From Chitinophaga pinensis (GTDB lineage Bacteria; Bacteroidota; Bacteroidia; UKL13-3): DNA of 59,333 nt. Each line of letters begins with the position of its first letter. The stretch's first letter is position 1. The DNA lies in the NCBI GenBank assembly GCA_945861965.1, contig CAMAWM010000013.1:1-59333 (forward strand). Direction: 5' to 3'. A program made the position numbers and the translations under genes. The notes beneath the pieces are model-generated. The model was not told the origin of the DNA. It saw nothing but the letters and a program-made list of their open reading frames with translations, and searched no databases. Positions 1 to 59,333 of this stretch are shown in pieces.

Positions 1-1644
1 GTACGCAGCGATACCTTTATGATTCCTAACAACCAAACCATAGGAAACACACGCCTGCGTTTAGCTATAGACATAGGAAACTCGACCTTAAATCCAGTAA
101 GTGCCACCTTGGGAATGTTCAAAGACTTTACCTTGTATTTCCCTAGAGATACAATCAAACCATCAATTATGTTAAACGGTTCTGCCGGTTTGAGCACTGA
201 AATACACAAAGCATTTAATGATCCAGGAGTTACAGCATTTGACAATTGGGAAGGCGATATCAGTTCTAAATACGAAAGAATTGGAACAGTTGATACTTCT
301 ACAGTTGGACCAAATAATTTGAAATACATTGTTAGAGATTTGTATGGAAATGTTTCAGATACATTGTATCGTACAGTATTTGTTGAACTTAATCAAACAG
401 GTCCTAGCTTAACATTAACTGGTGCATCTATTATTCTTCACGAAGTAAATACAGCATTTACCGAACCAGGATATGTAGCTAAAGACAATGTTGGAAACGA
501 TATAACAAATAATGTAGTTGTAATTTCTACACTCAATGTAAGCAGAATTGGAAACTATTCTATAACATATACTATTACAGATGCATTTGGATATTTCAGA
601 ATATTGACTCGTATTATTCAAGTTCGCGATCGTACAGCACCAGTTATAGCTTCAATCAGTAGCAATCCTTACAAACACCAAGTGCGTAATTCATTTGATC
701 CACTTAGTGTTGTAACTGTAGGAGATAATTACGATACAAAACCAGTAATTAGTTATGTTGGTGTAATTGATGTAAACAATGTAGGTAGTTACTTTATACG
801 CTATAGTGCAACTGATTCATCTGGAAACAAATCTTCAGACTATTTATTAGAAGTACAAGTAAACGATATCATAGCTCCAACAGTTCAATTGAATGGAAGT
901 CCGAATGACAAAGTAGAAGTATTTAACAACTACGTTGATCCATGGGTACAAGTTAATGATAATTACTGGCCTAAGAATTCAATTCAAGTAATAAGAAAAG
1001 GTACAATAGATGTAAGTAAACTTGGAAGATATACTTTATGGTATGTTGCAACAGACGGATCAGGTAATATGGATAGTATTAGTCGTCAGGTAGAAGTTGT
1101 AAAAACTAGCTTACCAGTGATTAGACTTTTAGGTCAAAATCCATTGAACATAAGACGTTTTTGTGATTATTCAGAACCAGGTGTTAGAATTGAAGACGCA
1201 TATTATGTTGACACTTTAAATTCTGCAATACGCAACTTGTTAGTAATTGATGCAAGCAACGTACGTAACGATATCCCTGGAATTTATTATGTAACATATA
1301 ATCTTACTGATCCACTAGGCAATAAAGCAGCTACAGTACAACGTAGTGTAAATGTGAGTAGTGTATTTTGTAACACAAGTGTTGCAGATGTGTTTGATGA
1401 AAACTTCAATGTATTCCCTAGCCCAAGTACAGGGTTGGTATATATTGATATCAAATCAAATGTAAAAGTGGCAAGTATTAAAGTGTATAATATTTTAGGA
1501 GAAGAAGTGAAAAACTTTGACGGAAAATCAATCTCTCAAAATAAAGCAACATTGGATTTAAGCCAACTTTCATCTGGAATTTATCACATTCGCATTAGCT
1601 CAAACGATAAAGAGTTTAGCAGAGCTGTGGTAATTAGCAAATAA
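1..1644 (+). CDS. T9SS-sorted secreted protein with five DUF5011-type Ig-like repeats (5' end outside window)
   Basis: The reading frame is open from the first base, so the start lies upstream; the ATG at 19 is internal. The first ~45 residues resemble the end of a GEVED-type domain. Five Ig-like repeats of the DUF5011/HYR type follow, at about nt 160-400, 403-630, 634-870, 871-1100 and 1102-1370, each with a DPG or EPG turn, a DN/DA motif and an ITY/IRYxATDxxGN strand. The last ~80 residues are a type A T9SS sorting domain (FPSPSTG, VYNILGEEV, LSSGIYHIRI, final K). Such proteins cross the outer membrane through T9SS and are anchored to the cell surface or released. The repeats are probably a stalk or adhesive spacer; the missing N-terminus may carry the active domain. 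A strong terminator follows, so it is not co-transcribed with glnN. Confidence 0.88.
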   Translation, partial: VRSDTFMIPNNQTIGNTRLRLAIDIGNSTLNPVSATLGMFKDFTLYFPRDTIKPSIMLNGSAGLSTEIHKAFNDPGVTAFDNWEGDISSKYERIGTVDTSTVGPNNLKYIVRDLYGNVSDTLYRTVFVELNQTGPSLTLTGASIILHEVNTAFTEPGYVAKDNVGNDITNNVVVISTLNVSRIGNYSITYTITDAFGYFRILTRIIQVRDRTAPVIASISSNPYKHQVRNSFDPLSVVTVGDNYDTKPVISYVGVIDVNNVGSYFIRYSATDSSGNKSSDYLLEVQVNDIIAPTVQLNGSPNDKVEVFNNYVDPWVQVNDNYWPKNSIQVIRKGTIDVSKLGRYTLWYVATDGSGNMDSISRQVEVVKTSLPVIRLLGQNPLNIRRFCDYSEPGVRIEDAYYVDTLNSAIRNLLVIDASNVRNDIPGIYYVTYNLTDPLGNKAATVQRSVNVSSVFCNTSVADVFDENFNVFPSPSTGLVYIDIKSNVKVASIKVYNILGEEVKNFDGKSISQNKATLDLSQLSSGIYHIRISSNDKEFSRAVVISK

Positions 1645-1670
1645 TAAAATTTAAGAAACAATAAATAAAA

Positions 1671-1700
1671 AACGCTTCAACCTCGGTTGGAGCGTTTTTT
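1671..1700 (+). terminator. Rho-independent terminator after the T9SS cargo gene
   Basis: A 12 bp stem (arms 1671-1682 and 1685-1696, one G-T pair) with a 2-nt apex is followed by a run of T. It lies 26 bp after the TAA stop. Confidence 0.85.
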
Positions 1701-1820
1701 ATTTATACACTTTCAGCTAAAAATTTGAAGAAAAAATATCTTGATAAATTGTTGAACAAAATCAATGTATTATCTTATTGCTTCGTTAATTTCGCATACT
1801 TAAAATTCCTAATTTAACAT

Positions 1821-4004
1821 ATGTCAACTTTGCGATTTCAAGCACTGCAAACTGCACTGAGCAGAAATACAGTAAATGTTTCTAGACCATCCGAAAAAAT
1901 ATCGGATTATTATAACACCAATGTGTTTACTGATAAAGCGATGAAACATTTTCTGAGCAAAGATGCCTACTCAGCGGTTAGTAAAGCTGCAAAAGCGGGT
2001 GAAAAAATTGACCGTATTGTAGCCAAACAAGTTGCAGAGGGAATGAAAAACTGGGCTATGTCAAAATGCGCTACGCATTACACACATTGGTTTCAACCAT
2101 TAACAGGCGCAACGGCAGAAAAACACGATTCGTTTTTTGAACCAACAGAAGATGGTGGAAGCATTGAAAATTTTTCGGGAAATGCATTGGTACAACAAGA
2201 ACCAGACGCATCGAGTTTTCCAAGTGGCGGCATAAGAAATACTTTTGAAGCTCGTGGTTATACTGCGTGGGATCCATCATCGCCAGCATTTATAATGGAA
2301 GGTAGCAATGGAAAAACGCTTTGTATTCCAACGATTTTTGTAAGCTATACAGGTGAGGCATTAGATTATAAAGCACCTTTGTTAAAGGCACTTCATGCTG
2401 TTGAGAGTGCTGTTGTAAATGTGTGCTCTTCCTTTTTTGATAAAAACATAAAAAAGGCGTATGCTAGTTTGGGTATTGAGCAGGAATATTTTTTGGTTGA
2501 CGAAGCAATGTATTATGCTCGTCCTGATTTGATGCTTACCGGAAGAACTCTTTTAGGACACGCACCTGAGAAAGGCCAACAGTTGGACGATCATTATTTC
2601 GGATCTATTCCGCCACGTGTGTATGATTTTATGATTGATTTTGAAACCGAAGCCTACAAATTAGGAATCCCATTAAAAACACGACACAACGAAGTTGCGC
2701 CAGGGCAATTTGAATGTGCTCCAAATTTTGAAGAAGTGAATTTAGCAATTGATCACAACCAATTGTTAATGGATTTGATGGAAAAAGTTGGGCAACGACA
2801 TGGATTGAAAGTTTTGTTGCACGAAAAACCATTTGCAGGAATTAACGGTAGTGGCAAACACAACAACTGGAGTTTGAATACAAATACGGGAGTTAATTTA
2901 TTGTCGCCAAGCAAAACGCCAGAAACTAATTTGCAGTTTCTTACAATTTTTGTGAATGTTATAAAAGCTGTTCACGACAATGCTGATTTGTTGCGTGCAT
3001 CTATTGCTAGTGCGCCAAACGATCATAGATTGGGTGCTAACGAAGCTCCGCCTGCGATAATGTCTATCTTTATTGGATCTCAAATGACAAGTGTTTTAGA
3101 GAATATTTTAAACAATAAATCGGCAGCAAAAACAAAATCAAACACTTCAATTAATGTCGGAAAAATTCCGGATATTTTACTTGACAATACCGACAGAAAT
3201 AGAACTTCGCCTTTTGCATTTACCGGAAATAAATTTGAATACCGAGCAGTGGGTTCGTCAGCAAATTGTGCCAATGCAATGATAGTATTGAATGCTGTGA
3301 TTGCTGATCAGTTAGTTAAATTCAAAAGCGAAATTGATGCATTAATTAAAAAGGGAACTAAAAAAGAAAATGCAATTTTAGACACATTAAAAACATACTA
3401 TAAATCTTCGAAAAATATATTGTTTGAAGGAAATGGATACAGCGATGAGTGGGTAAAAGAGGCCGCCAAACGCGGATTGGGAAACATTAAAACAACGCCT
3501 GAAGCACTTAATGCATACCTAAGCAAAAAGTCGAAAAGTGTATTTATTTCAAACAATATTTTCAACGAAAAAGAATTGGAAGCTAGGTATGAAATAATGC
3601 AAGAATTGTATGTAAAAAAAATTGATATTGAAGCAAAAGTATTGGCTCAGCTTGCAACTTCGCATGTAATTCCGGCTGCTATTTCTTATCAAACCAGACT
3701 TGCCAAAAATGTAGCTAATTTAAAAGCGGCTGGCATGTCAAAGTCGGTTTATCAATCTCAGAAAAATGCAATTGAGAAAATATCTTCAAACATAAATAGC
3801 ATTAGCCAAACAGTAAATAAAATTATAGTAGAAACAGAAAAAGCACATCATGCTGGAAATACGCACAAATGCGCATTGGCATTTTGTCATAAAGTAAAAC
3901 CGCTGTTTGATGTTGTCAGAAAATCAAGCGACTCCTTAGAATTTATTATTGATGACGAAATGTGGCAGTTGCCAAAATACAGAGAAATGTTGTTTATAAA
4001 ATAG
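1821..4004 (+). CDS. glnN: Glutamine synthetase type III
   Basis: This enzyme makes glutamine from glutamate, ammonia and ATP in the cytoplasm and is the main ammonia-assimilating form in many Bacteroidota. At 727 residues it has the GSIII length, far longer than GSI (~470). The GSIII N-terminal region includes THWFQPLTG around residue 90. The catalytic core shows EQEYFLVD (~residue 220), HNEVAPGQFECAP (~290) and GSGKHNNWS (~343), which carry metal- and glutamate-binding residues. It opens with ATG at 1821 after a ~180 bp intergenic stretch and has no operon partner. A possible promoter element, TAATTTCG at 1787-1794, is a one-base variant of the Bacteroidota -7 box. No frameshift or missing motif is visible. 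Confidence 0.97.
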   Translation: MSTLRFQALQTALSRNTVNVSRPSEKISDYYNTNVFTDKAMKHFLSKDAYSAVSKAAKAGEKIDRIVAKQVAEGMKNWAMSKCATHYTHWFQPLTGATAEKHDSFFEPTEDGGSIENFSGNALVQQEPDASSFPSGGIRNTFEARGYTAWDPSSPAFIMEGSNGKTLCIPTIFVSYTGEALDYKAPLLKALHAVESAVVNVCSSFFDKNIKKAYASLGIEQEYFLVDEAMYYARPDLMLTGRTLLGHAPEKGQQLDDHYFGSIPPRVYDFMIDFETEAYKLGIPLKTRHNEVAPGQFECAPNFEEVNLAIDHNQLLMDLMEKVGQRHGLKVLLHEKPFAGINGSGKHNNWSLNTNTGVNLLSPSKTPETNLQFLTIFVNVIKAVHDNADLLRASIASAPNDHRLGANEAPPAIMSIFIGSQMTSVLENILNNKSAAKTKSNTSINVGKIPDILLDNTDRNRTSPFAFTGNKFEYRAVGSSANCANAMIVLNAVIADQLVKFKSEIDALIKKGTKKENAILDTLKTYYKSSKNILFEGNGYSDEWVKEAAKRGLGNIKTTPEALNAYLSKKSKSVFISNNIFNEKELEARYEIMQELYVKKIDIEAKVLAQLATSHVIPAAISYQTRLAKNVANLKAAGMSKSVYQSQKNAIEKISSNINSISQTVNKIIVETEKAHHAGNTHKCALAFCHKVKPLFDVVRKSSDSLEFIIDDEMWQLPKYREMLFIK

Positions 4005-4089
4005 TTTAATACAAGTGTAACTAAAGTACCAGCAAGCCAGAAATAGATACTTAACAAACAAATAAAAGCAGGGCATTAAAAATCAAAAA

Positions 4090-4911
4090 ATGAAATCAGA
4101 TAATGCAATAAAATTATTTGAAAATAGGCAGGTAAGAAGCCATTGGGATGAAAAAGAAGAGCAGTGGTATTTTTCTATTATTGATGTAGTTGAAGTATTA
4201 ACCAATAGTAGCAACCCAAGAGATTATTGGTTTAAAATGAAAGTAAGGGTAAAAACTGAAGTTGGACTTGAACTGTCGACAATTTGTCGACAGATGAAAA
4301 TGAAAGCTACAGATGAAAAAATGAGAGAAACAAATGTGACAGATGTAAAATCTTTGTTGAGAATTATTCAATCCATCCCTTCGCCAAAAGCCGAACCTTT
4401 TAAACAATGGTTGGCAAAAGTTGCTTATGAACGTATGCAAGAAATAGCCGATCCAAGTCAAGGAATTGATAGAGCAAGAGAAAATTGGCAATAATAAGGA
4501 AGAAGCGAAAAATAGATACAGCAACACATGACTGGCCAAGAAACCCGTAATAAGTTAACCGATTATTGGAAAGAAAGTGGCGTTAAAAAAGGGGAGGAAT
4601 TTGCATTGCTTACAAACATCATTCATCACGAATGAACAGGATTAACAGTAAAAAAGCACAAAGATTTAAAAGGGTTAAAGTCTCAAAACTTAAGAGACCA
4701 CATGAATGAAGCCGAACTTTCTACCCGACAAATAGCTGATAGTGAAAAAGCCAAAGGACTTATCGAAAATGCCAAAGCAAGTAAAAAAGGCGGCTCGGTT
4801 GCCAAAAATGCCCGAAAAGAATTAGAAACCAAAACAGGTAATTCAATCATAACAGGCGAGAATTTTTTAGCTCCAGCAAAAGAGAAAAACAAACTTGAAA
4901 AGGATAATTAA
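4090..4911 (+). pseudogene. Bro-N / DinD-like antirepressor-type protein, inactivated by four in-frame stops
   Basis: An intact 134-codon N-terminal part (4090-4494) carries a Bro-N-like domain (WYFSIIDVVEVL, then an RDYWFKMK stretch). The same frame continues with recognisable family sequence to the stop at 4909-4911: GRSEK, MTGQETRNKLTDYW, EFALLTNIIH, HKDLKGLKSQNLRDHM, ELSTRQIAD and a C-terminal GENFLAP. It is broken only by TAA at 4492, TAA at 4495, TAG at 4513 and TGA at 4633. From memory of relatives, 4513 and 4633 are tryptophan positions (RSEKW, HxEW), and about eight residues seem deleted before ELSTRQIA. No frameshift is needed, so decay looks recent. Relatives occur in phages and islands and include DinD-like proteins. 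The first 134 codons could still be made as a truncated protein. Confidence 0.8.
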
Positions 4912-4941
4912 GTACAAGCAAAACCAATCTTCCCACAATCA

Positions 4942-5040
4942 AACGGTATAATTTTTATTCATCGTCAAAAGAAAATGACAGAATTGTTAGGTATTGAATT
5001 ACCTGCTATTAGTAAACATTTCAGAGGATTTATTTTCAAT
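4942..5040 (+). pseudogene. Scrap of a RhuM-like (virulence RhuM family) gene
   Basis: The frame through the ATG at 4975 reads KKMTELLGIELPAISKHF. This resembles the N-terminal helix-turn-helix-like segment of RhuM-family proteins, where LFGVELPAISKHLKNI is typical. Sequence on either side does not continue the family. I read it as a remnant left by deletion, next to the Bro-N pseudogene, which comes from a similar phage or island gene pool. The match is short and made from memory, so confidence is low. Confidence 0.35.
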
Positions 5041-5176
5041 AAAAGTAGAAGCTTAAGCACTTTTTCCACACATTTTTTTATGAATTTTAAAAAAAAATCG
5101 CTTTCATTGCAATTCATACTTTAAAAAAGTATAAAATTGCGATAATAAGTTCTCATATTTCTATCTAAGTTTACCG

Positions 5177-7288
5177 ATGAAAAGATTTTACAATACACTA
5201 TTTACGTTCGCCTTAGGCGCAGGAATTCTATTGTTAACTTCAGGAATTCAAAAAGCCTCGATTACCGAAGCCGACAAAATGTTTTGCATGAAAGAATATG
5301 CAGCAGCCGGTGAGGTTTACAAAAAAGTTTATAGCAACACCAAAAGCAAGGAAATAAAAAACCGTGCATGTTTTTACACCGCTGAATGTTATCGACTTTC
5401 AAACGATTGGGCAAAAGCAGAAAGCTGGTATGCAAAATCAGTGAAAAGTGATCCCAAAAACTTAGAAGCACAGTATCGTTACATACAATGTTTGAAGTAT
5501 AGCGAAAAATATGTGGAGGCAATTACTGAATTCAACAACTACAAAAAAATGGGTGGAGATGACGCTCATGCCGAAATTGAAAATCAAGGCTCGATAAATG
5601 CTCAAACTTGGAAAAACACCAAGAACAGATATAGAATTGAAAACGTAAAAAGCATCAATACAAAGTGGAATGATTATGCGCCAATGTGGTTTAAAAAAGA
5701 CATGTTGGTATATAGCAGCGATAGGCTTGAAAGTGGCGTAAGAGGCAAAGATAAATACGAATGGTTCAACAATGGATTTTCAGATATTTACCAACTAACA
5801 TTAAAACTAAATAAAAAAGACAAAAGCATAATTGAAGGATACAGCAGTTCATCGTTGATTGACAAAAAAATAATAAATGGAAAATGGAACGATGGAGTTG
5901 TTTGTTTTGATGCAAAATCAACCACCATGTATTTTACAAAATGTAATTATGGTGAAAAGAATGATGGCAAAGGATCAAAATGTAGAATTTATGTAAGCAA
6001 AGTAAGCGGTACTGAATGGAGCGTTCCTGAACCATTGCCGTTTAGCACCGATACGTTTAATTGTGGCCATCCTTATTTGAGCAAAGATGGACAAACATTA
6101 TATTTTTCTTCAGACATGCCCGGAAGCAGAGCCAAAGCATCAAGTTCAAGCGATTGTCCAGATGTGCAAGCAGAACTTAGTCAGGATTTATGGATGGTAA
6201 CTTATAGTAAACGTGGCAACAAATGGGGCGATCCAGTTAATTTAGGCAATGTAATTAATAGCGATGGTGACGAAGTTTTTCCTTTTCAGCACGAAGATGG
6301 AACACTTTATTTTGCATCGGATGGTCATGTTGGAATGGGAGGTTTGGATTTATTTTATGCAAAAGGATCAGGCATCGATTGGAGCGATCCGATTAATATG
6401 AAATCGCCATTAAACTCAGGAGGCGATGATTTTTCTGTTATAGTTGCGAAAGATAAAGAGAGTGGATATTTTTCATCCAATAGATTAAACGGAAAAGGAG
6501 CGGATGACATTTACAGATTTACAATGGATCCACTTCGATTTACTTTGAGTGGAGTTGTTCGTAATTGTAAAACAGGCGAAACACTTACCAATGCATTAGT
6601 AACCATTACCAATAGCAGCGATACGGCAAAAGTGATTTTGAAAACCGATGCGGTGGGTTCGTATAAATTAACCATTCGTGCTAATACCGACTACGAATTA
6701 TTTGCTACAAAAGACGAAGACTATTTTGTGCCAAGTAAAACAATGTTTCAAACTACAAAAGGATTGACTAACTCGGCAGATTTGGTGCAAAATTTCGAAA
6801 TTTGTCTTTTGCCAATCGAAGAATTTATTCCTGTCGAAGGAATTTATTATGGATTGGATAGCGCAGATTTACGACCAATTTCAAGAGATATTTTAGATTC
6901 ACTTGCAAGCACGCTAAAACGATTTACAAAATTAAGAATTGAATTAGGATCACATACAGATTGCCGTGCAGATTCAATTTACAATATTCAACTTTCTCAA
7001 AGACGTGCGGACTCTGCAGTAGCTCGCTTGATTATGAATGGTATTGATTCTGCCAGAATAATTGCAGTTGGATACGGAGAAAATGCTTTGGCAGTGCCAA
7101 AATGTAAATGCGAATTACACGATTACGATAATAAAATATGTTCAGAAGCCGAGCATCAATTAAATCGTAGAACTACGGTTAGAATTTTAGATTTTAATTA
7201 CACACCTCCGAAACCTAAAGTAGCCGAACCAACAAGACCTGGAAGAAGACCAGGAAGACCTGGAAGCGAAAGGCCTAACCAAAGGTAA
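5177..7288 (+). CDS. PorE-like OmpA-family protein: TPR, PD40 propeller, carboxypeptidase-regulatory-like, OmpA C-terminal domain (copy 1)
   Basis: A 703-residue exported protein with an N-terminal hydrophobic signal (residues 5-25). A TPR-like helical region (~30-130) is followed by PD40/WD40-like propeller repeats (~150-455; GHPYLSKDGQTLYFSSD, DEVFPFQHEDGTLYFASDG). Next come a carboxypeptidase-regulatory-like beta-sandwich (~460-540) and an OmpA C-terminal peptidoglycan-binding domain (~555-680; ELGSHTDCRAD, SQRRADSAV, NRRTTVRI). This is the layout of PorE, a T9SS component that links the machine to peptidoglycan. Which of the three copies here, if any, is the true PorE cannot be decided from sequence alone. 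The last ~30 residues form an unusual Arg/Pro/Gly tail (TRPGRRPGRPG). A terminator separates it from copy 2. Confidence 0.87.
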   Translation: MKRFYNTLFTFALGAGILLLTSGIQKASITEADKMFCMKEYAAAGEVYKKVYSNTKSKEIKNRACFYTAECYRLSNDWAKAESWYAKSVKSDPKNLEAQYRYIQCLKYSEKYVEAITEFNNYKKMGGDDAHAEIENQGSINAQTWKNTKNRYRIENVKSINTKWNDYAPMWFKKDMLVYSSDRLESGVRGKDKYEWFNNGFSDIYQLTLKLNKKDKSIIEGYSSSSLIDKKIINGKWNDGVVCFDAKSTTMYFTKCNYGEKNDGKGSKCRIYVSKVSGTEWSVPEPLPFSTDTFNCGHPYLSKDGQTLYFSSDMPGSRAKASSSSDCPDVQAELSQDLWMVTYSKRGNKWGDPVNLGNVINSDGDEVFPFQHEDGTLYFASDGHVGMGGLDLFYAKGSGIDWSDPINMKSPLNSGGDDFSVIVAKDKESGYFSSNRLNGKGADDIYRFTMDPLRFTLSGVVRNCKTGETLTNALVTITNSSDTAKVILKTDAVGSYKLTIRANTDYELFATKDEDYFVPSKTMFQTTKGLTNSADLVQNFEICLLPIEEFIPVEGIYYGLDSADLRPISRDILDSLASTLKRFTKLRIELGSHTDCRADSIYNIQLSQRRADSAVARLIMNGIDSARIIAVGYGENALAVPKCKCELHDYDNKICSEAEHQLNRRTTVRILDFNYTPPKPKVAEPTRPGRRPGRPGSERPNQR

Positions 7289-7310
7289 GTAAGGTTTATA
7301 GTTTTTTGAA

Positions 7311-7345
7311 AAAGCATCTGGCATTATTGACAGATGCTTTTTTTA
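7311..7345 (+). terminator. Rho-independent terminator between the two tandem PorE-like genes
   Basis: A perfect 10 bp stem (arms 7311-7320 and 7331-7340) with a 10-nt loop is followed by a T run. It lies 22 bp after the copy 1 stop, so copy 2 probably has its own promoter or depends on readthrough. Confidence 0.85.
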
Positions 7346-7386
7346 TGTTTGAATAAATTAAATTGCGACTAATATTTTTTCAGAGA

Positions 7387-9351
7387 ATGAAACTAAAACT
7401 ACTATTCTTTTCGTGTTTTTTTTATTTTGTAGTTAATGCACAGATTGATGTCAGCCCATTTCAATTTGAAATAGACAGAGCGTATCAAGCATTTTCAGGC
7501 AAAAAATACAATACCGCTGCAACGCTTTACCGAAAAATATATACCAAAGAAAAAGACCCTGAACGAAAACAAAAAATACTTTTTATGATAGCAGAAAGTT
7601 ATCGATTGAGCAATAATTTGAATCAAGCGATGAGATGGTATCATGATCTTGTAAATTCAAAATATCCTGACCCCAAAGTGCTTTTCAGTTACGCTCAATT
7701 ATTAAAAAACTTTGAAAAATATGACGAAGCAGCAAAACAATTTTTTGATTATACTTTTGAAATCCCCGAAGACGAAAAAGGGAAAATAGCCCAACAATCA
7801 TGCGCAACTGCGTTGGAATGGAAATCAAATCCACTTAAATTTATAATTAATAATGTTAAAGAAATAAATACCGAGTTTAGCGATTACTCTCCATTCATTG
7901 TAAATTCAAGCAATGCCGATTCAAAAGGAAAATTAATTTGGACATCGTGCCGAAGAGAAACACAAGGAACAGAAATTTACGAATGGACAGGACAAAAATA
8001 TTCCGATTTATTTGAATCGGATTTGAAGCTGAACAATACATTTGGAAAAATCTCAAACATAAAAGGTGGCATTAATACAAATTATAACGATGGCGTTGCT
8101 TGGATGGATTCATTAGGAACAACATTTTATTTTACACAATGCAACAATGCAGAAAGAACTGGACCAAAATGTAAAATATTGGTGAGCTACAAACAGAATA
8201 ATATTTGGTCTGCTGCTCAAGCTTTGTCGTTTAATTCTGATTCATTCAGTTGCGGTCATCCTGCGCTTACTTCTGATGGAAAGAAAATTTTCTTTGCAAG
8301 CGATATGCCCGGTGGATTTGGCGAAAAAGACATTTATTTTTCTAATTACGATGAAGTGAAAGCAACTTGGGGAACACCAGTAAATTTGGGCGCAAACGTA
8401 AATACGGATGAAGACGATATGTTTCCATTTGTAGATGAAAATAATGTAATTTATTATTCCTCAGCCAATAACTTTGGTATGGGAGGTTTGGATATTTATA
8501 AAACTAAAGATTCATCAAATACATTTAAGAAATCAGAAAATTTACGCTATCCGATTAACTCTGGTGCCGATGATTTTGGAATTAGTTTTTTGCCTACTTG
8601 GCAACGAAAAGAAAATTCGTCCATCGGATATTTTTCATCGAATAGAATTGATGGTAAAGGAGACGATGATATTTATAGTATCTCGATAAAACCATTTGTT
8701 TTTGAATTAAAAGGACTTGCAATTAACAGAGAAAATAATTTGCCATTGACTTCAGCCATTGTTACTTTAACTGACAATTTCGGGAAGAAATATATTAATG
8801 TAAAAACAAACGACAAAGGCGAGTTTGCTACAGAAATCGAACTAAATATTGTTGCAAATTTATTAGCTAGCAAAGAAAAATATTTTTCAAGTACACCAAT
8901 TAATATTTCAACTTTAGATTTGAAACAAGATTCAATACTCGAGGTAGTTCTTTATCTCGATCCATTGCCAGCAAGAGAAGTTGATTTTACATTAAATGGC
9001 ATTCTATACGATTTGGATAAATTTGATTTGCGTACAGAATCAAAAAATGTTTTGGATTCTGTAAGCATACTTTTAAAATCAAACCCAACTTTGGTAATTG
9101 AAATTGGTTCGCATACTGATAGTCGCGCACCTTCGGAATATAATTTTACGCTTTCTAAAAAACGTGCACAAGTTTGCGTTGATTATTTACTTCTGAAAGG
9201 AATTGCAAAAGACCGACTTGTTGCTATTGGTTATGGCGAAACAAAATTACGAAACGATTGCAGCGATGGTTTAGATTGCCAAGAAGAAGAACATCAAAAA
9301 AATCGCAGAACAACTTTCAGGGTTTTAAGAACGGATTATAAGATAAAATAA
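7387..9351 (+). CDS. PorE-like OmpA-family protein, TPR/PD40/OmpA (copy 2)
   Basis: I take the ATG at 7387 as start: it gives a clean signal peptide (MKLKLLFFSCFFYFVVNA before QID). The upstream in-frame TTG at 7363 would add eight residues ahead of it. The 654-residue protein repeats the copy 1 layout: TPR-like region (~20-125), PD40 repeats (GHPALTSDGKKIFFASDMPGG; DDMFPFVDENNVIYYSS), carboxypeptidase-regulatory-like domain (~450-515) and OmpA C-terminal domain (EIGSHTDSRAP, KNRRTTFRV). It lacks copy 1's Arg/Pro tail. The shared layout and adjacency suggest tandem duplication followed by divergence. Predicted role: periplasmic or outer-membrane-associated peptidoglycan anchor, likely linked to T9SS. 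It converges with bshB1, with only 9 bp between the stops. Confidence 0.86.
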   Translation: MKLKLLFFSCFFYFVVNAQIDVSPFQFEIDRAYQAFSGKKYNTAATLYRKIYTKEKDPERKQKILFMIAESYRLSNNLNQAMRWYHDLVNSKYPDPKVLFSYAQLLKNFEKYDEAAKQFFDYTFEIPEDEKGKIAQQSCATALEWKSNPLKFIINNVKEINTEFSDYSPFIVNSSNADSKGKLIWTSCRRETQGTEIYEWTGQKYSDLFESDLKLNNTFGKISNIKGGINTNYNDGVAWMDSLGTTFYFTQCNNAERTGPKCKILVSYKQNNIWSAAQALSFNSDSFSCGHPALTSDGKKIFFASDMPGGFGEKDIYFSNYDEVKATWGTPVNLGANVNTDEDDMFPFVDENNVIYYSSANNFGMGGLDIYKTKDSSNTFKKSENLRYPINSGADDFGISFLPTWQRKENSSIGYFSSNRIDGKGDDDIYSISIKPFVFELKGLAINRENNLPLTSAIVTLTDNFGKKYINVKTNDKGEFATEIELNIVANLLASKEKYFSSTPINISTLDLKQDSILEVVLYLDPLPAREVDFTLNGILYDLDKFDLRTESKNVLDSVSILLKSNPTLVIEIGSHTDSRAPSEYNFTLSKKRAQVCVDYLLLKGIAKDRLVAIGYGETKLRNDCSDGLDCQEEEHQKNRRTTFRVLRTDYKIK

Positions 9352-9360
9352 AAATCTCGA

Positions 9361-10065
9361 TTAAATCAAATCCATCAAATTAGAAGTTCCAATACTTCTT
9401 CGGCAAGTAAATCCTTCTCCATATTTTTTGCCAATCAAACGTCCGAATTCCAATGCCCTGCCGTTTAGAAATTCTAAAAAATCTTTTGATGAAATTGCTG
9501 TTGTCGGTTCATTTGATTCTGGATTGTAAAACTGACTGCTGTAGGCCATCACAGCTTGCATTTTCTTTTCATAATAATCGCTAATGTCAACTACCAAGTC
9601 TGGTTTTGTGATTCTATCCTGAATGTAATGATAAATTTGTTTTGCTCTCCAAGCCTGCAATCCATTGATTTCAATTTTCTGTAAGCCACTTAAAAATCCA
9701 GCTTCTTCAATTAGGTTTGCAGCTTTTCCGTGATCAATATGTCTGTCGTTTTCGGCATTGCACAAAATAATTTCAGGTTGATAGCATCTAATTTTTTCAA
9801 TTATTTTTTTTAGCGTTTCCGTATCGTTTCTAAAAAATCCATCTGCAAGTTTTAAGTTTTCACGTAAATGAATTCCTAATATTTTTGAAGAAGTATCTGC
9901 TTCTTTTGCTCTAATCTCTGCATTCCCTCGTGTGCCTAATTCGCCTTGTGTTAAATCAATTATGCCAACTTTATATCCAAGATTAATTTGTCTTAGAATT
10001 GTGCCACTGCAAGCCAGTTCTACATCATCGGGATGTGCTGCAAAACATAATATATCTAATTTCAT
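9361..10065 (-). CDS. bshB1: Bacillithiol biosynthesis N-acetylglucosaminyl-malate deacetylase BshB1
   Basis: A 234-residue PIG-L-family zinc deacetylase. It removes the acetyl group from GlcNAc-malate, the second step of bacillithiol synthesis. The zinc and catalytic motif AHPDDVE is at residues 10-16, and the second metal region NDRHIDHGKAA is at ~105-115. The C-terminal half has the typical BshB1 YxxQDRITKPDLVVDISD and YSSQFYNP segments. It is the last gene of the minus-strand operon, 36 bp after the YwqE-like gene. The other bacillithiol genes (bshA, bshC) are not in the window. Confidence 0.94.
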   Translation of the reverse strand: MKLDILCFAAHPDDVELACSGTILRQINLGYKVGIIDLTQGELGTRGNAEIRAKEADTSSKILGIHLRENLKLADGFFRNDTETLKKIIEKIRCYQPEIILCNAENDRHIDHGKAANLIEEAGFLSGLQKIEINGLQAWRAKQIYHYIQDRITKPDLVVDISDYYEKKMQAVMAYSSQFYNPESNEPTTAISSKDFLEFLNGRALEFGRLIGKKYGEGFTCRRSIGTSNLMDLI

Positions 10066-10101
10066 AAAAAATATTTTGTTAAAAGCCTAAAGTAAAGTTA
10101 A

Positions 10102-10863
10102 TCAAAGTGTGTTATTTAGCAATTCTATTTCGCAAGCTTTTTTATAAAGTTTCGATGAAATTACTTTATCATTTATTATTGCGGCATGACGAAAACTATG
10201 TGCATCACTTCCCAAAAAACTATGAATTTTTCTGTCAATAATATACTCAGACATTTTAAGAATTTGAGGCGAGTAGTAACCAATTAACGAAAGATTATTT
10301 AGTTGCAACAAAACACCTTGATCGTGTAATTCATCGTACCTTTCTTTTTTCTGATGGTAATACATATATCTTTCGGGGTGAGCCAACACAGGCTTAAAAC
10401 CTTGAATCTGCAAACTAAAAAGGATTGATTTGAAATTGCGCGGCTCTTCCATAAATGGCAACTCAACCAAAACATATTTATTTTCTCCGCCAAAACTTAA
10501 AATATTTTTTTCCTCAATTTTTTTCTCAATGCCATCGTCAATCATATATTCAGCAGCAACTTCAAGTTCGATAGCAATATTATTTTCTATTAATTTATTT
10601 TTAGTTAATTCAAGTTTTGGGAGTAAATTTTCGGGACCATTTTTATAATAATCACTCATTATATGTGGCGTTGTGATTACTTTTTTATAACCCATTTCTG
10701 AAAATAATTGCAAAATTTCTAATGCTTCTTCAATTGTTTTAACGCCATCGTCAACATCAAAAATTAAATGCGAATGCAATTCTGTTGTTATTGGATTGAC
10801 ATTTGATTCAAGCGACTTTTCCTTGGAGTTGCTTTTATTAAATATGTTAGAAAAAATGCTCAA
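10102..10863 (-). CDS. CpsB/YwqE-type PHP-domain tyrosine-protein phosphatase
   Basis: A 253-residue PHP-fold metal-dependent phosphatase of the CpsB/CapC/YwqE family, which dephosphorylates tyrosine kinases controlling capsule and exopolysaccharide synthesis. Metal-binding motifs seen: HSH (residues 30-32), DDG (38-40), TTPH (~64-67), HPERY (~170) and GSDAHS (~218). The usual DMHSHLLPGIDDG is altered to ELHSHLIFDVDDG here, but the His and Asp ligands remain. The start is TTG at 10863. It gives MSIFSNIF, the N-terminus usual in this family, and no ATG lies before the HSH motif. The gene sits among sugar-nucleotide genes, which fits control of polysaccharide export. No partner tyrosine kinase is present in the window. 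Confidence 0.87.
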   Translation of the reverse strand: MSIFSNIFNKSNSKEKSLESNVNPITTELHSHLIFDVDDGVKTIEEALEILQLFSEMGYKKVITTPHIMSDYYKNGPENLLPKLELTKNKLIENNIAIELEVAAEYMIDDGIEKKIEEKNILSFGGENKYVLVELPFMEEPRNFKSILFSLQIQGFKPVLAHPERYMYYHQKKERYDELHDQGVLLQLNNLSLIGYYSPQILKMSEYIIDRKIHSFLGSDAHSFRHAAIINDKVISSKLYKKACEIELLNNTL

Positions 10864-10902
10864 ATTAGTTTACGTGATTGTTTTATTTCTATTAAAAAAA
10901 AA

Positions 10903-11880
10903 TTAAATATTTTCTAAAAATTCCTTTAATGACGCTATGTTTGGCACATTCAACGAATCTGCATTTCTGAAATCAGCGACAAATAAACTTAGCCAATCCA
11001 AACTGTGAATGAGTTCGTAAACTGATTCAATTCCAAATTCATTTACGGATAAATTAATCACTTTGTGATTTTCAACTTCTAAAAGATTGGTCAAAAATTC
11101 AAACCGTGCGCTTACTCTTTCATTTTTTCCTGAATCAATAAAAAAGAAAACTGAAGGCACAACTCCGTAATAACTTTCAATTACATTGTGATTGGCTTCG
11201 GGCAAAACATGAACAAATGCTTCATGCTTTGCGTTTTCTTGAATTTGCTGCGCAAAACGAATACCCAAAGCTTCGAAAAAAGTATCTGTAACAACAATAA
11301 ATTTATTGTTAATTTTTGGTTTTATTTTTTCGAAAATTGCCAAAGCATTTTCCTCAAATTGTTCAGTGTTTTTAAGATTAATTAATATTGTTTCGTATGT
11401 TGATGAATAATCTTTATTCAGAAATTCAGCAAAAATTTGAATTAAATAAGTAAGTGAGAAACCCAATGCCATTCTTGGCTGAAATCCTGTTTCTATGGTA
11501 TAGGTTTTTATGTTATTTAGTGTTGCTAATTCAGCAATTTTACCTCCGCTGGTTAAAATTAACATATCGCAACCACGCTTCAATACTTCGTCTAACATTT
11601 GCAATGTTTCTTCTGTATTTCCGCTGTACGATGCCATAATACAAAGCGTTTTCTCGTTTACATAAGCGGGGATTGTGTATTCAGCAACACAATCAATCGG
11701 CAATGGAAACTGATCCATAAAAATATTTTTTGTCAATCGACCGCCAATTCCACTTCCACCCAAACCGCCAATTAAAACATTCGAATATTTTGATATTTCA
11801 AGATTGTGTTTGCTGTAATTTTTTAATGCAAATTCTATTTGACTACTAAATTTTTTTAATGCTTCGTGTTGTTCGTTCAT
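10903..11880 (-). CDS. Bifunctional phosphoglucose/phosphomannose isomerase (SIS domains)
   Basis: A 325-residue protein of the PGI/PMI family. It interconverts glucose-6-phosphate or mannose-6-phosphate with fructose-6-phosphate. Two SIS folds are recognisable: the first has GGLGGSGIGGR (residues 38-48) and ASYSGNTEET (~83-92), the sugar-phosphate-binding and PGI/PMI signature segments. A conserved NHNVIESY segment lies near residue 230. It lies 22 bp after rmlA and 39 bp before the YwqE-like gene, so it probably feeds the hexose-phosphate pool used for the nucleotide sugars made by its operon neighbours. Confidence 0.9.
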   Translation of the reverse strand: MNEQHEALKKFSSQIEFALKNYSKHNLEISKYSNVLIGGLGGSGIGGRLTKNIFMDQFPLPIDCVAEYTIPAYVNEKTLCIMASYSGNTEETLQMLDEVLKRGCDMLILTSGGKIAELATLNNIKTYTIETGFQPRMALGFSLTYLIQIFAEFLNKDYSSTYETILINLKNTEQFEENALAIFEKIKPKINNKFIVVTDTFFEALGIRFAQQIQENAKHEAFVHVLPEANHNVIESYYGVVPSVFFFIDSGKNERVSARFEFLTNLLEVENHKVINLSVNEFGIESVYELIHSLDWLSLFVADFRNADSLNVPNIASLKEFLENI

Positions 11881-11902
11881 TCTGTTCGTAATATTTTTTA
11901 AT

Positions 11903-12763
11903 TTATTTAATAAGATTCATTAAATATTTTCCGTACCCACTTTTCAATAATTTTTTTGCTTGAATTTCAAGTTCAGCTTTATCAATAAATCCCATAGTAT
12001 ATGCTGCTTCTTCAATACAGCCAATTTTCAATGCTTGTCTTTCTTCAATTACATATACAAACTGGCCGGCTTGCATCAAGCTATCAAAAGTTCCAGTGTC
12101 TAACCATGCTGTACCACGTTGTAATACGGCAACTTTTAACATTCCTTTTTCTAAATATGATTTGTTGACATCGGTAATTTCAAGCTCTCCTCGTGGAGAT
12201 GGTTTAATATTTTTTGCAACATCAATTATGCTGTTATCATAAAAATATAAACCTGGAACTGCATAATTTGATTTTGGATTTTTTGGTTTTTCTTCGATGC
12301 TAATTGCATTCATGTTTTCATCAAATTCAACCACACCGTACCTTTCAGGATCGGAAACATGGTAAGCGAAAACAACACCACCAACTGGATTTACATTTGA
12401 TTGTAATAATTCATTTAAGCCCGAACCGAAAAATATATTGTCACCTAAAATTAAAGCAACATTGTCATTCCCAATAAATTTTTCGCCTATCAAAAATGCT
12501 TGTGCTAAGCCATCAGGATTTGGTTGTTCGGCAAATTCAAACTTGCAACCAATTTGAGATCCATCGCCCAAAAGTTTTTTAAATCCTGGCAAATCATGTG
12601 GAGTTGAAATAATTAAAATTTCATTTATTCCAGCAAGTATTAATGTTGATAATGGGTAATAAATCATTGGTTTGTCGTACACGGGCATCAATTGCTTACT
12701 TACGGCAATAGTTAATGGATGCAATCGTGTGCCACTTCCTCCGGCTAAAATTATTCCTTTCAT
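11903..12763 (-). CDS. rfbA: Glucose-1-phosphate thymidylyltransferase
   Basis: A 286-residue RmlA. It joins glucose-1-phosphate and dTTP to form dTDP-glucose. The nucleotidyltransferase loop GGSGTRLHP is at residues 8-16, followed by [30 protein letters not shown] (~80), LGDNIFFG (~106) and [10 protein letters not shown] (~220); length matches the family. It lies directly downstream of rmlB in the operon, 97 bp apart. No rmlC or rmlD is present, so the final dTDP-sugar cannot be inferred here. Confidence 0.97.
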
Positions 12764-12860
12764 TTTTTGTTAATTGTTAATGCTAAACACAAAAAAATAT
12801 CAAGTTGCAATATATGTTTTTACTACTACTCCTTCTGTTTTCGAGTCTGCCAGCACTAAA

Positions 12861-13925
12861 CTATTCTGCATTATTCGAATACATTTTTTCATAATACTTT
12901 TGATAATTTCCACTTGTTACTTCGTCCATCCAATCTTGATTGTTAAGATACCAATCAATTGTTTTTTCGATGCCTTCCTCGAACTGCAAGGATGGTTGCC
13001 AACCCAATTCGTTCATTATTTTATTTGCGTCAATTGCATAGCGCAAATCATGTCCAGCACGGTCGATTACATACGAAATTAGTTTTTCTGATTCGCCCAT
13101 TTCACGCCCTAATTTTTTATCCATGACTTTGCAAATCACTTTTATCAAATCAATATTTTTCCATTCGTTAAAACCGCCAATGTTGTAAGTTTCACCAATT
13201 TTTCCTTTGTGAAAAACATCGTCTATAGCTCTTGCGTGGTCAATTACATAAAGCCAATCGCGAACATTTTCTCCTTTGCCATAAACTGGCAAGGGTTTGT
13301 TGTTGCGAATATTATTAATAAACAACGGAATTAATTTTTCTGGGAATTGATTGGGGCCGTAATTGTTTGAACAATTTGAAATTACAATTGGAATTTTATA
13401 GGTATTGTGATATGCTCTTACAAAATGATCGCTGCTTGCTTTGCTAGCGCTATAAGGACTTTGAGGGTCGTATGGTGTTGTTTCTAAAAAAAATCCACCA
13501 TCGTGCAAGCTTCCATAAACTTCATCGGTTGAAACATGATAAAACAATTTATTCTCAAAATTTCCTTTCCAACAATTCTTTGCTGCGTTTAATAAATTTA
13601 CCGTTCCTACAACATTGGTCATTACAAAATCTAAAGGATTTGTAATACTACGATCAACATGACTTTCAGCGGCAAGATGAATAACTGAATCAAATTTATG
13701 TTCATCAAAAATTGCATTTAAAGCGATAGCATCAACTAAGTCAATTTTCAAAAAATGGTAGTTTGAAGCATTTTCTATATCACTTATGTTTTTTAGATTT
13801 CCAGCATAGGTGAGATTATCCAAATTGTAAATTTCATAATCCGAATATTTCTTTACAAATAATCTGATTACATGCGATCCAATAAATCCTGCACCACCTG
13901 TAATCAAAATTTTTTTCTTCGTCAT
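12861..13925 (-). CDS. rfbB: dTDP-glucose 4,6-dehydratase
   Basis: A 354-residue extended SDR enzyme that converts dTDP-glucose to dTDP-4-keto-6-deoxyglucose using bound NAD. The Rossmann motif GGAGFIGSH is at residues 10-18 and the catalytic STDEVYG at ~130. The active-site segment YSASKASSDH is at ~160 (Tyr and Lys), followed by SNNYGPNQFPEKLIP, all typical of RmlB. It starts 3 bp after the galE stop, suggesting translational coupling. With rmlA it makes the common precursor of many deoxysugars found in O-antigen-type or exopolysaccharide glycans. Confidence 0.97.
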   Translation of the reverse strand: MTKKKILITGGAGFIGSHVIRLFVKKYSDYEIYNLDNLTYAGNLKNISDIENASNYHFLKIDLVDAIALNAIFDEHKFDSVIHLAAESHVDRSITNPLDFVMTNVVGTVNLLNAAKNCWKGNFENKLFYHVSTDEVYGSLHDGGFFLETTPYDPQSPYSASKASSDHFVRAYHNTYKIPIVISNCSNNYGPNQFPEKLIPLFINNIRNNKPLPVYGKGENVRDWLYVIDHARAIDDVFHKGKIGETYNIGGFNEWKNIDLIKVICKVMDKKLGREMGESEKLISYVIDRAGHDLRYAIDANKIMNELGWQPSLQFEEGIEKTIDWYLNNQDWMDEVTSGNYQKYYEKMYSNNAE

Positions 13926-13928
13926 GTC

Positions 13929-14957
13929 TTATAATTTATTTTTTTCTTTTTGTAATCTTTTTTCCCATTCCCAAGCGCTACGCATCATTTCTTCAACACT
14001 TATTTCAGCTTTCCAACCAAGTTCGTTGTTTGCCTTTGTTGTATCAGCATAAACTGCTTCAACATCGCCACTTCTTCGTTCTATAATTTTGTAATTTATT
14101 TTTATTCCAGTTGCATTTTCAAATGCTTGAATCATTTGCAAAACCGAAAATCCTATTCCAGTTCCCAAATTAAAAACTTCGTAATTGCTTTTGTTTTTAT
14201 TTTGAATGAGTCTTTCGATAGCTACAACATGAGCACGAGCAATGTCAACTACATGAATATAATCTCTAACGCAAGTTCCGTCAATTGTATTGTAATTACC
14301 GCCAAATACATTCAAATATTGTCGGATTCCAAGAGCAGTTTGTGTTAAGTAAGGTACCAAATGGGATGGAACTCCATGAGGAATTTCGCCAATTAGATTG
14401 CTTTTATGGTTGCCAATTGGATTGAAATACCGCAACGAAATATTTTGAAGATTGAAAGATTTTACCGTATGCTCCAATATTTCTTCACCCATTTGTTTTG
14501 TACTTCCATACGGACTTTCAGCTTTTTTTATTGTTGCATTCTCATTTACAGGCAAGGAATCTGGATTGCCATAAACAGTACAACTGGACGAAAAAACAAC
14601 GTTTTTAATGGCATATTTCTCCAGGCATTTCAATAAATTAATTTGTGAGAGTAAGTTGTTTTCAAGATACATTAAAGGATGTTTAACACTTTCTCCAACT
14701 TCAATTTTAGCTGCAAAATGTATTGCTGCAACTATATCTGTGTTATTTGCAAAAAGTGAGTCCATTTCATTGAAATTACACATTTCAATTTTTTTAAAAT
14801 GTGGTTTTTTTGATGTAATTTTTTCAATGCAGTCAACTACAACTTCAGACGAATTACTTAAATTGTCAATAATTAGCACTTCAAATCCTGCTTGCTGCAA
14901 CTCAACAACTGTATGAGATCCAATATAACCTGTTCCGCCTGTTACTAATATTTTCAT
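13929..14957 (-). CDS. galE: UDP-glucose 4-epimerase
   Basis: A 342-residue extended SDR that interconverts UDP-glucose and UDP-galactose. GGTGYIGSH at residues 7-15 binds NAD. The catalytic serine region SSSCTVYG is at ~120 and the Tyr-Lys pair YGSTK at ~148. LRYFNPIGNH and DYIHVVDIARAH match GalE. It lies 34 bp after purM and 3 bp before rmlB, and supplies galactose units for surface glycans alongside the dTDP-sugar genes. Confidence 0.96.
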   Translation of the reverse strand: MKILVTGGTGYIGSHTVVELQQAGFEVLIIDNLSNSSEVVVDCIEKITSKKPHFKKIEMCNFNEMDSLFANNTDIVAAIHFAAKIEVGESVKHPLMYLENNLLSQINLLKCLEKYAIKNVVFSSSCTVYGNPDSLPVNENATIKKAESPYGSTKQMGEEILEHTVKSFNLQNISLRYFNPIGNHKSNLIGEIPHGVPSHLVPYLTQTALGIRQYLNVFGGNYNTIDGTCVRDYIHVVDIARAHVVAIERLIQNKNKSNYEVFNLGTGIGFSVLQMIQAFENATGIKINYKIIERRSGDVEAVYADTTKANNELGWKAEISVEEMMRSAWEWEKRLQKEKNKL

Positions 14958-14991
14958 TCTGCTTATCTAGTTTTTTTTCTGCTTGAAATAA

Positions 14992-16155
14992 TTAATAAAT
15001 GAACTCTCCATTTTCTGTTTTCAATAGCAATTGTTTTTTCTCGCTTGCTTCCACATGACCAATTATTTGAGCGTCTATTTTGTATTTTTTTGCAATTTCA
15101 ATCAAACCATCAGCCGTTTTTTCATTGGTATAAAATTCCAAAAGATTTCCCATATTAAAAACTTTATACATTTCATTCCATTCAGTTTTTGATTGTTGTT
15201 GAATCATCGAAAATAATTCTGGTGTTTTAAATAAATTGTCTTTTACTATTTTCAAATCGTTAATAAAGTGTACTATTTTTGTTTGCCCTCCACCAGTACA
15301 ATGCACCATTCCATTTATAGTTGAAAAATAATTTTCGAAAATTTCTTTAATTATTGGCGAGAAAGTACGAGTAGGAGAGAGCAACATTTTCCCGACATTT
15401 AAAGTATGTTGATCAAGTTGTGAAGTTAATTTTAAGTTGCCGCTATAAATTAATTCCTTAGAAACTTCAGGAGCGTATGTTTCGGTGAAGCTTTGATAAA
15501 AACCTGAAAGTACATCGTGTCTTGACATGGTAAGTCCATTGCTTCCCATTCCTGCGTTGTATTCTTTTTCGTAAGTAGATTGTCCGAAACTAGCTAAGCC
15601 AACAATTACATCACCTTTTTGTATTTTATGGTTTGATATAATTTCGTTCCGTTTTGCTCTAGCAGTTACAGTTGAATCAACTATTATTGTTCTTACCAAA
15701 TCGCCAACATCTGCAGTTTCTCCTCCTGTACTGTAAATATTTATTCCAAAACCTCTTAGCATTTCTAAGAACTCTTCAGTTCCATCAATTATTGTTGAAA
15801 TAATTTCTCCTGGAATTAAATTTTTATTGCGACCAATTGTGGATGATAGTAAAATGTTTTGATAAACTCCTGAACACATTAAATCGTTTAAATTCATCAC
15901 AATTGCATCTTGTGCAATGCCTTTCCAAACCGATAAATCGCCTGTTTCTTTCCAATACAAATAAGCCAGAGATGATTTTGTTCCAGCTCCATCTGCATGC
16001 ATTATGTTGCAATAGTTTTCATCGGCACCCAAATAGTCGGGTACAATTTTGCAAAAAGATTTAGGGAACAATCCTTTGTTTATATTTTTTATTGCCGCAT
16101 GAACGTCTTCCTTTTGAGATGAAACGCCACGCCTCATGTATTTATCCGAACTCAT
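14992..16155 (-). CDS. purM: Phosphoribosylformylglycinamidine cyclo-ligase (AIR synthase), Bacteroidota form
   Basis: A 387-residue AIR-synthase-family protein. PurM closes the imidazole ring of FGAM with ATP in purine synthesis. Features seen: an N-terminal segment resembling the PurM SYxxaGV motif (RRGVSSQKEDVHAAI), HADGAGTKSSLAY (~50-62; ATP and phosphate binding), the MNLNDLMCSG segment (~90), STGGETADVGDLV (~140) and a C-terminal HCTGGGQTK (~285). It is longer than E. coli PurM (345), as in other Bacteroidota. It heads the nucleotide-sugar operon, an odd position for a purine gene. AIR-synthase-related proteins such as HypE, ThiL or SelD are less likely given the match along the whole length. 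Confidence 0.85.
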   Translation of the reverse strand: MSSDKYMRRGVSSQKEDVHAAIKNINKGLFPKSFCKIVPDYLGADENYCNIMHADGAGTKSSLAYLYWKETGDLSVWKGIAQDAIVMNLNDLMCSGVYQNILLSSTIGRNKNLIPGEIISTIIDGTEEFLEMLRGFGINIYSTGGETADVGDLVRTIIVDSTVTARAKRNEIISNHKIQKGDVIVGLASFGQSTYEKEYNAGMGSNGLTMSRHDVLSGFYQSFTETYAPEVSKELIYSGNLKLTSQLDQHTLNVGKMLLSPTRTFSPIIKEIFENYFSTINGMVHCTGGGQTKIVHFINDLKIVKDNLFKTPELFSMIQQQSKTEWNEMYKVFNMGNLLEFYTNEKTADGLIEIAKKYKIDAQIIGHVEASEKKQLLLKTENGEFIY

Positions 16156-16228
16156 TCAACTGTTTTAAAAAGCGTGTAAAAATATACCTAAATGCTGATT
16201 ATGAAAAATACTTTTTTTAAAGAATTAA

Positions 16229-16262
16229 AAAATCCCGTTTGATGCATATCAAACGGGATTTT
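16229..16262 (-). terminator. Terminator after the OmpA-family gene
   Basis: A perfect 15 bp stem (arms 16229-16243 and 16248-16262) with the 4-nt loop GCAT. On the minus strand it is followed by T-rich sequence. It closes the OmpA transcript 30 bp after its stop and insulates the purM operon. Confidence 0.9.
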
Positions 16263-16291
16263 AATTTAAAAAGTTTATAAATTAATTTCCT

Positions 16292-17734
16292 TTATTCAAA
16301 TCTTAACTCAACACTACGATTTTCGTGTTTGTCTTTTTTGCTCTTTTTAGACTTTGAAATTACAAATCCCTTAGTTGAAATTCGGTCGATTGAAATTCCT
16401 CTAACAACCATATATGCTTTTACAAATTCGGCTCTCGAAATAGAATGTTTGATAGCAGATTCATTTGTAGATAAACTATCGCTGTAGCCTTCAACTACTA
16501 ATTTGAAGTTTTCGTGTTTCTTCATCAATCTTAATATTCTATTCAGTTCGTTGTATGATTCAGAAGTAATAACAATGATGCTGCCGGGCTTAAATTCAGC
16601 TTTTTTCAGTTTGAAACTACTTGGTTTCACTTCAACAACTACAATTTTCTTTTCTTCCGTTTTTTCGGCTTCAGCTTTGTTTTTATTGTCTTTTTTCATC
16701 TTAGCTCTTCTTTCTTTGTTTAGCTTAGATTCTGGCTTGTTGCTGTTTCCTTGTGGTTTTACATATTGAATCATTTTGCAACCATCAGGCACTGTTCCTG
16801 CTTCAGTTGGGCATTTGTCCAAATAATTTGGAATTCCGTCTCTGTCTGAGTCTAATGTTATACCTGATTGATTAACTTGATTGCTTGGCGAATTAGGTTC
16901 TTTGTCGTAATAATCGCTAACACCATCGCTATCTCCATCTATTCTCAATGATTCAAATCCTTCTAATTTCTTTTTTAATTCATCGTAGTTGGCTTGAAGT
17001 TCTTTTGTTGACATTTCAACCTTCTTGTTCATTTTTTTCAAAACATCTTCGTATCCAGTAGTCATTTCAATGTTGCCATTTGGACCACCAAAATTAAGAT
17101 GCAAACCAACAGAAGCAATTCCGTAATAATCATCAGCACGATTGCCATAAATTGCTGGACTGTATCCGTCAAAATTATCTATTCCTGTTTTTCTAACTGA
17201 ATATTCTGAAGTTAGATCAATACTTCGGCTAAGTTTTAGTTTTAGGCCTAAAGTACCAACCATCAAATTGTCAATATTTGCGTTTGTAATTTTCCCACCC
17301 TTAGTTACCGTATTATCAAAATTTCCAAATCCTATTCCAAGATACATTACAGAAAAAATTGGATGTACTCCGTTTTTATCAGCTCTGCCTTTTCTGAAAT
17401 TTATGGCATTGAAAATCAATTGAAACGTGTGGTCAATTACTTCAATATTTGCATCCCAACCAGACACAGTTGGAGCGCCTGGATAGTATTGAGTATTTAC
17501 ATGAATATCAAAAGATGTAGATGTATACTGATAACGCAAAGCCAATCGATTGGTAATCGAATATTTGCCAGTCAATCCATAAGCAAAGCCTGAAGTGCCA
17601 CTTTCTGCATCTCCCATATCCATTCCAAGTCCACCGTTAAATCCTAATGCCCATCTGCTGTAAGATGATTGAGCCATTGCTGCACTTGAAGCAAGTATTG
17701 CAACAATAATTATTGATATTTTTATGTGTCTCAT
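16292..17734 (-). CDS. OmpA-family outer-membrane beta-barrel protein with thrombospondin type 3 calcium repeats
   Basis: The start is set at 17734 because MRHIKISIIIVAILASSAAMAQ is a clean signal peptide; an upstream ATG at 17761 would add nine polar residues. The 480-residue protein has an N-terminal barrel-like region (~20-230). TSP type 3 calcium-binding repeats follow (DGDSDGVSDYYD, DSDRDGIPNYLDKCP; ~270-310), then a Lys/Glu-rich linker and a C-terminal OmpA-like domain (~375-480). In that domain the usual GHTD is GYSD, but the aspartate, the SRAEFVKAY arginine and an NRS version of the NRR motif remain. Peptidoglycan binding is likely but not certain. It is a single-gene unit bounded by a terminator. 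Confidence 0.88.
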   Translation of the reverse strand: MRHIKISIIIVAILASSAAMAQSSYSRWALGFNGGLGMDMGDAESGTSGFAYGLTGKYSITNRLALRYQYTSTSFDIHVNTQYYPGAPTVSGWDANIEVIDHTFQLIFNAINFRKGRADKNGVHPIFSVMYLGIGFGNFDNTVTKGGKITNANIDNLMVGTLGLKLKLSRSIDLTSEYSVRKTGIDNFDGYSPAIYGNRADDYYGIASVGLHLNFGGPNGNIEMTTGYEDVLKKMNKKVEMSTKELQANYDELKKKLEGFESLRIDGDSDGVSDYYDKEPNSPSNQVNQSGITLDSDRDGIPNYLDKCPTEAGTVPDGCKMIQYVKPQGNSNKPESKLNKERRAKMKKDNKNKAEAEKTEEKKIVVVEVKPSSFKLKKAEFKPGSIIVITSESYNELNRILRLMKKHENFKLVVEGYSDSLSTNESAIKHSISRAEFVKAYMVVRGISIDRISTKGFVISKSKKSKKDKHENRSVELRFE

Positions 17735-17848
17735 ATTATTATTATGTAAATAGAAATTCACTACAAGTATAAAGTAATTAATTTAATTATATCATGATGC
17801 GTGTTGATAATCATGTTGATATGCAAATAAATTGGAAAAGTGTTTTGC

Positions 17849-18730
17849 TTAAGGAATAATTATTTTTAAATTTTTAGGAACAATTCTAAAATTTAATTCC
17901 TCTTTTATTTCAATTGCTTCTCCATCTACATTTACAATATTGTTTTTTCTTTGGCTTATCGAGATACTTTGTCCTTCATATGTTTTGATAAAGCTTAATG
18001 TATTCATTTTTTTGGCAAATAATTTCAAACCAACTGAAGCGGCTTTAAAAAGATTCGTTTTTTCGAAAATAACAATTTTAAATTCTCCATCATCTAAATT
18101 TGAATTTGGTGAAACATAAACATTGTTCCCAAATTGCGTTCCATTGCACACACAAATCATAAAAGCATTTTGAATGGATTCATTGCCATCGATACTTATT
18201 TTGTATTCGCTTGATTTGTATTTTAAAAATTCTTGCAATACAACTTTAATGTAGGTTTTAAATCCTCGTTTTTCATTTTCTGAAAATTTTTTCCCAACAT
18301 GTGCATCAAAACCAACACCAGCTATATTGACGAAAAAATTATCGTTTACCATGCAAGTATCAATTGTTTTTGTTTTAATTGAATTAATAATTTGAAGTGC
18401 TTTTTTTACATCCATCGAAATCCCTAATTCTCGAGCCAAGCCATTTCCGCTTCCCATCGGAATTATTCCCAAAATGCATTTTGTTCCTGCTACATGTTGC
18501 GCAATATTATTAACTGTTCCATCTCCGCCAACAGCAACTATAATATCTGCACCTTCATCTAATGCTCTTTTTGAAAGTAAATGTGTATGCTTTGCATTTT
18601 CGGTAAATTGAATTTGTATTTCAAAATTCTCTTGATTAATAATTTCGTGAATTAACGGAATAAGATGCTTTTTTTGTTTTCCTCCTGCCAAAGGATTTAT
18701 TATAAAAGTAAGGTTTAATTTCTGTATCAA
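17849..18730 (-). CDS. Diacylglycerol/lipid kinase family protein (YegS/BmrU type)
   Basis: A 293-residue protein with the diacylglycerol kinase catalytic fold: NPLAGG (residues 12-17), the nucleotide-binding GGDGTVNN (68-75) and GSGNGLARELG (~97-107). A C-terminal DGEFKIVIF and VDGEA complete the YegS/DgkB-like pattern. It phosphorylates a lipid substrate at the membrane; the substrate cannot be read from sequence. The start is TTG at 18730, with no earlier in-frame ATG that fits. It lies 12 bp after rmuC and ends the murB-rmuC-kinase run. Confidence 0.88.
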   Translation of the reverse strand: MIQKLNLTFIINPLAGGKQKKHLIPLIHEIINQENFEIQIQFTENAKHTHLLSKRALDEGADIIVAVGGDGTVNNIAQHVAGTKCILGIIPMGSGNGLARELGISMDVKKALQIINSIKTKTIDTCMVNDNFFVNIAGVGFDAHVGKKFSENEKRGFKTYIKVVLQEFLKYKSSEYKISIDGNESIQNAFMICVCNGTQFGNNVYVSPNSNLDDGEFKIVIFEKTNLFKAASVGLKLFAKKMNTLSFIKTYEGQSISISQRKNNIVNVDGEAIEIKEELNFRIVPKNLKIIIP

Positions 18731-18742
18731 AGTATCAATTAA

Positions 18743-20086
18743 TTACTCTTGGTCTGCTCTATTTAGCAAGTTTTGATTTAGTTGTTTTGTTCCTCTTGCT
18801 CCAAGAAGTTTTATGCTGTTAGCTTTTTTTACCAGATTTCCTGAACCGCTCGAAAGTTTGTTCATAGCCGCTTCATAAGCTTCTTGGCCATCTTTCATTT
18901 TTTTTCCTAATACAATTAAATCTTCAGTGAAACCTACAAACTTGTCGAAAAGGGCTCCAGCTTTTTCTGCAATTTCTATTGCGTTTTGAGTTTGTTTTTC
19001 AACTTTCCATAAACTAGCAATTATTCGCAATGTTCCTAGCAAATTAGTTGGGCTTACTACTAAAATATTTTTAGCCAAAGCATCGTTTGTAAATTCCGGA
19101 TCTTTTTGAAATGCTAATATAAATGCGGGTTCAATGGCAATAAACAAAATCACATAATCTAAAGTATTAATGTCTTTCAGATTTTGATAAGATTTATCGC
19201 TCAATGTTTTTATATGGGTTTTTACTGAAAGCAAATGTTCTTTTGCTGCAATTTCTCTTTCTTCATCTGTTTCTGCCGATGAATATTTTTCGTAAGCTGT
19301 TAGCGAAACTTTTGAATCTATAATAATGCATTTGTTTTCTGGCAAATTAATAATCACATCGGGCTGTTGTCTTTTTCGATCTTCGCTTGTAAAGGTTTGC
19401 TGAATGCTGTATTCCCGATCTTTTACCAATCCGCTTTTTTCTAATATGCTTTCTAAAATAAATTCGCCCCAATTTCCCTGAGTTTTATTTTCGCCCTTCA
19501 ATGCTTTGGTTAAATTATTTGCTTCTTTGCTCATCTGTTGATTCAGCTGATGCAACATATTCAATTGTTCTTTTAGTGAAGTTCTATCTTTTGTTTCGCT
19601 TAAAAATGTATCGTGAACTTTCTTTTCAAAATCTTTAATTTTTTCGCCAAGTGGCGTTAAAATTTCGCCAAGATTTATTTTGTTTTGATCGGCAAATTTT
19701 TGTGTTTTTTCTTCAAAAATTTTGTTGGCCAAGTTTTCAAATTCTTTAGTAAATTTATCATTCAGTTTTTCCAATTCAGCTTTCTGAGTTTCTAACTTTT
19801 CTAATAAATTTTTATTTTCGGCTTGTAGTTTAGTTGAATCCAAACTGAAGTTGTCCGAATTTTTACGAGTGTCTTTTAATTCAGCTTTAACTTCATCAAT
19901 AGTAGATTTTAACAATGCGTTCTCAGATTGAAATGCTATTCTTTCACCTGTAACATCATTCAGTTTTGATTGTTGTTTTTGAAATTCGATATCGAAATTA
20001 GCGTTTAATGAATTGTTGTTTTTTAAATAAAACCAACAAACAACAAAACCCAATATCAATCCTACTATTAAATATAAAAATTCCAT
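18743..20086 (-). CDS. rmuC: DNA recombination protein RmuC
   Basis: A 447-residue protein with an N-terminal membrane segment (residues 1-20), a long coiled coil (~30-190) and the RmuC nuclease-like core (~200-400; NWGEFILESILEKSGL, QPDVIINLPENKCIIIDSKVSL, AFQKDPEF). The DSK motif and QPDV segment fit a PD-(D/E)xK-like fold. RmuC limits inversions at short inverted repeats in E. coli. It starts 62 bp after the murB stop and ends 12 bp before the lipid kinase. Confidence 0.94.
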   Translation of the reverse strand: MEFLYLIVGLILGFVVCWFYLKNNNSLNANFDIEFQKQQSKLNDVTGERIAFQSENALLKSTIDEVKAELKDTRKNSDNFSLDSTKLQAENKNLLEKLETQKAELEKLNDKFTKEFENLANKIFEEKTQKFADQNKINLGEILTPLGEKIKDFEKKVHDTFLSETKDRTSLKEQLNMLHQLNQQMSKEANNLTKALKGENKTQGNWGEFILESILEKSGLVKDREYSIQQTFTSEDRKRQQPDVIINLPENKCIIIDSKVSLTAYEKYSSAETDEEREIAAKEHLLSVKTHIKTLSDKSYQNLKDINTLDYVILFIAIEPAFILAFQKDPEFTNDALAKNILVVSPTNLLGTLRIIASLWKVEKQTQNAIEIAEKAGALFDKFVGFTEDLIVLGKKMKDGQEAYEAAMNKLSSGSGNLVKKANSIKLLGARGTKQLNQNLLNRADQE

Positions 20087-20148
20087 TAAGTTAATATAAG
20101 AATTTAAAAATGAAGTGCATAAAAACTAACTCAAGCAAAATTATGAAA

Positions 20149-21165
20149 TTATATCACATTAACTTCTGGAATAATATCAATTCCAAATTTTTCTTTAACG
20201 GAATTTTGAATCTGTAAAGCCAAGTTCCAAATTTCATTTCCGCTTGCATTTCCATAATTTACTAATACCAAAGCTTGTTGTTTGTGCGATCCAGTATTGC
20301 CTACAACCTTACCTTTCCAGCCGCACTGCTCGATCAACCAACCAGCAGCAACTTTTGTTTTTGTATCGCTAATTTTATATCCAACAAGGTCTGGGAATTT
20401 TTCTTTTAAATCCAAAAACAATTCGGTGTTTATTTCCGGGTTTTTAAAAAAACTTCCTGCATTTCCTAATATTTTTGGGTCAGGTAATTTTGAGCTTCTT
20501 ATTTCAATTACGGCATTGCTTACATCTTTTATCGTTGGATTGGCAATATTGTTGTTTGTCAATACATCCTTAATTGCGCCATAACTGGTATTTACTAAAT
20601 AGTTTTTGTTCAATTTAAAAGTAACTGAAGTAATTATATACTTTCCTTTTGCTTCGTTTTTGAAAATACTTTCTCGATATGCAAATTTGCAATCCGATTT
20701 TGTAAAGAGTTTATGTTTTGCTGATTTTATTTCAATCGCTTCTAATTGTACAAATGTGTCTTTTATTTCCACGCCATAAGCTCCAATGTTTTGCATTGGT
20801 GCAGCGCCAACGCAACCAGGAATTAAAGATAAATTTTCTAAACCGGCATAGTTGTTTTCAACACAATACAAAACCAAATCGTGCCAAATAGTTCCGGCCA
20901 TTGCTTTTATCCAAACATGGTTTTCGTCTTCGTTAATTTTTTCAATACCTGTTAAATTAATTTTGATTACCATACCATCAAAATCATTTGCAAGCAATAC
21001 ATTGCTTCCACCACCTAAAATTAAAAGTTTACGATTTTTAAGATTGAAGACTTGAATAATTGCTTCTAATTCATCAATGGAATTAACAACAACAAATTCT
21101 TTTGCATTGCTGTCTAATCCAAATGTGTTGTATTCTTTTAGCGATATGTTTTGTTGTACAATCAC
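20149..21165 (-). CDS. murB: UDP-N-acetylmuramate dehydrogenase (UDP-N-acetylenolpyruvoylglucosamine reductase)
   Basis: MurB reduces UDP-GlcNAc-enolpyruvate to UDP-MurNAc with FAD and NADPH in peptidoglycan synthesis. Motifs seen: NTFGLD near the N-terminus, GGGSNVLL (~FAD-binding), IPGCVGAAPMQNIGAYG (~115) and the catalytic-serine segment NAGSFFKNP (~240). A C-terminal IPEV carries the conserved glutamate. No ATG precedes the family start. The GTG at 21165 gives MIVQQNISLKEYNTFG and 338 residues, the usual length; a TTG at 21204 would add 13 residues. The gene is divergent from the LtaS-like gene, with 75 bp between the chosen starts. Confidence 0.94.
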   Translation of the reverse strand: MIVQQNISLKEYNTFGLDSNAKEFVVVNSIDELEAIIQVFNLKNRKLLILGGGSNVLLANDFDGMVIKINLTGIEKINEDENHVWIKAMAGTIWHDLVLYCVENNYAGLENLSLIPGCVGAAPMQNIGAYGVEIKDTFVQLEAIEIKSAKHKLFTKSDCKFAYRESIFKNEAKGKYIITSVTFKLNKNYLVNTSYGAIKDVLTNNNIANPTIKDVSNAVIEIRSSKLPDPKILGNAGSFFKNPEINTELFLDLKEKFPDLVGYKISDTKTKVAAGWLIEQCGWKGKVVGNTGSHKQQALVLVNYGNASGNEIWNLALQIQNSVKEKFGIDIIPEVNVI

Positions 21166-21226
21166 GATTAAATTTGTGCTCAAATAAAACAAAACAGTTT
21201 TCAATTAGCCAAACTTATTTTTAAAT

Positions 21227-21234
21227 TATATTTG
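21227..21234 (+). promoter_or_regulatory. Bacteroidota -7 promoter box close to the LtaS-like start
   Basis: TATATTTG matches the TAnnTTTG consensus exactly. It ends only 6 bp before the ATG at 21241, so transcription would start at or very near the start codon. No TTG is found at the usual upstream distance. Confidence 0.4.
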
Positions 21235-21240
21235 CCCAGC

Positions 21241-23157
21241 ATGTTGAAAAACTTTCCTCACATCCAAGTATTGCTCAAAAGGCTTGCTATTGTTTATTTT
21301 ATTTATTTTTTATGTCGTCTAGTTTTTCTGGTTTCTAACAAAGTATTTTATCAATTAGGCGTAAAACAAATAGTATTTAGTTTTTATTACGGACTCCTAT
21401 TTGATACTTCTGCAATAATTTACATGCTTTTTATTTTTATTTTATTACACATTTTACCCTTTGATTTTAGAAATAAAAAAGCATATCAATTATTTTTAAA
21501 ATGCTACTTCATATTAATTAATGGCATTGCAATTTTTTTTAATTTAGTCGATACAAATTACTATTCATTTATAGGAAGACGCTCAGGGATAGAAATATTA
21601 ACCATGAAAAACGAGATGAAAGGAATGGTAGCAATTAATTATATGTTCGATTATTTTTTAACTTTCTTGCTTTTTGTATTTTTTATTTGGTTGATTTTTC
21701 GATTGTATAAAATGACAAAAGTAAATCAGCCTAACTCAGGTAATATAATAGTTCAATATATTATCGCATTAGTGATTATTGCATTGTCAATAACTGGTGC
21801 AAGAGGCGGATTTAAATTGATTCCTTTAAACACTTTTGATGCTGCCAGATTGAATGGGCCAGAATCCATAGCATTAACAACAAACACTCCTTTTCAGATT
21901 ATTACTAGTATTCAACAAAGAGGATTGTCTGAGAAAAAATATTTTGATGAGAATGTCTCAAAAAAATATTTTAATCCAATTAAAAACGGATTTCAAATTA
22001 ATGAAACTAAAACAAAAACCAATGTAGTTTTAATAATAGTTGAAAGCTTGGGAAAAGAGTACATGGGATATTATAATAACGCAAAAGGATACACGCCTTT
22101 TTTGGATTCGCTTGCTCAACACAGTACGGTTTATAATCACATGTATTCGAATACAAAACGTAGTATTGAAGGAATTCCATCTATTTTGGCAGCCATGCCA
22201 AGTTGGATGGAATCTGATTATTTGAGTAGTTTTTATCAGCCAAATAAATTGAGAAGCATCGGAAGTTATTTGAAAGAAATTGGATACAACTGTTCGTTTT
22301 ATCACGGTGGACATAACGGAACAATGAGCATTGATAATTTTTTAGCCATTGCAGATGCTGGAGATTATTTTGGCATGAACGAATATCCAGAAAAAGAAAA
22401 AGGATTCGATGGAAACTGGGGAATTTATGACGATGAATATTTAGATTATTGGGCAAGCGAACTCAATAAAAAACCTAAGCCATTTTTTTCAACCGTATTT
22501 ACGCTTTCATCTCACAATCCGTACAAAATTCCAGAACGATTAGAAAATAAATTTCCAAAAGGAAGTTTAGCTATTCATCCGACCATTGCATATGCTGATT
22601 ACAGTTTGAAATTATTTTTCGACAAAATCAAAACCATGCCTTGGTACAAAAACACTGTGTTCTTAGTTATTGCTGATCATAGTGCTGAGAATGAAAATCC
22701 AAAATATCAAACACCTTCAGGAAAATTTGAAATACCATTTATGATTTTTAATCCATCAAAAAACGAATTGAATAAGCAAGAAAATAATACACATCAACAA
22801 ACAGATGTGCTGGATATTGTTTTGTCATTAAGCAATTATAAAAACAACTATTATTCGTTTTCTGATATCCATTTTAAATCAATAAATGACGATACAACAG
22901 ATGCTAAAAATTCATTTGGTTATGCCATTCAGTTTCACGAAAACTATTATCAAATAATATGTTGGCCCTATGTTTATCAATATACTGGAGCAAATCCTTT
23001 GGGTTTTTACGATTTGAAAAACGATGAATTGATGAAAAATAATATGCTGAATTCTGAGATGAAAAAAGCTACACGATTAAGAATGGATTCAACTTTAAAA
23101 GCAGTAATTCAAGCGTATAATTACGATTTGATAAACAATAAAACGTTTGTAAAATAA
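21241..23157 (+). CDS. LTA synthase-like sulfatase-fold membrane phosphotransferase
   Basis: The start is the ATG at 21241; a TTG at 21232 would add three residues. The 638-residue protein has about five N-terminal membrane helices (~10-200) and an extracytoplasmic alkaline-phosphatase/sulfatase domain. It shows IVESLGKEY (metal-binding Glu, ~265), NTKRSIEGIPSILAAMPS (~300; probable Ser or Thr nucleophile), FYHGGHNGTMSI (~350) and VIADHS (~477; Asp-His metal pair). Relatives include LtaS and OpgB-like phosphoglycerol transferases. Bacteroidota do not make lipoteichoic acid, so the acceptor is probably a periplasmic or surface glycan or lipid; this is inference. It converges with the PTPS gene, with 6 bp between stops. 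Confidence 0.86.
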   Translation: MLKNFPHIQVLLKRLAIVYFIYFLCRLVFLVSNKVFYQLGVKQIVFSFYYGLLFDTSAIIYMLFIFILLHILPFDFRNKKAYQLFLKCYFILINGIAIFFNLVDTNYYSFIGRRSGIEILTMKNEMKGMVAINYMFDYFLTFLLFVFFIWLIFRLYKMTKVNQPNSGNIIVQYIIALVIIALSITGARGGFKLIPLNTFDAARLNGPESIALTTNTPFQIITSIQQRGLSEKKYFDENVSKKYFNPIKNGFQINETKTKTNVVLIIVESLGKEYMGYYNNAKGYTPFLDSLAQHSTVYNHMYSNTKRSIEGIPSILAAMPSWMESDYLSSFYQPNKLRSIGSYLKEIGYNCSFYHGGHNGTMSIDNFLAIADAGDYFGMNEYPEKEKGFDGNWGIYDDEYLDYWASELNKKPKPFFSTVFTLSSHNPYKIPERLENKFPKGSLAIHPTIAYADYSLKLFFDKIKTMPWYKNTVFLVIADHSAENENPKYQTPSGKFEIPFMIFNPSKNELNKQENNTHQQTDVLDIVLSLSNYKNNYYSFSDIHFKSINDDTTDAKNSFGYAIQFHENYYQIICWPYVYQYTGANPLGFYDLKNDELMKNNMLNSEMKKATRLRMDSTLKAVIQAYNYDLINNKTFVK

Positions 23158-23163
23158 TAGGTT

Positions 23164-23589
23164 TTACTCTCCGAAATATTCGGCAAAATTATTTTCGGTT
23201 TCTACCAATTTTATGTGATGCAATTTGCCATTATCAATCAGTGGCTCTAAGATGTTCCAAATGGCAACCACAACATTTTCGATGGATGGCATTTGACCTT
23301 TCAAAAATTCAACATCTTCGTTCAAATTTTTATGGTCAAGGGCTTCAATAATTTCACTTTTGATGATGGTTTTTAATTTTTTTAAATCCATTACCAAGCC
23401 AGTTTCTGGATTTGCAATTCCTTTAACTGTTACAAACAATTCAAAATTATGACCGTGGTAATATTTATTTGAACATTTGCCAAAAAACGAAATATTATCC
23501 TCTTCAGACCATTTTGGATTGTATAATTTATGAGCAGCATTAAAGCGCTCTCTGCGGGTTATATATACTATTTTTTGTTTTTCGGTCAT
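23164..23589 (-). CDS. 6-pyruvoyl-tetrahydropterin synthase / 6-carboxytetrahydropterin synthase (QueD) family
   Basis: A 141-residue PTPS-fold enzyme acting on dihydroneopterin triphosphate. Zinc ligands are His20 (FNAAHKL), His45 and His47 (HGH). The catalytic Cys39, Asp85-His86 (LDHKNL) and the pterin-binding Glu130 (LVETENN) are present. The spacing Cys-x5-HGH equals that of mammalian PTPS (Cys42, His48, His50), whereas classical QueD has Cys-x3-HGH. So it may make 6-pyruvoyl-tetrahydropterin rather than the queuosine intermediate, although the genes are usually annotated queD. Its neighbour 56 bp upstream is queA, which favours queuosine. I leave the symbol open. Confidence 0.88.
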   Translation of the reverse strand: MTEKQKIVYITRRERFNAAHKLYNPKWSEEDNISFFGKCSNKYYHGHNFELFVTVKGIANPETGLVMDLKKLKTIIKSEIIEALDHKNLNEDVEFLKGQMPSIENVVVAIWNILEPLIDNGKLHHIKLVETENNFAEYFGE

Positions 23590-23645
23590 ATTAATTTATG
23601 CGCAAATATAAATTAAGTAAAAGTGCTTTAACAAATGATAATTGT

Positions 23646-24878
23646 TTAGTTTCTAAACAAAACGGAACTGTCGCCATAACTTAAAAAGCGGAAATTATTT
23701 TTTAATGCAAAATCATAAATATCTCTCCAGTTTTCACCGCACAAAGCGGCTACTAGCAATAAAAGCGTACTTTTTGGTTGATGGAAATTTGTAACAAGCG
23801 CATTTATAATTTTAATATCGTAACCTGGCATTATTATAATTTTTGTAGATCCCTTTAAAATGCTTTTATTTTTAAATTTCAACCAACTTAAAACAGTAGA
23901 AAGTGATTCGAAAGCTGAACAGCCTAATTCGTTTTTCTCGTATGGCTGCCATTGTTCCACATTCAATTCATCGATATTTTTCCAATTATTTTTTTGCTGA
24001 AACAATTTGAAACCAAACCAATAAATACTTTCAATTGTTCTAAATGAAGTAGTGCCAACAGCAACTATTTTATTTTTATTTTCTATTACAGATAATAATT
24101 TTTCAATAAGCGAAATGTGAACTGAAATTTTTTCTTCATGCATGTCGTGGCCTTGCATTGTTTCACTTTTTACTGGCATAAAAGTTCCAGCGCCTACATG
24201 AAGCGTGACAAATTCACTGGATATATTTTTACGTTTTAATTTAGTAAAAACGCTTTCAGTAAAATGCAAGCCAGCCGTTGGTGCTGCAACAGAGCCTTTG
24301 CTTTTGGCATATACAGTTTGATAACGAGATTCATCCTCTTTTTCAGCATCTCGTCTCAAATAAGGAGGCAAGGGAATTATTCCAAACAATTGAATTGTTT
24401 CTGCAAAATTCAATTCTGAATTCCATTTAAATTCTACAACAAACGAATCCTTCTTTTGTGAAATTCTTTCTGCATTTAATTCTATATTTTCGTTATTAAA
24501 TAATTTGTTTTTTTTTAATTCAATATCCTTCCATCGCTTGTTATTTCCAATCAAACAAATCCATTTGCATGCGTTTTTCGAACTAAATATTTGTTCAATT
24601 TCTTTAGGTTCAAACGGTTCAAGACAGAATATTTCTATCTTCGATCCATTCGTATTTTCAAAAATTAATCGTGCTTGAATTACTTTTGTTTCATTAAAAA
24701 TAAAACAATCGTTTTCTTCAAATAAATTATCGATTTCAGCGAATTTACTTTCGCTTATTTCCAAGTTTTTATATACTAATAATTTGCTCTCGTCTCTTAT
24801 TGGCAAAGGATGTTGAGCAATTCTATCGTTAGGGAGTTCGTAAGTAAAATTTTGTATTGAAATTTGTTGAGGATTCAT
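23646..24878 (-). CDS. queA: S-adenosylmethionine:tRNA ribosyltransferase-isomerase
   Basis: A 410-residue QueA. It transfers and isomerises the ribosyl part of SAM onto 7-aminomethyl-7-deazaguanine in tRNA, giving epoxyqueuosine. Family segments seen: LPNDRIAQHPLPIRDESKLL near the N-terminus, FNETKVIQARL (~60), SVAAPTAGLHFT (~195), LHVGAGTFMPV (~220), GTTSFRTIES and a C-terminal ITNFHQPKST-like NFHQPKSTLLLLVAA. It is longer than E. coli QueA (356) owing to inserts in the middle, as in other Bacteroidota. The next gene downstream is the PTPS/QueD-family gene, 56 bp away. Confidence 0.95.
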   Translation of the reverse strand: MNPQQISIQNFTYELPNDRIAQHPLPIRDESKLLVYKNLEISESKFAEIDNLFEENDCFIFNETKVIQARLIFENTNGSKIEIFCLEPFEPKEIEQIFSSKNACKWICLIGNNKRWKDIELKKNKLFNNENIELNAERISQKKDSFVVEFKWNSELNFAETIQLFGIIPLPPYLRRDAEKEDESRYQTVYAKSKGSVAAPTAGLHFTESVFTKLKRKNISSEFVTLHVGAGTFMPVKSETMQGHDMHEEKISVHISLIEKLLSVIENKNKIVAVGTTSFRTIESIYWFGFKLFQQKNNWKNIDELNVEQWQPYEKNELGCSAFESLSTVLSWLKFKNKSILKGSTKIIIMPGYDIKIINALVTNFHQPKSTLLLLVAALCGENWRDIYDFALKNNFRFLSYGDSSVLFRN

Positions 24879-24942
24879 TTTTACACCATTATTTCAAAAA
24901 GAAATTATCTGAAAATTTGCAGCTATAATTTGATGGTCAAAT

Positions 24943-25722
24943 TTATTTCCCTTTAAAATCGGGTTTGCGTTTTTCTACAAAGGCTTTCATTCCTTCTTTT
25001 TGGTCTTCGCTTGCAAAACACATGTAAAAATTTTTTCGTTCAAAATAAAGTCCTTCTTGCAAACCGCTTTCAAATGCACGCAATACAGATTCTTTTGCCA
25101 AACGCACAGAAACCGGACTCATTTGTGATATTTCATTTGCTAATTTCAGAGCTTCATCTAAATAAACATCATCTGGAACAACACGATTAATCAAACCCGA
25201 TTTAAGCGCTTCGTATGCCGAAATAAATTTTCCGGTTAATACCATTTCCATTGCTAATGCTTTTCCAATTGCACGTGTCAAACGTTGAGTTCCACCAGCT
25301 CCTGGCATTACTCCAATTTTAATTTCGGGTTGTCCGAATTTTGCCGATTCTCCCGCAACAATCATGTCACAAGTCATGGCAAGTTCGCATCCACCGCCTA
25401 ATGCAAAGCCACAAACGGCAGCAATAATTGGTTTTTTTGTTTTGCGAATTTGATCCCATGTTTCAAATTGATCAATTTTTAATAAATCAATCGCAGACTT
25501 TGATTCCATTTGTTTTATATCTGCTCCGGCAGCAAATGCTTGTTCGTTTCCTGTGATGATTATGCAGCGAACATTTTCGTTTTCGTCAAGCGATACCAAC
25601 GCATTTTTCAATTCTAGCATCAATTGCAAATTGAGAGCATTTAATTCTTTTGGACGATTTAATCGTATCAGTGCAACGTATGTCTGAAATTGCGGCTCAA
25701 CAATAATAAACTCGTAATTCAT
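24943..25722 (-). CDS. Enoyl-CoA hydratase/isomerase (crotonase) family protein
   Basis: A 259-residue crotonase. It hydrates 2-enoyl-CoA to 3-hydroxyacyl-CoA. The oxyanion-hole segments AFAAGADIKQM (~residue 65) and CGFALGGGCELAMTCD (~105) are intact. The catalytic glutamates sit in GGGCELAMTCD and in EIKIGVMPGAGGTQRL (~130). It resembles short-chain enoyl-CoA hydratases. It is a single gene, divergent from the EF-G paralogue. The 3-hydroxyacyl-CoA dehydrogenase at 43.0 kb could act on its product. Confidence 0.92.
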   Translation of the reverse strand: MNYEFIIVEPQFQTYVALIRLNRPKELNALNLQLMLELKNALVSLDENENVRCIIITGNEQAFAAGADIKQMESKSAIDLLKIDQFETWDQIRKTKKPIIAAVCGFALGGGCELAMTCDMIVAGESAKFGQPEIKIGVMPGAGGTQRLTRAIGKALAMEMVLTGKFISAYEALKSGLINRVVPDDVYLDEALKLANEISQMSPVSVRLAKESVLRAFESGLQEGLYFERKNFYMCFASEDQKEGMKAFVEKRKPDFKGK

Positions 25723-25905
25723 AGGTAAAATGTTTCAGCGAATATAGAAGTTGGCAGTAAATGTTTTTTGAATTTATTACTGAAATAACATTTTAAAAAG
25801 AAAATCCAATGAATGTATGTTTAGCATAAGCATTAAAAATAATTGAAATAATAAGTATTATTCCCAAAATTATTTCATATTGCATGTCCTAATTTAAATA
25901 AAATT

Positions 25906-28038
25906 ATGGCAGACTTCGAAACCTCACATGTTAAAAACATTGTGCTTTTAGGACATTCAGGCTGCGGAAAAACAACACTTGCCGAAAGCATGTTGTTTGA
26001 AGCCGGACTTACCAGCCGCAAAGGAAGCATTGAAGAGAAAAATACCGTTGGAGATTACCACGAATTAGAACAGGAACGTGGAAACTCTGTTTTTTCAAAA
26101 TTATTGCACACACAATGGCGTGGCTTTAAAATTAATATTATTGATACTCCTGGTTACGATGATTTTGTTGGAGAAGTTGTGTCGGCTTTGCGAGTTGCCG
26201 ATACGGGTATAATTATGATAAATGCAATTTCGGGTGTTGAAGTTGGAACCGAAACTATTTGGGAATACACCGAAGAATTTAAAACGCCAGTGGTTTTTGC
26301 GGTCAATCAACTTGATCACGAAAAGTCTGATTTTGATAAATCAGTTGAACAGGCAAAAGGTAGATTTGGGAAAAAACTGTTGGTGGTTCAGTATCCTTTA
26401 AATCAAGGATCTTCTTTTGATTCAATTGTAGATGTTTTAAAAATGGTGATGTATAAATTTCCAGCTTCAGGAGGTAAACCACAAAAGCTACCGATACCCG
26501 AAAGTGAATTGGCAAAAGCCGAAAAACTGCATAACGATTTGGTTGAATCAATAGCCGAGAACGATGAGAAATTAATGGACAAATATTTTGAAACAGGAAC
26601 CTTAGACGAAGATGAAATGCGTGAAGTTTTGAAAAAGGCAATGATTGATCACGAATTGTTTCCGCTATTTTGTTTGTCGGCAAAACGAAATATGGGAAGC
26701 GGCAGATTGATGGGATTTATTGATAATGTTTGTCCTAGTGCAAACGAAATGAAAGCTCAAAAAACAAAGTCGGGCGATGAATTAAAATGCGATGCAAAAG
26801 GTCCAGTATGTTTGTTTGTATTCAAAACTATTTCGGAACAACACCTTGGCGAGATGTCTTTTTTCAAAGTATATTCTGGAACAATTAAAGCAGGAATGGA
26901 GCTTGTGAATGAGTCGAGCGGTGTTACCGAAAAAATAAATCAATTGTTTATCATCGAAGGAAAAAAACGAATACAAGTTAACGAGTTAGTTGCTGGAGAT
27001 ATTGGTGCAACGATAAAACTGAGGCATACTCACACCAACAATACTTTACACATAAAAGGTAAAAACATTGAGTTGTTTCCAATTGTATTTCCATTGCCCA
27101 ATATGCGCATTGCAATCGAATCTTCAAACAAAAGCGAAGATGAAAAATTGGCTGTTGCACTGCACCAACTTCAAGAAGAAGATGCCACAATTATAGTTGA
27201 TGTATCGCCCGAATTGAAGCAAACCATTTTGCACATTCAAGGAGAATTGCACCTGACTGTAATCAAATGGAAAATTGCGCATATTTATAAATTAGCAGTC
27301 AAGTTTATCAAACCCAAAATTCCGTATCGCGAAACCATTCAGAAAATGGTTCATTCAAATTACAGACACAAAAAACAATCGGGTGGAGCCGGACAATTTG
27401 GAGAAGTGAGTATTCAAGTTGAACCTTACTACGATGGAATGCCCGATCCAAAAGGATTTTCAGTTAGAGGACGCGAAACGCATGAATTGCCTTGGGGTGG
27501 GAAATTGATTTTCTTAAATTGCATTGTGGGTGGCGCTATAGATCAACGTTTTCTTCCATCCGTGTTGAAAGGTGTAATGGAAAAAATGCACGAAGGGCCT
27601 TTGACAGGATCGTATGCTCGCGATGTGAGAGTAAGTGTTTTTGATGGAAAAATGCACGCAGTTGACTCCAACGATTTGTCGTTTAAAATTGCAGGAATGA
27701 TGTCTTTTAAACAAGCGTTTCACGATGCCGATCCGCAAATTCTAGAGCCCATTTATCATGTCGAAATACTTTGCCCTGATGAAATGACAGGAGGAATAAT
27801 GGGCGACTTGCAAACACGAAGAGGAATTATTGAAGGAATGGATACACAAGGACATTATCAGAAAGTAAATGCAAATGTACCCTTGTCGGATATGAATGAT
27901 TATTCTTCAACGTTGAGATCTATTTCGCAAGGAAGAGCAAAATATAAAATGCGTTTTCAAAAATACCAAGCAGTGCCTTACGACATGCAGAAAAAATTAA
28001 TTGCTGAATACAAAGGATTGGAAAAGGCAGAAGCTTAA
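25906..28038 (+). CDS. Elongation factor G-like GTPase (EF-G paralogue)
   Basis: A 710-residue five-domain translational GTPase. G1 is GHSGCGKT (residues 16-23), G3 is DTPGYDDF (80-87) and G4 is NQLD (135-138) where EF-G has NKxD. The switch I motif RGITI of housekeeping EF-G is RGNSV here (58-62), so the Mg-coordinating threonine position is changed. Domains II to V follow, including GGAGQFGEVSIQVEP in domain IV (~490) and a domain V with GGIMGDLQTRRGIIEGM. Such paralogues are common in Bacteroidota beside the true fusA; their role in elongation or recycling is not settled. No ribosomal-protein genes are nearby, which argues against this being the main EF-G. Confidence 0.9.
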   Translation: MADFETSHVKNIVLLGHSGCGKTTLAESMLFEAGLTSRKGSIEEKNTVGDYHELEQERGNSVFSKLLHTQWRGFKINIIDTPGYDDFVGEVVSALRVADTGIIMINAISGVEVGTETIWEYTEEFKTPVVFAVNQLDHEKSDFDKSVEQAKGRFGKKLLVVQYPLNQGSSFDSIVDVLKMVMYKFPASGGKPQKLPIPESELAKAEKLHNDLVESIAENDEKLMDKYFETGTLDEDEMREVLKKAMIDHELFPLFCLSAKRNMGSGRLMGFIDNVCPSANEMKAQKTKSGDELKCDAKGPVCLFVFKTISEQHLGEMSFFKVYSGTIKAGMELVNESSGVTEKINQLFIIEGKKRIQVNELVAGDIGATIKLRHTHTNNTLHIKGKNIELFPIVFPLPNMRIAIESSNKSEDEKLAVALHQLQEEDATIIVDVSPELKQTILHIQGELHLTVIKWKIAHIYKLAVKFIKPKIPYRETIQKMVHSNYRHKKQSGGAGQFGEVSIQVEPYYDGMPDPKGFSVRGRETHELPWGGKLIFLNCIVGGAIDQRFLPSVLKGVMEKMHEGPLTGSYARDVRVSVFDGKMHAVDSNDLSFKIAGMMSFKQAFHDADPQILEPIYHVEILCPDEMTGGIMGDLQTRRGIIEGMDTQGHYQKVNANVPLSDMNDYSSTLRSISQGRAKYKMRFQKYQAVPYDMQKKLIAEYKGLEKAEA

Positions 28039-28111
28039 CAGCAACAATTTTTAAGAATAAAAATTTTCAAAATTTTAACAAATAATAATTTTTAACTGTT
28101 GATATTTTTCA

Positions 28112-28723
28112 ATGAGCGAAGAGGAAATAACATATGGAAAAAAGTATTCCAGTATTGAACTGAATGGTCCAAATGGTATAGAAACTATTCCCCTAAAAAA
28201 AGCGGGAAAAAAGTTTATTCCTATAGGTAGTTTTATAGATAATGATATGCGTTCTGAATGCATTGAGGAGCGAATAAAAACAGATATAAACCCTTTGCTA
28301 ATCGAATTAGAAGAGTTAATTAAAGAGGTATTTCGATGCGAATTAAATTATGAATTATCAGTTAGTCCTGTCTTTATTAAGAATGCATCACTTGATAAAA
28401 TATTGCAAGGAATTGATGATTACATTTATACTTATTTAATTGTTAATGGTTTTATTTCTGAGAGGTTTACAATGCAAATTATTATAAATTGTACAAAAAA
28501 AGAAAAACATGACATTCAATTTTGGGGCACTGTCATAGACATAAGCTATTGGGGTGAAACTTGGTTGCAAGAAAGTACAGATCATGAATATAGCATATGG
28601 ATGTTAGATATTGAAAATGTTAAAACATTTGTTGACACTCCATACGAACCATATCAAAAAGAACTTATTTTATCGAAAATATTGGGCAATATTAAAATAG
28701 ATCATAAATATTATTATAAATAA
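28112..28723 (+). CDS. Orphan 203-residue cytoplasmic protein of unknown function
   Basis: I do not recognise this family. It opens with ATG at 28112 and has no signal peptide or membrane segment. It is acidic in the middle (IEELEELIKEVF-like helix, ~55-75) and aromatic toward the C-terminus (QFWGTVIDISYWGETWLQE, ~145-163), ending in HKYYYK. It looks like a small soluble alpha/beta protein. It lies 73 bp after the EF-G paralogue, and its stop is 1 bp before the left copy of the duplicated pcrA leader, so it may be part of the same accessory insertion. An immunity-protein role for a secreted neighbour is possible but only a guess. Confidence 0.7.
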   Translation: MSEEEITYGKKYSSIELNGPNGIETIPLKKAGKKFIPIGSFIDNDMRSECIEERIKTDINPLLIELEELIKEVFRCELNYELSVSPVFIKNASLDKILQGIDDYIYTYLIVNGFISERFTMQIIINCTKKEKHDIQFWGTVIDISYWGETWLQESTDHEYSIWMLDIENVKTFVDTPYEPYQKELILSKILGNIKIDHKYYYK

Positions 28724-28724
28724 C

Positions 28725-28842
28725 TTTTTTGTTGATATTTTACTCCTAATCCCTGACACAAAAATCTATTTTCGTTGCGTGGATTACTTGAATTTATTAA
28801 ACGAAAATCAGCGTGCTGCTGTGGAAGAAAGTGAAGGTCTGG
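28725..28842 (+). repeat. Direct repeat, left copy: duplicate of the pcrA promoter and first 21 codons
   Basis: It aligns with 30742-30860 with one 1-base gap and about six substitutions over ~118 bp. The duplicated stretch ends inside the coding sequence at the glycine-proline codons before the Walker A region. Confidence 0.95.
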
Positions 28843-28853
28843 ACTATTTTTAA
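28779..28853 (+). pseudogene. Orphan 5' fragment of the pcrA helicase gene
   Basis: A GTG start and 20 codons nearly identical to the start of the intact pcrA at 30797 (DYLNLLNENQRAAVEE) run into unrelated sequence and stop at TAA 28851-28853. The 24-codon product would have no function as a helicase. It carries the same upstream TATTTTCG element as the intact gene, so it may still be transcribed. Confidence 0.9.
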
Positions 28854-28884
28854 AAGTATCATCAATTCTCTTTCCGAAATTATT

Positions 28885-30141
28885 TTATTGAATAATAATT
28901 TTGTTAGTGTAAATTTTATCGCCAACTTTTACTTTTACAAAATATAAGCCTGCCTCTGCGCCCGAAAGATTTATTTCTTTTGAAAAGTTGTCAGTAATTT
29001 TTTGCGACAGTTCTACGTAAAGTGCTTTGCCTAAAATATCGGTAACTGTTATTTCAGCTTTTCCTTTAGCTTTTATTTCTATGATGAAAATTCCTGTTGT
29101 TGGGTTTGGATAAATTCGAAGGGTTGGATGTAAAAGAAAATATTCTGTTTTCCCGATTTCCGAAACACCTGTACTCCAAGGAGCATACTCCCAGAAGTCT
29201 TTATATTTCGTATCAGCACTATCATATCCCAAACCCACATATCCTTTGTTGCCTATGCTAAAACTAATTGTACTTGATCGATTACTATTATTTCCAAAAT
29301 TCGCTTTTTGCCTCCAAACATCGGAATCTGGATTGTACTCTATAAAATCCTTGTAATAATTAGTAAAACTAATTCCACACCCAACATATCCCTTATTGCC
29401 TATGCTAAAGCCAAAAGCCAAATATCTTGAACTATCAAGGTCTTTAATTCTATTCCAAGTATTTGTTGCTGGGTCATATTTCCAAAAATCTTTATTGGTT
29501 GATGTACCAGTAGGACTAAATCCTGTTCCAACATACCCATTGTTACCAATCGCAAATGCTACTGGACGTGAACGTGCTGAACCTGGAAAGTTTGTTTTAG
29601 GATACCATCGATTGCTATCGGGTTTGTATTCCCATAAATCATTTTTGTAACCTGTAGCATCTTTCCCGCAAGTTATATAACCACTATTGTTTATGCTAAA
29701 ACCAGCTGCCCACATTCTTGCTCCAGTAGGTAAATCTGCTCTTCGTGTCCAATAATTACTGTCAACATCATACTCCCAAAAGTCGCTGAAGGCTATAATG
29801 TATAATGAATCAATAGTTCCTTGTGTTCTACGTATAATATAACCTCCCCCAACATATCCCTTGTTTCCAATATTGAAACTTAAAGCTCCTATTCGTGCCA
29901 AGACGCCAATATTTGCTTTTTGCGCCCAAGTGTTGTTACTTGCATTATACTCCCAAAAATCATTGAATGTATCAGCAATTCCATAACCTGCACCACAACC
30001 TACATAGCCTTTGTTGCCAATACTAAAACCAATTGCCTGCTCCCTTACGTTAATGAAATCTGCTTTTTTTGTCCATTGCCCTTGAGCCAAACCTATTTCA
30101 GATATTGTAATGCAAATCGTAATAATTAGAATACGTTTCAT
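28885..30141 (-). CDS. Secreted Kelch-repeat protein with T9SS sorting domain
   Basis: A 418-residue exported protein. It has a signal peptide (residues 1-19, ending GLAQ) and six Kelch-type repeats of ~50 residues, each with a SIGNKGYVGCG-like strand pair and a DFWEYxxxxNxW strand; this suggests a six-bladed propeller. A C-terminal T9SS type A sorting domain follows (IYPNPTTGIFIIE, DILGK, GLYFVKVKVG, final IIIQ). Kelch propellers bind proteins or glycans; the ligand is unknown. It lies inside the 1.9 kb segment bracketed by the duplicated pcrA leader, 34 bp downstream of the small exported protein gene, so the two are probably co-transcribed. Confidence 0.88.
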   Translation of the reverse strand: MKRILIITICITISEIGLAQGQWTKKADFINVREQAIGFSIGNKGYVGCGAGYGIADTFNDFWEYNASNNTWAQKANIGVLARIGALSFNIGNKGYVGGGYIIRRTQGTIDSLYIIAFSDFWEYDVDSNYWTRRADLPTGARMWAAGFSINNSGYITCGKDATGYKNDLWEYKPDSNRWYPKTNFPGSARSRPVAFAIGNNGYVGTGFSPTGTSTNKDFWKYDPATNTWNRIKDLDSSRYLAFGFSIGNKGYVGCGISFTNYYKDFIEYNPDSDVWRQKANFGNNSNRSSTISFSIGNKGYVGLGYDSADTKYKDFWEYAPWSTGVSEIGKTEYFLLHPTLRIYPNPTTGIFIIEIKAKGKAEITVTDILGKALYVELSQKITDNFSKEINLSGAEAGLYFVKVKVGDKIYTNKIIIQ

Positions 30142-30175
30142 ATTTTTTTTTGAAATTTACAATTTACTATTTATA

Positions 30176-30673
30176 CTATTCGTCAGGTGGCGAGTTGCAA
30201 TTTAAAACAAGGCTGAAATCCTGACTTGGTGGATTAGGATATTGTTTGGTAACATTGATTTGACCAGATACGCAACATAAAGTAGAAATAGTTGCCGAAG
30301 TATTAGTATTAGCCATATACAATAAGTCCCAAGTACGACCAGTTGTATAAATATCCCATAACCAAACATGAGCTATAGTAATTGAATATACATTACCGTT
30401 ATTTAAATCCCATCGGTCTAACAAGTTATTGTCAGAAGGCAGAGTTACTATTCCTCCATTAGCAGATATACCAGGGCCATGTATAGCATCAGGATACCAT
30501 CGATTAGTTATTGGTGTTTGAGTGGTAACATTAAAGACTGAGTATTCAAACTGTATAACTTCAAAGTTGCAATGTGTATTATTAATTACACTAATTAAAC
30601 GTTGCCCAAAACTCATAGTTGGTATTCCCATAGCAAGTATGCTAATTAATAGTAGGTTTTTAAGAGTATTCAT
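30176..30673 (-). CDS. Small exported protein of unknown function
   Basis: A 165-residue protein with a clear signal peptide (MNTLKNLLLISILAMGIPTMSFG, cleaved before Q). The mature part is beta-rich with three cysteines (NTHCNF, two adjacent in LCCVSG) and a fourth near the end (VLNCNSPPDE), so one or two disulfides are possible. I see no T9SS sorting domain or lipobox. I do not recognise the family. It is the first gene of the two-gene minus-strand unit with the Kelch cargo, inside the segment flanked by the pcrA leader duplication, so it may act with that cargo. Confidence 0.75.
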   Translation of the reverse strand: MNTLKNLLLISILAMGIPTMSFGQRLISVINNTHCNFEVIQFEYSVFNVTTQTPITNRWYPDAIHGPGISANGGIVTLPSDNNLLDRWDLNNGNVYSITIAHVWLWDIYTTGRTWDLLYMANTNTSATISTLCCVSGQINVTKQYPNPPSQDFSLVLNCNSPPDE

Positions 30674-30741
30674 TTTTATTTCATTTATTCTATTGCAAAC
30701 GTATAATATTATTGTAACAAAAAATTAGAATCACGCATTAA

Positions 30742-30860
30742 TTTTTTGTTGATATTTTACTCCTAATTCACTGACACAAAAATCTATTTTCGTTGCGTGG
30801 ATTACTTGAATTTATTAAACGAAAATCAGCGTGCTGCTGTAGAAGAAACGGAAGGTCCGG
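30742..30860 (+). repeat. Direct repeat, right copy: leader and first 21 codons of intact pcrA
   Basis: It is the functional counterpart of 28725-28842. The element TATTTTCG (30785-30792) lies 4 bp before the GTG start in both copies. Confidence 0.95.
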
Positions 30861-33088
30861 TTATGATTGTTGCAGGTGCTGGATCGGGCAAAACCCGCGT
30901 GCTTACTTACCGCGTAGCACATATAATGAATAAAGGAACGGATGCATTTCGAATTTTATCCTTAACATTTACCAACAAAGCAGCTCGCGAAATGCGCGAA
31001 CGGATTTTTGATCTGATGGGTTCTGAAGCTAGAAATCTTTGGATGGGAACTTTTCATAGCATTTTTGCCCGTATTTTACGCATAGAACACGACCGAATTG
31101 GCTATCCTGCAAACTTTACTATCTACGATTCAGACGATGCCAAAAGTTTGATAAAGTCTATTGTAAAGGAAATGAAACTTGATGATAAATTGTACAAAGC
31201 ATCTACTATTTTAAACCGCATTTCATCTGCCAAAAACGTGTTGGTAGATGCAGATGAATATGCCGGAAGTTCTGAGAATTTAGATTTTGATGAAAGCACT
31301 GGCAGACCAAAATTTAGCGCAATTTTCAAACTTTATCAGCAACGATGTTTCCGTGCAGCTGCAATGGATTTTGATGATTTGTTGATGAAAACGTATGAAC
31401 TGTTGCGAAACCACAACGATATTTTACACAAATATCAACACAAATTTCAATACATAATGGTTGATGAGTTTCAGGATACAAACGAAGCGCAGTATGCCAT
31501 TGTAAGAAAACTTGCCGCTGTTCATCATAACATTGCTGTGGTTGGCGATGATGCGCAAAGTATTTATGCTTTTAGAGGAGCATCCATAAAAAATATATTG
31601 GGTTTTCAAAAAGATTTTCCAAATACCAAAACATTTAAACTAGAACAAAACTACCGAAGCACACAAACAATTGTTGAGGCTGCTGGAAGTATAATTAAAC
31701 AAAACAAGGATCAAATAGCTAAAACAATATTTACTGAAAATGAATTGGGCGAAAAAATTAGGGTAATTAAAGCATTAACAGATAACGAAGAGGGGCGAAT
31801 GGTAGCGTCCGGAATATTTGGCGAAAAAATGAACAGCCAGGCTTTCAACAAAGATTTTGCGGTGCTGTATAGAACAAATGCACAAAGCAGATCGATGGAA
31901 GAAAGTTTACGTAAATTAAATATTCCGTATAGAATTTATGGTGGATTGAGTTTTTATCAGCGCAAAGAAATCAAGGATTTGATTGCCTATTTTAGAGTAA
32001 CTATAAATCCAAGCGATGAAGAGGCCTTGAAAAGAATTATCAATTTTCCGGCACGTGGTATTGGAAAAACTTTGTTAGACAGAGTTGCTGTATTTGCCAA
32101 CGAAAATAATTTGAGCTGGTGGGAAACAATCTTGCGTGCAAAAGAGTTTGGATTAAAAGGATCGGAGTTATTAGAGGATTTTGCGATGATGATCAAAAGT
32201 TTTCAAATAATTTTAAATCAACCGGCATACGATGTTGCAATGCACATTGCCAAACAAACTGGATTATTAAAATCCTTGTACGAAGATAAAACCGTTGAGG
32301 GAATTGCGCGATACGAAAACATTGAAGAACTATTAAACGGACTTAAAGAATTTAGTGTGGATGAAAGCGTGGACGATGATGGCGTACAGAAATATGGGAT
32401 TCTTACAGAATATATGGCAGATATTGCATTGCTAACGGATGCTGATACTGATAACCCCGAAGACAATGACCGAGTAAAACTAATGACGATACATGCGTCA
32501 AAAGGATTGGAGTTTAAATATGTTTATCTGGTTGGTTTGGAGGAAAATTTATTTCCATCGCAAATGGCTTTGGGAAGCAGACAGGAATTGGAGGAAGAAC
32601 GAAGATTGTTTTATGTAGCAATAACTAGAGCAATGAAAAAAATAACGATTTCGTTTGCAACAAGTCGATTTAAATTTGGGACAATTTCTTCGGCTGAGCC
32701 AAGTCGTTTTTTAAGCGAATTGGATTCGAAATATTTACAATTAGAATTTGTGTCGAAAGTTACAGGAATAGGAAATAATGCTGAAATTCAAAACAGGTTT
32801 AATAAGTCCAAACAAGCTACTACAACATTAAAAACGGTAACAAGCAAATTTGCTCAAAACACCACTCAAACAAAAGCGCAGTCAATTCCAGTTGATCCCA
32901 ATTTTTTGGGCGATGATACCAGTAATTTGCAAAGCGGAAACGAAGTAGAACATCAACGTTTTGGGGTTGGTAAAGTATTGAAAGTTGAAGGAGTTGGCGA
33001 TAATAAAAAAGCGGAAATTGAATTTGAATCTACAGGGAGAAAAATGATTGTATTGAAGTTTGCCAAGTTGAAAATTAAACAAGAGTAA
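30797..33088 (+). CDS. pcrA: ATP-dependent DNA helicase PcrA/UvrD
   Basis: A 763-residue superfamily 1 helicase, 3'-5', acting in repair and replication restart. Walker A GAGSGKT is at residues 27-33 and LTFTNKAAREM (~53) is motif Ia. MVDEFQDTN (~222) is Walker B. VVGDDAQSIYAFRGA (~250), QNYRST (~285), TIHASKGLEFKYVYLVG (~565) and the VAITRA motif are present. The C-terminus (~710-760) has a Tudor-like RNA-polymerase-binding domain (EVEHQRFGVGKVLKVEG). The start is GTG at 30797, set by homology and by the duplicated leader. Its promoter and first 21 codons are also present 2.0 kb upstream. Confidence 0.96.
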   Translation: MDYLNLLNENQRAAVEETEGPVMIVAGAGSGKTRVLTYRVAHIMNKGTDAFRILSLTFTNKAAREMRERIFDLMGSEARNLWMGTFHSIFARILRIEHDRIGYPANFTIYDSDDAKSLIKSIVKEMKLDDKLYKASTILNRISSAKNVLVDADEYAGSSENLDFDESTGRPKFSAIFKLYQQRCFRAAAMDFDDLLMKTYELLRNHNDILHKYQHKFQYIMVDEFQDTNEAQYAIVRKLAAVHHNIAVVGDDAQSIYAFRGASIKNILGFQKDFPNTKTFKLEQNYRSTQTIVEAAGSIIKQNKDQIAKTIFTENELGEKIRVIKALTDNEEGRMVASGIFGEKMNSQAFNKDFAVLYRTNAQSRSMEESLRKLNIPYRIYGGLSFYQRKEIKDLIAYFRVTINPSDEEALKRIINFPARGIGKTLLDRVAVFANENNLSWWETILRAKEFGLKGSELLEDFAMMIKSFQIILNQPAYDVAMHIAKQTGLLKSLYEDKTVEGIARYENIEELLNGLKEFSVDESVDDDGVQKYGILTEYMADIALLTDADTDNPEDNDRVKLMTIHASKGLEFKYVYLVGLEENLFPSQMALGSRQELEEERRLFYVAITRAMKKITISFATSRFKFGTISSAEPSRFLSELDSKYLQLEFVSKVTGIGNNAEIQNRFNKSKQATTTLKTVTSKFAQNTTQTKAQSIPVDPNFLGDDTSNLQSGNEVEHQRFGVGKVLKVEGVGDNKKAEIEFESTGRKMIVLKFAKLKIKQE

Positions 33089-33132
33089 TTGGTTTTCAGT
33101 TTTGCTTTAAAGAAATCATAATGCAGTTACTT

Positions 33133-33309
33133 TCAAAATCCTTTTGCAATAAGATAAGGAAGTAGAATGTACAAAACCACACCTTTAATTAGGAAAAACA
33201 TAAAACCCCAAAACCCAAGTTGTTTCAACCAAGCCCACCATTTGTAGCGTTTGTTGTGCGGAACTGGGCATTCCAATGGTTTTTCTAAAACTCTTTCAAC
33301 GGGTTTCAT
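33133..33309 (-). CDS. Small single-pass membrane protein
   Basis: 58 residues from the ATG at 33309 (MKPVERVLEKPLECPVPH). A longer reading from 33381 adds 24 residues with no family support. A basic Trp-rich segment (RYKWWAWLKQLGF) precedes one hydrophobic helix (~30-55). Similar short proteins occur in Bacteroidota genomes, with no known function. It sits between pcrA and the GNAT gene, convergent with pcrA. Confidence 0.6.
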   Translation of the reverse strand: MKPVERVLEKPLECPVPHNKRYKWWAWLKQLGFWGFMFFLIKGVVLYILLPYLIAKGF

Positions 33310-33417
33310 TAAAAATGTAAAATTTAAAAATGCAAAAATACTATTAATTTTTTTATGAAAACATTGTCTTTTGTCATTCAAAAGTCGAAGCGGAAATTGG
33401 TCGAAATAAAAAAAAGA

Positions 33418-33900
33418 TTACAAGAGCTTTTGCATAATCAAAACATCTAATGTTTTTCCGAATTTAACGCCAACTTGCTTTAATATGCCCACCGTAAAAA
33501 ACTGAAATTTTTCATGAATTTTTACACTGATTTCATTGCCCTCAGTTATTCGCGAAATTACCGCTTTTACTCCTTTTGATTTTCCTTGATTTAAAACGGC
33601 TTCTGTTATTAGTTTGCTCAATCCTTTTCTTCGGTGTTTTGGATGAACATAAACGCTGAATTCTGCTGTTTGGTCGTATGCGCAACGGTCGCTGTATTGG
33701 CTTAAACTTGCCCAAGCTACTACCTCTTCATTTATTTCAGCCACCATCACACAAAATTTTTCGTTGTGATTATTCAACCACTTCAACATCTCTTCTGTTG
33801 ATTTTATTTCGGTATCGAAAGTAGCAGTAGTGTTTAAAATAGCATCGTTGTAGATTTCAGTTATTGCAGAAATATCTGAAGGGTTTGCAAAACGAATCAT
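33418..33900 (-). CDS. GNAT-family N-acetyltransferase (phosphinothricin acetyltransferase-like)
   Basis: A 160-residue single GNAT domain. The N-terminus IRFANPSDISAITEIYN is typical. The acetyl-CoA pyrophosphate loop is HPKHRRKGLSKLI (~92-104), after a SVYVHP strand. The segment TTATFDTE (~24-31) matches the Pat/YncA subgroup, which acetylates small amines such as phosphinothricin or methionine derivatives. The natural substrate is unknown. It precedes a 36 bp gap from the deoxynucleoside kinase gene. Confidence 0.85.
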   Translation of the reverse strand: MIRFANPSDISAITEIYNDAILNTTATFDTEIKSTEEMLKWLNNHNEKFCVMVAEINEEVVAWASLSQYSDRCAYDQTAEFSVYVHPKHRRKGLSKLITEAVLNQGKSKGVKAVISRITEGNEISVKIHEKFQFFTVGILKQVGVKFGKTLDVLIMQKLL

Positions 33901-33936
33901 GGTTAAAAAAATGCTAAATTTAACATTCAGCCAAGT

Positions 33937-34548
33937 TTAGAAAAGTCCGTTTATTTCGGTATGAATTTTTTCTATTACAAGACCAACATCTTCATTTTTT
34001 TCGGCAAAATTTAATTCGTCAACTTCAATTATTAGATGTCTTGGTTTGTAATTGCTAATCCAACCTTCATAGCGTTCGTTTAATCTTTTTAGATAATCAA
34101 GTCGAATAGAATCTTCGTATTCGCGGCCTCGTTTTTGAATATTATTTACCAAGCTTGGAATTCCTGCACGCAAATAAACCAACAAATCGGGCGGCTTGAT
34201 GGTGTGATTAAGCGATTCGAATATACGTTGGTAAGTTTCGAAATCACGTGTGCTCATTAATCCCATACTGTGAAGATTTGGAGCAAAAATATACGCATCC
34301 TCGTAAATTGTTCGGTCCTGAATTATGTTTTTCTTTTGTTTTTGAAGTTGCAAAATTGTGTTGTAACGACTGTTCAAAAAATAAATCTGCAGGTTGAAAC
34401 TCCAACGTTGCATGTCTTCATAAAAATCGCTGATGTACGGGTTGTCCTCTACGTCTTCGTAATGTGGTTCGAAATTATAATGCTTTGATAAAAGTGTAGT
34501 AAGCGTAGTTTTTCCGGCTCCTATGTTTCCTGCAATGGCTAAATACAT
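33937..34548 (-). CDS. Deoxynucleoside kinase (dAdo/dGuo kinase type)
   Basis: A 203-residue P-loop kinase. It phosphorylates salvaged deoxynucleosides with ATP. The P-loop GNIGAGKTT is at residues 7-15. The base-recognition segment WSFNLQIYFLNSR is at ~49-61, DRTIYEDAYIFAPN at ~78-91 carries the catalytic DR(T/S), and the LID-like arginines lie in QKRGREYE (~135). The length and motifs fit the Bacteroidota and Firmicutes Dck/Dgk group. It is divergent from the YhhQ-type gene, with an inverted repeat between them. Confidence 0.9.
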   Translation of the reverse strand: MYLAIAGNIGAGKTTLTTLLSKHYNFEPHYEDVEDNPYISDFYEDMQRWSFNLQIYFLNSRYNTILQLQKQKKNIIQDRTIYEDAYIFAPNLHSMGLMSTRDFETYQRIFESLNHTIKPPDLLVYLRAGIPSLVNNIQKRGREYEDSIRLDYLKRLNERYEGWISNYKPRHLIIEVDELNFAEKNEDVGLVIEKIHTEINGLF

Positions 34549-34611
34549 GGTGTGTGTTTTATAGATTTAAACAGCGAGATTATGTAATTGCAAACAAAGG
34601 ATTTTAACACA

Positions 34612-34633
34612 CTATCAACATAGGTGTTGATAG
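34612..34633. repeat. Inverted repeat in the divergent kinase/transporter intergenic region
   Basis: Perfect 9 bp arms (CTATCAACA at 34612-34620 and TGTTGATAG at 34625-34633) enclose the 4-nt spacer TAGG. It may be an operator or a small hairpin; the following CTTTGCTTTTG is only mildly T-rich. The rest of 34549-34762 shows no gene and no recognisable preQ1 riboswitch. Confidence 0.4.
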
Positions 34634-34762
34634 CTTTGCTTTTGAAATTAAGAAATTGAAAACTCAAACAAATATTTCATATTGCACAACAATTCAACTT
34701 GCTTGATTTAATTGAAGATTAATTAGATTTTAATATTCAATTTAACTTGAAAGTAATCTCAA

Positions 34763-35539
34763 ATGGAAGAATCAAAACGAAATATTTTATTTTTTTGGCT
34801 GGGCTCTTTTTTTATTGCCAATGCCATAATTGCCGAATTTATTGGTGTTAAAATATTTTCACTCGAACGAACACTTGGATTTGATCCTGTAAACTGGACT
34901 GTTTTTGGGTATGCACTTTCTTTTAATATGACGGCTGGTGTTATTTTGTGGCCAGTTGTTTTTCTAATGACCGATATTATTAATGAGTATTTCGGACATC
35001 GGGCAGTGCGTTTATATTCATACATAGCAGCAGTTTTAATAGCGTATTCGTTTTTTGCGGTTTATTCGGCAATGCATGTTACAGGTGCGGATTTTTGGAA
35101 TTTTAAAAAAATAAACGATACGCAAACGATAGATATGAATAGTGCTTATGACACTATTTTTGGTCAGGGATTGTGGATTATAATAGGTTCGCTTACCGCA
35201 TTTTTAATTGGGCAAATTGTTGATGTAAAAATTTTTCATTCCATACGCAAATCAACAGGAGAAAAACATCTTTGGCTTCGAGCAACAATCAGCACTTTGG
35301 TTTCGCAACTTATTGACAGCTTCGTAGTTTTGTTCATTGCCTTTTATCTTGGCAAGCTTGGAACTGCCGATCAGTGGCCGCTTTCGATGGTTATGGCTAT
35401 TGCCTTGGTAAATTATATTTACAAATTTATTGCTGCTTGGATAATGGTTCCCTTGCTTTATTTTATTCATAAAATAATTGACGAATATTTGGGAAAAGAA
35501 CTTGCGCACAAAATGATGAAAGAAGCAGCAGAAAAGTAA
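34763..35539 (+). CDS. Queuosine precursor transporter (YhhQ/QueT-type, DUF165)
   Basis: A 258-residue membrane protein with about six helices. Family signatures are NAIIAEFIGVKIF (~20), a WPVVFLMTDIINEYFG segment (~73-88), GQIVDVKIFHSIRKSTG (~152-168) and LVSQLIDSFVVLFIAF (~182-197), all typical of the YhhQ/COG1738 family that imports preQ0 or preQ1. With QueA encoded at 24 kb, this suggests the cell modifies tRNA with queuosine from salvaged precursor. Bacteroidota members often carry the longer loop seen at ~120-135. It leads a plus-strand run with the thioredoxin-like and SDR genes. Confidence 0.9.
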   Translation: MEESKRNILFFWLGSFFIANAIIAEFIGVKIFSLERTLGFDPVNWTVFGYALSFNMTAGVILWPVVFLMTDIINEYFGHRAVRLYSYIAAVLIAYSFFAVYSAMHVTGADFWNFKKINDTQTIDMNSAYDTIFGQGLWIIIGSLTAFLIGQIVDVKIFHSIRKSTGEKHLWLRATISTLVSQLIDSFVVLFIAFYLGKLGTADQWPLSMVMAIALVNYIYKFIAAWIMVPLLYFIHKIIDEYLGKELAHKMMKEAAEK

Positions 35540-35588
35540 TATTGATATTAAATTAAAAATTATTTTCGCAAAAAAATAAATATCAACC

Positions 35589-36125
35589 ATGCTAAAAATT
35601 GGCGATAAACTTCCTGCATTTAATTTAATTGGCTTTGATAATAAAATGCATTCTAATTATGATTATGCCGATAAATATGCACTTGCTGTAGTTTTTACAA
35701 GCGATACATCAGAGGTTTCGAAAGCGTATAGCGAAAGACTTATTTCATTGTTTGAAAAATACGAAGACGACAATTTAGGAATTGTTGGTATCAATTCAAA
35801 CGATTCTATTCAATCGCCTAAGGATAGTTTGGAGCACATGAAAAAAGCAGCTGTTTTTTTTGAATTGGATAAACTGAATTTTTTGTATTTGAAAGATGAA
35901 ACACAGGAAATAGCAAAACGATTTGGCGCAAGGGTAAATCCAGAAGTTTTTTTGTTTAACTCCAAGCGCGAGTTGGTTTACAAAGGTGCCATTGACGATG
36001 CTTGGGAAAACGAAGCAATGGTAACTCAGGCATATTTAGAAGATGCAATTGAAGAAGCATTGGATGGAATTGAATCCGATTTTCCTGATATTTCGGCACA
36101 TGGAATTCCGATTATTTGGAAATAG
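35589..36125 (+). CDS. Thioredoxin-fold (AhpC/TSA-like) protein lacking all cysteines
   Basis: A 178-residue protein close to a thioredoxin-family group whose members have VVFTCNHCP, a TP before a strand, and a C-terminal GCxIKWK. Here the CxxC position reads FTSDTSE (Ser38 and Ser41 replace the two cysteines), the C-terminus reads GIPIIWK, and no cysteine occurs anywhere in the chain. The fold elements are retained: KIGDKLPAF at the start, DETQEIAKRFGA (~103-114), the cis-Pro segment RVNPEVFLF and YKGAIDDAW (~132-140). It therefore cannot act as a dithiol oxidoreductase and may be a binding or regulatory pseudo-enzyme. It lies 49 bp after the YhhQ-type gene and ends 50 bp before the SDR start. 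Confidence 0.8.
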   Translation: MLKIGDKLPAFNLIGFDNKMHSNYDYADKYALAVVFTSDTSEVSKAYSERLISLFEKYEDDNLGIVGINSNDSIQSPKDSLEHMKKAAVFFELDKLNFLYLKDETQEIAKRFGARVNPEVFLFNSKRELVYKGAIDDAWENEAMVTQAYLEDAIEEALDGIESDFPDISAHGIPIIWK

Positions 36126-36175
36126 AATTTTTAAAAAAAATAGAAAGACAGTTTAATAAATCAAAAATAAATAAA

Positions 36176-36988
36176 TTGAGTTTGCAAAATAAAGTTGTAA
36201 TTATTACGGGCGCATCATCTGGAATAGGTGAAGCAACAGCTTATGCATTTGCAAAACAAAAATGCAAATTGGTTTTGGCTGCCAGAAATTTAGAAAATTT
36301 AGAAAAAGTAAAAATCAATTGCGAAACTTTAGGTGCAGAAACGATAACAATAAAATGCGATGTGAGCAATGAAGAAAATTGCAAAAGTTTGATAACTGAA
36401 ACTATCGCAAAATTTTCGACCATTCATGTCTTGATCAACAACGCTGGCATAAGTATGCGTGCATTATTTGCCGATGTAAATATGGATGTGTTGAAACAAC
36501 TAATGGAAATAAATTTTTGGGGATCGGTTTACTGCACAAAATATGCACTTCCGTATTTGCTAAAAGAAAAGGGAAGTGTATTAGCTGTAAATTCTGTAGC
36601 CGGAATTAAGGGATTGCCCGGACGAACAGGTTACTCGGCATCAAAATATGCATTGAATGGATTTATGGATGCTTTGCGAATTGAAAACCTGAAAACTGGA
36701 TTGCATGTTGGTGTTATTTGTCCGGGTTATACAAAATCAAATATTCGGAATGCTGCATTGAACAAAAATGCGATGGCGCAAGCTGAAAGTCCATTAGACG
36801 AAGACAAACTTATATTGCCCGAAACAGTTGCTGACTATATTGTTAAAATGCTTGAACAACGAAAAGCTGAAATGGTTTTAAGTATTCAAGGCAAAACGGT
36901 TTTTTGGCTTAATAAATTTTTCCCTCGTTGGCTCGATAAATTAATTTATTCAGCAATTGCCAAAGAAAAAGACTCGCCTTTTAAATAG
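36176..36988 (+). CDS. Short-chain dehydrogenase/reductase (SDR) family oxidoreductase
   Basis: A 270-residue classical SDR. The NAD(P)-binding TGASSGIG is at residues 11-18 from the chosen TTG start at 36176 (MSLQNKVVIITGA). An alternative TTG at 36116 overlaps the previous gene and adds 20 Lys/Ile-rich residues; no ATG or GTG is available. INNAGIS (~87), the catalytic serine in VNSVAGIKG (~135) and YSASKYALNG (~148) complete the active site. The C-terminal FWLNKFFPRWLDKLIYSAI is hydrophobic, as in membrane-associated SDRs of the DhrB/SDR7 type. The substrate is unknown. It is probably co-transcribed with the two upstream genes. Confidence 0.88.
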   Translation: MSLQNKVVIITGASSGIGEATAYAFAKQKCKLVLAARNLENLEKVKINCETLGAETITIKCDVSNEENCKSLITETIAKFSTIHVLINNAGISMRALFADVNMDVLKQLMEINFWGSVYCTKYALPYLLKEKGSVLAVNSVAGIKGLPGRTGYSASKYALNGFMDALRIENLKTGLHVGVICPGYTKSNIRNAALNKNAMAQAESPLDEDKLILPETVADYIVKMLEQRKAEMVLSIQGKTVFWLNKFFPRWLDKLIYSAIAKEKDSPFK

Positions 36989-37119
36989 TATAAATTCGTA
37001 TTTCTATTTTTATTTAATATTGTTTGAATAGAAAAACAGTAGTTAGTCCTTGAAATTTAATAACAGGTAAATACTAAAATGTTTACTCTATGTTTATCCT
37101 AATCTCATTTTAAAACAAA

Positions 37120-37148
37120 AAAACCTTGACTTCAAAAGTCAAGGTTTT
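37120..37148 (-). terminator. Terminator after tRNA-Lys (probably bidirectional)
   Basis: A perfect 13 bp stem (arms 37120-37132 and 37136-37148) with a 3-nt loop lies 11 bp beyond the tRNA 3' end. On the minus strand it is followed by a run of seven T. It may also stop transcripts coming from the SDR gene. Confidence 0.88.
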
Positions 37149-37159
37149 CTAATTCTTTG

Positions 37160-37232
37160 TGATCCCGCTGGGACTCGAACCCAGGACCCCTACATTAAAA
37201 GTGTAATGCTCTACCAGCTGAGCTACGGAATC
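37160..37232 (-). tRNA. tRNA-Lys (anticodon UUU)
   Basis: The minus strand folds as a 73-nt tRNA. The acceptor stem is GATTCCG with CGGGATC (one T-G pair), discriminator A. The D arm is GCTC...GAGC, the anticodon stem TTACA/TGTAG has loop CTTTTAA, and the T arm contains GGTTCGAGTCC. CCA is not encoded. A promoter lies upstream and a terminator downstream, so it is a single-gene unit. Confidence 0.97.
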
Positions 37233-37260
37233 ATTCCCTTTATATAAAAATAACGGGCTG

Positions 37261-37290
37261 CAAATATATTTCAGTTTTGCTTTTTATCAA
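37261..37290 (-). promoter_or_regulatory. Canonical Bacteroidota promoter for tRNA-Lys
   Basis: On the minus strand TTG (37288-37290), a 19 bp spacer and TATATTTG (37261-37268) match the TTG-N19-TAnnTTTG consensus. The predicted start is ~20 bp before the tRNA. The rest of 37269-37441 holds nothing recognisable. Confidence 0.75.
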
Positions 37291-37441
37291 CCTGTTTATA
37301 AAAATAAGCGGATAAAGTTTTAAACACTTGCTGAATAGCTGAATTAACAGCAGTTTAGAGCAATTAACCTTGTGTATTTATTTGCATTGTAGCATTGACT
37401 TTTGTCAGGCAACAATTGTAGTTAATTCGTTCAATTCAAAA

Positions 37442-39364
37442 TTACTGTACAATTCTAAACTCAGTTCTTCGGTTTATTGCTCGTCCTTTTTCTGATGTAT
37501 TATCAGCAATAGCCTGATTGTCTGCATATCCTTTAAAGCTTAGTCGTTCTTTTGCAATTGCATTTGAAACCAAAAAATCAAAAACCGTTTTTGCTCGGTT
37601 GTTAGATAAAATCAAATTGTTTTTTTTCTCTCCTTGATTATCTGTATGTCCGCTTATCTCAATTTTTATTTTCGGATTTGAATTTAAAAATTGTATCAAT
37701 TTATTCAATTCAATTTTCGATTCCTCTTTCAACAAAAATTTATCGGTATCAAAGAAAATATTTCTCAATACAACCTTGGCGCCAATAAATATTGGCTGCA
37801 ATGGAACATTTAATATAAATGTTTCAGTGGAGTTTTGATTTTTGAATGAAAAATTTTCTGAATAAAATAAATAGCCATCTCTGCTTACATTCAAAGCATA
37901 ATCTTTGTTTCCTCGCAGGTTCATTAAAAACTCACCATTTAGTTTATTCGAGTATGATTCAATTACTGTTTTGCCATTGCTCAAGTCAATAAGTTCGACC
38001 TTTGCAGCTAATTTATTTTTAGTTATTGCATCAAACACAATTCCTTTTGCGTAGCCAGTTTGTGTTGGTCTCAAATGCTCAGGTAATTCAAAACCATAAA
38101 TATCCAATCCGCCTTCGCCACCATCTCGTTCCATTGAAATGTATGCAATCTTACCTTCGTTGGTAATTACAATTCCTCTTTCTTCGGTATTTGAGTTGAT
38201 AGGAAAACCTAAATTACTTGGCTTTTGCCACCTTCCATCATTTCCTTTTTTGCTTATAAAAATGTCCATGTTCCCAAACCCTGGATGTCCATTGCTAACA
38301 AAGTACAATGTCTTGTCATCAGCTGCTATAAAAGGGCATTCTTCGTCTTCATCGGTATTTATTTCGGCACCCATATTTATAGGTGGCGACCATCTTCCAT
38401 TGGTGTAAGTTGTGTACCAAATATCTGATTTGCCAAAACCTCCAGAGCGCGAACTTGTAAAATAAAGTGTTTTGCCATTGTACGATAAACTTGGTTGGCT
38501 ATCCCAATCTTTTGAATTTACGGGGGCACCCAAATTTTTAGGTTCAAGCCATTTATCGCCATCTAATTTAGACAAGTACAAATCGCAATGTTGATTGTAC
38601 GATTCGCGTTGGCACGATGTAAAAAAAACATATTGTCCATCTGGCGAAAGTGTAATGGTTCCTTCTTTTGCTTCTGTATTTATAGGAGCTCCAATGTTTT
38701 TTGCAAAATTCCATTGTGCGTTTTCTTTTTTGCTGAAATAGAAATCTTCGTTTGGATGCAAATTATCTCCTAACAATCTTGTAAAGTATAAAGTTTGCCC
38801 ATCAGCAGTAATTCCAGGATAATATTCGTTTAGGTATGAATTGATGTTTTTTCCCAAATTAGTTGGATTGAATTTTACTGGATTTTTTATTGCTTCGACT
38901 GCAAACTCAATATGTATTTTTAGTCGATCTGCTTTATATTTATACCCATAAATATCTTTTTTGGTATTGTACAATTGCATATTTCTATTGGCTTCTTGGT
39001 ATTGACCACTAGCAAATAAATCGCGTGAAAAACCAAAATAGGAGAGTGGATAATTTGAATTAATGGCAATAATGTTTTTGTAGGCATCCATTGATTCTTT
39101 GTATTCGTGAAACAAACTGTGTGTTTCAGCCTTCATCCACCATGCATCAATGTATTTTGGGTCAAGTTTTATGCATTTAGCAAATAATATGCTTGCGCCA
39201 TCGTAATCAGTTCCGGTAAAATGTTGAAGTCCTTCGCCAAATAATCTTTCTGCTTTTTTGTTTTTTGTTCCTGTAAAAACAGTCTCGGGGTTTTGAGAGT
39301 ACAAGTTGCCATTTAAAAAAAGCAAGGAGAAAATAATAAGTTGAATTTTAAATATAGTTTTCAA
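37442..39364 (-). CDS. PorE-like OmpA-family protein, TPR/PD40/OmpA (copy 3)
   Basis: I set the start at TTG 39364, which gives a typical signal peptide (MKTIFKIQLIIFSLLFLNGNLYSQ). A TTG at 39409 would add 15 polar residues, and no ATG exists. The 640-residue protein has a TPR-like region (~35-130) and PD40 repeats (ITADGQTLYFTR, LSPDGQYVFFTS, LSYNGKTLYFTSSRSGGFGKSDIW, IAADDKTLYFVSNG). A carboxypeptidase-regulatory-like domain (~440-510) and an OmpA C-terminal domain (EISGHTDNQGEKKNN, LSNNRAKTV, NRRTEFRIV) follow. It ends the ExbB-ExbD-ExbD-TonB run, so it may link an energised envelope complex to peptidoglycan; a hairpin after tonB may lower its co-transcription. Confidence 0.85.
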   Translation of the reverse strand: MKTIFKIQLIIFSLLFLNGNLYSQNPETVFTGTKNKKAERLFGEGLQHFTGTDYDGASILFAKCIKLDPKYIDAWWMKAETHSLFHEYKESMDAYKNIIAINSNYPLSYFGFSRDLFASGQYQEANRNMQLYNTKKDIYGYKYKADRLKIHIEFAVEAIKNPVKFNPTNLGKNINSYLNEYYPGITADGQTLYFTRLLGDNLHPNEDFYFSKKENAQWNFAKNIGAPINTEAKEGTITLSPDGQYVFFTSCQRESYNQHCDLYLSKLDGDKWLEPKNLGAPVNSKDWDSQPSLSYNGKTLYFTSSRSGGFGKSDIWYTTYTNGRWSPPINMGAEINTDEDEECPFIAADDKTLYFVSNGHPGFGNMDIFISKKGNDGRWQKPSNLGFPINSNTEERGIVITNEGKIAYISMERDGGEGGLDIYGFELPEHLRPTQTGYAKGIVFDAITKNKLAAKVELIDLSNGKTVIESYSNKLNGEFLMNLRGNKDYALNVSRDGYLFYSENFSFKNQNSTETFILNVPLQPIFIGAKVVLRNIFFDTDKFLLKEESKIELNKLIQFLNSNPKIKIEISGHTDNQGEKKNNLILSNNRAKTVFDFLVSNAIAKERLSFKGYADNQAIADNTSEKGRAINRRTEFRIVQ

Positions 39365-39429
39365 AAAAAGATTTGGATTAAATGACGAATTAAAACAAAA
39401 ATTGTGCAAGTGTTAACTAGCAACGCTAA

Positions 39430-39651
39430 TTATTTGCAAAATACTCTATAAATTCTAAACAATCCATACGCAACTAAAATAATGGATGCGGTAGTTTTTA
39501 TGCTTTCATCAAGTGAAAGTGGCAAGTCTAAAAAATACAATCCAAACCCTGCAATCAAATAAAACAAACCCATTATGGCTGAAAAATATCGCAGATAGCT
39601 TTTTACTTTTCTATCTCTTTCTTCTCTTATTTTATCAAGCATTTCAGTCAT
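39430..39651 (-). CDS. Small two-helix membrane protein beside tonB
   Basis: 73 residues from ATG at 39651. A charged N-terminus (DKIREERDRKVKSYLRYF) is followed by two hydrophobic helices (~25-42 and ~50-68). Proteins of this kind often sit beside exb/tonB genes in Bacteroidota, but I know of no tested function. It lies 59 bp after tonB, past the hairpin at 39659-39689, and 65 bp before the copy 3 PorE-like gene. Confidence 0.75.
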   Translation of the reverse strand: MTEMLDKIREERDRKVKSYLRYFSAIMGLFYLIAGFGLYFLDLPLSLDESIKTTASIILVAYGLFRIYRVFCK

Positions 39652-39658
39652 AAAATAA

Positions 39659-39689
39659 AAATAATCACACAGAAACTATGTGATTATTT
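39659..39689 (-). terminator. Hairpin terminator or attenuator after tonB
   Basis: An 11 bp perfect stem (arms 39659-39669 and 39679-39689) with a 9-nt loop. On the minus strand T-rich sequence follows. It lies between tonB and the small membrane protein gene, so it may reduce expression of the two distal genes. Confidence 0.7.
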
Positions 39690-39710
39690 AATATGGTTTT
39701 TTAAATCGTA

Positions 39711-40487
39711 TTATTCGTCTAAAGTAAAATCAACAGGAAGAATAAACCAAACTGCAACAGGATGTCCGTTTTGTTTTCCAGGTGTCCATCTAGGCATATG
39801 CTTGATTGCTTTTTCAGCAGATTCATCACAATTCCATCCTATTTTTTTCAAGAATGAAATTTGTGCAATGCTTCCATCTGGCATCACTGCAAATTTTATT
39901 GTTACTTTTCCTTGAACTCCGGCTTCTTTTGCTGCTGGTGGATATTCTACATGTTCGCGAAGGTATTCGTACATTTTACTTTCTCCGCCAGGAAATTCAG
40001 GGTTTATATCAGCCGACATCAGAATTTGACCATCGGTTTCGTTCAATTCTTCTTTTGCATTTGGGTCGCCTTCTACTGTTTCTTGTCCAGCATCTATTTC
40101 CTTCAATTTTTCCTGAGTTGGTGGCGGTTCGTCCGGAACTTCCTCATCGGGTTTAATTTCAGGCGGTGTAAATTTTACTGTTGATTTTAATGGCGGTGGT
40201 GGTGGCGGATCGGGTGGTGGCGGTTGATCTTTGTCCATTGGTGGTGGTTCTTCCAATTTGGTCGCATCGTCCAACAACACTACTTTTTCACTCGGCAAGT
40301 TTGCTTTAATAAAATTAACAATAACGGGTGTTGCAATAACCAATGTAAAGCCAATAATCGCAAAAATAATTCCTTTAATAGTGTATTCGTTGCTTTTTTT
40401 TCTAAGCACGTAAGCACCATAATCCTGGTTTCTGCCTTCAAAAACCATGTTTACCCACTTATGATCAAATATATTTAGTTTTGTCAT
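39711..40487 (-). CDS. tonB: TonB family energy transducer
   Basis: A 258-residue TonB of the Bacteroidota kind. A cytoplasmic N-terminus with FEGRNQDYGAYVLRKK (~17-32) precedes one membrane helix (~38-60). A Pro-rich periplasmic linker (DQPPPPDPPPPPP, ~90; DEPPPTQEK, ~120) follows, then a C-terminal TonB domain (~180-256; EYPPAAKEAGVQGKVTIKF, MPRWTPGKQNGHPV). It passes proton-motive energy from ExbB/ExbD to outer-membrane TonB-dependent receptors. It lies 17 bp after the second exbD. No receptor gene is in the window. Confidence 0.95.
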   Translation of the reverse strand: MTKLNIFDHKWVNMVFEGRNQDYGAYVLRKKSNEYTIKGIIFAIIGFTLVIATPVIVNFIKANLPSEKVVLLDDATKLEEPPPMDKDQPPPPDPPPPPPLKSTVKFTPPEIKPDEEVPDEPPPTQEKLKEIDAGQETVEGDPNAKEELNETDGQILMSADINPEFPGGESKMYEYLREHVEYPPAAKEAGVQGKVTIKFAVMPDGSIAQISFLKKIGWNCDESAEKAIKHMPRWTPGKQNGHPVAVWFILPVDFTLDE

Positions 40488-40504
40488 TTTGCTTTTTTTA
40501 CAAT

Positions 40505-41149
40505 TTATGGGTTTGTAGCCGCCAATGTTGTTTGAGCTTGTTTTATCAATTCTTTTTCAGGCTCTTCAAGATTAACTATTGCATATCTACCAACGTTACA
40601 AATCAACATTTCGTCTAAAATATCAACCAAATTTTTGAATTTAGCTTTGTCATCTGCTTTAATTATTACAATCAATCCATCTTTAAATTCTTTCACAAAT
40701 GAAATGTGTTTTTTCATCTGTTTTTCATCAATCAGATTGGATCTATACATTTTTTTGTAAATCTCAATCGAATCAATGTTAGGATTTCGTGATGTGTTTT
40801 CTTTTAATATTGCTGATCTAATTCCTCCTGCGCTGTAATCTGTAATTTGTGGTGTCAATGGATCGCCAGTTTTTGAATCGCGGAAATAATACACCACTTT
40901 GTCGTTTTCGGTTAAAATTATTGACATCGTTTGCGAAGCCGGAACTGGAGTTTTTTCGCCTTCCTGAACCGGCATATTAATTTCCATTGTTTTAGGCTTA
41001 TTCATTGATGTTGTAAGCATAAAAAAGGTAATCAACAAAAAACCCAAATCAACCATGGGAGTAAAATCTACTCGTGTAGAAAGTTTCTTTCCATGTGGTT
41101 TTTTGCCTCCTTTTTTATGTCCGCCTCCACCGCCTTCTAATTCTGCCAT
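40505..41149 (-). CDS. exbD: ExbD/TolR family biopolymer transporter (second copy)
   Basis: A 214-residue protein. A Gly/Lys/His-rich N-terminus (EGGGGGHKKGGKKPHGKK) precedes a membrane helix with the VDFTPMVDLGFLLITFFML signature (~28-46), where the aspartate in MVDLGFLL is the proton-path residue. A periplasmic domain follows and ends with VDILDEMLICNVGRYAIVN. It lies 25 bp after the first exbD and 17 bp before tonB. The two ExbD copies probably form a mixed dimer inside the ExbB pore. Confidence 0.93.
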   Translation of the reverse strand: MAELEGGGGGHKKGGKKPHGKKLSTRVDFTPMVDLGFLLITFFMLTTSMNKPKTMEINMPVQEGEKTPVPASQTMSIILTENDKVVYYFRDSKTGDPLTPQITDYSAGGIRSAILKENTSRNPNIDSIEIYKKMYRSNLIDEKQMKKHISFVKEFKDGLIVIIKADDKAKFKNLVDILDEMLICNVGRYAIVNLEEPEKELIKQAQTTLAATNP

Positions 41150-41174
41150 TTTTAATTTTTATTATTAAATTGTG

Positions 41175-41777
41175 TTATTTAATTGCAGCAACTTCAGCTG
41201 ATGTGATGAAGTTAAAACGGTTTACTTTTTTTTCCTGCAATGTTCTTATTATTTGTCTGATGATAGGATAGTTTACATCCTGATCGCCTTTTATTGCAAC
41301 TCTAACATCGTTTTGTGTTAGTCGCGATTGCCAAATCCAATCTGCAAGTTCGTTGTTTAATGAATCGGAAGGAATGCCTTTTTGAATAATTTTTATGCGT
41401 TCCTCGCTTTTCAAATTTATAAATTGTTGCAATTGATTCATTGGCAATCCAAATGTTGAAATAACAGCAAATTTTTTAATTTCATCTTGCGAAAAAGCAA
41501 TCTGATATTTTTTCCCCATTCGCTCAATAAGTTGTTCTTTGTATTGTTGACCTTTCATTTCAAAAAACACCCGATTGTCTTTGGCAATTGTTATTTGCAT
41601 AATGCCGACATCCGGAATTGGAATTTCTGAAACCGAAGAAGGTGTAACCACCTGCACTGGCTCATCGGGTTTAAATTGTGTAGCCAACATAAAAAAAGTC
41701 AACAACAAAAATGCAACATCCGTCATTGCAGTCATGTCAACTGTTGTACTTTTTCTAGGTATTTTTACTTTAGGCAT
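41175..41777 (-). CDS. exbD: ExbD/TolR family biopolymer transporter (first copy)
   Basis: A 200-residue protein with the same signature (VDMTAMTDVAFLLLTFFML, ~13-31) and a periplasmic domain with the ExbD-like NYPIIRQIIRTLQEKKVNRFNF strand-helix (~165-186). It keeps the key aspartate in MTDVAFLL. It lies between exbB (80 bp) and the second exbD (25 bp). Paired ExbD copies are usual in Bacteroidota ExbB-ExbD-ExbD-TonB clusters. Confidence 0.93.
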   Translation of the reverse strand: MPKVKIPRKSTTVDMTAMTDVAFLLLTFFMLATQFKPDEPVQVVTPSSVSEIPIPDVGIMQITIAKDNRVFFEMKGQQYKEQLIERMGKKYQIAFSQDEIKKFAVISTFGLPMNQLQQFINLKSEERIKIIQKGIPSDSLNNELADWIWQSRLTQNDVRVAIKGDQDVNYPIIRQIIRTLQEKKVNRFNFITSAEVAAIK

Positions 41778-41857
41778 AGTTTGATTTTTGATTTATTGAC
41801 GCATTGATTTTTTCATGGAAGGATTAAACTTTCCAAATGAAATCAATTACTCAAAAA

Positions 41858-42685
41858 TTATTTTTTGTGTTGAGCTGCAAAATTTTGAACTATTGTGAAA
41901 CCTGCCTCATCTATCGTGTAGGTTATTTTATCAATACGAGTTGTAAAAACATTGTACATAATAATTGCTACTGCCGAATTAAAGATACCCAATGCTGTAT
42001 TGATCAATGCCTCAGAAATACCATTAGCAAGTGCAGTGCTATCTGGTGCGCCTGCTGTACTCAAAGCCGAGAAAGCTTTAATCATGCCAATTACAGTTCC
42101 CAAAAGTGCTACTAATGTAGATACGGAAGCCATGGTTGAAAGTATCACCAAGTTTTTTTCCAACATGGGTAATTCAAGTGAAGTTGCTTCTTCAATTTCT
42201 TTTTGAATAGCCAATACTTTTTGGTCTCTGTCCATGCTACTATCGCTTTCCATTTCTTGGTATTTATGCAATGCAGTTTTCATAACATTTGCAACCGAAC
42301 CGGTTTGAATATCGCATTCTTTCATTGCTGCACCAACATTTCCAGTTGATAAATGATTCTTTATTTTTCTTACAAATTCTTCGGATGAACCTTTTCCTGA
42401 AGCTTTAGCTATGGTCAATGCTCTTTCGATTGAAAAAGTAATACTCATTAATACAAAAGATAAAAGGAATGGCACAATGTATCCACCTTTATAAATCAAT
42501 CCCAATGTATGGCCAATTCCGTCTGGAACGGGATGATTTGTTACTTTTCCTTCGATAAAATTGGATGAATTACCTAAAATAAATAGGTAAATTAGCCATC
42601 CTACAATTACTAATATTAGAATAGTTAGTGAAGCAAATACACTTCCTGCTTTGCTCTCCTGCTTTTGTGTTGCAACTTGATTCAT
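41858..42685 (-). CDS. exbB: MotA/TolQ/ExbB proton channel family protein
   Basis: A 275-residue membrane protein with about three or four helices. An N-terminal helix (~18-38) is followed by a long cytoplasmic loop with a coiled-coil-like helix (~125-165). The paired pore helices carry LSTMASVSTLVALLGTVIGMIKAFSA and ALINTALGIFNSAVAIIMYN (~175-255), the ExbB/TolQ signature including the pore Thr residues. It heads the exb-tonB operon and forms the pentameric channel that surrounds the ExbD helices. Confidence 0.94.
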   Translation of the reverse strand: MNQVATQKQESKAGSVFASLTILILVIVGWLIYLFILGNSSNFIEGKVTNHPVPDGIGHTLGLIYKGGYIVPFLLSFVLMSITFSIERALTIAKASGKGSSEEFVRKIKNHLSTGNVGAAMKECDIQTGSVANVMKTALHKYQEMESDSSMDRDQKVLAIQKEIEEATSLELPMLEKNLVILSTMASVSTLVALLGTVIGMIKAFSALSTAGAPDSTALANGISEALINTALGIFNSAVAIIMYNVFTTRIDKITYTIDEAGFTIVQNFAAQHKK

Positions 42686-43031
42686 GGTTTTTAAATTATT
42701 TTTTAAAATTGGGTGCGAATAAAAGTATTTTACTCAAATAAATAAACTTTGTTTACAATATATTAATCATCATCTATCACTTTTACAATTTCAACTGCCA
42801 TATAATTGCCTTACACACAAGTAAAACCTATTAAAATGGATGAATATGAAACTTGATAAATGACAAAAAAAAGATATTGACTTTGTTGCTAATATCTATT
42901 TATAAGTGTTTTAAAAGCCAATATGCCAGCAAAAATAATCCAAAATTTAAAATTTAGGCAATTATTTAAAACAATTAGTTTTCAATAATCAAAGGCTTTT
43001 TTAGATTTGCATCTTCTAAAAAAAATACTCA
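42686..43031. other. Intergenic region between exbB and the 3-hydroxyacyl-CoA dehydrogenase gene
   Basis: 346 bp without a gene, divergent on both sides. A plus-strand promoter box is at 43002-43009. A weak 7 bp hairpin (42872-42878 with 42891-42897) is visible. I see no clear TAnnTTTG box for exbB on the minus strand and no conserved RNA. Confidence 0.6.
43002..43009 (+). promoter_or_regulatory. Bacteroidota -7 promoter box upstream of the 3-hydroxyacyl-CoA dehydrogenase gene
   Basis: TAGATTTG fits TAnnTTTG exactly and ends 22 bp before the ATG. The best -33 match is TTT at 42979-42981 with a 20 bp spacer. Confidence 0.45.
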
Positions 43032-43922
43032 ATGAAGAATATAACTGTAATTGGATCTGGTACGATGGGAAATGGAATTGCGCATTTGTTTGCACAATTT
43101 TCTTACAATGTAAATTTGATTGATGTAAACGAAGCTGCTTTGAAAAAAGCAATGGAAACCATTTCGAAAAACTTGGACAGGCAGGTTTCAAAAGGTATTT
43201 TGACCGAAGAAAATAAAGTTGCGACTTTAAATAATATAAAAATATTTACAAATTTGAAAGACGGAGCTTCAAATGCAGATTTAGTAATTGAAGCGGCAAG
43301 CGAAAATCTTGCAATCAAATTGGATATATTTAAACAACTGGATGAAATAACTCCTTCGCATTGTATCCTAGCTTCAAATACTTCATCTATATCAATTACA
43401 AAAATTGCAAGTGTAACCAAAAGGCCAGATAAAGTAATTGGAATGCACTTTATGAATCCAGTTCCTGTTATGAAATTGGTTGAAGTAATTAATGGTTACA
43501 AAACTTCAAAAGGAATAAGCGCAACAATAGTTGAATTATCAAAATCGCTTGGAAAAATACCTGCCGAAGCAAATGATTACCCGGGTTTTATTGCCAATCG
43601 GATTCTGATTCCTATGATTAATGAAGCCATTTATAGTTTGCAACAAGGTGTTGGTACGGTTGAAGCTATTGATACAGTTATGAAACTTGGAATGGCACAT
43701 CCAATGGGTCCACTTCAGTTAGCCGATTTCATTGGTTTGGATGTTTGCCTTGCAATAATGAATGTACTTAAAAATGGTTTGGGTGATGATAGATATTCCC
43801 CTTGTCCATTGTTGGTTAATATGGTTGCTGCTGGAAATATAGGTGTGAAATCAGGCGAAGGATTTTACAATTACCTTTCAGGAAAGAAAGAATTAGTAGT
43901 GGCTCAGCAATTCAAAAAATAA
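43032..43922 (+). CDS. 3-hydroxyacyl-CoA (3-hydroxybutyryl-CoA) dehydrogenase
   Basis: A 296-residue single-function 3HCDH enzyme. It oxidises 3-hydroxyacyl-CoA with NAD, or runs in reverse in butyrate-type pathways. The Rossmann motif GSGTMGNGIA is at residues 8-17. ASNTSSISI (~117-125), the catalytic HFMNPVPVMKLVEVI (~139-153), DYPGFIANRILIPMINEA (~185-202) and the LADFIGLDVCL segment of the C-terminal domain are all present. There is no fused crotonase domain; the separate crotonase at 25 kb could supply its substrate. Confidence 0.93.
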   Translation: MKNITVIGSGTMGNGIAHLFAQFSYNVNLIDVNEAALKKAMETISKNLDRQVSKGILTEENKVATLNNIKIFTNLKDGASNADLVIEAASENLAIKLDIFKQLDEITPSHCILASNTSSISITKIASVTKRPDKVIGMHFMNPVPVMKLVEVINGYKTSKGISATIVELSKSLGKIPAEANDYPGFIANRILIPMINEAIYSLQQGVGTVEAIDTVMKLGMAHPMGPLQLADFIGLDVCLAIMNVLKNGLGDDRYSPCPLLVNMVAAGNIGVKSGEGFYNYLSGKKELVVAQQFKK

Positions 43923-43994
43923 TATTTAATCTATATAAAATCGATCGCAAAATTAATATTCACAACAAAATTTTAAGCATTAAAAAATTAAAAA

Positions 43995-44954
43995 ATGTCA
44001 GATCAAAACGCAGAAAAAATTGAATGTTTAATAATTGGCAGCGGGCCTGCTGGATACACAGCTGCAATCTACGCAGCACGTGCTGATATGAAACCTGTAA
44101 TGTACACTGGAAATCAACCAGGAGGGCAATTAACCATAACAACAGATGTAGAAAATTATCCGGGTTATCCTGATGGAATAATGGGGCCAGAAATGATGGA
44201 GCTTTTTCGCAAACAAGCCGAAAGACTTGGTACTGAAGTTAGATATGGAATGGCAACAAAAGTTGATTTTAGTGGAATTCCTCCATACAAGGTTACTATT
44301 GACGAGCAACATGAAGTTTTTGCCGAAACAGTTTTGATATCAACCGGTGCAAGTGCAAAATGGTTGGGAATTGAAAGCGAAACGAGATTAAATGGCCACG
44401 GTGTTTCTGCCTGTGCAGTTTGCGATGGATTTTTTTTTAGAGGAAAAGATGTAGCCATTGTTGGTGCTGGTGATACGGCATGCGAGGAAGCAAGTTACTT
44501 AGCCAAAATTTGTAGCAAAGTGTATATGTTGGTACGCAAAAGTGAATTTCGTGCATCAAAAGCAATGCAACACCGCGTAATGAATACAGCAAATATTGAA
44601 GTGTTTTTCAATACAGAAACCGATGAGATTTTAGGCGATGGAAAAGTAAACGGAATGCGGATTGTAAATAAGCTAAGCGGAGAAAAAAAGACTATAGATA
44701 TTCAAGGATTTTTTGTTGCAATTGGACACACTCCAAACACACAAATATTTAAAGAATTTATCGACATGGATGACACGGGTTATATCAAAACAATTCCTGG
44801 CACCTCAAGAACAAATATTGAAGGTGTTTTTGCCTGTGGCGATGCACAAGATAAAGTGTATAGACAAGCTGTTACTGCAGCAGGAAGTGGATGTATGGCC
44901 GCTTTAGATGCCGAAAGGTATTTATCGGCAAAAGTACATGCAGTTGTAAACTAA
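43995..44954 (+). CDS. trxB: Thioredoxin-disulfide reductase
   Basis: A 319-residue low-molecular-weight TrxR. It moves electrons from NADPH through FAD to thioredoxin. FAD-binding GSGPAGYTAAIYAARA is near residue 14 and TGNQPGGQLTITTDVENYPG near 38. The redox-active CAVCDG is at ~140-145 and the NADPH loop GAGDTACEEA at ~156. The C-terminal GVFACGDAQDKVYRQAVTAAGSGCMAALDAE matches the FAD-closing motif. It lies 72 bp after the 3HCDH gene and converges with recN 2 bp away. Confidence 0.96.
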   Translation: MSDQNAEKIECLIIGSGPAGYTAAIYAARADMKPVMYTGNQPGGQLTITTDVENYPGYPDGIMGPEMMELFRKQAERLGTEVRYGMATKVDFSGIPPYKVTIDEQHEVFAETVLISTGASAKWLGIESETRLNGHGVSACAVCDGFFFRGKDVAIVGAGDTACEEASYLAKICSKVYMLVRKSEFRASKAMQHRVMNTANIEVFFNTETDEILGDGKVNGMRIVNKLSGEKKTIDIQGFFVAIGHTPNTQIFKEFIDMDDTGYIKTIPGTSRTNIEGVFACGDAQDKVYRQAVTAAGSGCMAALDAERYLSAKVHAVVN

Positions 44955-44956
44955 AA

Positions 44957-46615
44957 TTAGTTTAACAATTCTTTCGCAGCGCTTAATACTTTTTCTGTTG
45001 GGTTATTTCCAGAAAGCATCACGGCTAATTCATTCATGCGTTCTTCGTTTTTCAATAAGCGAATATTTGAAATTGTTTTGTGTGAATTGCTTTGCTTAAA
45101 TACTGTGAAATGGGAATCTGCTTTTGCTGCAATCTGAGGTAAATGTGTTATTGCTAACACCTGATGTTTTATGGAATGATTTTTTAAAACTACCGAAACT
45201 TTTGCAGCAGCTTCGCCAGAAATTCCAGTATCAATTTCATCAAAAATAATAGTTGGCAAACTTACTTTGTCGCTAATTAATGATTTTATACAAAGCATTA
45301 AACGGCTTAATTCGCCACCACTCGCCACTTTATTCATAGCTTGAAAGTTGCTTCCTTTATTAGCCGAGAATAAAAATTCTATTTTGTCAAATCCATTCTC
45401 GTTCAAATTTTCTTCGTTTAGTTTTTGTAAACTAATTTGCAAAACTGCATCAGGCATCGAAACATTCTCTAACAAATATTTTACTTCTTTTTCAATATTC
45501 GGAATTGCATTTTTTCTTCTCAAGCTAAGCTCAGTTGCTAATTTTATTAAAGTAGATTTTTGCTTGGCCAAATCTTTTTCTGTTGCTTCAATTTTACTTT
45601 GTAATGTTCTAAGCGCATCAATATCTAGTTGTAATTTATTTTGCAATTCAATAAGTGCTGAATTGTTTTCTGCGCGATGTTTTTTTTGTAAATTAAATAA
45701 CAATTGCAATCGATTTTCAATTTGCTGCAATCGATCTGGACTTGCTTGTGTTTGTTCGGCAATATTTTTAAATTCAGTAGCTATATCTTTTAATTCTTGA
45801 ATTGTGCTTTCAATTCTTTCAACTAATTCTTTCAGTAACTTATGATGCTTTGATGTTGGCGAAATATTGGATTTAATATTTCTTAATTGATCAATAATAC
45901 TTGAGTCTGTTTCGCTTAATGTATTAAATGAACTAAATGCAACTTCCTTAATGGATTCGGCATTGCTTAAGTTTGACAATTCATTTTCCAATCCATCTTG
46001 CTCGTGTTCGTCAATGTTTGCTTCAATTAGTTCATTCAAAACAAACTTAAAGTAATCTTCATCTTGTCTTGCTTTTGCTTCTCGATTCAACAAATCACGA
46101 TATTCCTTATCTGCATTTTTAAACTCGTTAAAAGCTACAAAATAGGTTTCTCTTAAATTATCGTTATCTGCAATTGCATCAAGTATTGAAAGTTGAAAAC
46201 TTGATTCGTTTAACTCTAAAGTTTCATGTTGGCTAACAATGTCAACTAATTTTTCGCCCAAGTTTTTTAACAAATTCAAACTTACAGGCGTGTCATTTAT
46301 AAATGCTCTTGATTTGCCTGATGATGTTACTTCTCTTCGTAAAATACAAGTGTCATCGTAATCCAATTCGCAATCGTTAAAATAATTTTTTAGCTTGTAT
46401 TTTTTTATTGAAAAAATTCCTTCAACTATACATTTATCTTCATTGCTAATAATTGATTTTGAGTCGGCACGTTGTCCCAAAATTAATCCCAAAGCTCCCA
46501 TTAGAATTGACTTTCCAGCACCAGTTTCGCCAGTTATTATATTTAAACCCTTGTGAAAATCAATATCAACTTCACTTATTATAGCGTAGTTTTTTATCTT
46601 TAATGTTTGAAGCAT
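44957..46615 (-). CDS. recN: DNA repair protein RecN
   Basis: A 552-residue SMC-like ATPase for double-strand-break repair. Walker A GETGAGKS is at residues 29-36. Long coiled-coil arms span ~150-390. The C-terminal ABC signature VASGGELSRLMLCIKSL (~430), Walker B LPTIIFDEIDTGISGEAA (~455-472) and the ITHLPQIAAKADSHF H-loop are present. Length fits the family. It is divergent from rnpB, 69 bp away. Confidence 0.96.
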   Translation of the reverse strand: MLQTLKIKNYAIISEVDIDFHKGLNIITGETGAGKSILMGALGLILGQRADSKSIISNEDKCIVEGIFSIKKYKLKNYFNDCELDYDDTCILRREVTSSGKSRAFINDTPVSLNLLKNLGEKLVDIVSQHETLELNESSFQLSILDAIADNDNLRETYFVAFNEFKNADKEYRDLLNREAKARQDEDYFKFVLNELIEANIDEHEQDGLENELSNLSNAESIKEVAFSSFNTLSETDSSIIDQLRNIKSNISPTSKHHKLLKELVERIESTIQELKDIATEFKNIAEQTQASPDRLQQIENRLQLLFNLQKKHRAENNSALIELQNKLQLDIDALRTLQSKIEATEKDLAKQKSTLIKLATELSLRRKNAIPNIEKEVKYLLENVSMPDAVLQISLQKLNEENLNENGFDKIEFLFSANKGSNFQAMNKVASGGELSRLMLCIKSLISDKVSLPTIIFDEIDTGISGEAAAKVSVVLKNHSIKHQVLAITHLPQIAAKADSHFTVFKQSNSHKTISNIRLLKNEERMNELAVMLSGNNPTEKVLSAAKELLN

Positions 46616-46648
46616 AATTGTTACGCAAATTTATTTAATAGCATCAGA

Positions 46649-46679
46649 TTACATATATTTTTTAATATCCTTATCTTTG
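46649..46679 (+). promoter_or_regulatory. Promoter of the RNase P RNA gene
   Basis: TATCTTTG (46672-46679) is an exact TAnnTTTG box, ending 5 bp before the predicted 5' end of the RNA. TTA at 46649-46651 is a near match to the -33 TTG, with a 20 bp spacer. Confidence 0.65.
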
Positions 46680-46684
46680 AAACC

Positions 46685-47099
46685 GCAAAATGTTCTATCG
46701 CTCTTATTTATTTAAGAGAGGAAAGTCTGGACAACACAGGGCGCCATACTACCTAACGGGTAGGAAACTTGTTGTAACGGCAGGTTGACAGAAAGTGCAA
46801 CAGAAAATAAACTACTTCATTGCAGTTCGTCTGTAAAGAAGAAAAGGTGAAAAGGCGGTTTAAGAGACCACCGTCTCGGTGGCAACATCGGGAGCATGGC
46901 AAACCTTATGGGTTGCAAAGCCAAATAGGTTTCATAATTGATTAGAAATAATTGATTCGTTTTTGCCCGAAACGTGATTGAAAAATCAAATGAAATGGGT
47001 AGGCTGCACGATTTCGTTAGCGATAACGAAACTAGATAAATGATAGATAGTTCTTGATTTAAATTGAGGACGAAACAGAATCCGGCTTACAGTTTTGCT
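46685..47099 (+). ncRNA. rnpB: RNase P RNA (bacterial type A)
   Basis: The conserved core is plain. GAGGAAAGTCTGGACA (46719 onward) and the following CACAGGGCGCC lie near the 5' end; GGCAGGTTGACAGAAAGTGCAACAG, broken by few changes, follows. A far-downstream CAGAATCCGGCTTACAG closes the core. The 5' GCAAAATGT pairs with the 3' ACAGTTTTGC to form P1, with one bulged base, which sets the ends at about 46685 and 47098. It is the catalytic RNA that trims tRNA 5' ends. It is transcribed from the box at 46672. Confidence 0.95.
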
Positions 47100-47108
47100 A
47101 CAAAAAAA

Positions 47109-47143
47109 ATAAAGGGAGTTTTCAGAAATGAAGCTCCCTTTAT
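47109..47143 (-). terminator. Terminator between the suf operon and rnpB
   Basis: A 10 bp stem (arms 47109-47118 and 47134-47143), extended by four more pairs after one bulge, is followed on the minus strand by eight T. It ends the suf transcript right at the stop of the small ORF and may also serve rnpB from the other side. Confidence 0.82.
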
Positions 47144-47331
47144 CAAGTTATTGAGAGAGACTGAATTTTATTATTGAGAAAGGCTTTCTCAAATTCATTT
47201 ACAACCATTTGTTTGAATAATTCATCGCACTTTTTTATAGGTCGTATAGCCTTTACCTTCTTGTCCTTTTTCTTCGATCGGAATTGCCTTTTATTAGTCA
47301 ATTTTTTCAGGACGAGACAGTTTAAAATCAC
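47143..47331 (-). CDS. Possible small basic protein coupled to sufT by a GTGA overlap
   Basis: If translation starts at GTG 47331, the start overlaps the TGA stop of the sufT-like gene (GTGA), a common coupling arrangement. The 62-residue product is basic (TNKRQFRSKKKDKKVKAIRPIKK) with no known domain. Its stop is directly followed by the operon terminator, so it lies inside the suf transcript. A longer TTG reading from 47382 would overlap sufT by 55 bp and is less likely. It could be chance coding in a 3' untranslated region. Confidence 0.35.
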   Translation of the reverse strand: MILNCLVLKKLTNKRQFRSKKKDKKVKAIRPIKKCDELFKQMVVNEFEKAFLNNKIQSLSIT

Positions 47332-47678
47332 ATAAATCCCAATTGCAATTTTGCGGATTCGCTCATTAATTCTTGTGTCCAAGCTGGTTCAAAAGTTACA
47401 CGAACTGTTACTTCTTTTACACCTTCAATAGCACTTAGTTTTTCTTTTATTTCTGCAGGCATACTTTGTGCTGCTGGGCAAAAAGGAGAGGTAAGCGACA
47501 TGACAATTTCTATATTTAAATCGTTGCTAACATTCACTTCGTATATCAATCCAAGTTCATAAATGTTAACTGGAATTTCAGGATCGTGCACAGTTTGTAA
47601 AACAACTAATGCTTCATTCTGAACATCAACAAAATTTCTTGGCTGTTTTATTTCAATATTTTCTTTCTGTTCTTCCAT
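47328..47678 (-). CDS. SUF system Fe-S assembly protein, DUF59/MIP18 family (SufT-like)
   Basis: A 116-residue DUF59 domain protein. DPEIPVNIYELGLIY (~34-48) is the family signature. TSPFCPAAQSMP (~68-79) holds the conserved cysteine, and VRVTFEPAWTQELMS closes the fold. Proteins of this group help load Fe-S clusters onto targets. It lies 28 bp after sufE and completes the sufB-C-D-S-E-T order usual in Bacteroidota. Confidence 0.92.
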   Translation of the reverse strand: MEEQKENIEIKQPRNFVDVQNEALVVLQTVHDPEIPVNIYELGLIYEVNVSNDLNIEIVMSLTSPFCPAAQSMPAEIKEKLSAIEGVKEVTVRVTFEPAWTQELMSESAKLQLGFM

Positions 47679-47706
47679 TGTTTATTTTTAATTCAAACAC
47701 GTATTT

Positions 47707-48135
47707 TTATTTAATCATTTTAAAAGCTAAAGCATAATTTCTCATCTGTTTTATCATGCTTGAAAATCCATTACTTCGCTGACTTCCTATCATTTTACCC
47801 ATTCCAATTTTATCAATAAAATACAATTCGGAAGTTAAAATTTCATCTGGCTTTTTGCCACTCCAAACACTGATTAATAAACTAATTAATCCTTTTGTGA
47901 TTTCGGTATTGCTGTCAGCTTCAAAGTGTAAAATTCCATTTTTGAATTCAGGAAATAACCACACTTTGCTTTGACACCCTTTCACAATGAAATTTTCTGT
48001 TTTGTGAGCTTCAAGCATTGCTGGTAATTTTTTCCCTAAGTCCATCAGATAAAACAATTTACTTTCCATATCGTCCTCAAATAAATTGAAGTTTTCAATG
48101 ATTTCATCTTGTATTTCGTTTATTGATTTTGACAC
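47707..48135 (-). CDS. sufE: SufE sulfur-acceptor protein
   Basis: A 142-residue SufE. It takes persulfide sulfur from SufS and passes it to SufB. The acceptor cysteine is Cys54 in FIVKGCQSKVW. FEADSNTEITKGLISLLI and the final GMGKMIGSQRSNGFSSM match the family. The start is GTG at 48135. It lies 12 bp after sufS. Confidence 0.94.
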   Translation of the reverse strand: MSKSINEIQDEIIENFNLFEDDMESKLFYLMDLGKKLPAMLEAHKTENFIVKGCQSKVWLFPEFKNGILHFEADSNTEITKGLISLLISVWSGKKPDEILTSELYFIDKIGMGKMIGSQRSNGFSSMIKQMRNYALAFKMIK

Positions 48136-48147
48136 TAATTATGCGCT

Positions 48148-49365
48148 TTATTTTTTAGATATTTTTATTAAGGATTCTACCAATACATCAATTTCTTTTT
48201 TGGTATTGTAAACTGCAAACGAAGCTCTAATTGTGCCTTCAATTCCAAACCTACTCATCAATGGTTGTGTACAATGATGACCAGTTCGAACAGCAATTCC
48301 ATTTGCATCCAACATCATTCCAGCATCAAAGTGATGCATATTTTTTAAAACAAAACTTTGAATCGCAACCTTCTTTTTCGATGTTCCGTATAATTTTATT
48401 GTGTCATTTGTTTCGCAAATTAATTGAAGAAAATAGTCAAGCAATGAATTCTCATAATCACGAATTTTTGATTTGCTGATTCCGTTTATAAATTCAATTG
48501 CATGATTCAATGCAATTACATCGGCAATGTTGGGAGTTCCTGCCTCAAATTTGTAAGGAATATCGTTGTAAGTTGTTCCTTCAAACCGCACTTCTTTTAT
48601 CATTTCGCCACCGCTTTGGTATGGCAACATAGATTCTAATAATTCGCGTTTCCCGTAAAGAATTCCAACTCCAGTTGGACCATACATTTTATGAGCTGAG
48701 AATATCAAAAAATCACAATTTAAATCCTGAACATCAACATCTAAATGCGAAACTGCTTGCGCAGCGTCTATCAATACTTTTGCTCCAAAGGCATGTGATT
48801 TTTCTATAATTTCTTTTATCGGATTAATAGTCCCGAGAGCATTACTAGCCCAAACTAAAGAAACAATTTTTGTTTTTGATGAAAGCATTTTTTCGAATTC
48901 ATCCATTAACAATTCGCCTTCTTCGTTTATTGGAATTACCTTTAAAATAGCAGCTTTTTTTTCACAGAGAATTTGCCAAGGAACAATATTGCTATGATGT
49001 TCCATTGTTGAAATAATAATTTCATCTCCAGCTTGTATAAATTTTTCGCCATAAGAATAAGCTACCAAATTAATTCCTTCTGTAGTTCCTTTTGTAAATA
49101 TTATTTCTTCAACTTCTTTTGAATTTACAAATTGCTGAACCGATTTTCGCGTTTCTTCAAATGCGTTAGTTGCGCGTTCGGCTAGTGTGTGAATTCCGCG
49201 ATGAATATTTGAGTTGTCGTTTTCGTAATATTTTTTTATTGCATTTATAAGCGAAATCGGTTTTTGAGTAGTAGCTGCATTATCAAAATATATAAGCGGT
49301 TTTCCATTTACCGATTGATTCAGAATTGGGAATTGATTTCTTATTTCTTCTATATTTAGATTCAT
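48148..49365 (-). CDS. sufS: Cysteine desulfurase SufS
   Basis: A 405-residue PLP enzyme that frees sulfur from cysteine for Fe-S clusters. YFDNAATTQKP (~25-35), the NIHRGIHTLAERAT segment (~53), TMEHHSNIVPW (~120) and the PLP lysine segment DFLIFSAHKMYGPTGVG (~218-234) are present. The catalytic cysteine is Cys365 in RTGHHCTQPLM, the SufS-type (group II) context. It lies between sufD and sufE. Confidence 0.97.
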   Translation of the reverse strand: MNLNIEEIRNQFPILNQSVNGKPLIYFDNAATTQKPISLINAIKKYYENDNSNIHRGIHTLAERATNAFEETRKSVQQFVNSKEVEEIIFTKGTTEGINLVAYSYGEKFIQAGDEIIISTMEHHSNIVPWQILCEKKAAILKVIPINEEGELLMDEFEKMLSSKTKIVSLVWASNALGTINPIKEIIEKSHAFGAKVLIDAAQAVSHLDVDVQDLNCDFLIFSAHKMYGPTGVGILYGKRELLESMLPYQSGGEMIKEVRFEGTTYNDIPYKFEAGTPNIADVIALNHAIEFINGISKSKIRDYENSLLDYFLQLICETNDTIKLYGTSKKKVAIQSFVLKNMHHFDAGMMLDANGIAVRTGHHCTQPLMSRFGIEGTIRASFAVYNTKKEIDVLVESLIKISKK

Positions 49366-49404
49366 AAGTTTGATAGATTAATGCGATTGTCAATAAATCT
49401 CATC

Positions 49405-50703
49405 TCACAGTTTTTTTTCAATTTCTGCTTCTAATATTTGCACCAATTCTGGTATTTTTATTCGCTCAGCAATTTCATCGGCAAATGCATTGAGCAGAAT
49501 TCTTCGTGCAGAATCTTTTGATATACCACGGCTTTGCAAATAAAAAAGTTGCTCATCATCCAAACGGCCAATTGTAGCACCGTGTGTGCATTTTACATCG
49601 TCAGCAAAAATTTCAAGTTGTGGTTTTGTATTAATGGTAGCGGTTTCGCTTAGTAATATATTTTGGTTGCGTTGATAAGCATTTGTTTTTTGAGCATCAA
49701 CATGCACAATTATTTTCCCATTAAATACTGCAGTTGATTCGTCTTTTAAAATGCCTTTGTACTTTTCATCGCTATAGCAATTTGGACTGGCATGATCTAC
49801 ACGAGTATGGTTGTCGATGTGATTATTTTTTTCGGTCAAATAAAATCCATACAAAAGACTATTGCAATTCTCTCCATTCATATAAAAATGAAGATTGTTT
49901 CTAATTAAAGCACCATCAAGTGTTAGTGTAACCTGATTGATATTGCTGCTTGTATTTTGAAAAAATTGAGTAAAATTATTCTGATAACTTTCGCCACATT
50001 GCTGTTGAATTTTATAATGCTCAACCTTGGCATTCTCATCAACAAAAATTTCGTTTACAACATTTGTAAAAGATGCATTAATGCCTGTAGATAAATAATT
50101 TTCAATAATTTGAACCGAAGAATTTTTTTCGACTAGTATTAAATTTCTTGGTTGACTTAGTACGTTAAATTCGGTTGCATCTACAATGTTTGTTATCAAA
50201 ATCGGATGTTCAACTTTTTGGTTTATTGGAACATAAACAAAAACTCCATCATTCAACAATGCTGTATTCATCGCATTCAATCCTTCGCCTTCAATTTTTG
50301 CATATTTGCCAAAATGCTTTTCCAAATGGACCGAATTGTTTTTTCGTTCTGTTTCTAAATTGGAAATAATTATTGATTTATCGTTTTCAATAATATTCGA
50401 TAAGTCATTATAAAATCTACCATTTATAAAAACCAAATGATTAGCTTTAATAGCATTTAAACTGTTTTCATTAAGTAATTTTTTTGCATTATTCGAAATG
50501 TCAGAACTGCTGTTAAAAGACAGTGAAGAAATATTTCTAAGGTTTGTATATTTCCATTCTTCATTTTTAATATTGGGCAAGCCAGTTTTTTCAAATTCGG
50601 CTATTGCTTTATGCCGCAATTGCGCAAAAATTTCACTTGAATCATTATTTTCATGAGCCAAATATTTTCGAAAATCGTGTTGTATTTGTTCTTGTAAATT
50701 CAT
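49405..50703 (-). CDS. sufD: Fe-S cluster assembly protein SufD
   Basis: A 432-residue SufD, partner of SufB in the SufBC2D scaffold. NEEWKYTNLRNI near residue 42, a central beta-helix (~170-360) and the C-terminal DVKCTHGATIGRLDDEQLFYLQSRGI (~362-387) fit the family. Its ATG shares one base with the sufC stop (TAATG), so the two are translationally coupled. Confidence 0.96.
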   Translation of the reverse strand: MNLQEQIQHDFRKYLAHENNDSSEIFAQLRHKAIAEFEKTGLPNIKNEEWKYTNLRNISSLSFNSSSDISNNAKKLLNENSLNAIKANHLVFINGRFYNDLSNIIENDKSIIISNLETERKNNSVHLEKHFGKYAKIEGEGLNAMNTALLNDGVFVYVPINQKVEHPILITNIVDATEFNVLSQPRNLILVEKNSSVQIIENYLSTGINASFTNVVNEIFVDENAKVEHYKIQQQCGESYQNNFTQFFQNTSSNINQVTLTLDGALIRNNLHFYMNGENCNSLLYGFYLTEKNNHIDNHTRVDHASPNCYSDEKYKGILKDESTAVFNGKIIVHVDAQKTNAYQRNQNILLSETATINTKPQLEIFADDVKCTHGATIGRLDDEQLFYLQSRGISKDSARRILLNAFADEIAERIKIPELVQILEAEIEKKL

Positions 50704-51464
50704 TAATTATTTACTTGTTCAACTTCATTCTTTATCCAATCGTATCCTTTTTCTTCCAACTCAAGTGCAAGACTTTTGTCGCCACTTTTTACAATTCTTC
50801 CTTTGTACAATACATGCACAAAATCTGGAATTATATAATCCAACAATCTTTGGTAGTGAGTAATTACTACAAATGCATTGTCTTTGTTTCTTAATTTATT
50901 TACGCCTTCAGAAACCAATCGAAGCGCATCAATATCTAATCCCGAATCGGTTTCATCCAAAATAGCTAAAGTTGGTTCAAGCATTGCCATTTGAAAAATT
51001 TCGTTGCGTTTTTTCTCGCCACCGCTAAATCCTTCATTTAAACTTCTCGATGTCAAACTCTTGTCCATTTTAATGAGTTCCATTTTTTCGCGCATTGTTT
51101 TTAAAAAGTCGGTAGCTTCAATAGGTTCAAGCCCATTGTATTTTCTTCTTTCGTTTATGGCAGTCCGCAAAAAATTGATGCTACTAACTCCTGGAATTTC
51201 TATCGGATATTGAAATGCCAAAAATACGCCTTCGCACGCCCTTGCTTCAGGCGACATTTCCAATATATTTTTACCGTTAAATGTAATTGAACCAGCTGTT
51301 ACTTGATATTCTTGTCTTCCTGCAATTATTGCCGACAAAGTGCTTTTTCCGCTTCCATTTGGGCCCATAATGGCGTGTATTTCTCCGGCTTTTACTTCTA
51401 AGTTAATTCCGTTAAGAATTTGTTTGCCTTCTATTTCAGCTTGTAGATTTTTTATTGATAACAT
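50703..51464 (-). CDS. sufC: Fe-S cluster assembly ATPase SufC
   Basis: A 253-residue ABC-type ATPase. Walker A GPNGSGKST is at residues ~34-42, the SufC-type signature GFSGGEKKRNEI at ~144-155, Walker B LAILDETDSGLD at ~165-176 and the H-loop VITHYQRLL at ~205. It powers the SufBCD scaffold. It lies 53 bp after sufB. Confidence 0.97.
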   Translation of the reverse strand: MLSIKNLQAEIEGKQILNGINLEVKAGEIHAIMGPNGSGKSTLSAIIAGRQEYQVTAGSITFNGKNILEMSPEARACEGVFLAFQYPIEIPGVSSINFLRTAINERRKYNGLEPIEATDFLKTMREKMELIKMDKSLTSRSLNEGFSGGEKKRNEIFQMAMLEPTLAILDETDSGLDIDALRLVSEGVNKLRNKDNAFVVITHYQRLLDYIIPDFVHVLYKGRIVKSGDKSLALELEEKGYDWIKNEVEQVNN

Positions 51465-51517
51465 TCTTTTTTTTACTTAATAAAACAAATGGCAAAATGC
51501 CAAAAAACTAATTCTTT

Positions 51518-52969
51518 TTATCCTACCGAACCTTCTAAACTTACTGCTAATAACTTTTGCGCTTCAACTGCAAATTCCATAGGCAATTGGTTTAATACTT
51601 CGCGACAAAACCCATTAACGATTAATCCAATTGCAACATCTGTTGGTATTCCTCTTTGATTGCAATAAAACAATTGATCTTCGCCAATTTTACTTGTGCT
51701 TGCTTCGTGCTCAAGTGTCGCAGTTTTATTATTTACTTCTATGTAAGGAAATGTATGAGCACCACATTTGTTGCCAATTAACATGCTGTCGCATTGTGTA
51801 TGATTGCGGGCATTAAGTGCCTTTTTATTTATTTTTACTAATCCTCGATATGAGTTGTGAGATTTGCCAGCAGAGATTCCTTTGCTAACTATACGGCTGC
51901 GACTGTTTTTCCCAATGTGAATCATTTTGGTTCCTGTGTCTGCAATTTGTGCGTTATTCGTTACAGCTACAGAGAAAAACTCGCCTGTTGAGTTTTCTCC
52001 TTTTAGAATGCAACTTGGATATTTCCATGTAATTGCACTGCCCGTTTCTACTTGAGTCCAGCTAATTTTCGAATTTTTTCCTTCGCAACTTCCACGTTTA
52101 GTAACAAAATTAAAAATTCCTCCTTTGCCATTTTTATCTCCTGGATACCAGTTTTGAACTGTGCTGTATTTTATTTCTGCATTGTCGTGTGTTACCAATT
52201 CAACTACGGCAGCGTGCAATTGGTTTTCATCGCGCTTTGGTGCAGTACATCCTTCTAAATAACTAACATAAGAATCATCGTCAGCAATAATTAAAGTTCG
52301 TTCAAATTGACCTGTATTTTCAGCGTTTATTCTGAAGTAGGTTGAAAGCTCCATCGGGCAACGAACTCCTTTAGGAATATATACAAACGATCCATCGCTA
52401 AATACAGCAGCATTTAATGCGGCAAAATAATTGTCTGTATATGGAACAACCGATCCAAGGTATTTTTTTACTAATTCAGGATGTTCTTTTACCGCTTCGC
52501 TAACACTACAAAAGATAATTCCTTTTTCTTTGAGTTGATCTTTAAATGTGGTTGCAATTGAAACCGAATCAAACACTGCATCAACCGCAACGCCTGAAAG
52601 ACGTTTTTGTTCTTGAAGACTAATTCCTAGTTTTTCAAAAGTTTTTAAAAGCTCTGGATCAACCTGATCAAGACTATCTAATTGAATTTTTTGTTTTGGA
52701 GCAGCGTAATAAATTATGTCCTGGTAATTTATTTGTGGATAGTTGAAATTTTGCCAATTTGGCTCTTCCATTTTTAGCCAATGGCGGTATGCTTTCAAGC
52801 GCCAATTGAGCATCCATTCTGGTTCGTTTTTTTTGTCTGAAATAAACCGTACTATATCCTCACTCAGTCCTTTTGGGGCTGTCTCCATTTCAATGTCAGT
52901 AGTAAACCCATACTTGTATTCTTGGCTAACTACTTGATCTATAATATCAACTTCAGTTTCTTTAGACAT
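51518..52969 (-). CDS. sufB: Fe-S cluster assembly protein SufB
   Basis: A 483-residue SufB, the main scaffold subunit. An N-terminal [10 protein letters not shown] segment, [19 protein letters not shown] (~200-218), [23 protein letters not shown] (~237), a central beta-helix and the C-terminal [22 protein letters not shown] (~427-448) match the family, with the conserved C-terminal cysteine present (FYCNQRG). It is the first gene of the suf operon. Confidence 0.97.
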
Positions 52970-53001
52970 ATTTTACTTTCTTTTGACTTGAAAATAACGA
53001 A

Positions 53002-53009
53002 CAAAAATA
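53002..53009 (-). promoter_or_regulatory. Possible promoter box of the suf operon
   Basis: On the minus strand TATTTTTG matches TAnnTTTG exactly, 32 bp before the sufB ATG. The only -33 candidate is TTA at 53031-53033 with a 21 bp spacer. No SufR- or IscR-type operator is evident in 52970-53193. Confidence 0.4.
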
Positions 53010-53193
53010 AGCAATTTTTGCACTAATTTGTAATTAGTCTAAATAAAAGGGATTGATATATATTAGTTCATGAAACAGATGATTTTGCAAGAAAATTGAA
53101 GTTGTAAATGCATAAAAGTGTTTTAGGAAATAGATGAATCATTTTGCATTAATTTGCAGTCTTAATAAAATTTAAAGAACTAAAACCAAACAA

Positions 53194-55377
53194 ATGAAAA
53201 ACGTATTGTTTACTTCAATTAGAATTTGCCTTATAACAGTTTTATTTATTCCAATTAAAATTTCAGCTCAAAAACAAAATATTTCCTTGGAAGATATTTG
53301 GTTGAAAAATACTTTTGCAACAAAAGGAGTTTCTGGATTTACATCCTTAAAAGATGGAAAGTATTATTGTGAATTAGATTCAGTACAAAATTTAATTCGA
53401 TATGAATTTTCGACTGGAAATGCAATGGATACACTTGTTAAACAGATTGAACTAAAAAACAATCAAGGAAAGGAAATAGATTTTTCGAATTTCGCATTTA
53501 GTGACGATGAGAATAAAATATTGATAACAACAGAACACGAGCAGATATACAGACATTCATCTCGTTCTTTGTTTTTTGTTTTTGATTTGAAAAAACGAAA
53601 ATTGTTTCAGCCAATTAACGAAAAAGTTAGATATCCAAATTTTTCGCCCGATGGAACTAAGGTAGCTTACATTAAAGAGAACGATTTGTTTTACTACGAT
53701 TTGTTTTTACAAAAAGAAGAACGCATCACCAAAGATGGCAAAACGAATAGCATAATAAATGGTGCAACGGATTGGGTTTACGAAGAAGAATTTGCAATTT
53801 ATAAAGCGTTTTTTTGGAGTTTGGGAAGCGATAAAATTGCTTTTTATCGCTTTGATGAAAGCAATGTAAAAGAATTTGAAATGACAATGTATGGCAAGCT
53901 TTATCCTGAACAATCTAAATTTAAATATCCAAAAGCCGGAGAAGACAATTCGGTATTAAATATTTTTGTGTATGATTTGCGAAGTCAGCTTTTAGCAGGC
54001 ATGGATATTGGAAAAGTGTCCGATATTTATATTCCAAGAATTAAATGGACGAATGATAATAACACGCTTTGCATTACACGATTAAATAGAATTCAAAACA
54101 AATTGGAGTTGTTGCTTGCCGATGCAAATACCGGAATATCAAAAATTATTTATACCGAAGAAAACACATATTACATCGATATAAATGATGTTACGTTTTT
54201 ACAAAAAAATAAAGGATTTTTAATTCAAAGTGAACGTGATGGTAGAAATCAAATTTATCAATACAATATGAATGGAAAATTGATAAATCAAATAACAAAA
54301 GGGAATTTTGATGTAGCAGATTTTTATGGAATTGACGAAAAAAGCAAAACGATTTTTTTCTCTTCTTTCGAAACGAATCCTTACGAAAGATATGTTTATT
54401 CAATTGGAATGAAAGGAACTAATAAGAAGAAATTAACTGTAAAGAGAGGTTGGAATAGCGCAACTTTCAATTCGGATTTTACTTATTTTTTGAATGTAAA
54501 TTCTAACATTAATACACCTTCCTATTACAGTTTGTATGATAAGCTAGGAAAAGAAATCAGAGTATTGGAAACCAATCAAAAAGCAATAGAAAAATTGCAA
54601 AAGTTTACTATTTCAAATGCAGAATTTAACACAATCAAAACTAGCGAAGGGTTGAGTTTGTTTTCATGGATTATTAAACCAATAAATTTTGATTCAACCA
54701 AAAAATATCCAGTACTTATGTATGTTTATGGTGGGCCTGGATCTCAAACTGTAATTGACAGATGGGGAGGATCAAATTATCTTTGGTATCAAATGTTGGC
54801 CCAAAAAGGGTATATCATAATTTCGGTAGATAATAGAGGAACAGGATTCCGTGGCGAAGAATTTAAAAAATGCACTTATCTGCAATTGGGAAAATATGAA
54901 ACGGAAGATCAAATTGCTGCAGCAAAAGAAATTGCAAAACTGCCGTATGTTGATGCAAATAGAATTGGAATTTGGGGTTGGAGTTATGGTGGTTATATGA
55001 GTTCGTTATGCATAAGCAAAGGTGCCGATGTTTTTAAAACGGCAATTGCAGTTGCGCCTGTTACAAACTGGCGTTTTTATGATAATATATATACCGAACG
55101 ATACATGCGAACTCCTCAAGAAAATGGAAAGAATTATGACATGAATTCTCCGATTAATCATGTCGAAAAAATTAAAGGAAATTATTTAATAATTCATGGA
55201 ACAGCAGATGACAATGTGCACTTTCAGAACACAGTTGAAATGATTGATGCAATGAGTAATAAAGGGATTAAATACGATTCGGAATTTTATCCAAATAAAA
55301 ATCACGGCATTGGAGGAAGAAAAACAAGATTGCATTTGTACGAACGAATGACAAACTTTTTGTTAGAGAATTTATAA
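53194..55377 (+). CDS. Dipeptidyl peptidase IV-type serine peptidase (S9B)
   Basis: A 727-residue exported peptidase. It has a signal peptide (~1-25, before QKQN), an N-terminal DPP IV beta-propeller (~60-480) including the DWVYEEEF motif (~195) that binds the substrate amino terminus, and a C-terminal alpha/beta-hydrolase domain. The nucleophile serine is in GWSYGGYMS (~594-602), the aspartate in HGTADDNVHF (~668-677) and the histidine in NKNHGI (~705). It removes X-Pro or X-Ala dipeptides in the periplasm, as in other Bacteroidota. Its last 6 bp overlap the convergent YbhN-like gene. Confidence 0.94.
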   Translation: MKNVLFTSIRICLITVLFIPIKISAQKQNISLEDIWLKNTFATKGVSGFTSLKDGKYYCELDSVQNLIRYEFSTGNAMDTLVKQIELKNNQGKEIDFSNFAFSDDENKILITTEHEQIYRHSSRSLFFVFDLKKRKLFQPINEKVRYPNFSPDGTKVAYIKENDLFYYDLFLQKEERITKDGKTNSIINGATDWVYEEEFAIYKAFFWSLGSDKIAFYRFDESNVKEFEMTMYGKLYPEQSKFKYPKAGEDNSVLNIFVYDLRSQLLAGMDIGKVSDIYIPRIKWTNDNNTLCITRLNRIQNKLELLLADANTGISKIIYTEENTYYIDINDVTFLQKNKGFLIQSERDGRNQIYQYNMNGKLINQITKGNFDVADFYGIDEKSKTIFFSSFETNPYERYVYSIGMKGTNKKKLTVKRGWNSATFNSDFTYFLNVNSNINTPSYYSLYDKLGKEIRVLETNQKAIEKLQKFTISNAEFNTIKTSEGLSLFSWIIKPINFDSTKKYPVLMYVYGGPGSQTVIDRWGGSNYLWYQMLAQKGYIIISVDNRGTGFRGEEFKKCTYLQLGKYETEDQIAAAKEIAKLPYVDANRIGIWGWSYGGYMSSLCISKGADVFKTAIAVAPVTNWRFYDNIYTERYMRTPQENGKNYDMNSPINHVEKIKGNYLIIHGTADDNVHFQNTVEMIDAMSNKGIKYDSEFYPNKNHGIGGRKTRLHLYERMTNFLLENL

Positions 55378-56346
55378 TTGTTTTTGCCTTCTAAAAACAA
55401 ATAAAATATATGCGATTGTTCCAATTGTAATGGTAAACAGAGTTTGAAATCCGTGAATAATAATTGCTAGTGCATTTCCTGTTATCAAACTTAATCCCAT
55501 CAAATTTAAAGTATACGAAACGGCATTGTGATAAACTCCTGCCGAACCGGCTTGGACAGGAATTGTGCGCGCAAAAGTGCCAATTAACATTACTTGAAAT
55601 GCTTTGTAAAAACTAAGTGAGGACGAATCTGTAAATGTAAAAAACCACAAGTAAGTCATTAAATAATAGCAAAACCAAATAAGTATGGTATAAAATGAAA
55701 ACCTTGAAATGTGTTTAATTTTCAGTAATTTTTTGAATGAAGAAATGAAACCACTTATCCAAAGTGAAACGATATTCTTCTTCTTTAGTAGTTTTATTAA
55801 AATGCCAATTGCTACTAAAATACAAAGAAAAAATAACAGTAAAATAGTTGTAGAAAAATTTATTTTACTTGCTTTTTTTGCGAATTGTATTACAACATCT
55901 GAATGTTGATAGGTTTCTGAAAATAGCGCAACAACGGTTAAAATTCCAAGACAAAATAAATCTGCAGTTCGTTCAAAAACAATGGTTGCTAAACTTTCAT
56001 TTATAGCAACTTTGTCCCTTCGTTTTAATACAATTGCCCTAATAATTTCGCCAAATCTTGGAACTGCGAAATTCACTAAATAACATAAACTTAAAGCAAT
56101 GAACTGATTGCTTTTTTTTACTGGAATTTCAAGTGAATTCAATAAAATATTCCAGCGTTGTATTCTGAAAAAGTAAACTAATAATGAGATTAATAGAACA
56201 GGAAATGCAATGTAATAGTTTCCTGATTTTAGTTTTTCAATCAGTTCGTTTAAATTAATATTTTTAAAACAATGCCTTACTAAAAAATACCCAACTAAAA
56301 GAAATAAAACATATTGAATAAATATAGTAGTTTTTGATTTGAACAT
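55372..56346 (-). CDS. YbhN/LPG-synthase-TM-like flippase-type membrane protein
   Basis: A 324-residue integral membrane protein with about eight helices, of the lysylphosphatidylglycerol synthase transmembrane-domain (YbhN/UPF0104) family. Typical segments are NFAVPRFGEIIRAIVLKRRDKVAINESLATIVFERTAD, broken here by normal variation (~92-130), and a GTFARTIPVQAGSAGVYHNAV segment (~255-275). The soluble catalytic domain of MprF is absent, so it is probably a lipid or glycan-lipid flippase or a related transport protein; its substrate is unknown. It starts 3 bp after the stop of the 907-residue gene, so the two are likely coupled. Confidence 0.86.
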   Translation of the reverse strand: MFKSKTTIFIQYVLFLLVGYFLVRHCFKNINLNELIEKLKSGNYYIAFPVLLISLLVYFFRIQRWNILLNSLEIPVKKSNQFIALSLCYLVNFAVPRFGEIIRAIVLKRRDKVAINESLATIVFERTADLFCLGILTVVALFSETYQHSDVVIQFAKKASKINFSTTILLLFFLCILVAIGILIKLLKKKNIVSLWISGFISSFKKLLKIKHISRFSFYTILIWFCYYLMTYLWFFTFTDSSSLSFYKAFQVMLIGTFARTIPVQAGSAGVYHNAVSYTLNLMGLSLITGNALAIIIHGFQTLFTITIGTIAYILFVFRRQKQL

Positions 56347-56349
56347 AAA

Positions 56350-59073
56350 TTATTTAACCTTATAGATGAGCAATCGATTGTTTATGCCCTCAGTAAGTAA
56401 AAACAACTCATTTGAGTAAGACAGTTTGCCGAAAGTGAAATAATTCAATCCTTTTACAGGAAATGAATTAACATCAATTCTGTCTTTATTTTGCAGATAA
56501 ATTTTCCCTGAGATTTTATTTAAATAAGCAATGTGAGCTTCGTTTTTTATGTAAACTAAATTTGCTTGATGAACAGAAGAGTCGCTTAAACCAAAATCAG
56601 ATTTCAAAGTCCCTTTTTCATTATAAACTTTTATTTCATCGTTTTGATTTACAAAAAAACTATTCTCAACTTCATTTTCTGGTTTATAAAGTTCAATTGT
56701 ATTTGATGGAAAATTTAATTTGGTTTGAACTGGTTTTTTATAAGTGAAGAAATCTTTTATAAATAGATTTCTTTTCGAATTGTTAAAATAAAAACGTAGC
56801 TGACCAGTATCAATTACAGCATGTGTGATGGAGCTAATTTCATTAGTGCTATCAAATTTCAAGTCTAAAAAATATTTCCCGTTCAAAGTGTAAAATTGAA
56901 CTTTCCCTTTTGTATCTAAAGTGTAAATTATAGGTTTGTTGTCGAATGAAAATCCTTCGATTTTTTGTGTAACTGGATTCCATAAATTTTTAGGATTCCA
57001 TCCATTCATTAATTTGCCGGAAATGCTATAACACCATATTTTTGATGATTTTGATGCAGCAAAAATATGATATGTTTTGTCATTATTAAAGTCAAATACA
57101 TTGATTGAAAAATTTGTCCCAGTTGGAATTATGGCTGGAAATCCTTGCAAATTAATTCCTTTTTCATTGAGCAAATAAATCTGTGAAGCTGTATTAAAAA
57201 GGTATTGTATTTTGCCGTTTTTAAAAGCATCTACTTCGTAAATTTTGCTAATAATTTTTCCGTCAACTTTTATTTTCCATAAAATTTCACTTTCGTTATT
57301 TATTAAATAAAGTTGTTTTGATAAATCTTGAACAGCAATGGCTGTGTTGTTTTTCGATTCGTAATGAACAATCTGTGGAGCAATGACAAGTGAGGTATCA
57401 ACTTTTATTTCAGCAAAAATTTCTGTTTTATTATGTTGTTCTGTATCGAACCAAATTTGACCATTGGTGATGTAATTTTTATTGTTGGTACTTGAAATTT
57501 GAAAAGAAAAATAGTTTGATTTTAAAAAACAAATTTTGTTTTGATTAAACGATTCCAAAAAATGTTCGGTTGAAATCTCATTTGCAAATCGAGAAAAATT
57601 AGTGCTATGAAAAAACAATTCAATATTTGAAACTGAGTTTAACGACTTTATGTGTTCGGAATAATGTTGGTTTTTAATCAGTTTGTCATTTGCATTTGCA
57701 CGAGTGGTAAAGTCTTTTAACGCTAATTGGTTGTTTGCAAACAATATATAATTGTCCCAAATTACAGCATAATTTGCTTCCACGCCATTTAAATAATCTC
57801 CCCAAAAATTATCCAAATATTTTCCCAAGCTGATTTTATAAACTTGAGTTTCTAAGTTAATAGAATCTTTATTTTTTAATGAATCTATTTCTGCAATTGA
57901 TAAAATAGTTTCTAAAGCATTTTTTCTGTTTTTTATTTTTGTAACAACAATAAAACTACTATCAAAACTTAACTCGTGGTTGTAAATCGAAATCTTGGCA
58001 ATTTCATTAGCGAAAATTGATTTAAGTTTAGTCTGTAATTCAGGTGTTTTTTTTACTTTGTTAATGCTATCCTTATATGTTTTATCTACTCCAGTTAGGG
58101 AATTCATTTTATAATATTCTTGCAAATTTTTCTCGAACACTTCCATGTTGTCACAAGCAATTCCTGCATAAAAAGCGGTATTGGACGGTAATTGTTTTTT
58201 AATCAAATGTTCAATAGGTAAAGTTCCTGTGAAGAGATCAGCAAATTGAAAAATCGAATCGTGTGTAATACTAACACCTTTAAGATCTATCGAATTGTTG
58301 CTTAATGTTACACCTAACACACTCCAATTAGCAATATTGCTAATTGTTTGTAATTGGGTTTTGTATTCATCTTTTAAATTAATTCCAAGTAATTTTGGTA
58401 GTATTTTAAAGTTTAAATACAAATTTGCATCGCCCATACTTTTTACAAAGTCAACTTTATTTAATTCGCTTTGTTCATACGCTTGATGTCTCTTTAATTT
58501 AAATAATGTTTCTTCGACCAAAGCGCCATTTTCAGAAATAATATACAATTTATTTTTGTAGGCAATACTGAAACTTTTTTTAGTTTTAAAGTCAGTAAAA
58601 TCATAAATTGTTTCCCCATCAAATTTGCGTTTGTATTTTTGAAAACGATTGGGATACATTTCAAAAATCCAATTGATTGAATTCTCAATTTCTAAACTTT
58701 CTTTTGTTTCTACAACTAGCAAAATATCAATACTTCCATTGCTAAATGGGTGAAGCGATAAAACGGTATTGCACTCGTTTTTCAATCTGTTGAAATTCTC
58801 ATTCAGACTAAGTAAACTATCTAAATATCGTATGCTGTTTTCTGTTTTTGAAATGGCGTTTTCACTTAACATTTGCCGCCAAAAAGTTGTTTGTGAAAGC
58901 AATTTGAAATTAAGTGATAGTTTATTGCACTCAATCGCAATGGCTGTGTTTTCAGGAAGAACATTAATTGCCTTCACGGTTCGCGTATTGATATTTAGAA
59001 AGTAAAAGGTAACGACAAACGAAATTGTTAAAATTGAGGTTAAAACAATTCCAGTTACTAGGTTGCGACTCAT
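56350..59073 (-). CDS. Large membrane-anchored protein of unknown function (DUF3352-like N-terminal region, propeller-like C-terminal region)
   Basis: A 907-residue protein with one N-terminal membrane helix (~8-28) and then a large extracytoplasmic part. Residues ~30-280 resemble the DUF3352 group in layout (VLPENTAIAIECNKLS start, FWRQML, repeated KLYIISENGALVEETL-like strands). From ~560 to the end, repeated short beta motifs with YxLNxKGK or YLINNESEILWKI patterns suggest a PQQ- or WD-like propeller (~600-900). I do not recognise a specific function. It is coupled to the YbhN-like gene (3 bp apart). A TATTTTTG box on the minus strand at 59093-59100 could be its promoter. Confidence 0.78.
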   Translation of the reverse strand: MSRNLVTGIVLTSILTISFVVTFYFLNINTRTVKAINVLPENTAIAIECNKLSLNFKLLSQTTFWRQMLSENAISKTENSIRYLDSLLSLNENFNRLKNECNTVLSLHPFSNGSIDILLVVETKESLEIENSINWIFEMYPNRFQKYKRKFDGETIYDFTDFKTKKSFSIAYKNKLYIISENGALVEETLFKLKRHQAYEQSELNKVDFVKSMGDANLYLNFKILPKLLGINLKDEYKTQLQTISNIANWSVLGVTLSNNSIDLKGVSITHDSIFQFADLFTGTLPIEHLIKKQLPSNTAFYAGIACDNMEVFEKNLQEYYKMNSLTGVDKTYKDSINKVKKTPELQTKLKSIFANEIAKISIYNHELSFDSSFIVVTKIKNRKNALETILSIAEIDSLKNKDSINLETQVYKISLGKYLDNFWGDYLNGVEANYAVIWDNYILFANNQLALKDFTTRANANDKLIKNQHYSEHIKSLNSVSNIELFFHSTNFSRFANEISTEHFLESFNQNKICFLKSNYFSFQISSTNNKNYITNGQIWFDTEQHNKTEIFAEIKVDTSLVIAPQIVHYESKNNTAIAVQDLSKQLYLINNESEILWKIKVDGKIISKIYEVDAFKNGKIQYLFNTASQIYLLNEKGINLQGFPAIIPTGTNFSINVFDFNNDKTYHIFAASKSSKIWCYSISGKLMNGWNPKNLWNPVTQKIEGFSFDNKPIIYTLDTKGKVQFYTLNGKYFLDLKFDSTNEISSITHAVIDTGQLRFYFNNSKRNLFIKDFFTYKKPVQTKLNFPSNTIELYKPENEVENSFFVNQNDEIKVYNEKGTLKSDFGLSDSSVHQANLVYIKNEAHIAYLNKISGKIYLQNKDRIDVNSFPVKGLNYFTFGKLSYSNELFLLTEGINNRLLIYKVK

Positions 59074-59177
59074 GCAGTTAAAATATTGATTTCAAAAATA
59101 ATTGGCTTTTTACGTTAAAAGTTTGTTATTTGTTCACACAATCAGATTATAAAACAACAAACAATACAAATTTATTT

Positions 59178-59333
59178 ATGAAACAAGACACACTCATTTT
59201 TGCCAAAATTGGATTTATTTTATGTGCATTAAGCGTATTGTTTAACGCTGTCGGAACGCATCTTTTAAAAGAATTTATTGGTACTGAAAACATTGATGAA
59301 TATATATCTGGAACCAATATTTTGTTTTTTCAT
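59178..59333 (+). CDS. DUF423-like small membrane protein (3' end outside window)
   Basis: 52 codons are visible from ATG at 59178 to the window edge. A first membrane helix (FAKIGFILCALSVLFNAVG, ~8-26) is followed by THLLKEFIG and a SGTNILFFH segment. These resemble the GAFGAHxL and TGxxYQFYH segments of DUF423 (YgdD-like) proteins, small four-helix membrane proteins of unknown function. The call rests on memory of the family pattern. Confidence 0.5.
   Translation, partial: MKQDTLIFAKIGFILCALSVLFNAVGTHLLKEFIGTENIDEYISGTNILFFH

Follow-up and report, generated by a model that had tools for sequence, protein, structure and literature searches.

Two copies of the pcrA leader flank a pair of accessory genes in the window studied here (the whole stretch of DNA analysed, 59,333 nucleotides). 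This arrangement is probably a genuine scar of gene acquisition at pcrA (we put the probability at roughly 0.7), produced by illegitimate joining that duplicated about 115 nt of target, with no site-specific recombinase taking part. A 1.9 kb accessory segment would have been joined into the start of pcrA, leaving about 115 nt of target, i.e. the promoter region and about 20 codons, on both sides; the right copy would keep pcrA working, and the left would persist as a dead stub. The segment was presumably once absent from this site. Similar scars elsewhere in the genome, and at pcrA in other genera, suggest that genes are gained by a general route, not through a specialised mobile element. The features discussed are listed in Table 1.

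Table 1. Features of the pcrA locus and further repeat pairs in the same genome. Positions without a locus prefix are those of the window.
Feature	Position	Strand	Basis or remark
Degenerate likeness to pcrA -88..-38, just before orphan gene	28057..28108	+	Alignment score vs shuffles
Orphan gene, 203 aa, between EF-G gene and left leader	28112..28723	+	Possibly an earlier insertion
Left leader copy (pcrA leader and first ~20 codons), dead target duplication	28725..28839	+	Alignment to 30742-30857
TGTTGATATTT element, left-leader copy	28730..28740	+	Sequence comparison
pcrA stub ORF, 24 codons (MDYLNLLNENQRAAVEESEGLDYF, stop)	28779..28853	+	Read from sequence
Inserted segment, 1,902 bp	28840..30741		Single copy in genome; no terminal inverted repeats
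Kelch beta-propeller protein with T9SS type A C-terminal signal, 418 aa	28885..30141	-	Pfam
Small exported protein, 165 aa, near-orphan	30176..30673	-	Signal-peptide-like start
Right leader copy, working pcrA promoter region and first codons	30742..30857	+	Aligned with pcrA 5' regions of relatives
TGTTGATATTT element, 50 nt upstream of pcrA GTG	30747..30757	+	At -50/-51 in several genera of the family
pcrA, intact UvrD/PcrA helicase, 763 aa	30797..33088	+	GTG start, as in most relatives
106-nt repeat (94%), leader and first few codons of a TPR protein gene; brackets a TPR gene	L193:1040-2973, contig C7
94-nt repeat (85%), acyl-CoA dehydrogenase 3' end (decayed and true)	L183:9966-10983, contig C1
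54/56-nt repeat (91%), alpha/beta hydrolase 3' end (stub and true)	L185:9212-12221, contig C1
42-nt repeat, terminator hairpin after rplT	L176:11193-13264, contig C1

Duplicated pcrA leader and the genes between its copies

Local alignment of the two leader copies (115 and 116 nt) gave 111 identical positions in 116 aligned columns, with four mismatches and one 1-nt gap. These differences fall within 28 positions of the start of the alignment or 22 of its end, and the copies are identical in between. With BLAST the repeat runs a few noisy bases longer, at about 95% identity over 118-120 nt, and self-BLAST E-values ranged from 1e-47 to 5e-51. The whole 2.10 Mb draft genome contains exactly two copies (BLAST), and, besides the Kelch repeats within the cargo gene, the pair is the sole direct-repeat family in the 59 kb window. 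A search for RNA families or tRNAs matching the repeat gave no hit. The insert is flanked by a duplication of native target in the range of tens to hundreds of bp, namely 115/116 nt of native pcrA leader. An initial reading of the window made from its letters (the sequence-only reading) had described the leader as a direct repeat with one 1-base gap, and the alignment agrees. Its starts (28725 and 30742) stand, while the homologous block ends at 28839 and 30857 (GGTC) and not at 28842 and 30860.

The left copy was also rightly described as a dead stub of 24 codons. Its reading frame extends from the GTG at 28779 to a TAA at 28853 and departs from pcrA past codon 20 or 21, with Gly-Leu at the junction where PcrA has a conserved Gly-Pro. 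The two copies differ by about 4-5%, so either some time has passed since the event or one copy arrived with incoming DNA of another strain.

Both genes between the copies are antisense to pcrA. The larger matched Kelch families in Pfam (down to E=7e-20) and PF18962 (Por_Secre_tail, E=6.5e-15). The smaller (30176-30673) gave no hit in the Pfam scan and has one relative, at 34% identity, among 64 family genomes. No transposase or integrase was found between the leader copies in the window, and the cassette was not found a second time in the genome. The Pfam matches and the signal-peptide-like start thus bear out the initial description of a T9SS cargo gene and a small exported protein gene on the opposite strand, unaccompanied by a transposase. 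The GC content of the insert is 0.341 against 0.347 in the flanks, which is only a slight difference.

Filled and empty sites at pcrA in related genomes

The genus of the window (g1) comprises one genome and its family 64 genomes in 14 genera; an order-level search added no family. The nearest pcrA in the family shares ~75% DNA identity with that of the window, and one of the loci examined came from the complete genome of Bacteroidetes bacterium UKL13-3. Genes upstream of pcrA vary from genus to genus in the family and differ from those of the window. Neither the EF-G paralogue, the orphan gene nor the cassette genes were seen beside pcrA among the relatives examined.

Each pcrA leader was searched against its own upstream 10 kb, and strong direct-repeat matches were obtained in three genomes: that of the window, G027 (genus g4) and G030 (genus g5). 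In G027, 61-nt copies of the pcrA leader surround a 4.17 kb insert with two T9SS cargo genes on the minus strand, antisense to pcrA, one with a type A tail (PF18962) and the other with a CHU_C tail (PF13585) according to Pfam. G028, of the same genus, is without the insert; the flanks are contiguous there, with an overlap of exactly 61 nt and identities of 93.0% and 94.5%. G026 (g4) also has no insert and carries one leader. The copies in G027 match at 57 of 61 positions and have common changes that are missing from G028. They are more alike than either is to G028, which indicates that the duplication postdates the split. The G027 case, which is independent of the window, is a target duplication in the strict sense, with an empty site. 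The sequence-only reading had predicted that genomes lacking a cassette would show a single leader, as is seen in g4 (G027 filled, G028 and G026 empty), and this comparison supports its proposal that genes were gained together with a duplication of the target, the gene entered keeping a working 5' end. In G030, the repeat measures 36 nt, takes in the conserved element discussed below and surrounds a gene of 175 aa; simple repeats interrupt its right copy.

These sites also bear on a two-step scheme in which the pcrA 5' region was first duplicated in tandem and the two genes were then gained independently between the copies. Bacterial genomes often undergo duplications, but this scheme takes two events, the second falling exactly between the copies, at several loci, and G027 and G028 differ in insert and duplication together. 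It is the least probable of the explanations considered.

Other kinds of variation were observed upstream of pcrA. In G053, a T9SS cargo stretch (L059, -5990..-4422 from pcrA) is absent in G058 and G061 and is not accompanied by a target duplication, which shows that other routes of cargo gain or loss exist; some insertions between close family relatives likewise lack a duplication. In G046, pcrA is separated from an M20-type peptidase gene by a gene of the PorP/SprF family and two T9SS cargo paralogues (L085:2455-8075), which lie antisense to pcrA; no repeat of the pcrA leader is seen. In genus g8 (L054, L011 and L014, from G035, G036 and G044), 0.6-0.8 kb upstream of pcrA consists of repetitive intergenic units carrying short hairpins such as CCGTTGGTTTTAACCAACGG. 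The direct repeats upstream of pcrA in these three genomes resemble dispersed intergenic repeats and were left uncounted.

Further scars in the same genome

We surveyed stretches totalling 750 kb, including the window, or 36% of the genome (20 around T9SS cargo genes and 20 picked regardless of content), and listed direct and inverted repeats having at least one non-coding copy. Four further direct pairs were found (106, 94, 54/56 and 42 nt; inserts of 0.8-2.9 kb), a count that leaves out the window pair and a repeat array truncated at the end of a contig. Only one inverted pair, of 28 nt, passed the same filter. The 94-nt repeat brackets a 78-aa gene and a gene for a DUF6036-type nucleotidyltransferase, and in the stub copy of the dehydrogenase the motif GEGTSEIQ has become GKVTSEIQ, as expected of a dead copy. 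The 54/56-nt repeat brackets a 416-aa gene and a T9SS cargo gene, and the 42-nt repeat a toxin-antitoxin-like operon (HTH/HipA-N/HipA-C). Identities of the four pairs range from 85% to 98%, indicating events of unequal age. We are least sure of the 106-nt pair, since a gene still begins at each copy and a duplicated promoter, instead of an insertion scar, could account for it.

The recurrence of such pairs makes it highly improbable that two strain variants were wrongly joined at the leader during assembly. The genome is a 61-contig draft and the leader copies differ as strain alleles might; such an artefact would, however, have to arise five times in 36% of the genome, each time with unique sequence between the copies of the repeat that it creates, and to recur in G027, where the flanks match the empty site of G028 exactly.

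A more serious alternative, which we nevertheless consider unlikely, is homology-facilitated acquisition. Here a fragment from another strain, with different genes upstream, would have recombined within pcrA and been joined illegitimately at its other end, the left leader being the recipient's and the right leader the donor's. The ~5% difference between the copies would then be explained without age and no recombinase would be required; a homology-facilitated illegitimate process has been reported in competent bacteria and in E. coli conjugation (PMC3240628). The donor, however, must have had an earlier breakpoint exactly at the pcrA leader, and the changes shared by the G027 copies but absent from G028 mean that any donor there was very close. 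Taken alone, this process also leaves unexplained the cases at 3' ends and at a terminator, whose neighbours look undisturbed.

Common features of six inserts

Six inserts (0.8 to 4.2 kb) were compared, i.e. those of the window and G027 and the four further pairs in the window's genome. The length of the duplication differs by event (42, 54/56, 61, 94, 106 and 115/116 nt). Terminal inverted repeats were found in none of the six, end-to-end scores being at the level of shuffled sequences (p 0.30-0.72), and the 15 pairwise comparisons of the repeats gave no common target core clearly above shuffles (lowest p 0.06). None of the cassettes encodes a recombinase, transposase or integrase. GC content is below that of the flanks in six of six inserts, with a very small difference in the window. 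No restriction-modification genes, which are frequent but not defining cargo of insertions with long target duplication, were detected among the scanned cassette proteins (Pfam, PADLOC).

That all lack inverted repeats, a common target and a recombinase speaks for illegitimate joining and against a site-specific element. The sequence-only reading had likened the arrangement to integrative elements that rebuild the gene they enter. In its fullest form, the window would hold such an element or its remnant with a replacement pcrA 5' end, the repeats being attL and attR and the integrase acting in trans. The repeat lengths, 42-116 nt, would suit some gene-end integrating elements. Three tyrosine recombinase genes are present in the genome, all outside the cassettes; by appearance two look like XerC/XerD and one is a stand-alone protein of 363 aa that does not resemble XerC/XerD, a further point in favour of this form. 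A site-specific integrase is nonetheless unlikely because the targets share no sequence above shuffles and the inserts have no terminal inverted repeats. The cassettes also carry no recombinase and measure only 0.8-4.2 kb, and the target types differ (5' ends, 3' ends, a terminator), the same scar appearing at unrelated genes and at a terminator in one genome. We therefore do not retain this part of the initial interpretation and regard an integrative element as very unlikely.

Under the preferred reading of illegitimate joining, repair or replication would have acted on incoming DNA. Either a long staggered break may have been filled in, or replication may have switched template and restarted upstream. 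The resulting direct repeats should permit precise loss or circularisation of the segment via ordinary homologous recombination.

pcrA as a possible preferred entry point

The pcrA leader contains a conserved element: in many genera of the family, pcrA is preceded at -50/-51 by TGTTGATATTT or TGTTGAAATCTT, with nearly fixed spacing. TGTTGATATTT was also considered as a general promoter or attachment element, and was rejected as not widespread (13 exact matches in the genome, compared with 6 for the reversed control). An exact TGTTGATATTTT at 28097, the third in the window, lies inside the degenerate pcrA-like match that precedes the orphan gene, for which the alignment score has p=0.002 against mononucleotide shuffles. 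Judged from sequence likeness, this match is suggestive of a decayed third leader copy and may hint at an earlier insertion at the same place. The orphan gene itself (28112..28723) has no homologue in the 63 other family genomes. Possibly, then, the g1 leader was hit twice in succession, first by the orphan gene and then by the Kelch pair.

It had been proposed that the pcrA 5' end is a repeated entry point for surface-protein cassettes. The leader was indeed hit in three genera (g1, g4 and g5), and inserts with T9SS cargo are present in the window and G027. Across the pcrA loci, 297 gene starts were tested; the one start outside pcrA that scored overlaps a repeat at the tandem T9SS cargo genes of G046. 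With the seed window excluded, repeats were found at 2 of ~43 pcrA leaders and 1 of ~254 other gene starts, a one-sided Fisher p of 0.056 with approximate denominators, so that enrichment stays at about 0.06. T9SS cargo genes directly upstream of pcrA were too few in number for an enrichment to be claimed; they were counted with a home-made profile of 10 sequences, which missed at least one cargo gene found by Pfam. That the pcrA leader and its -50 element are a preferred landing site for accessory cassettes across the family is thus a suggestive idea, to which we give a low probability. If it were true, some property of the leader (e.g. a protein bound there or stalling of the fork) would make insertions with long target duplication more likely at this site.

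Significance and comparison with known systems

Members of the Bacteroidota have dozens of T9SS surface proteins in variable repertoires, and the movement of single genes without a mobile element is poorly understood. If scars of the present kind are common, they would offer a dated record of single-gene acquisition, with an exact target, an exact insert and a clock in the decay of the dead copy.

Several known systems resemble the one described here. Gene-end integrating islands, such as SXT in the 5' end of prfC, insert in a gene 5' end and keep a functional 5' end, but they have an integrase and one fixed attachment core, neither of which was found here. The minimal mobile elements of Neisseria are interchangeable gene sets between conserved genes and have no recombinase; they are swapped via flanking homology and leave no direct-repeat marks, unlike the present inserts. 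Homology-facilitated illegitimate recombination likewise needs no mobile element to add foreign DNA next to a homologous anchor, but alone it does not give direct repeats on both sides of the insert, as seen here.

The window scar is best explained by a known but little-studied process. Published passages on the subject describe long, variable target duplications of about 100 bp without a mobile element (PMC3874152, PMC1643837, PMC3031569), and report them as frequent for restriction-modification genes in H. pylori (PMC1643837, PMC3031569, PMC3874152), which are also the genes for which long target duplication is mostly reported so far in these sources. Those passages mention neither multiple scars per genome nor a pcrA leader used in parallel, both of which are seen here. 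The closest parallels, as described in papers citing Nobusato et al. 2000 (Gene 259:99) and Furuta et al. 2010 (NAR 38:2428), are insertions of accessory genes with variable direct target duplications of ~100 bp and no transposase or integrase, likewise recognised by comparing filled with empty sites. Those insertions mainly concern restriction-modification genes of H. pylori, whereas T9SS and toxin-antitoxin-like cargo is carried here in a lineage of Bacteroidota. Such cargo in another phylum would make long target duplication a general route of gene gain, and one that can be tested in populations.
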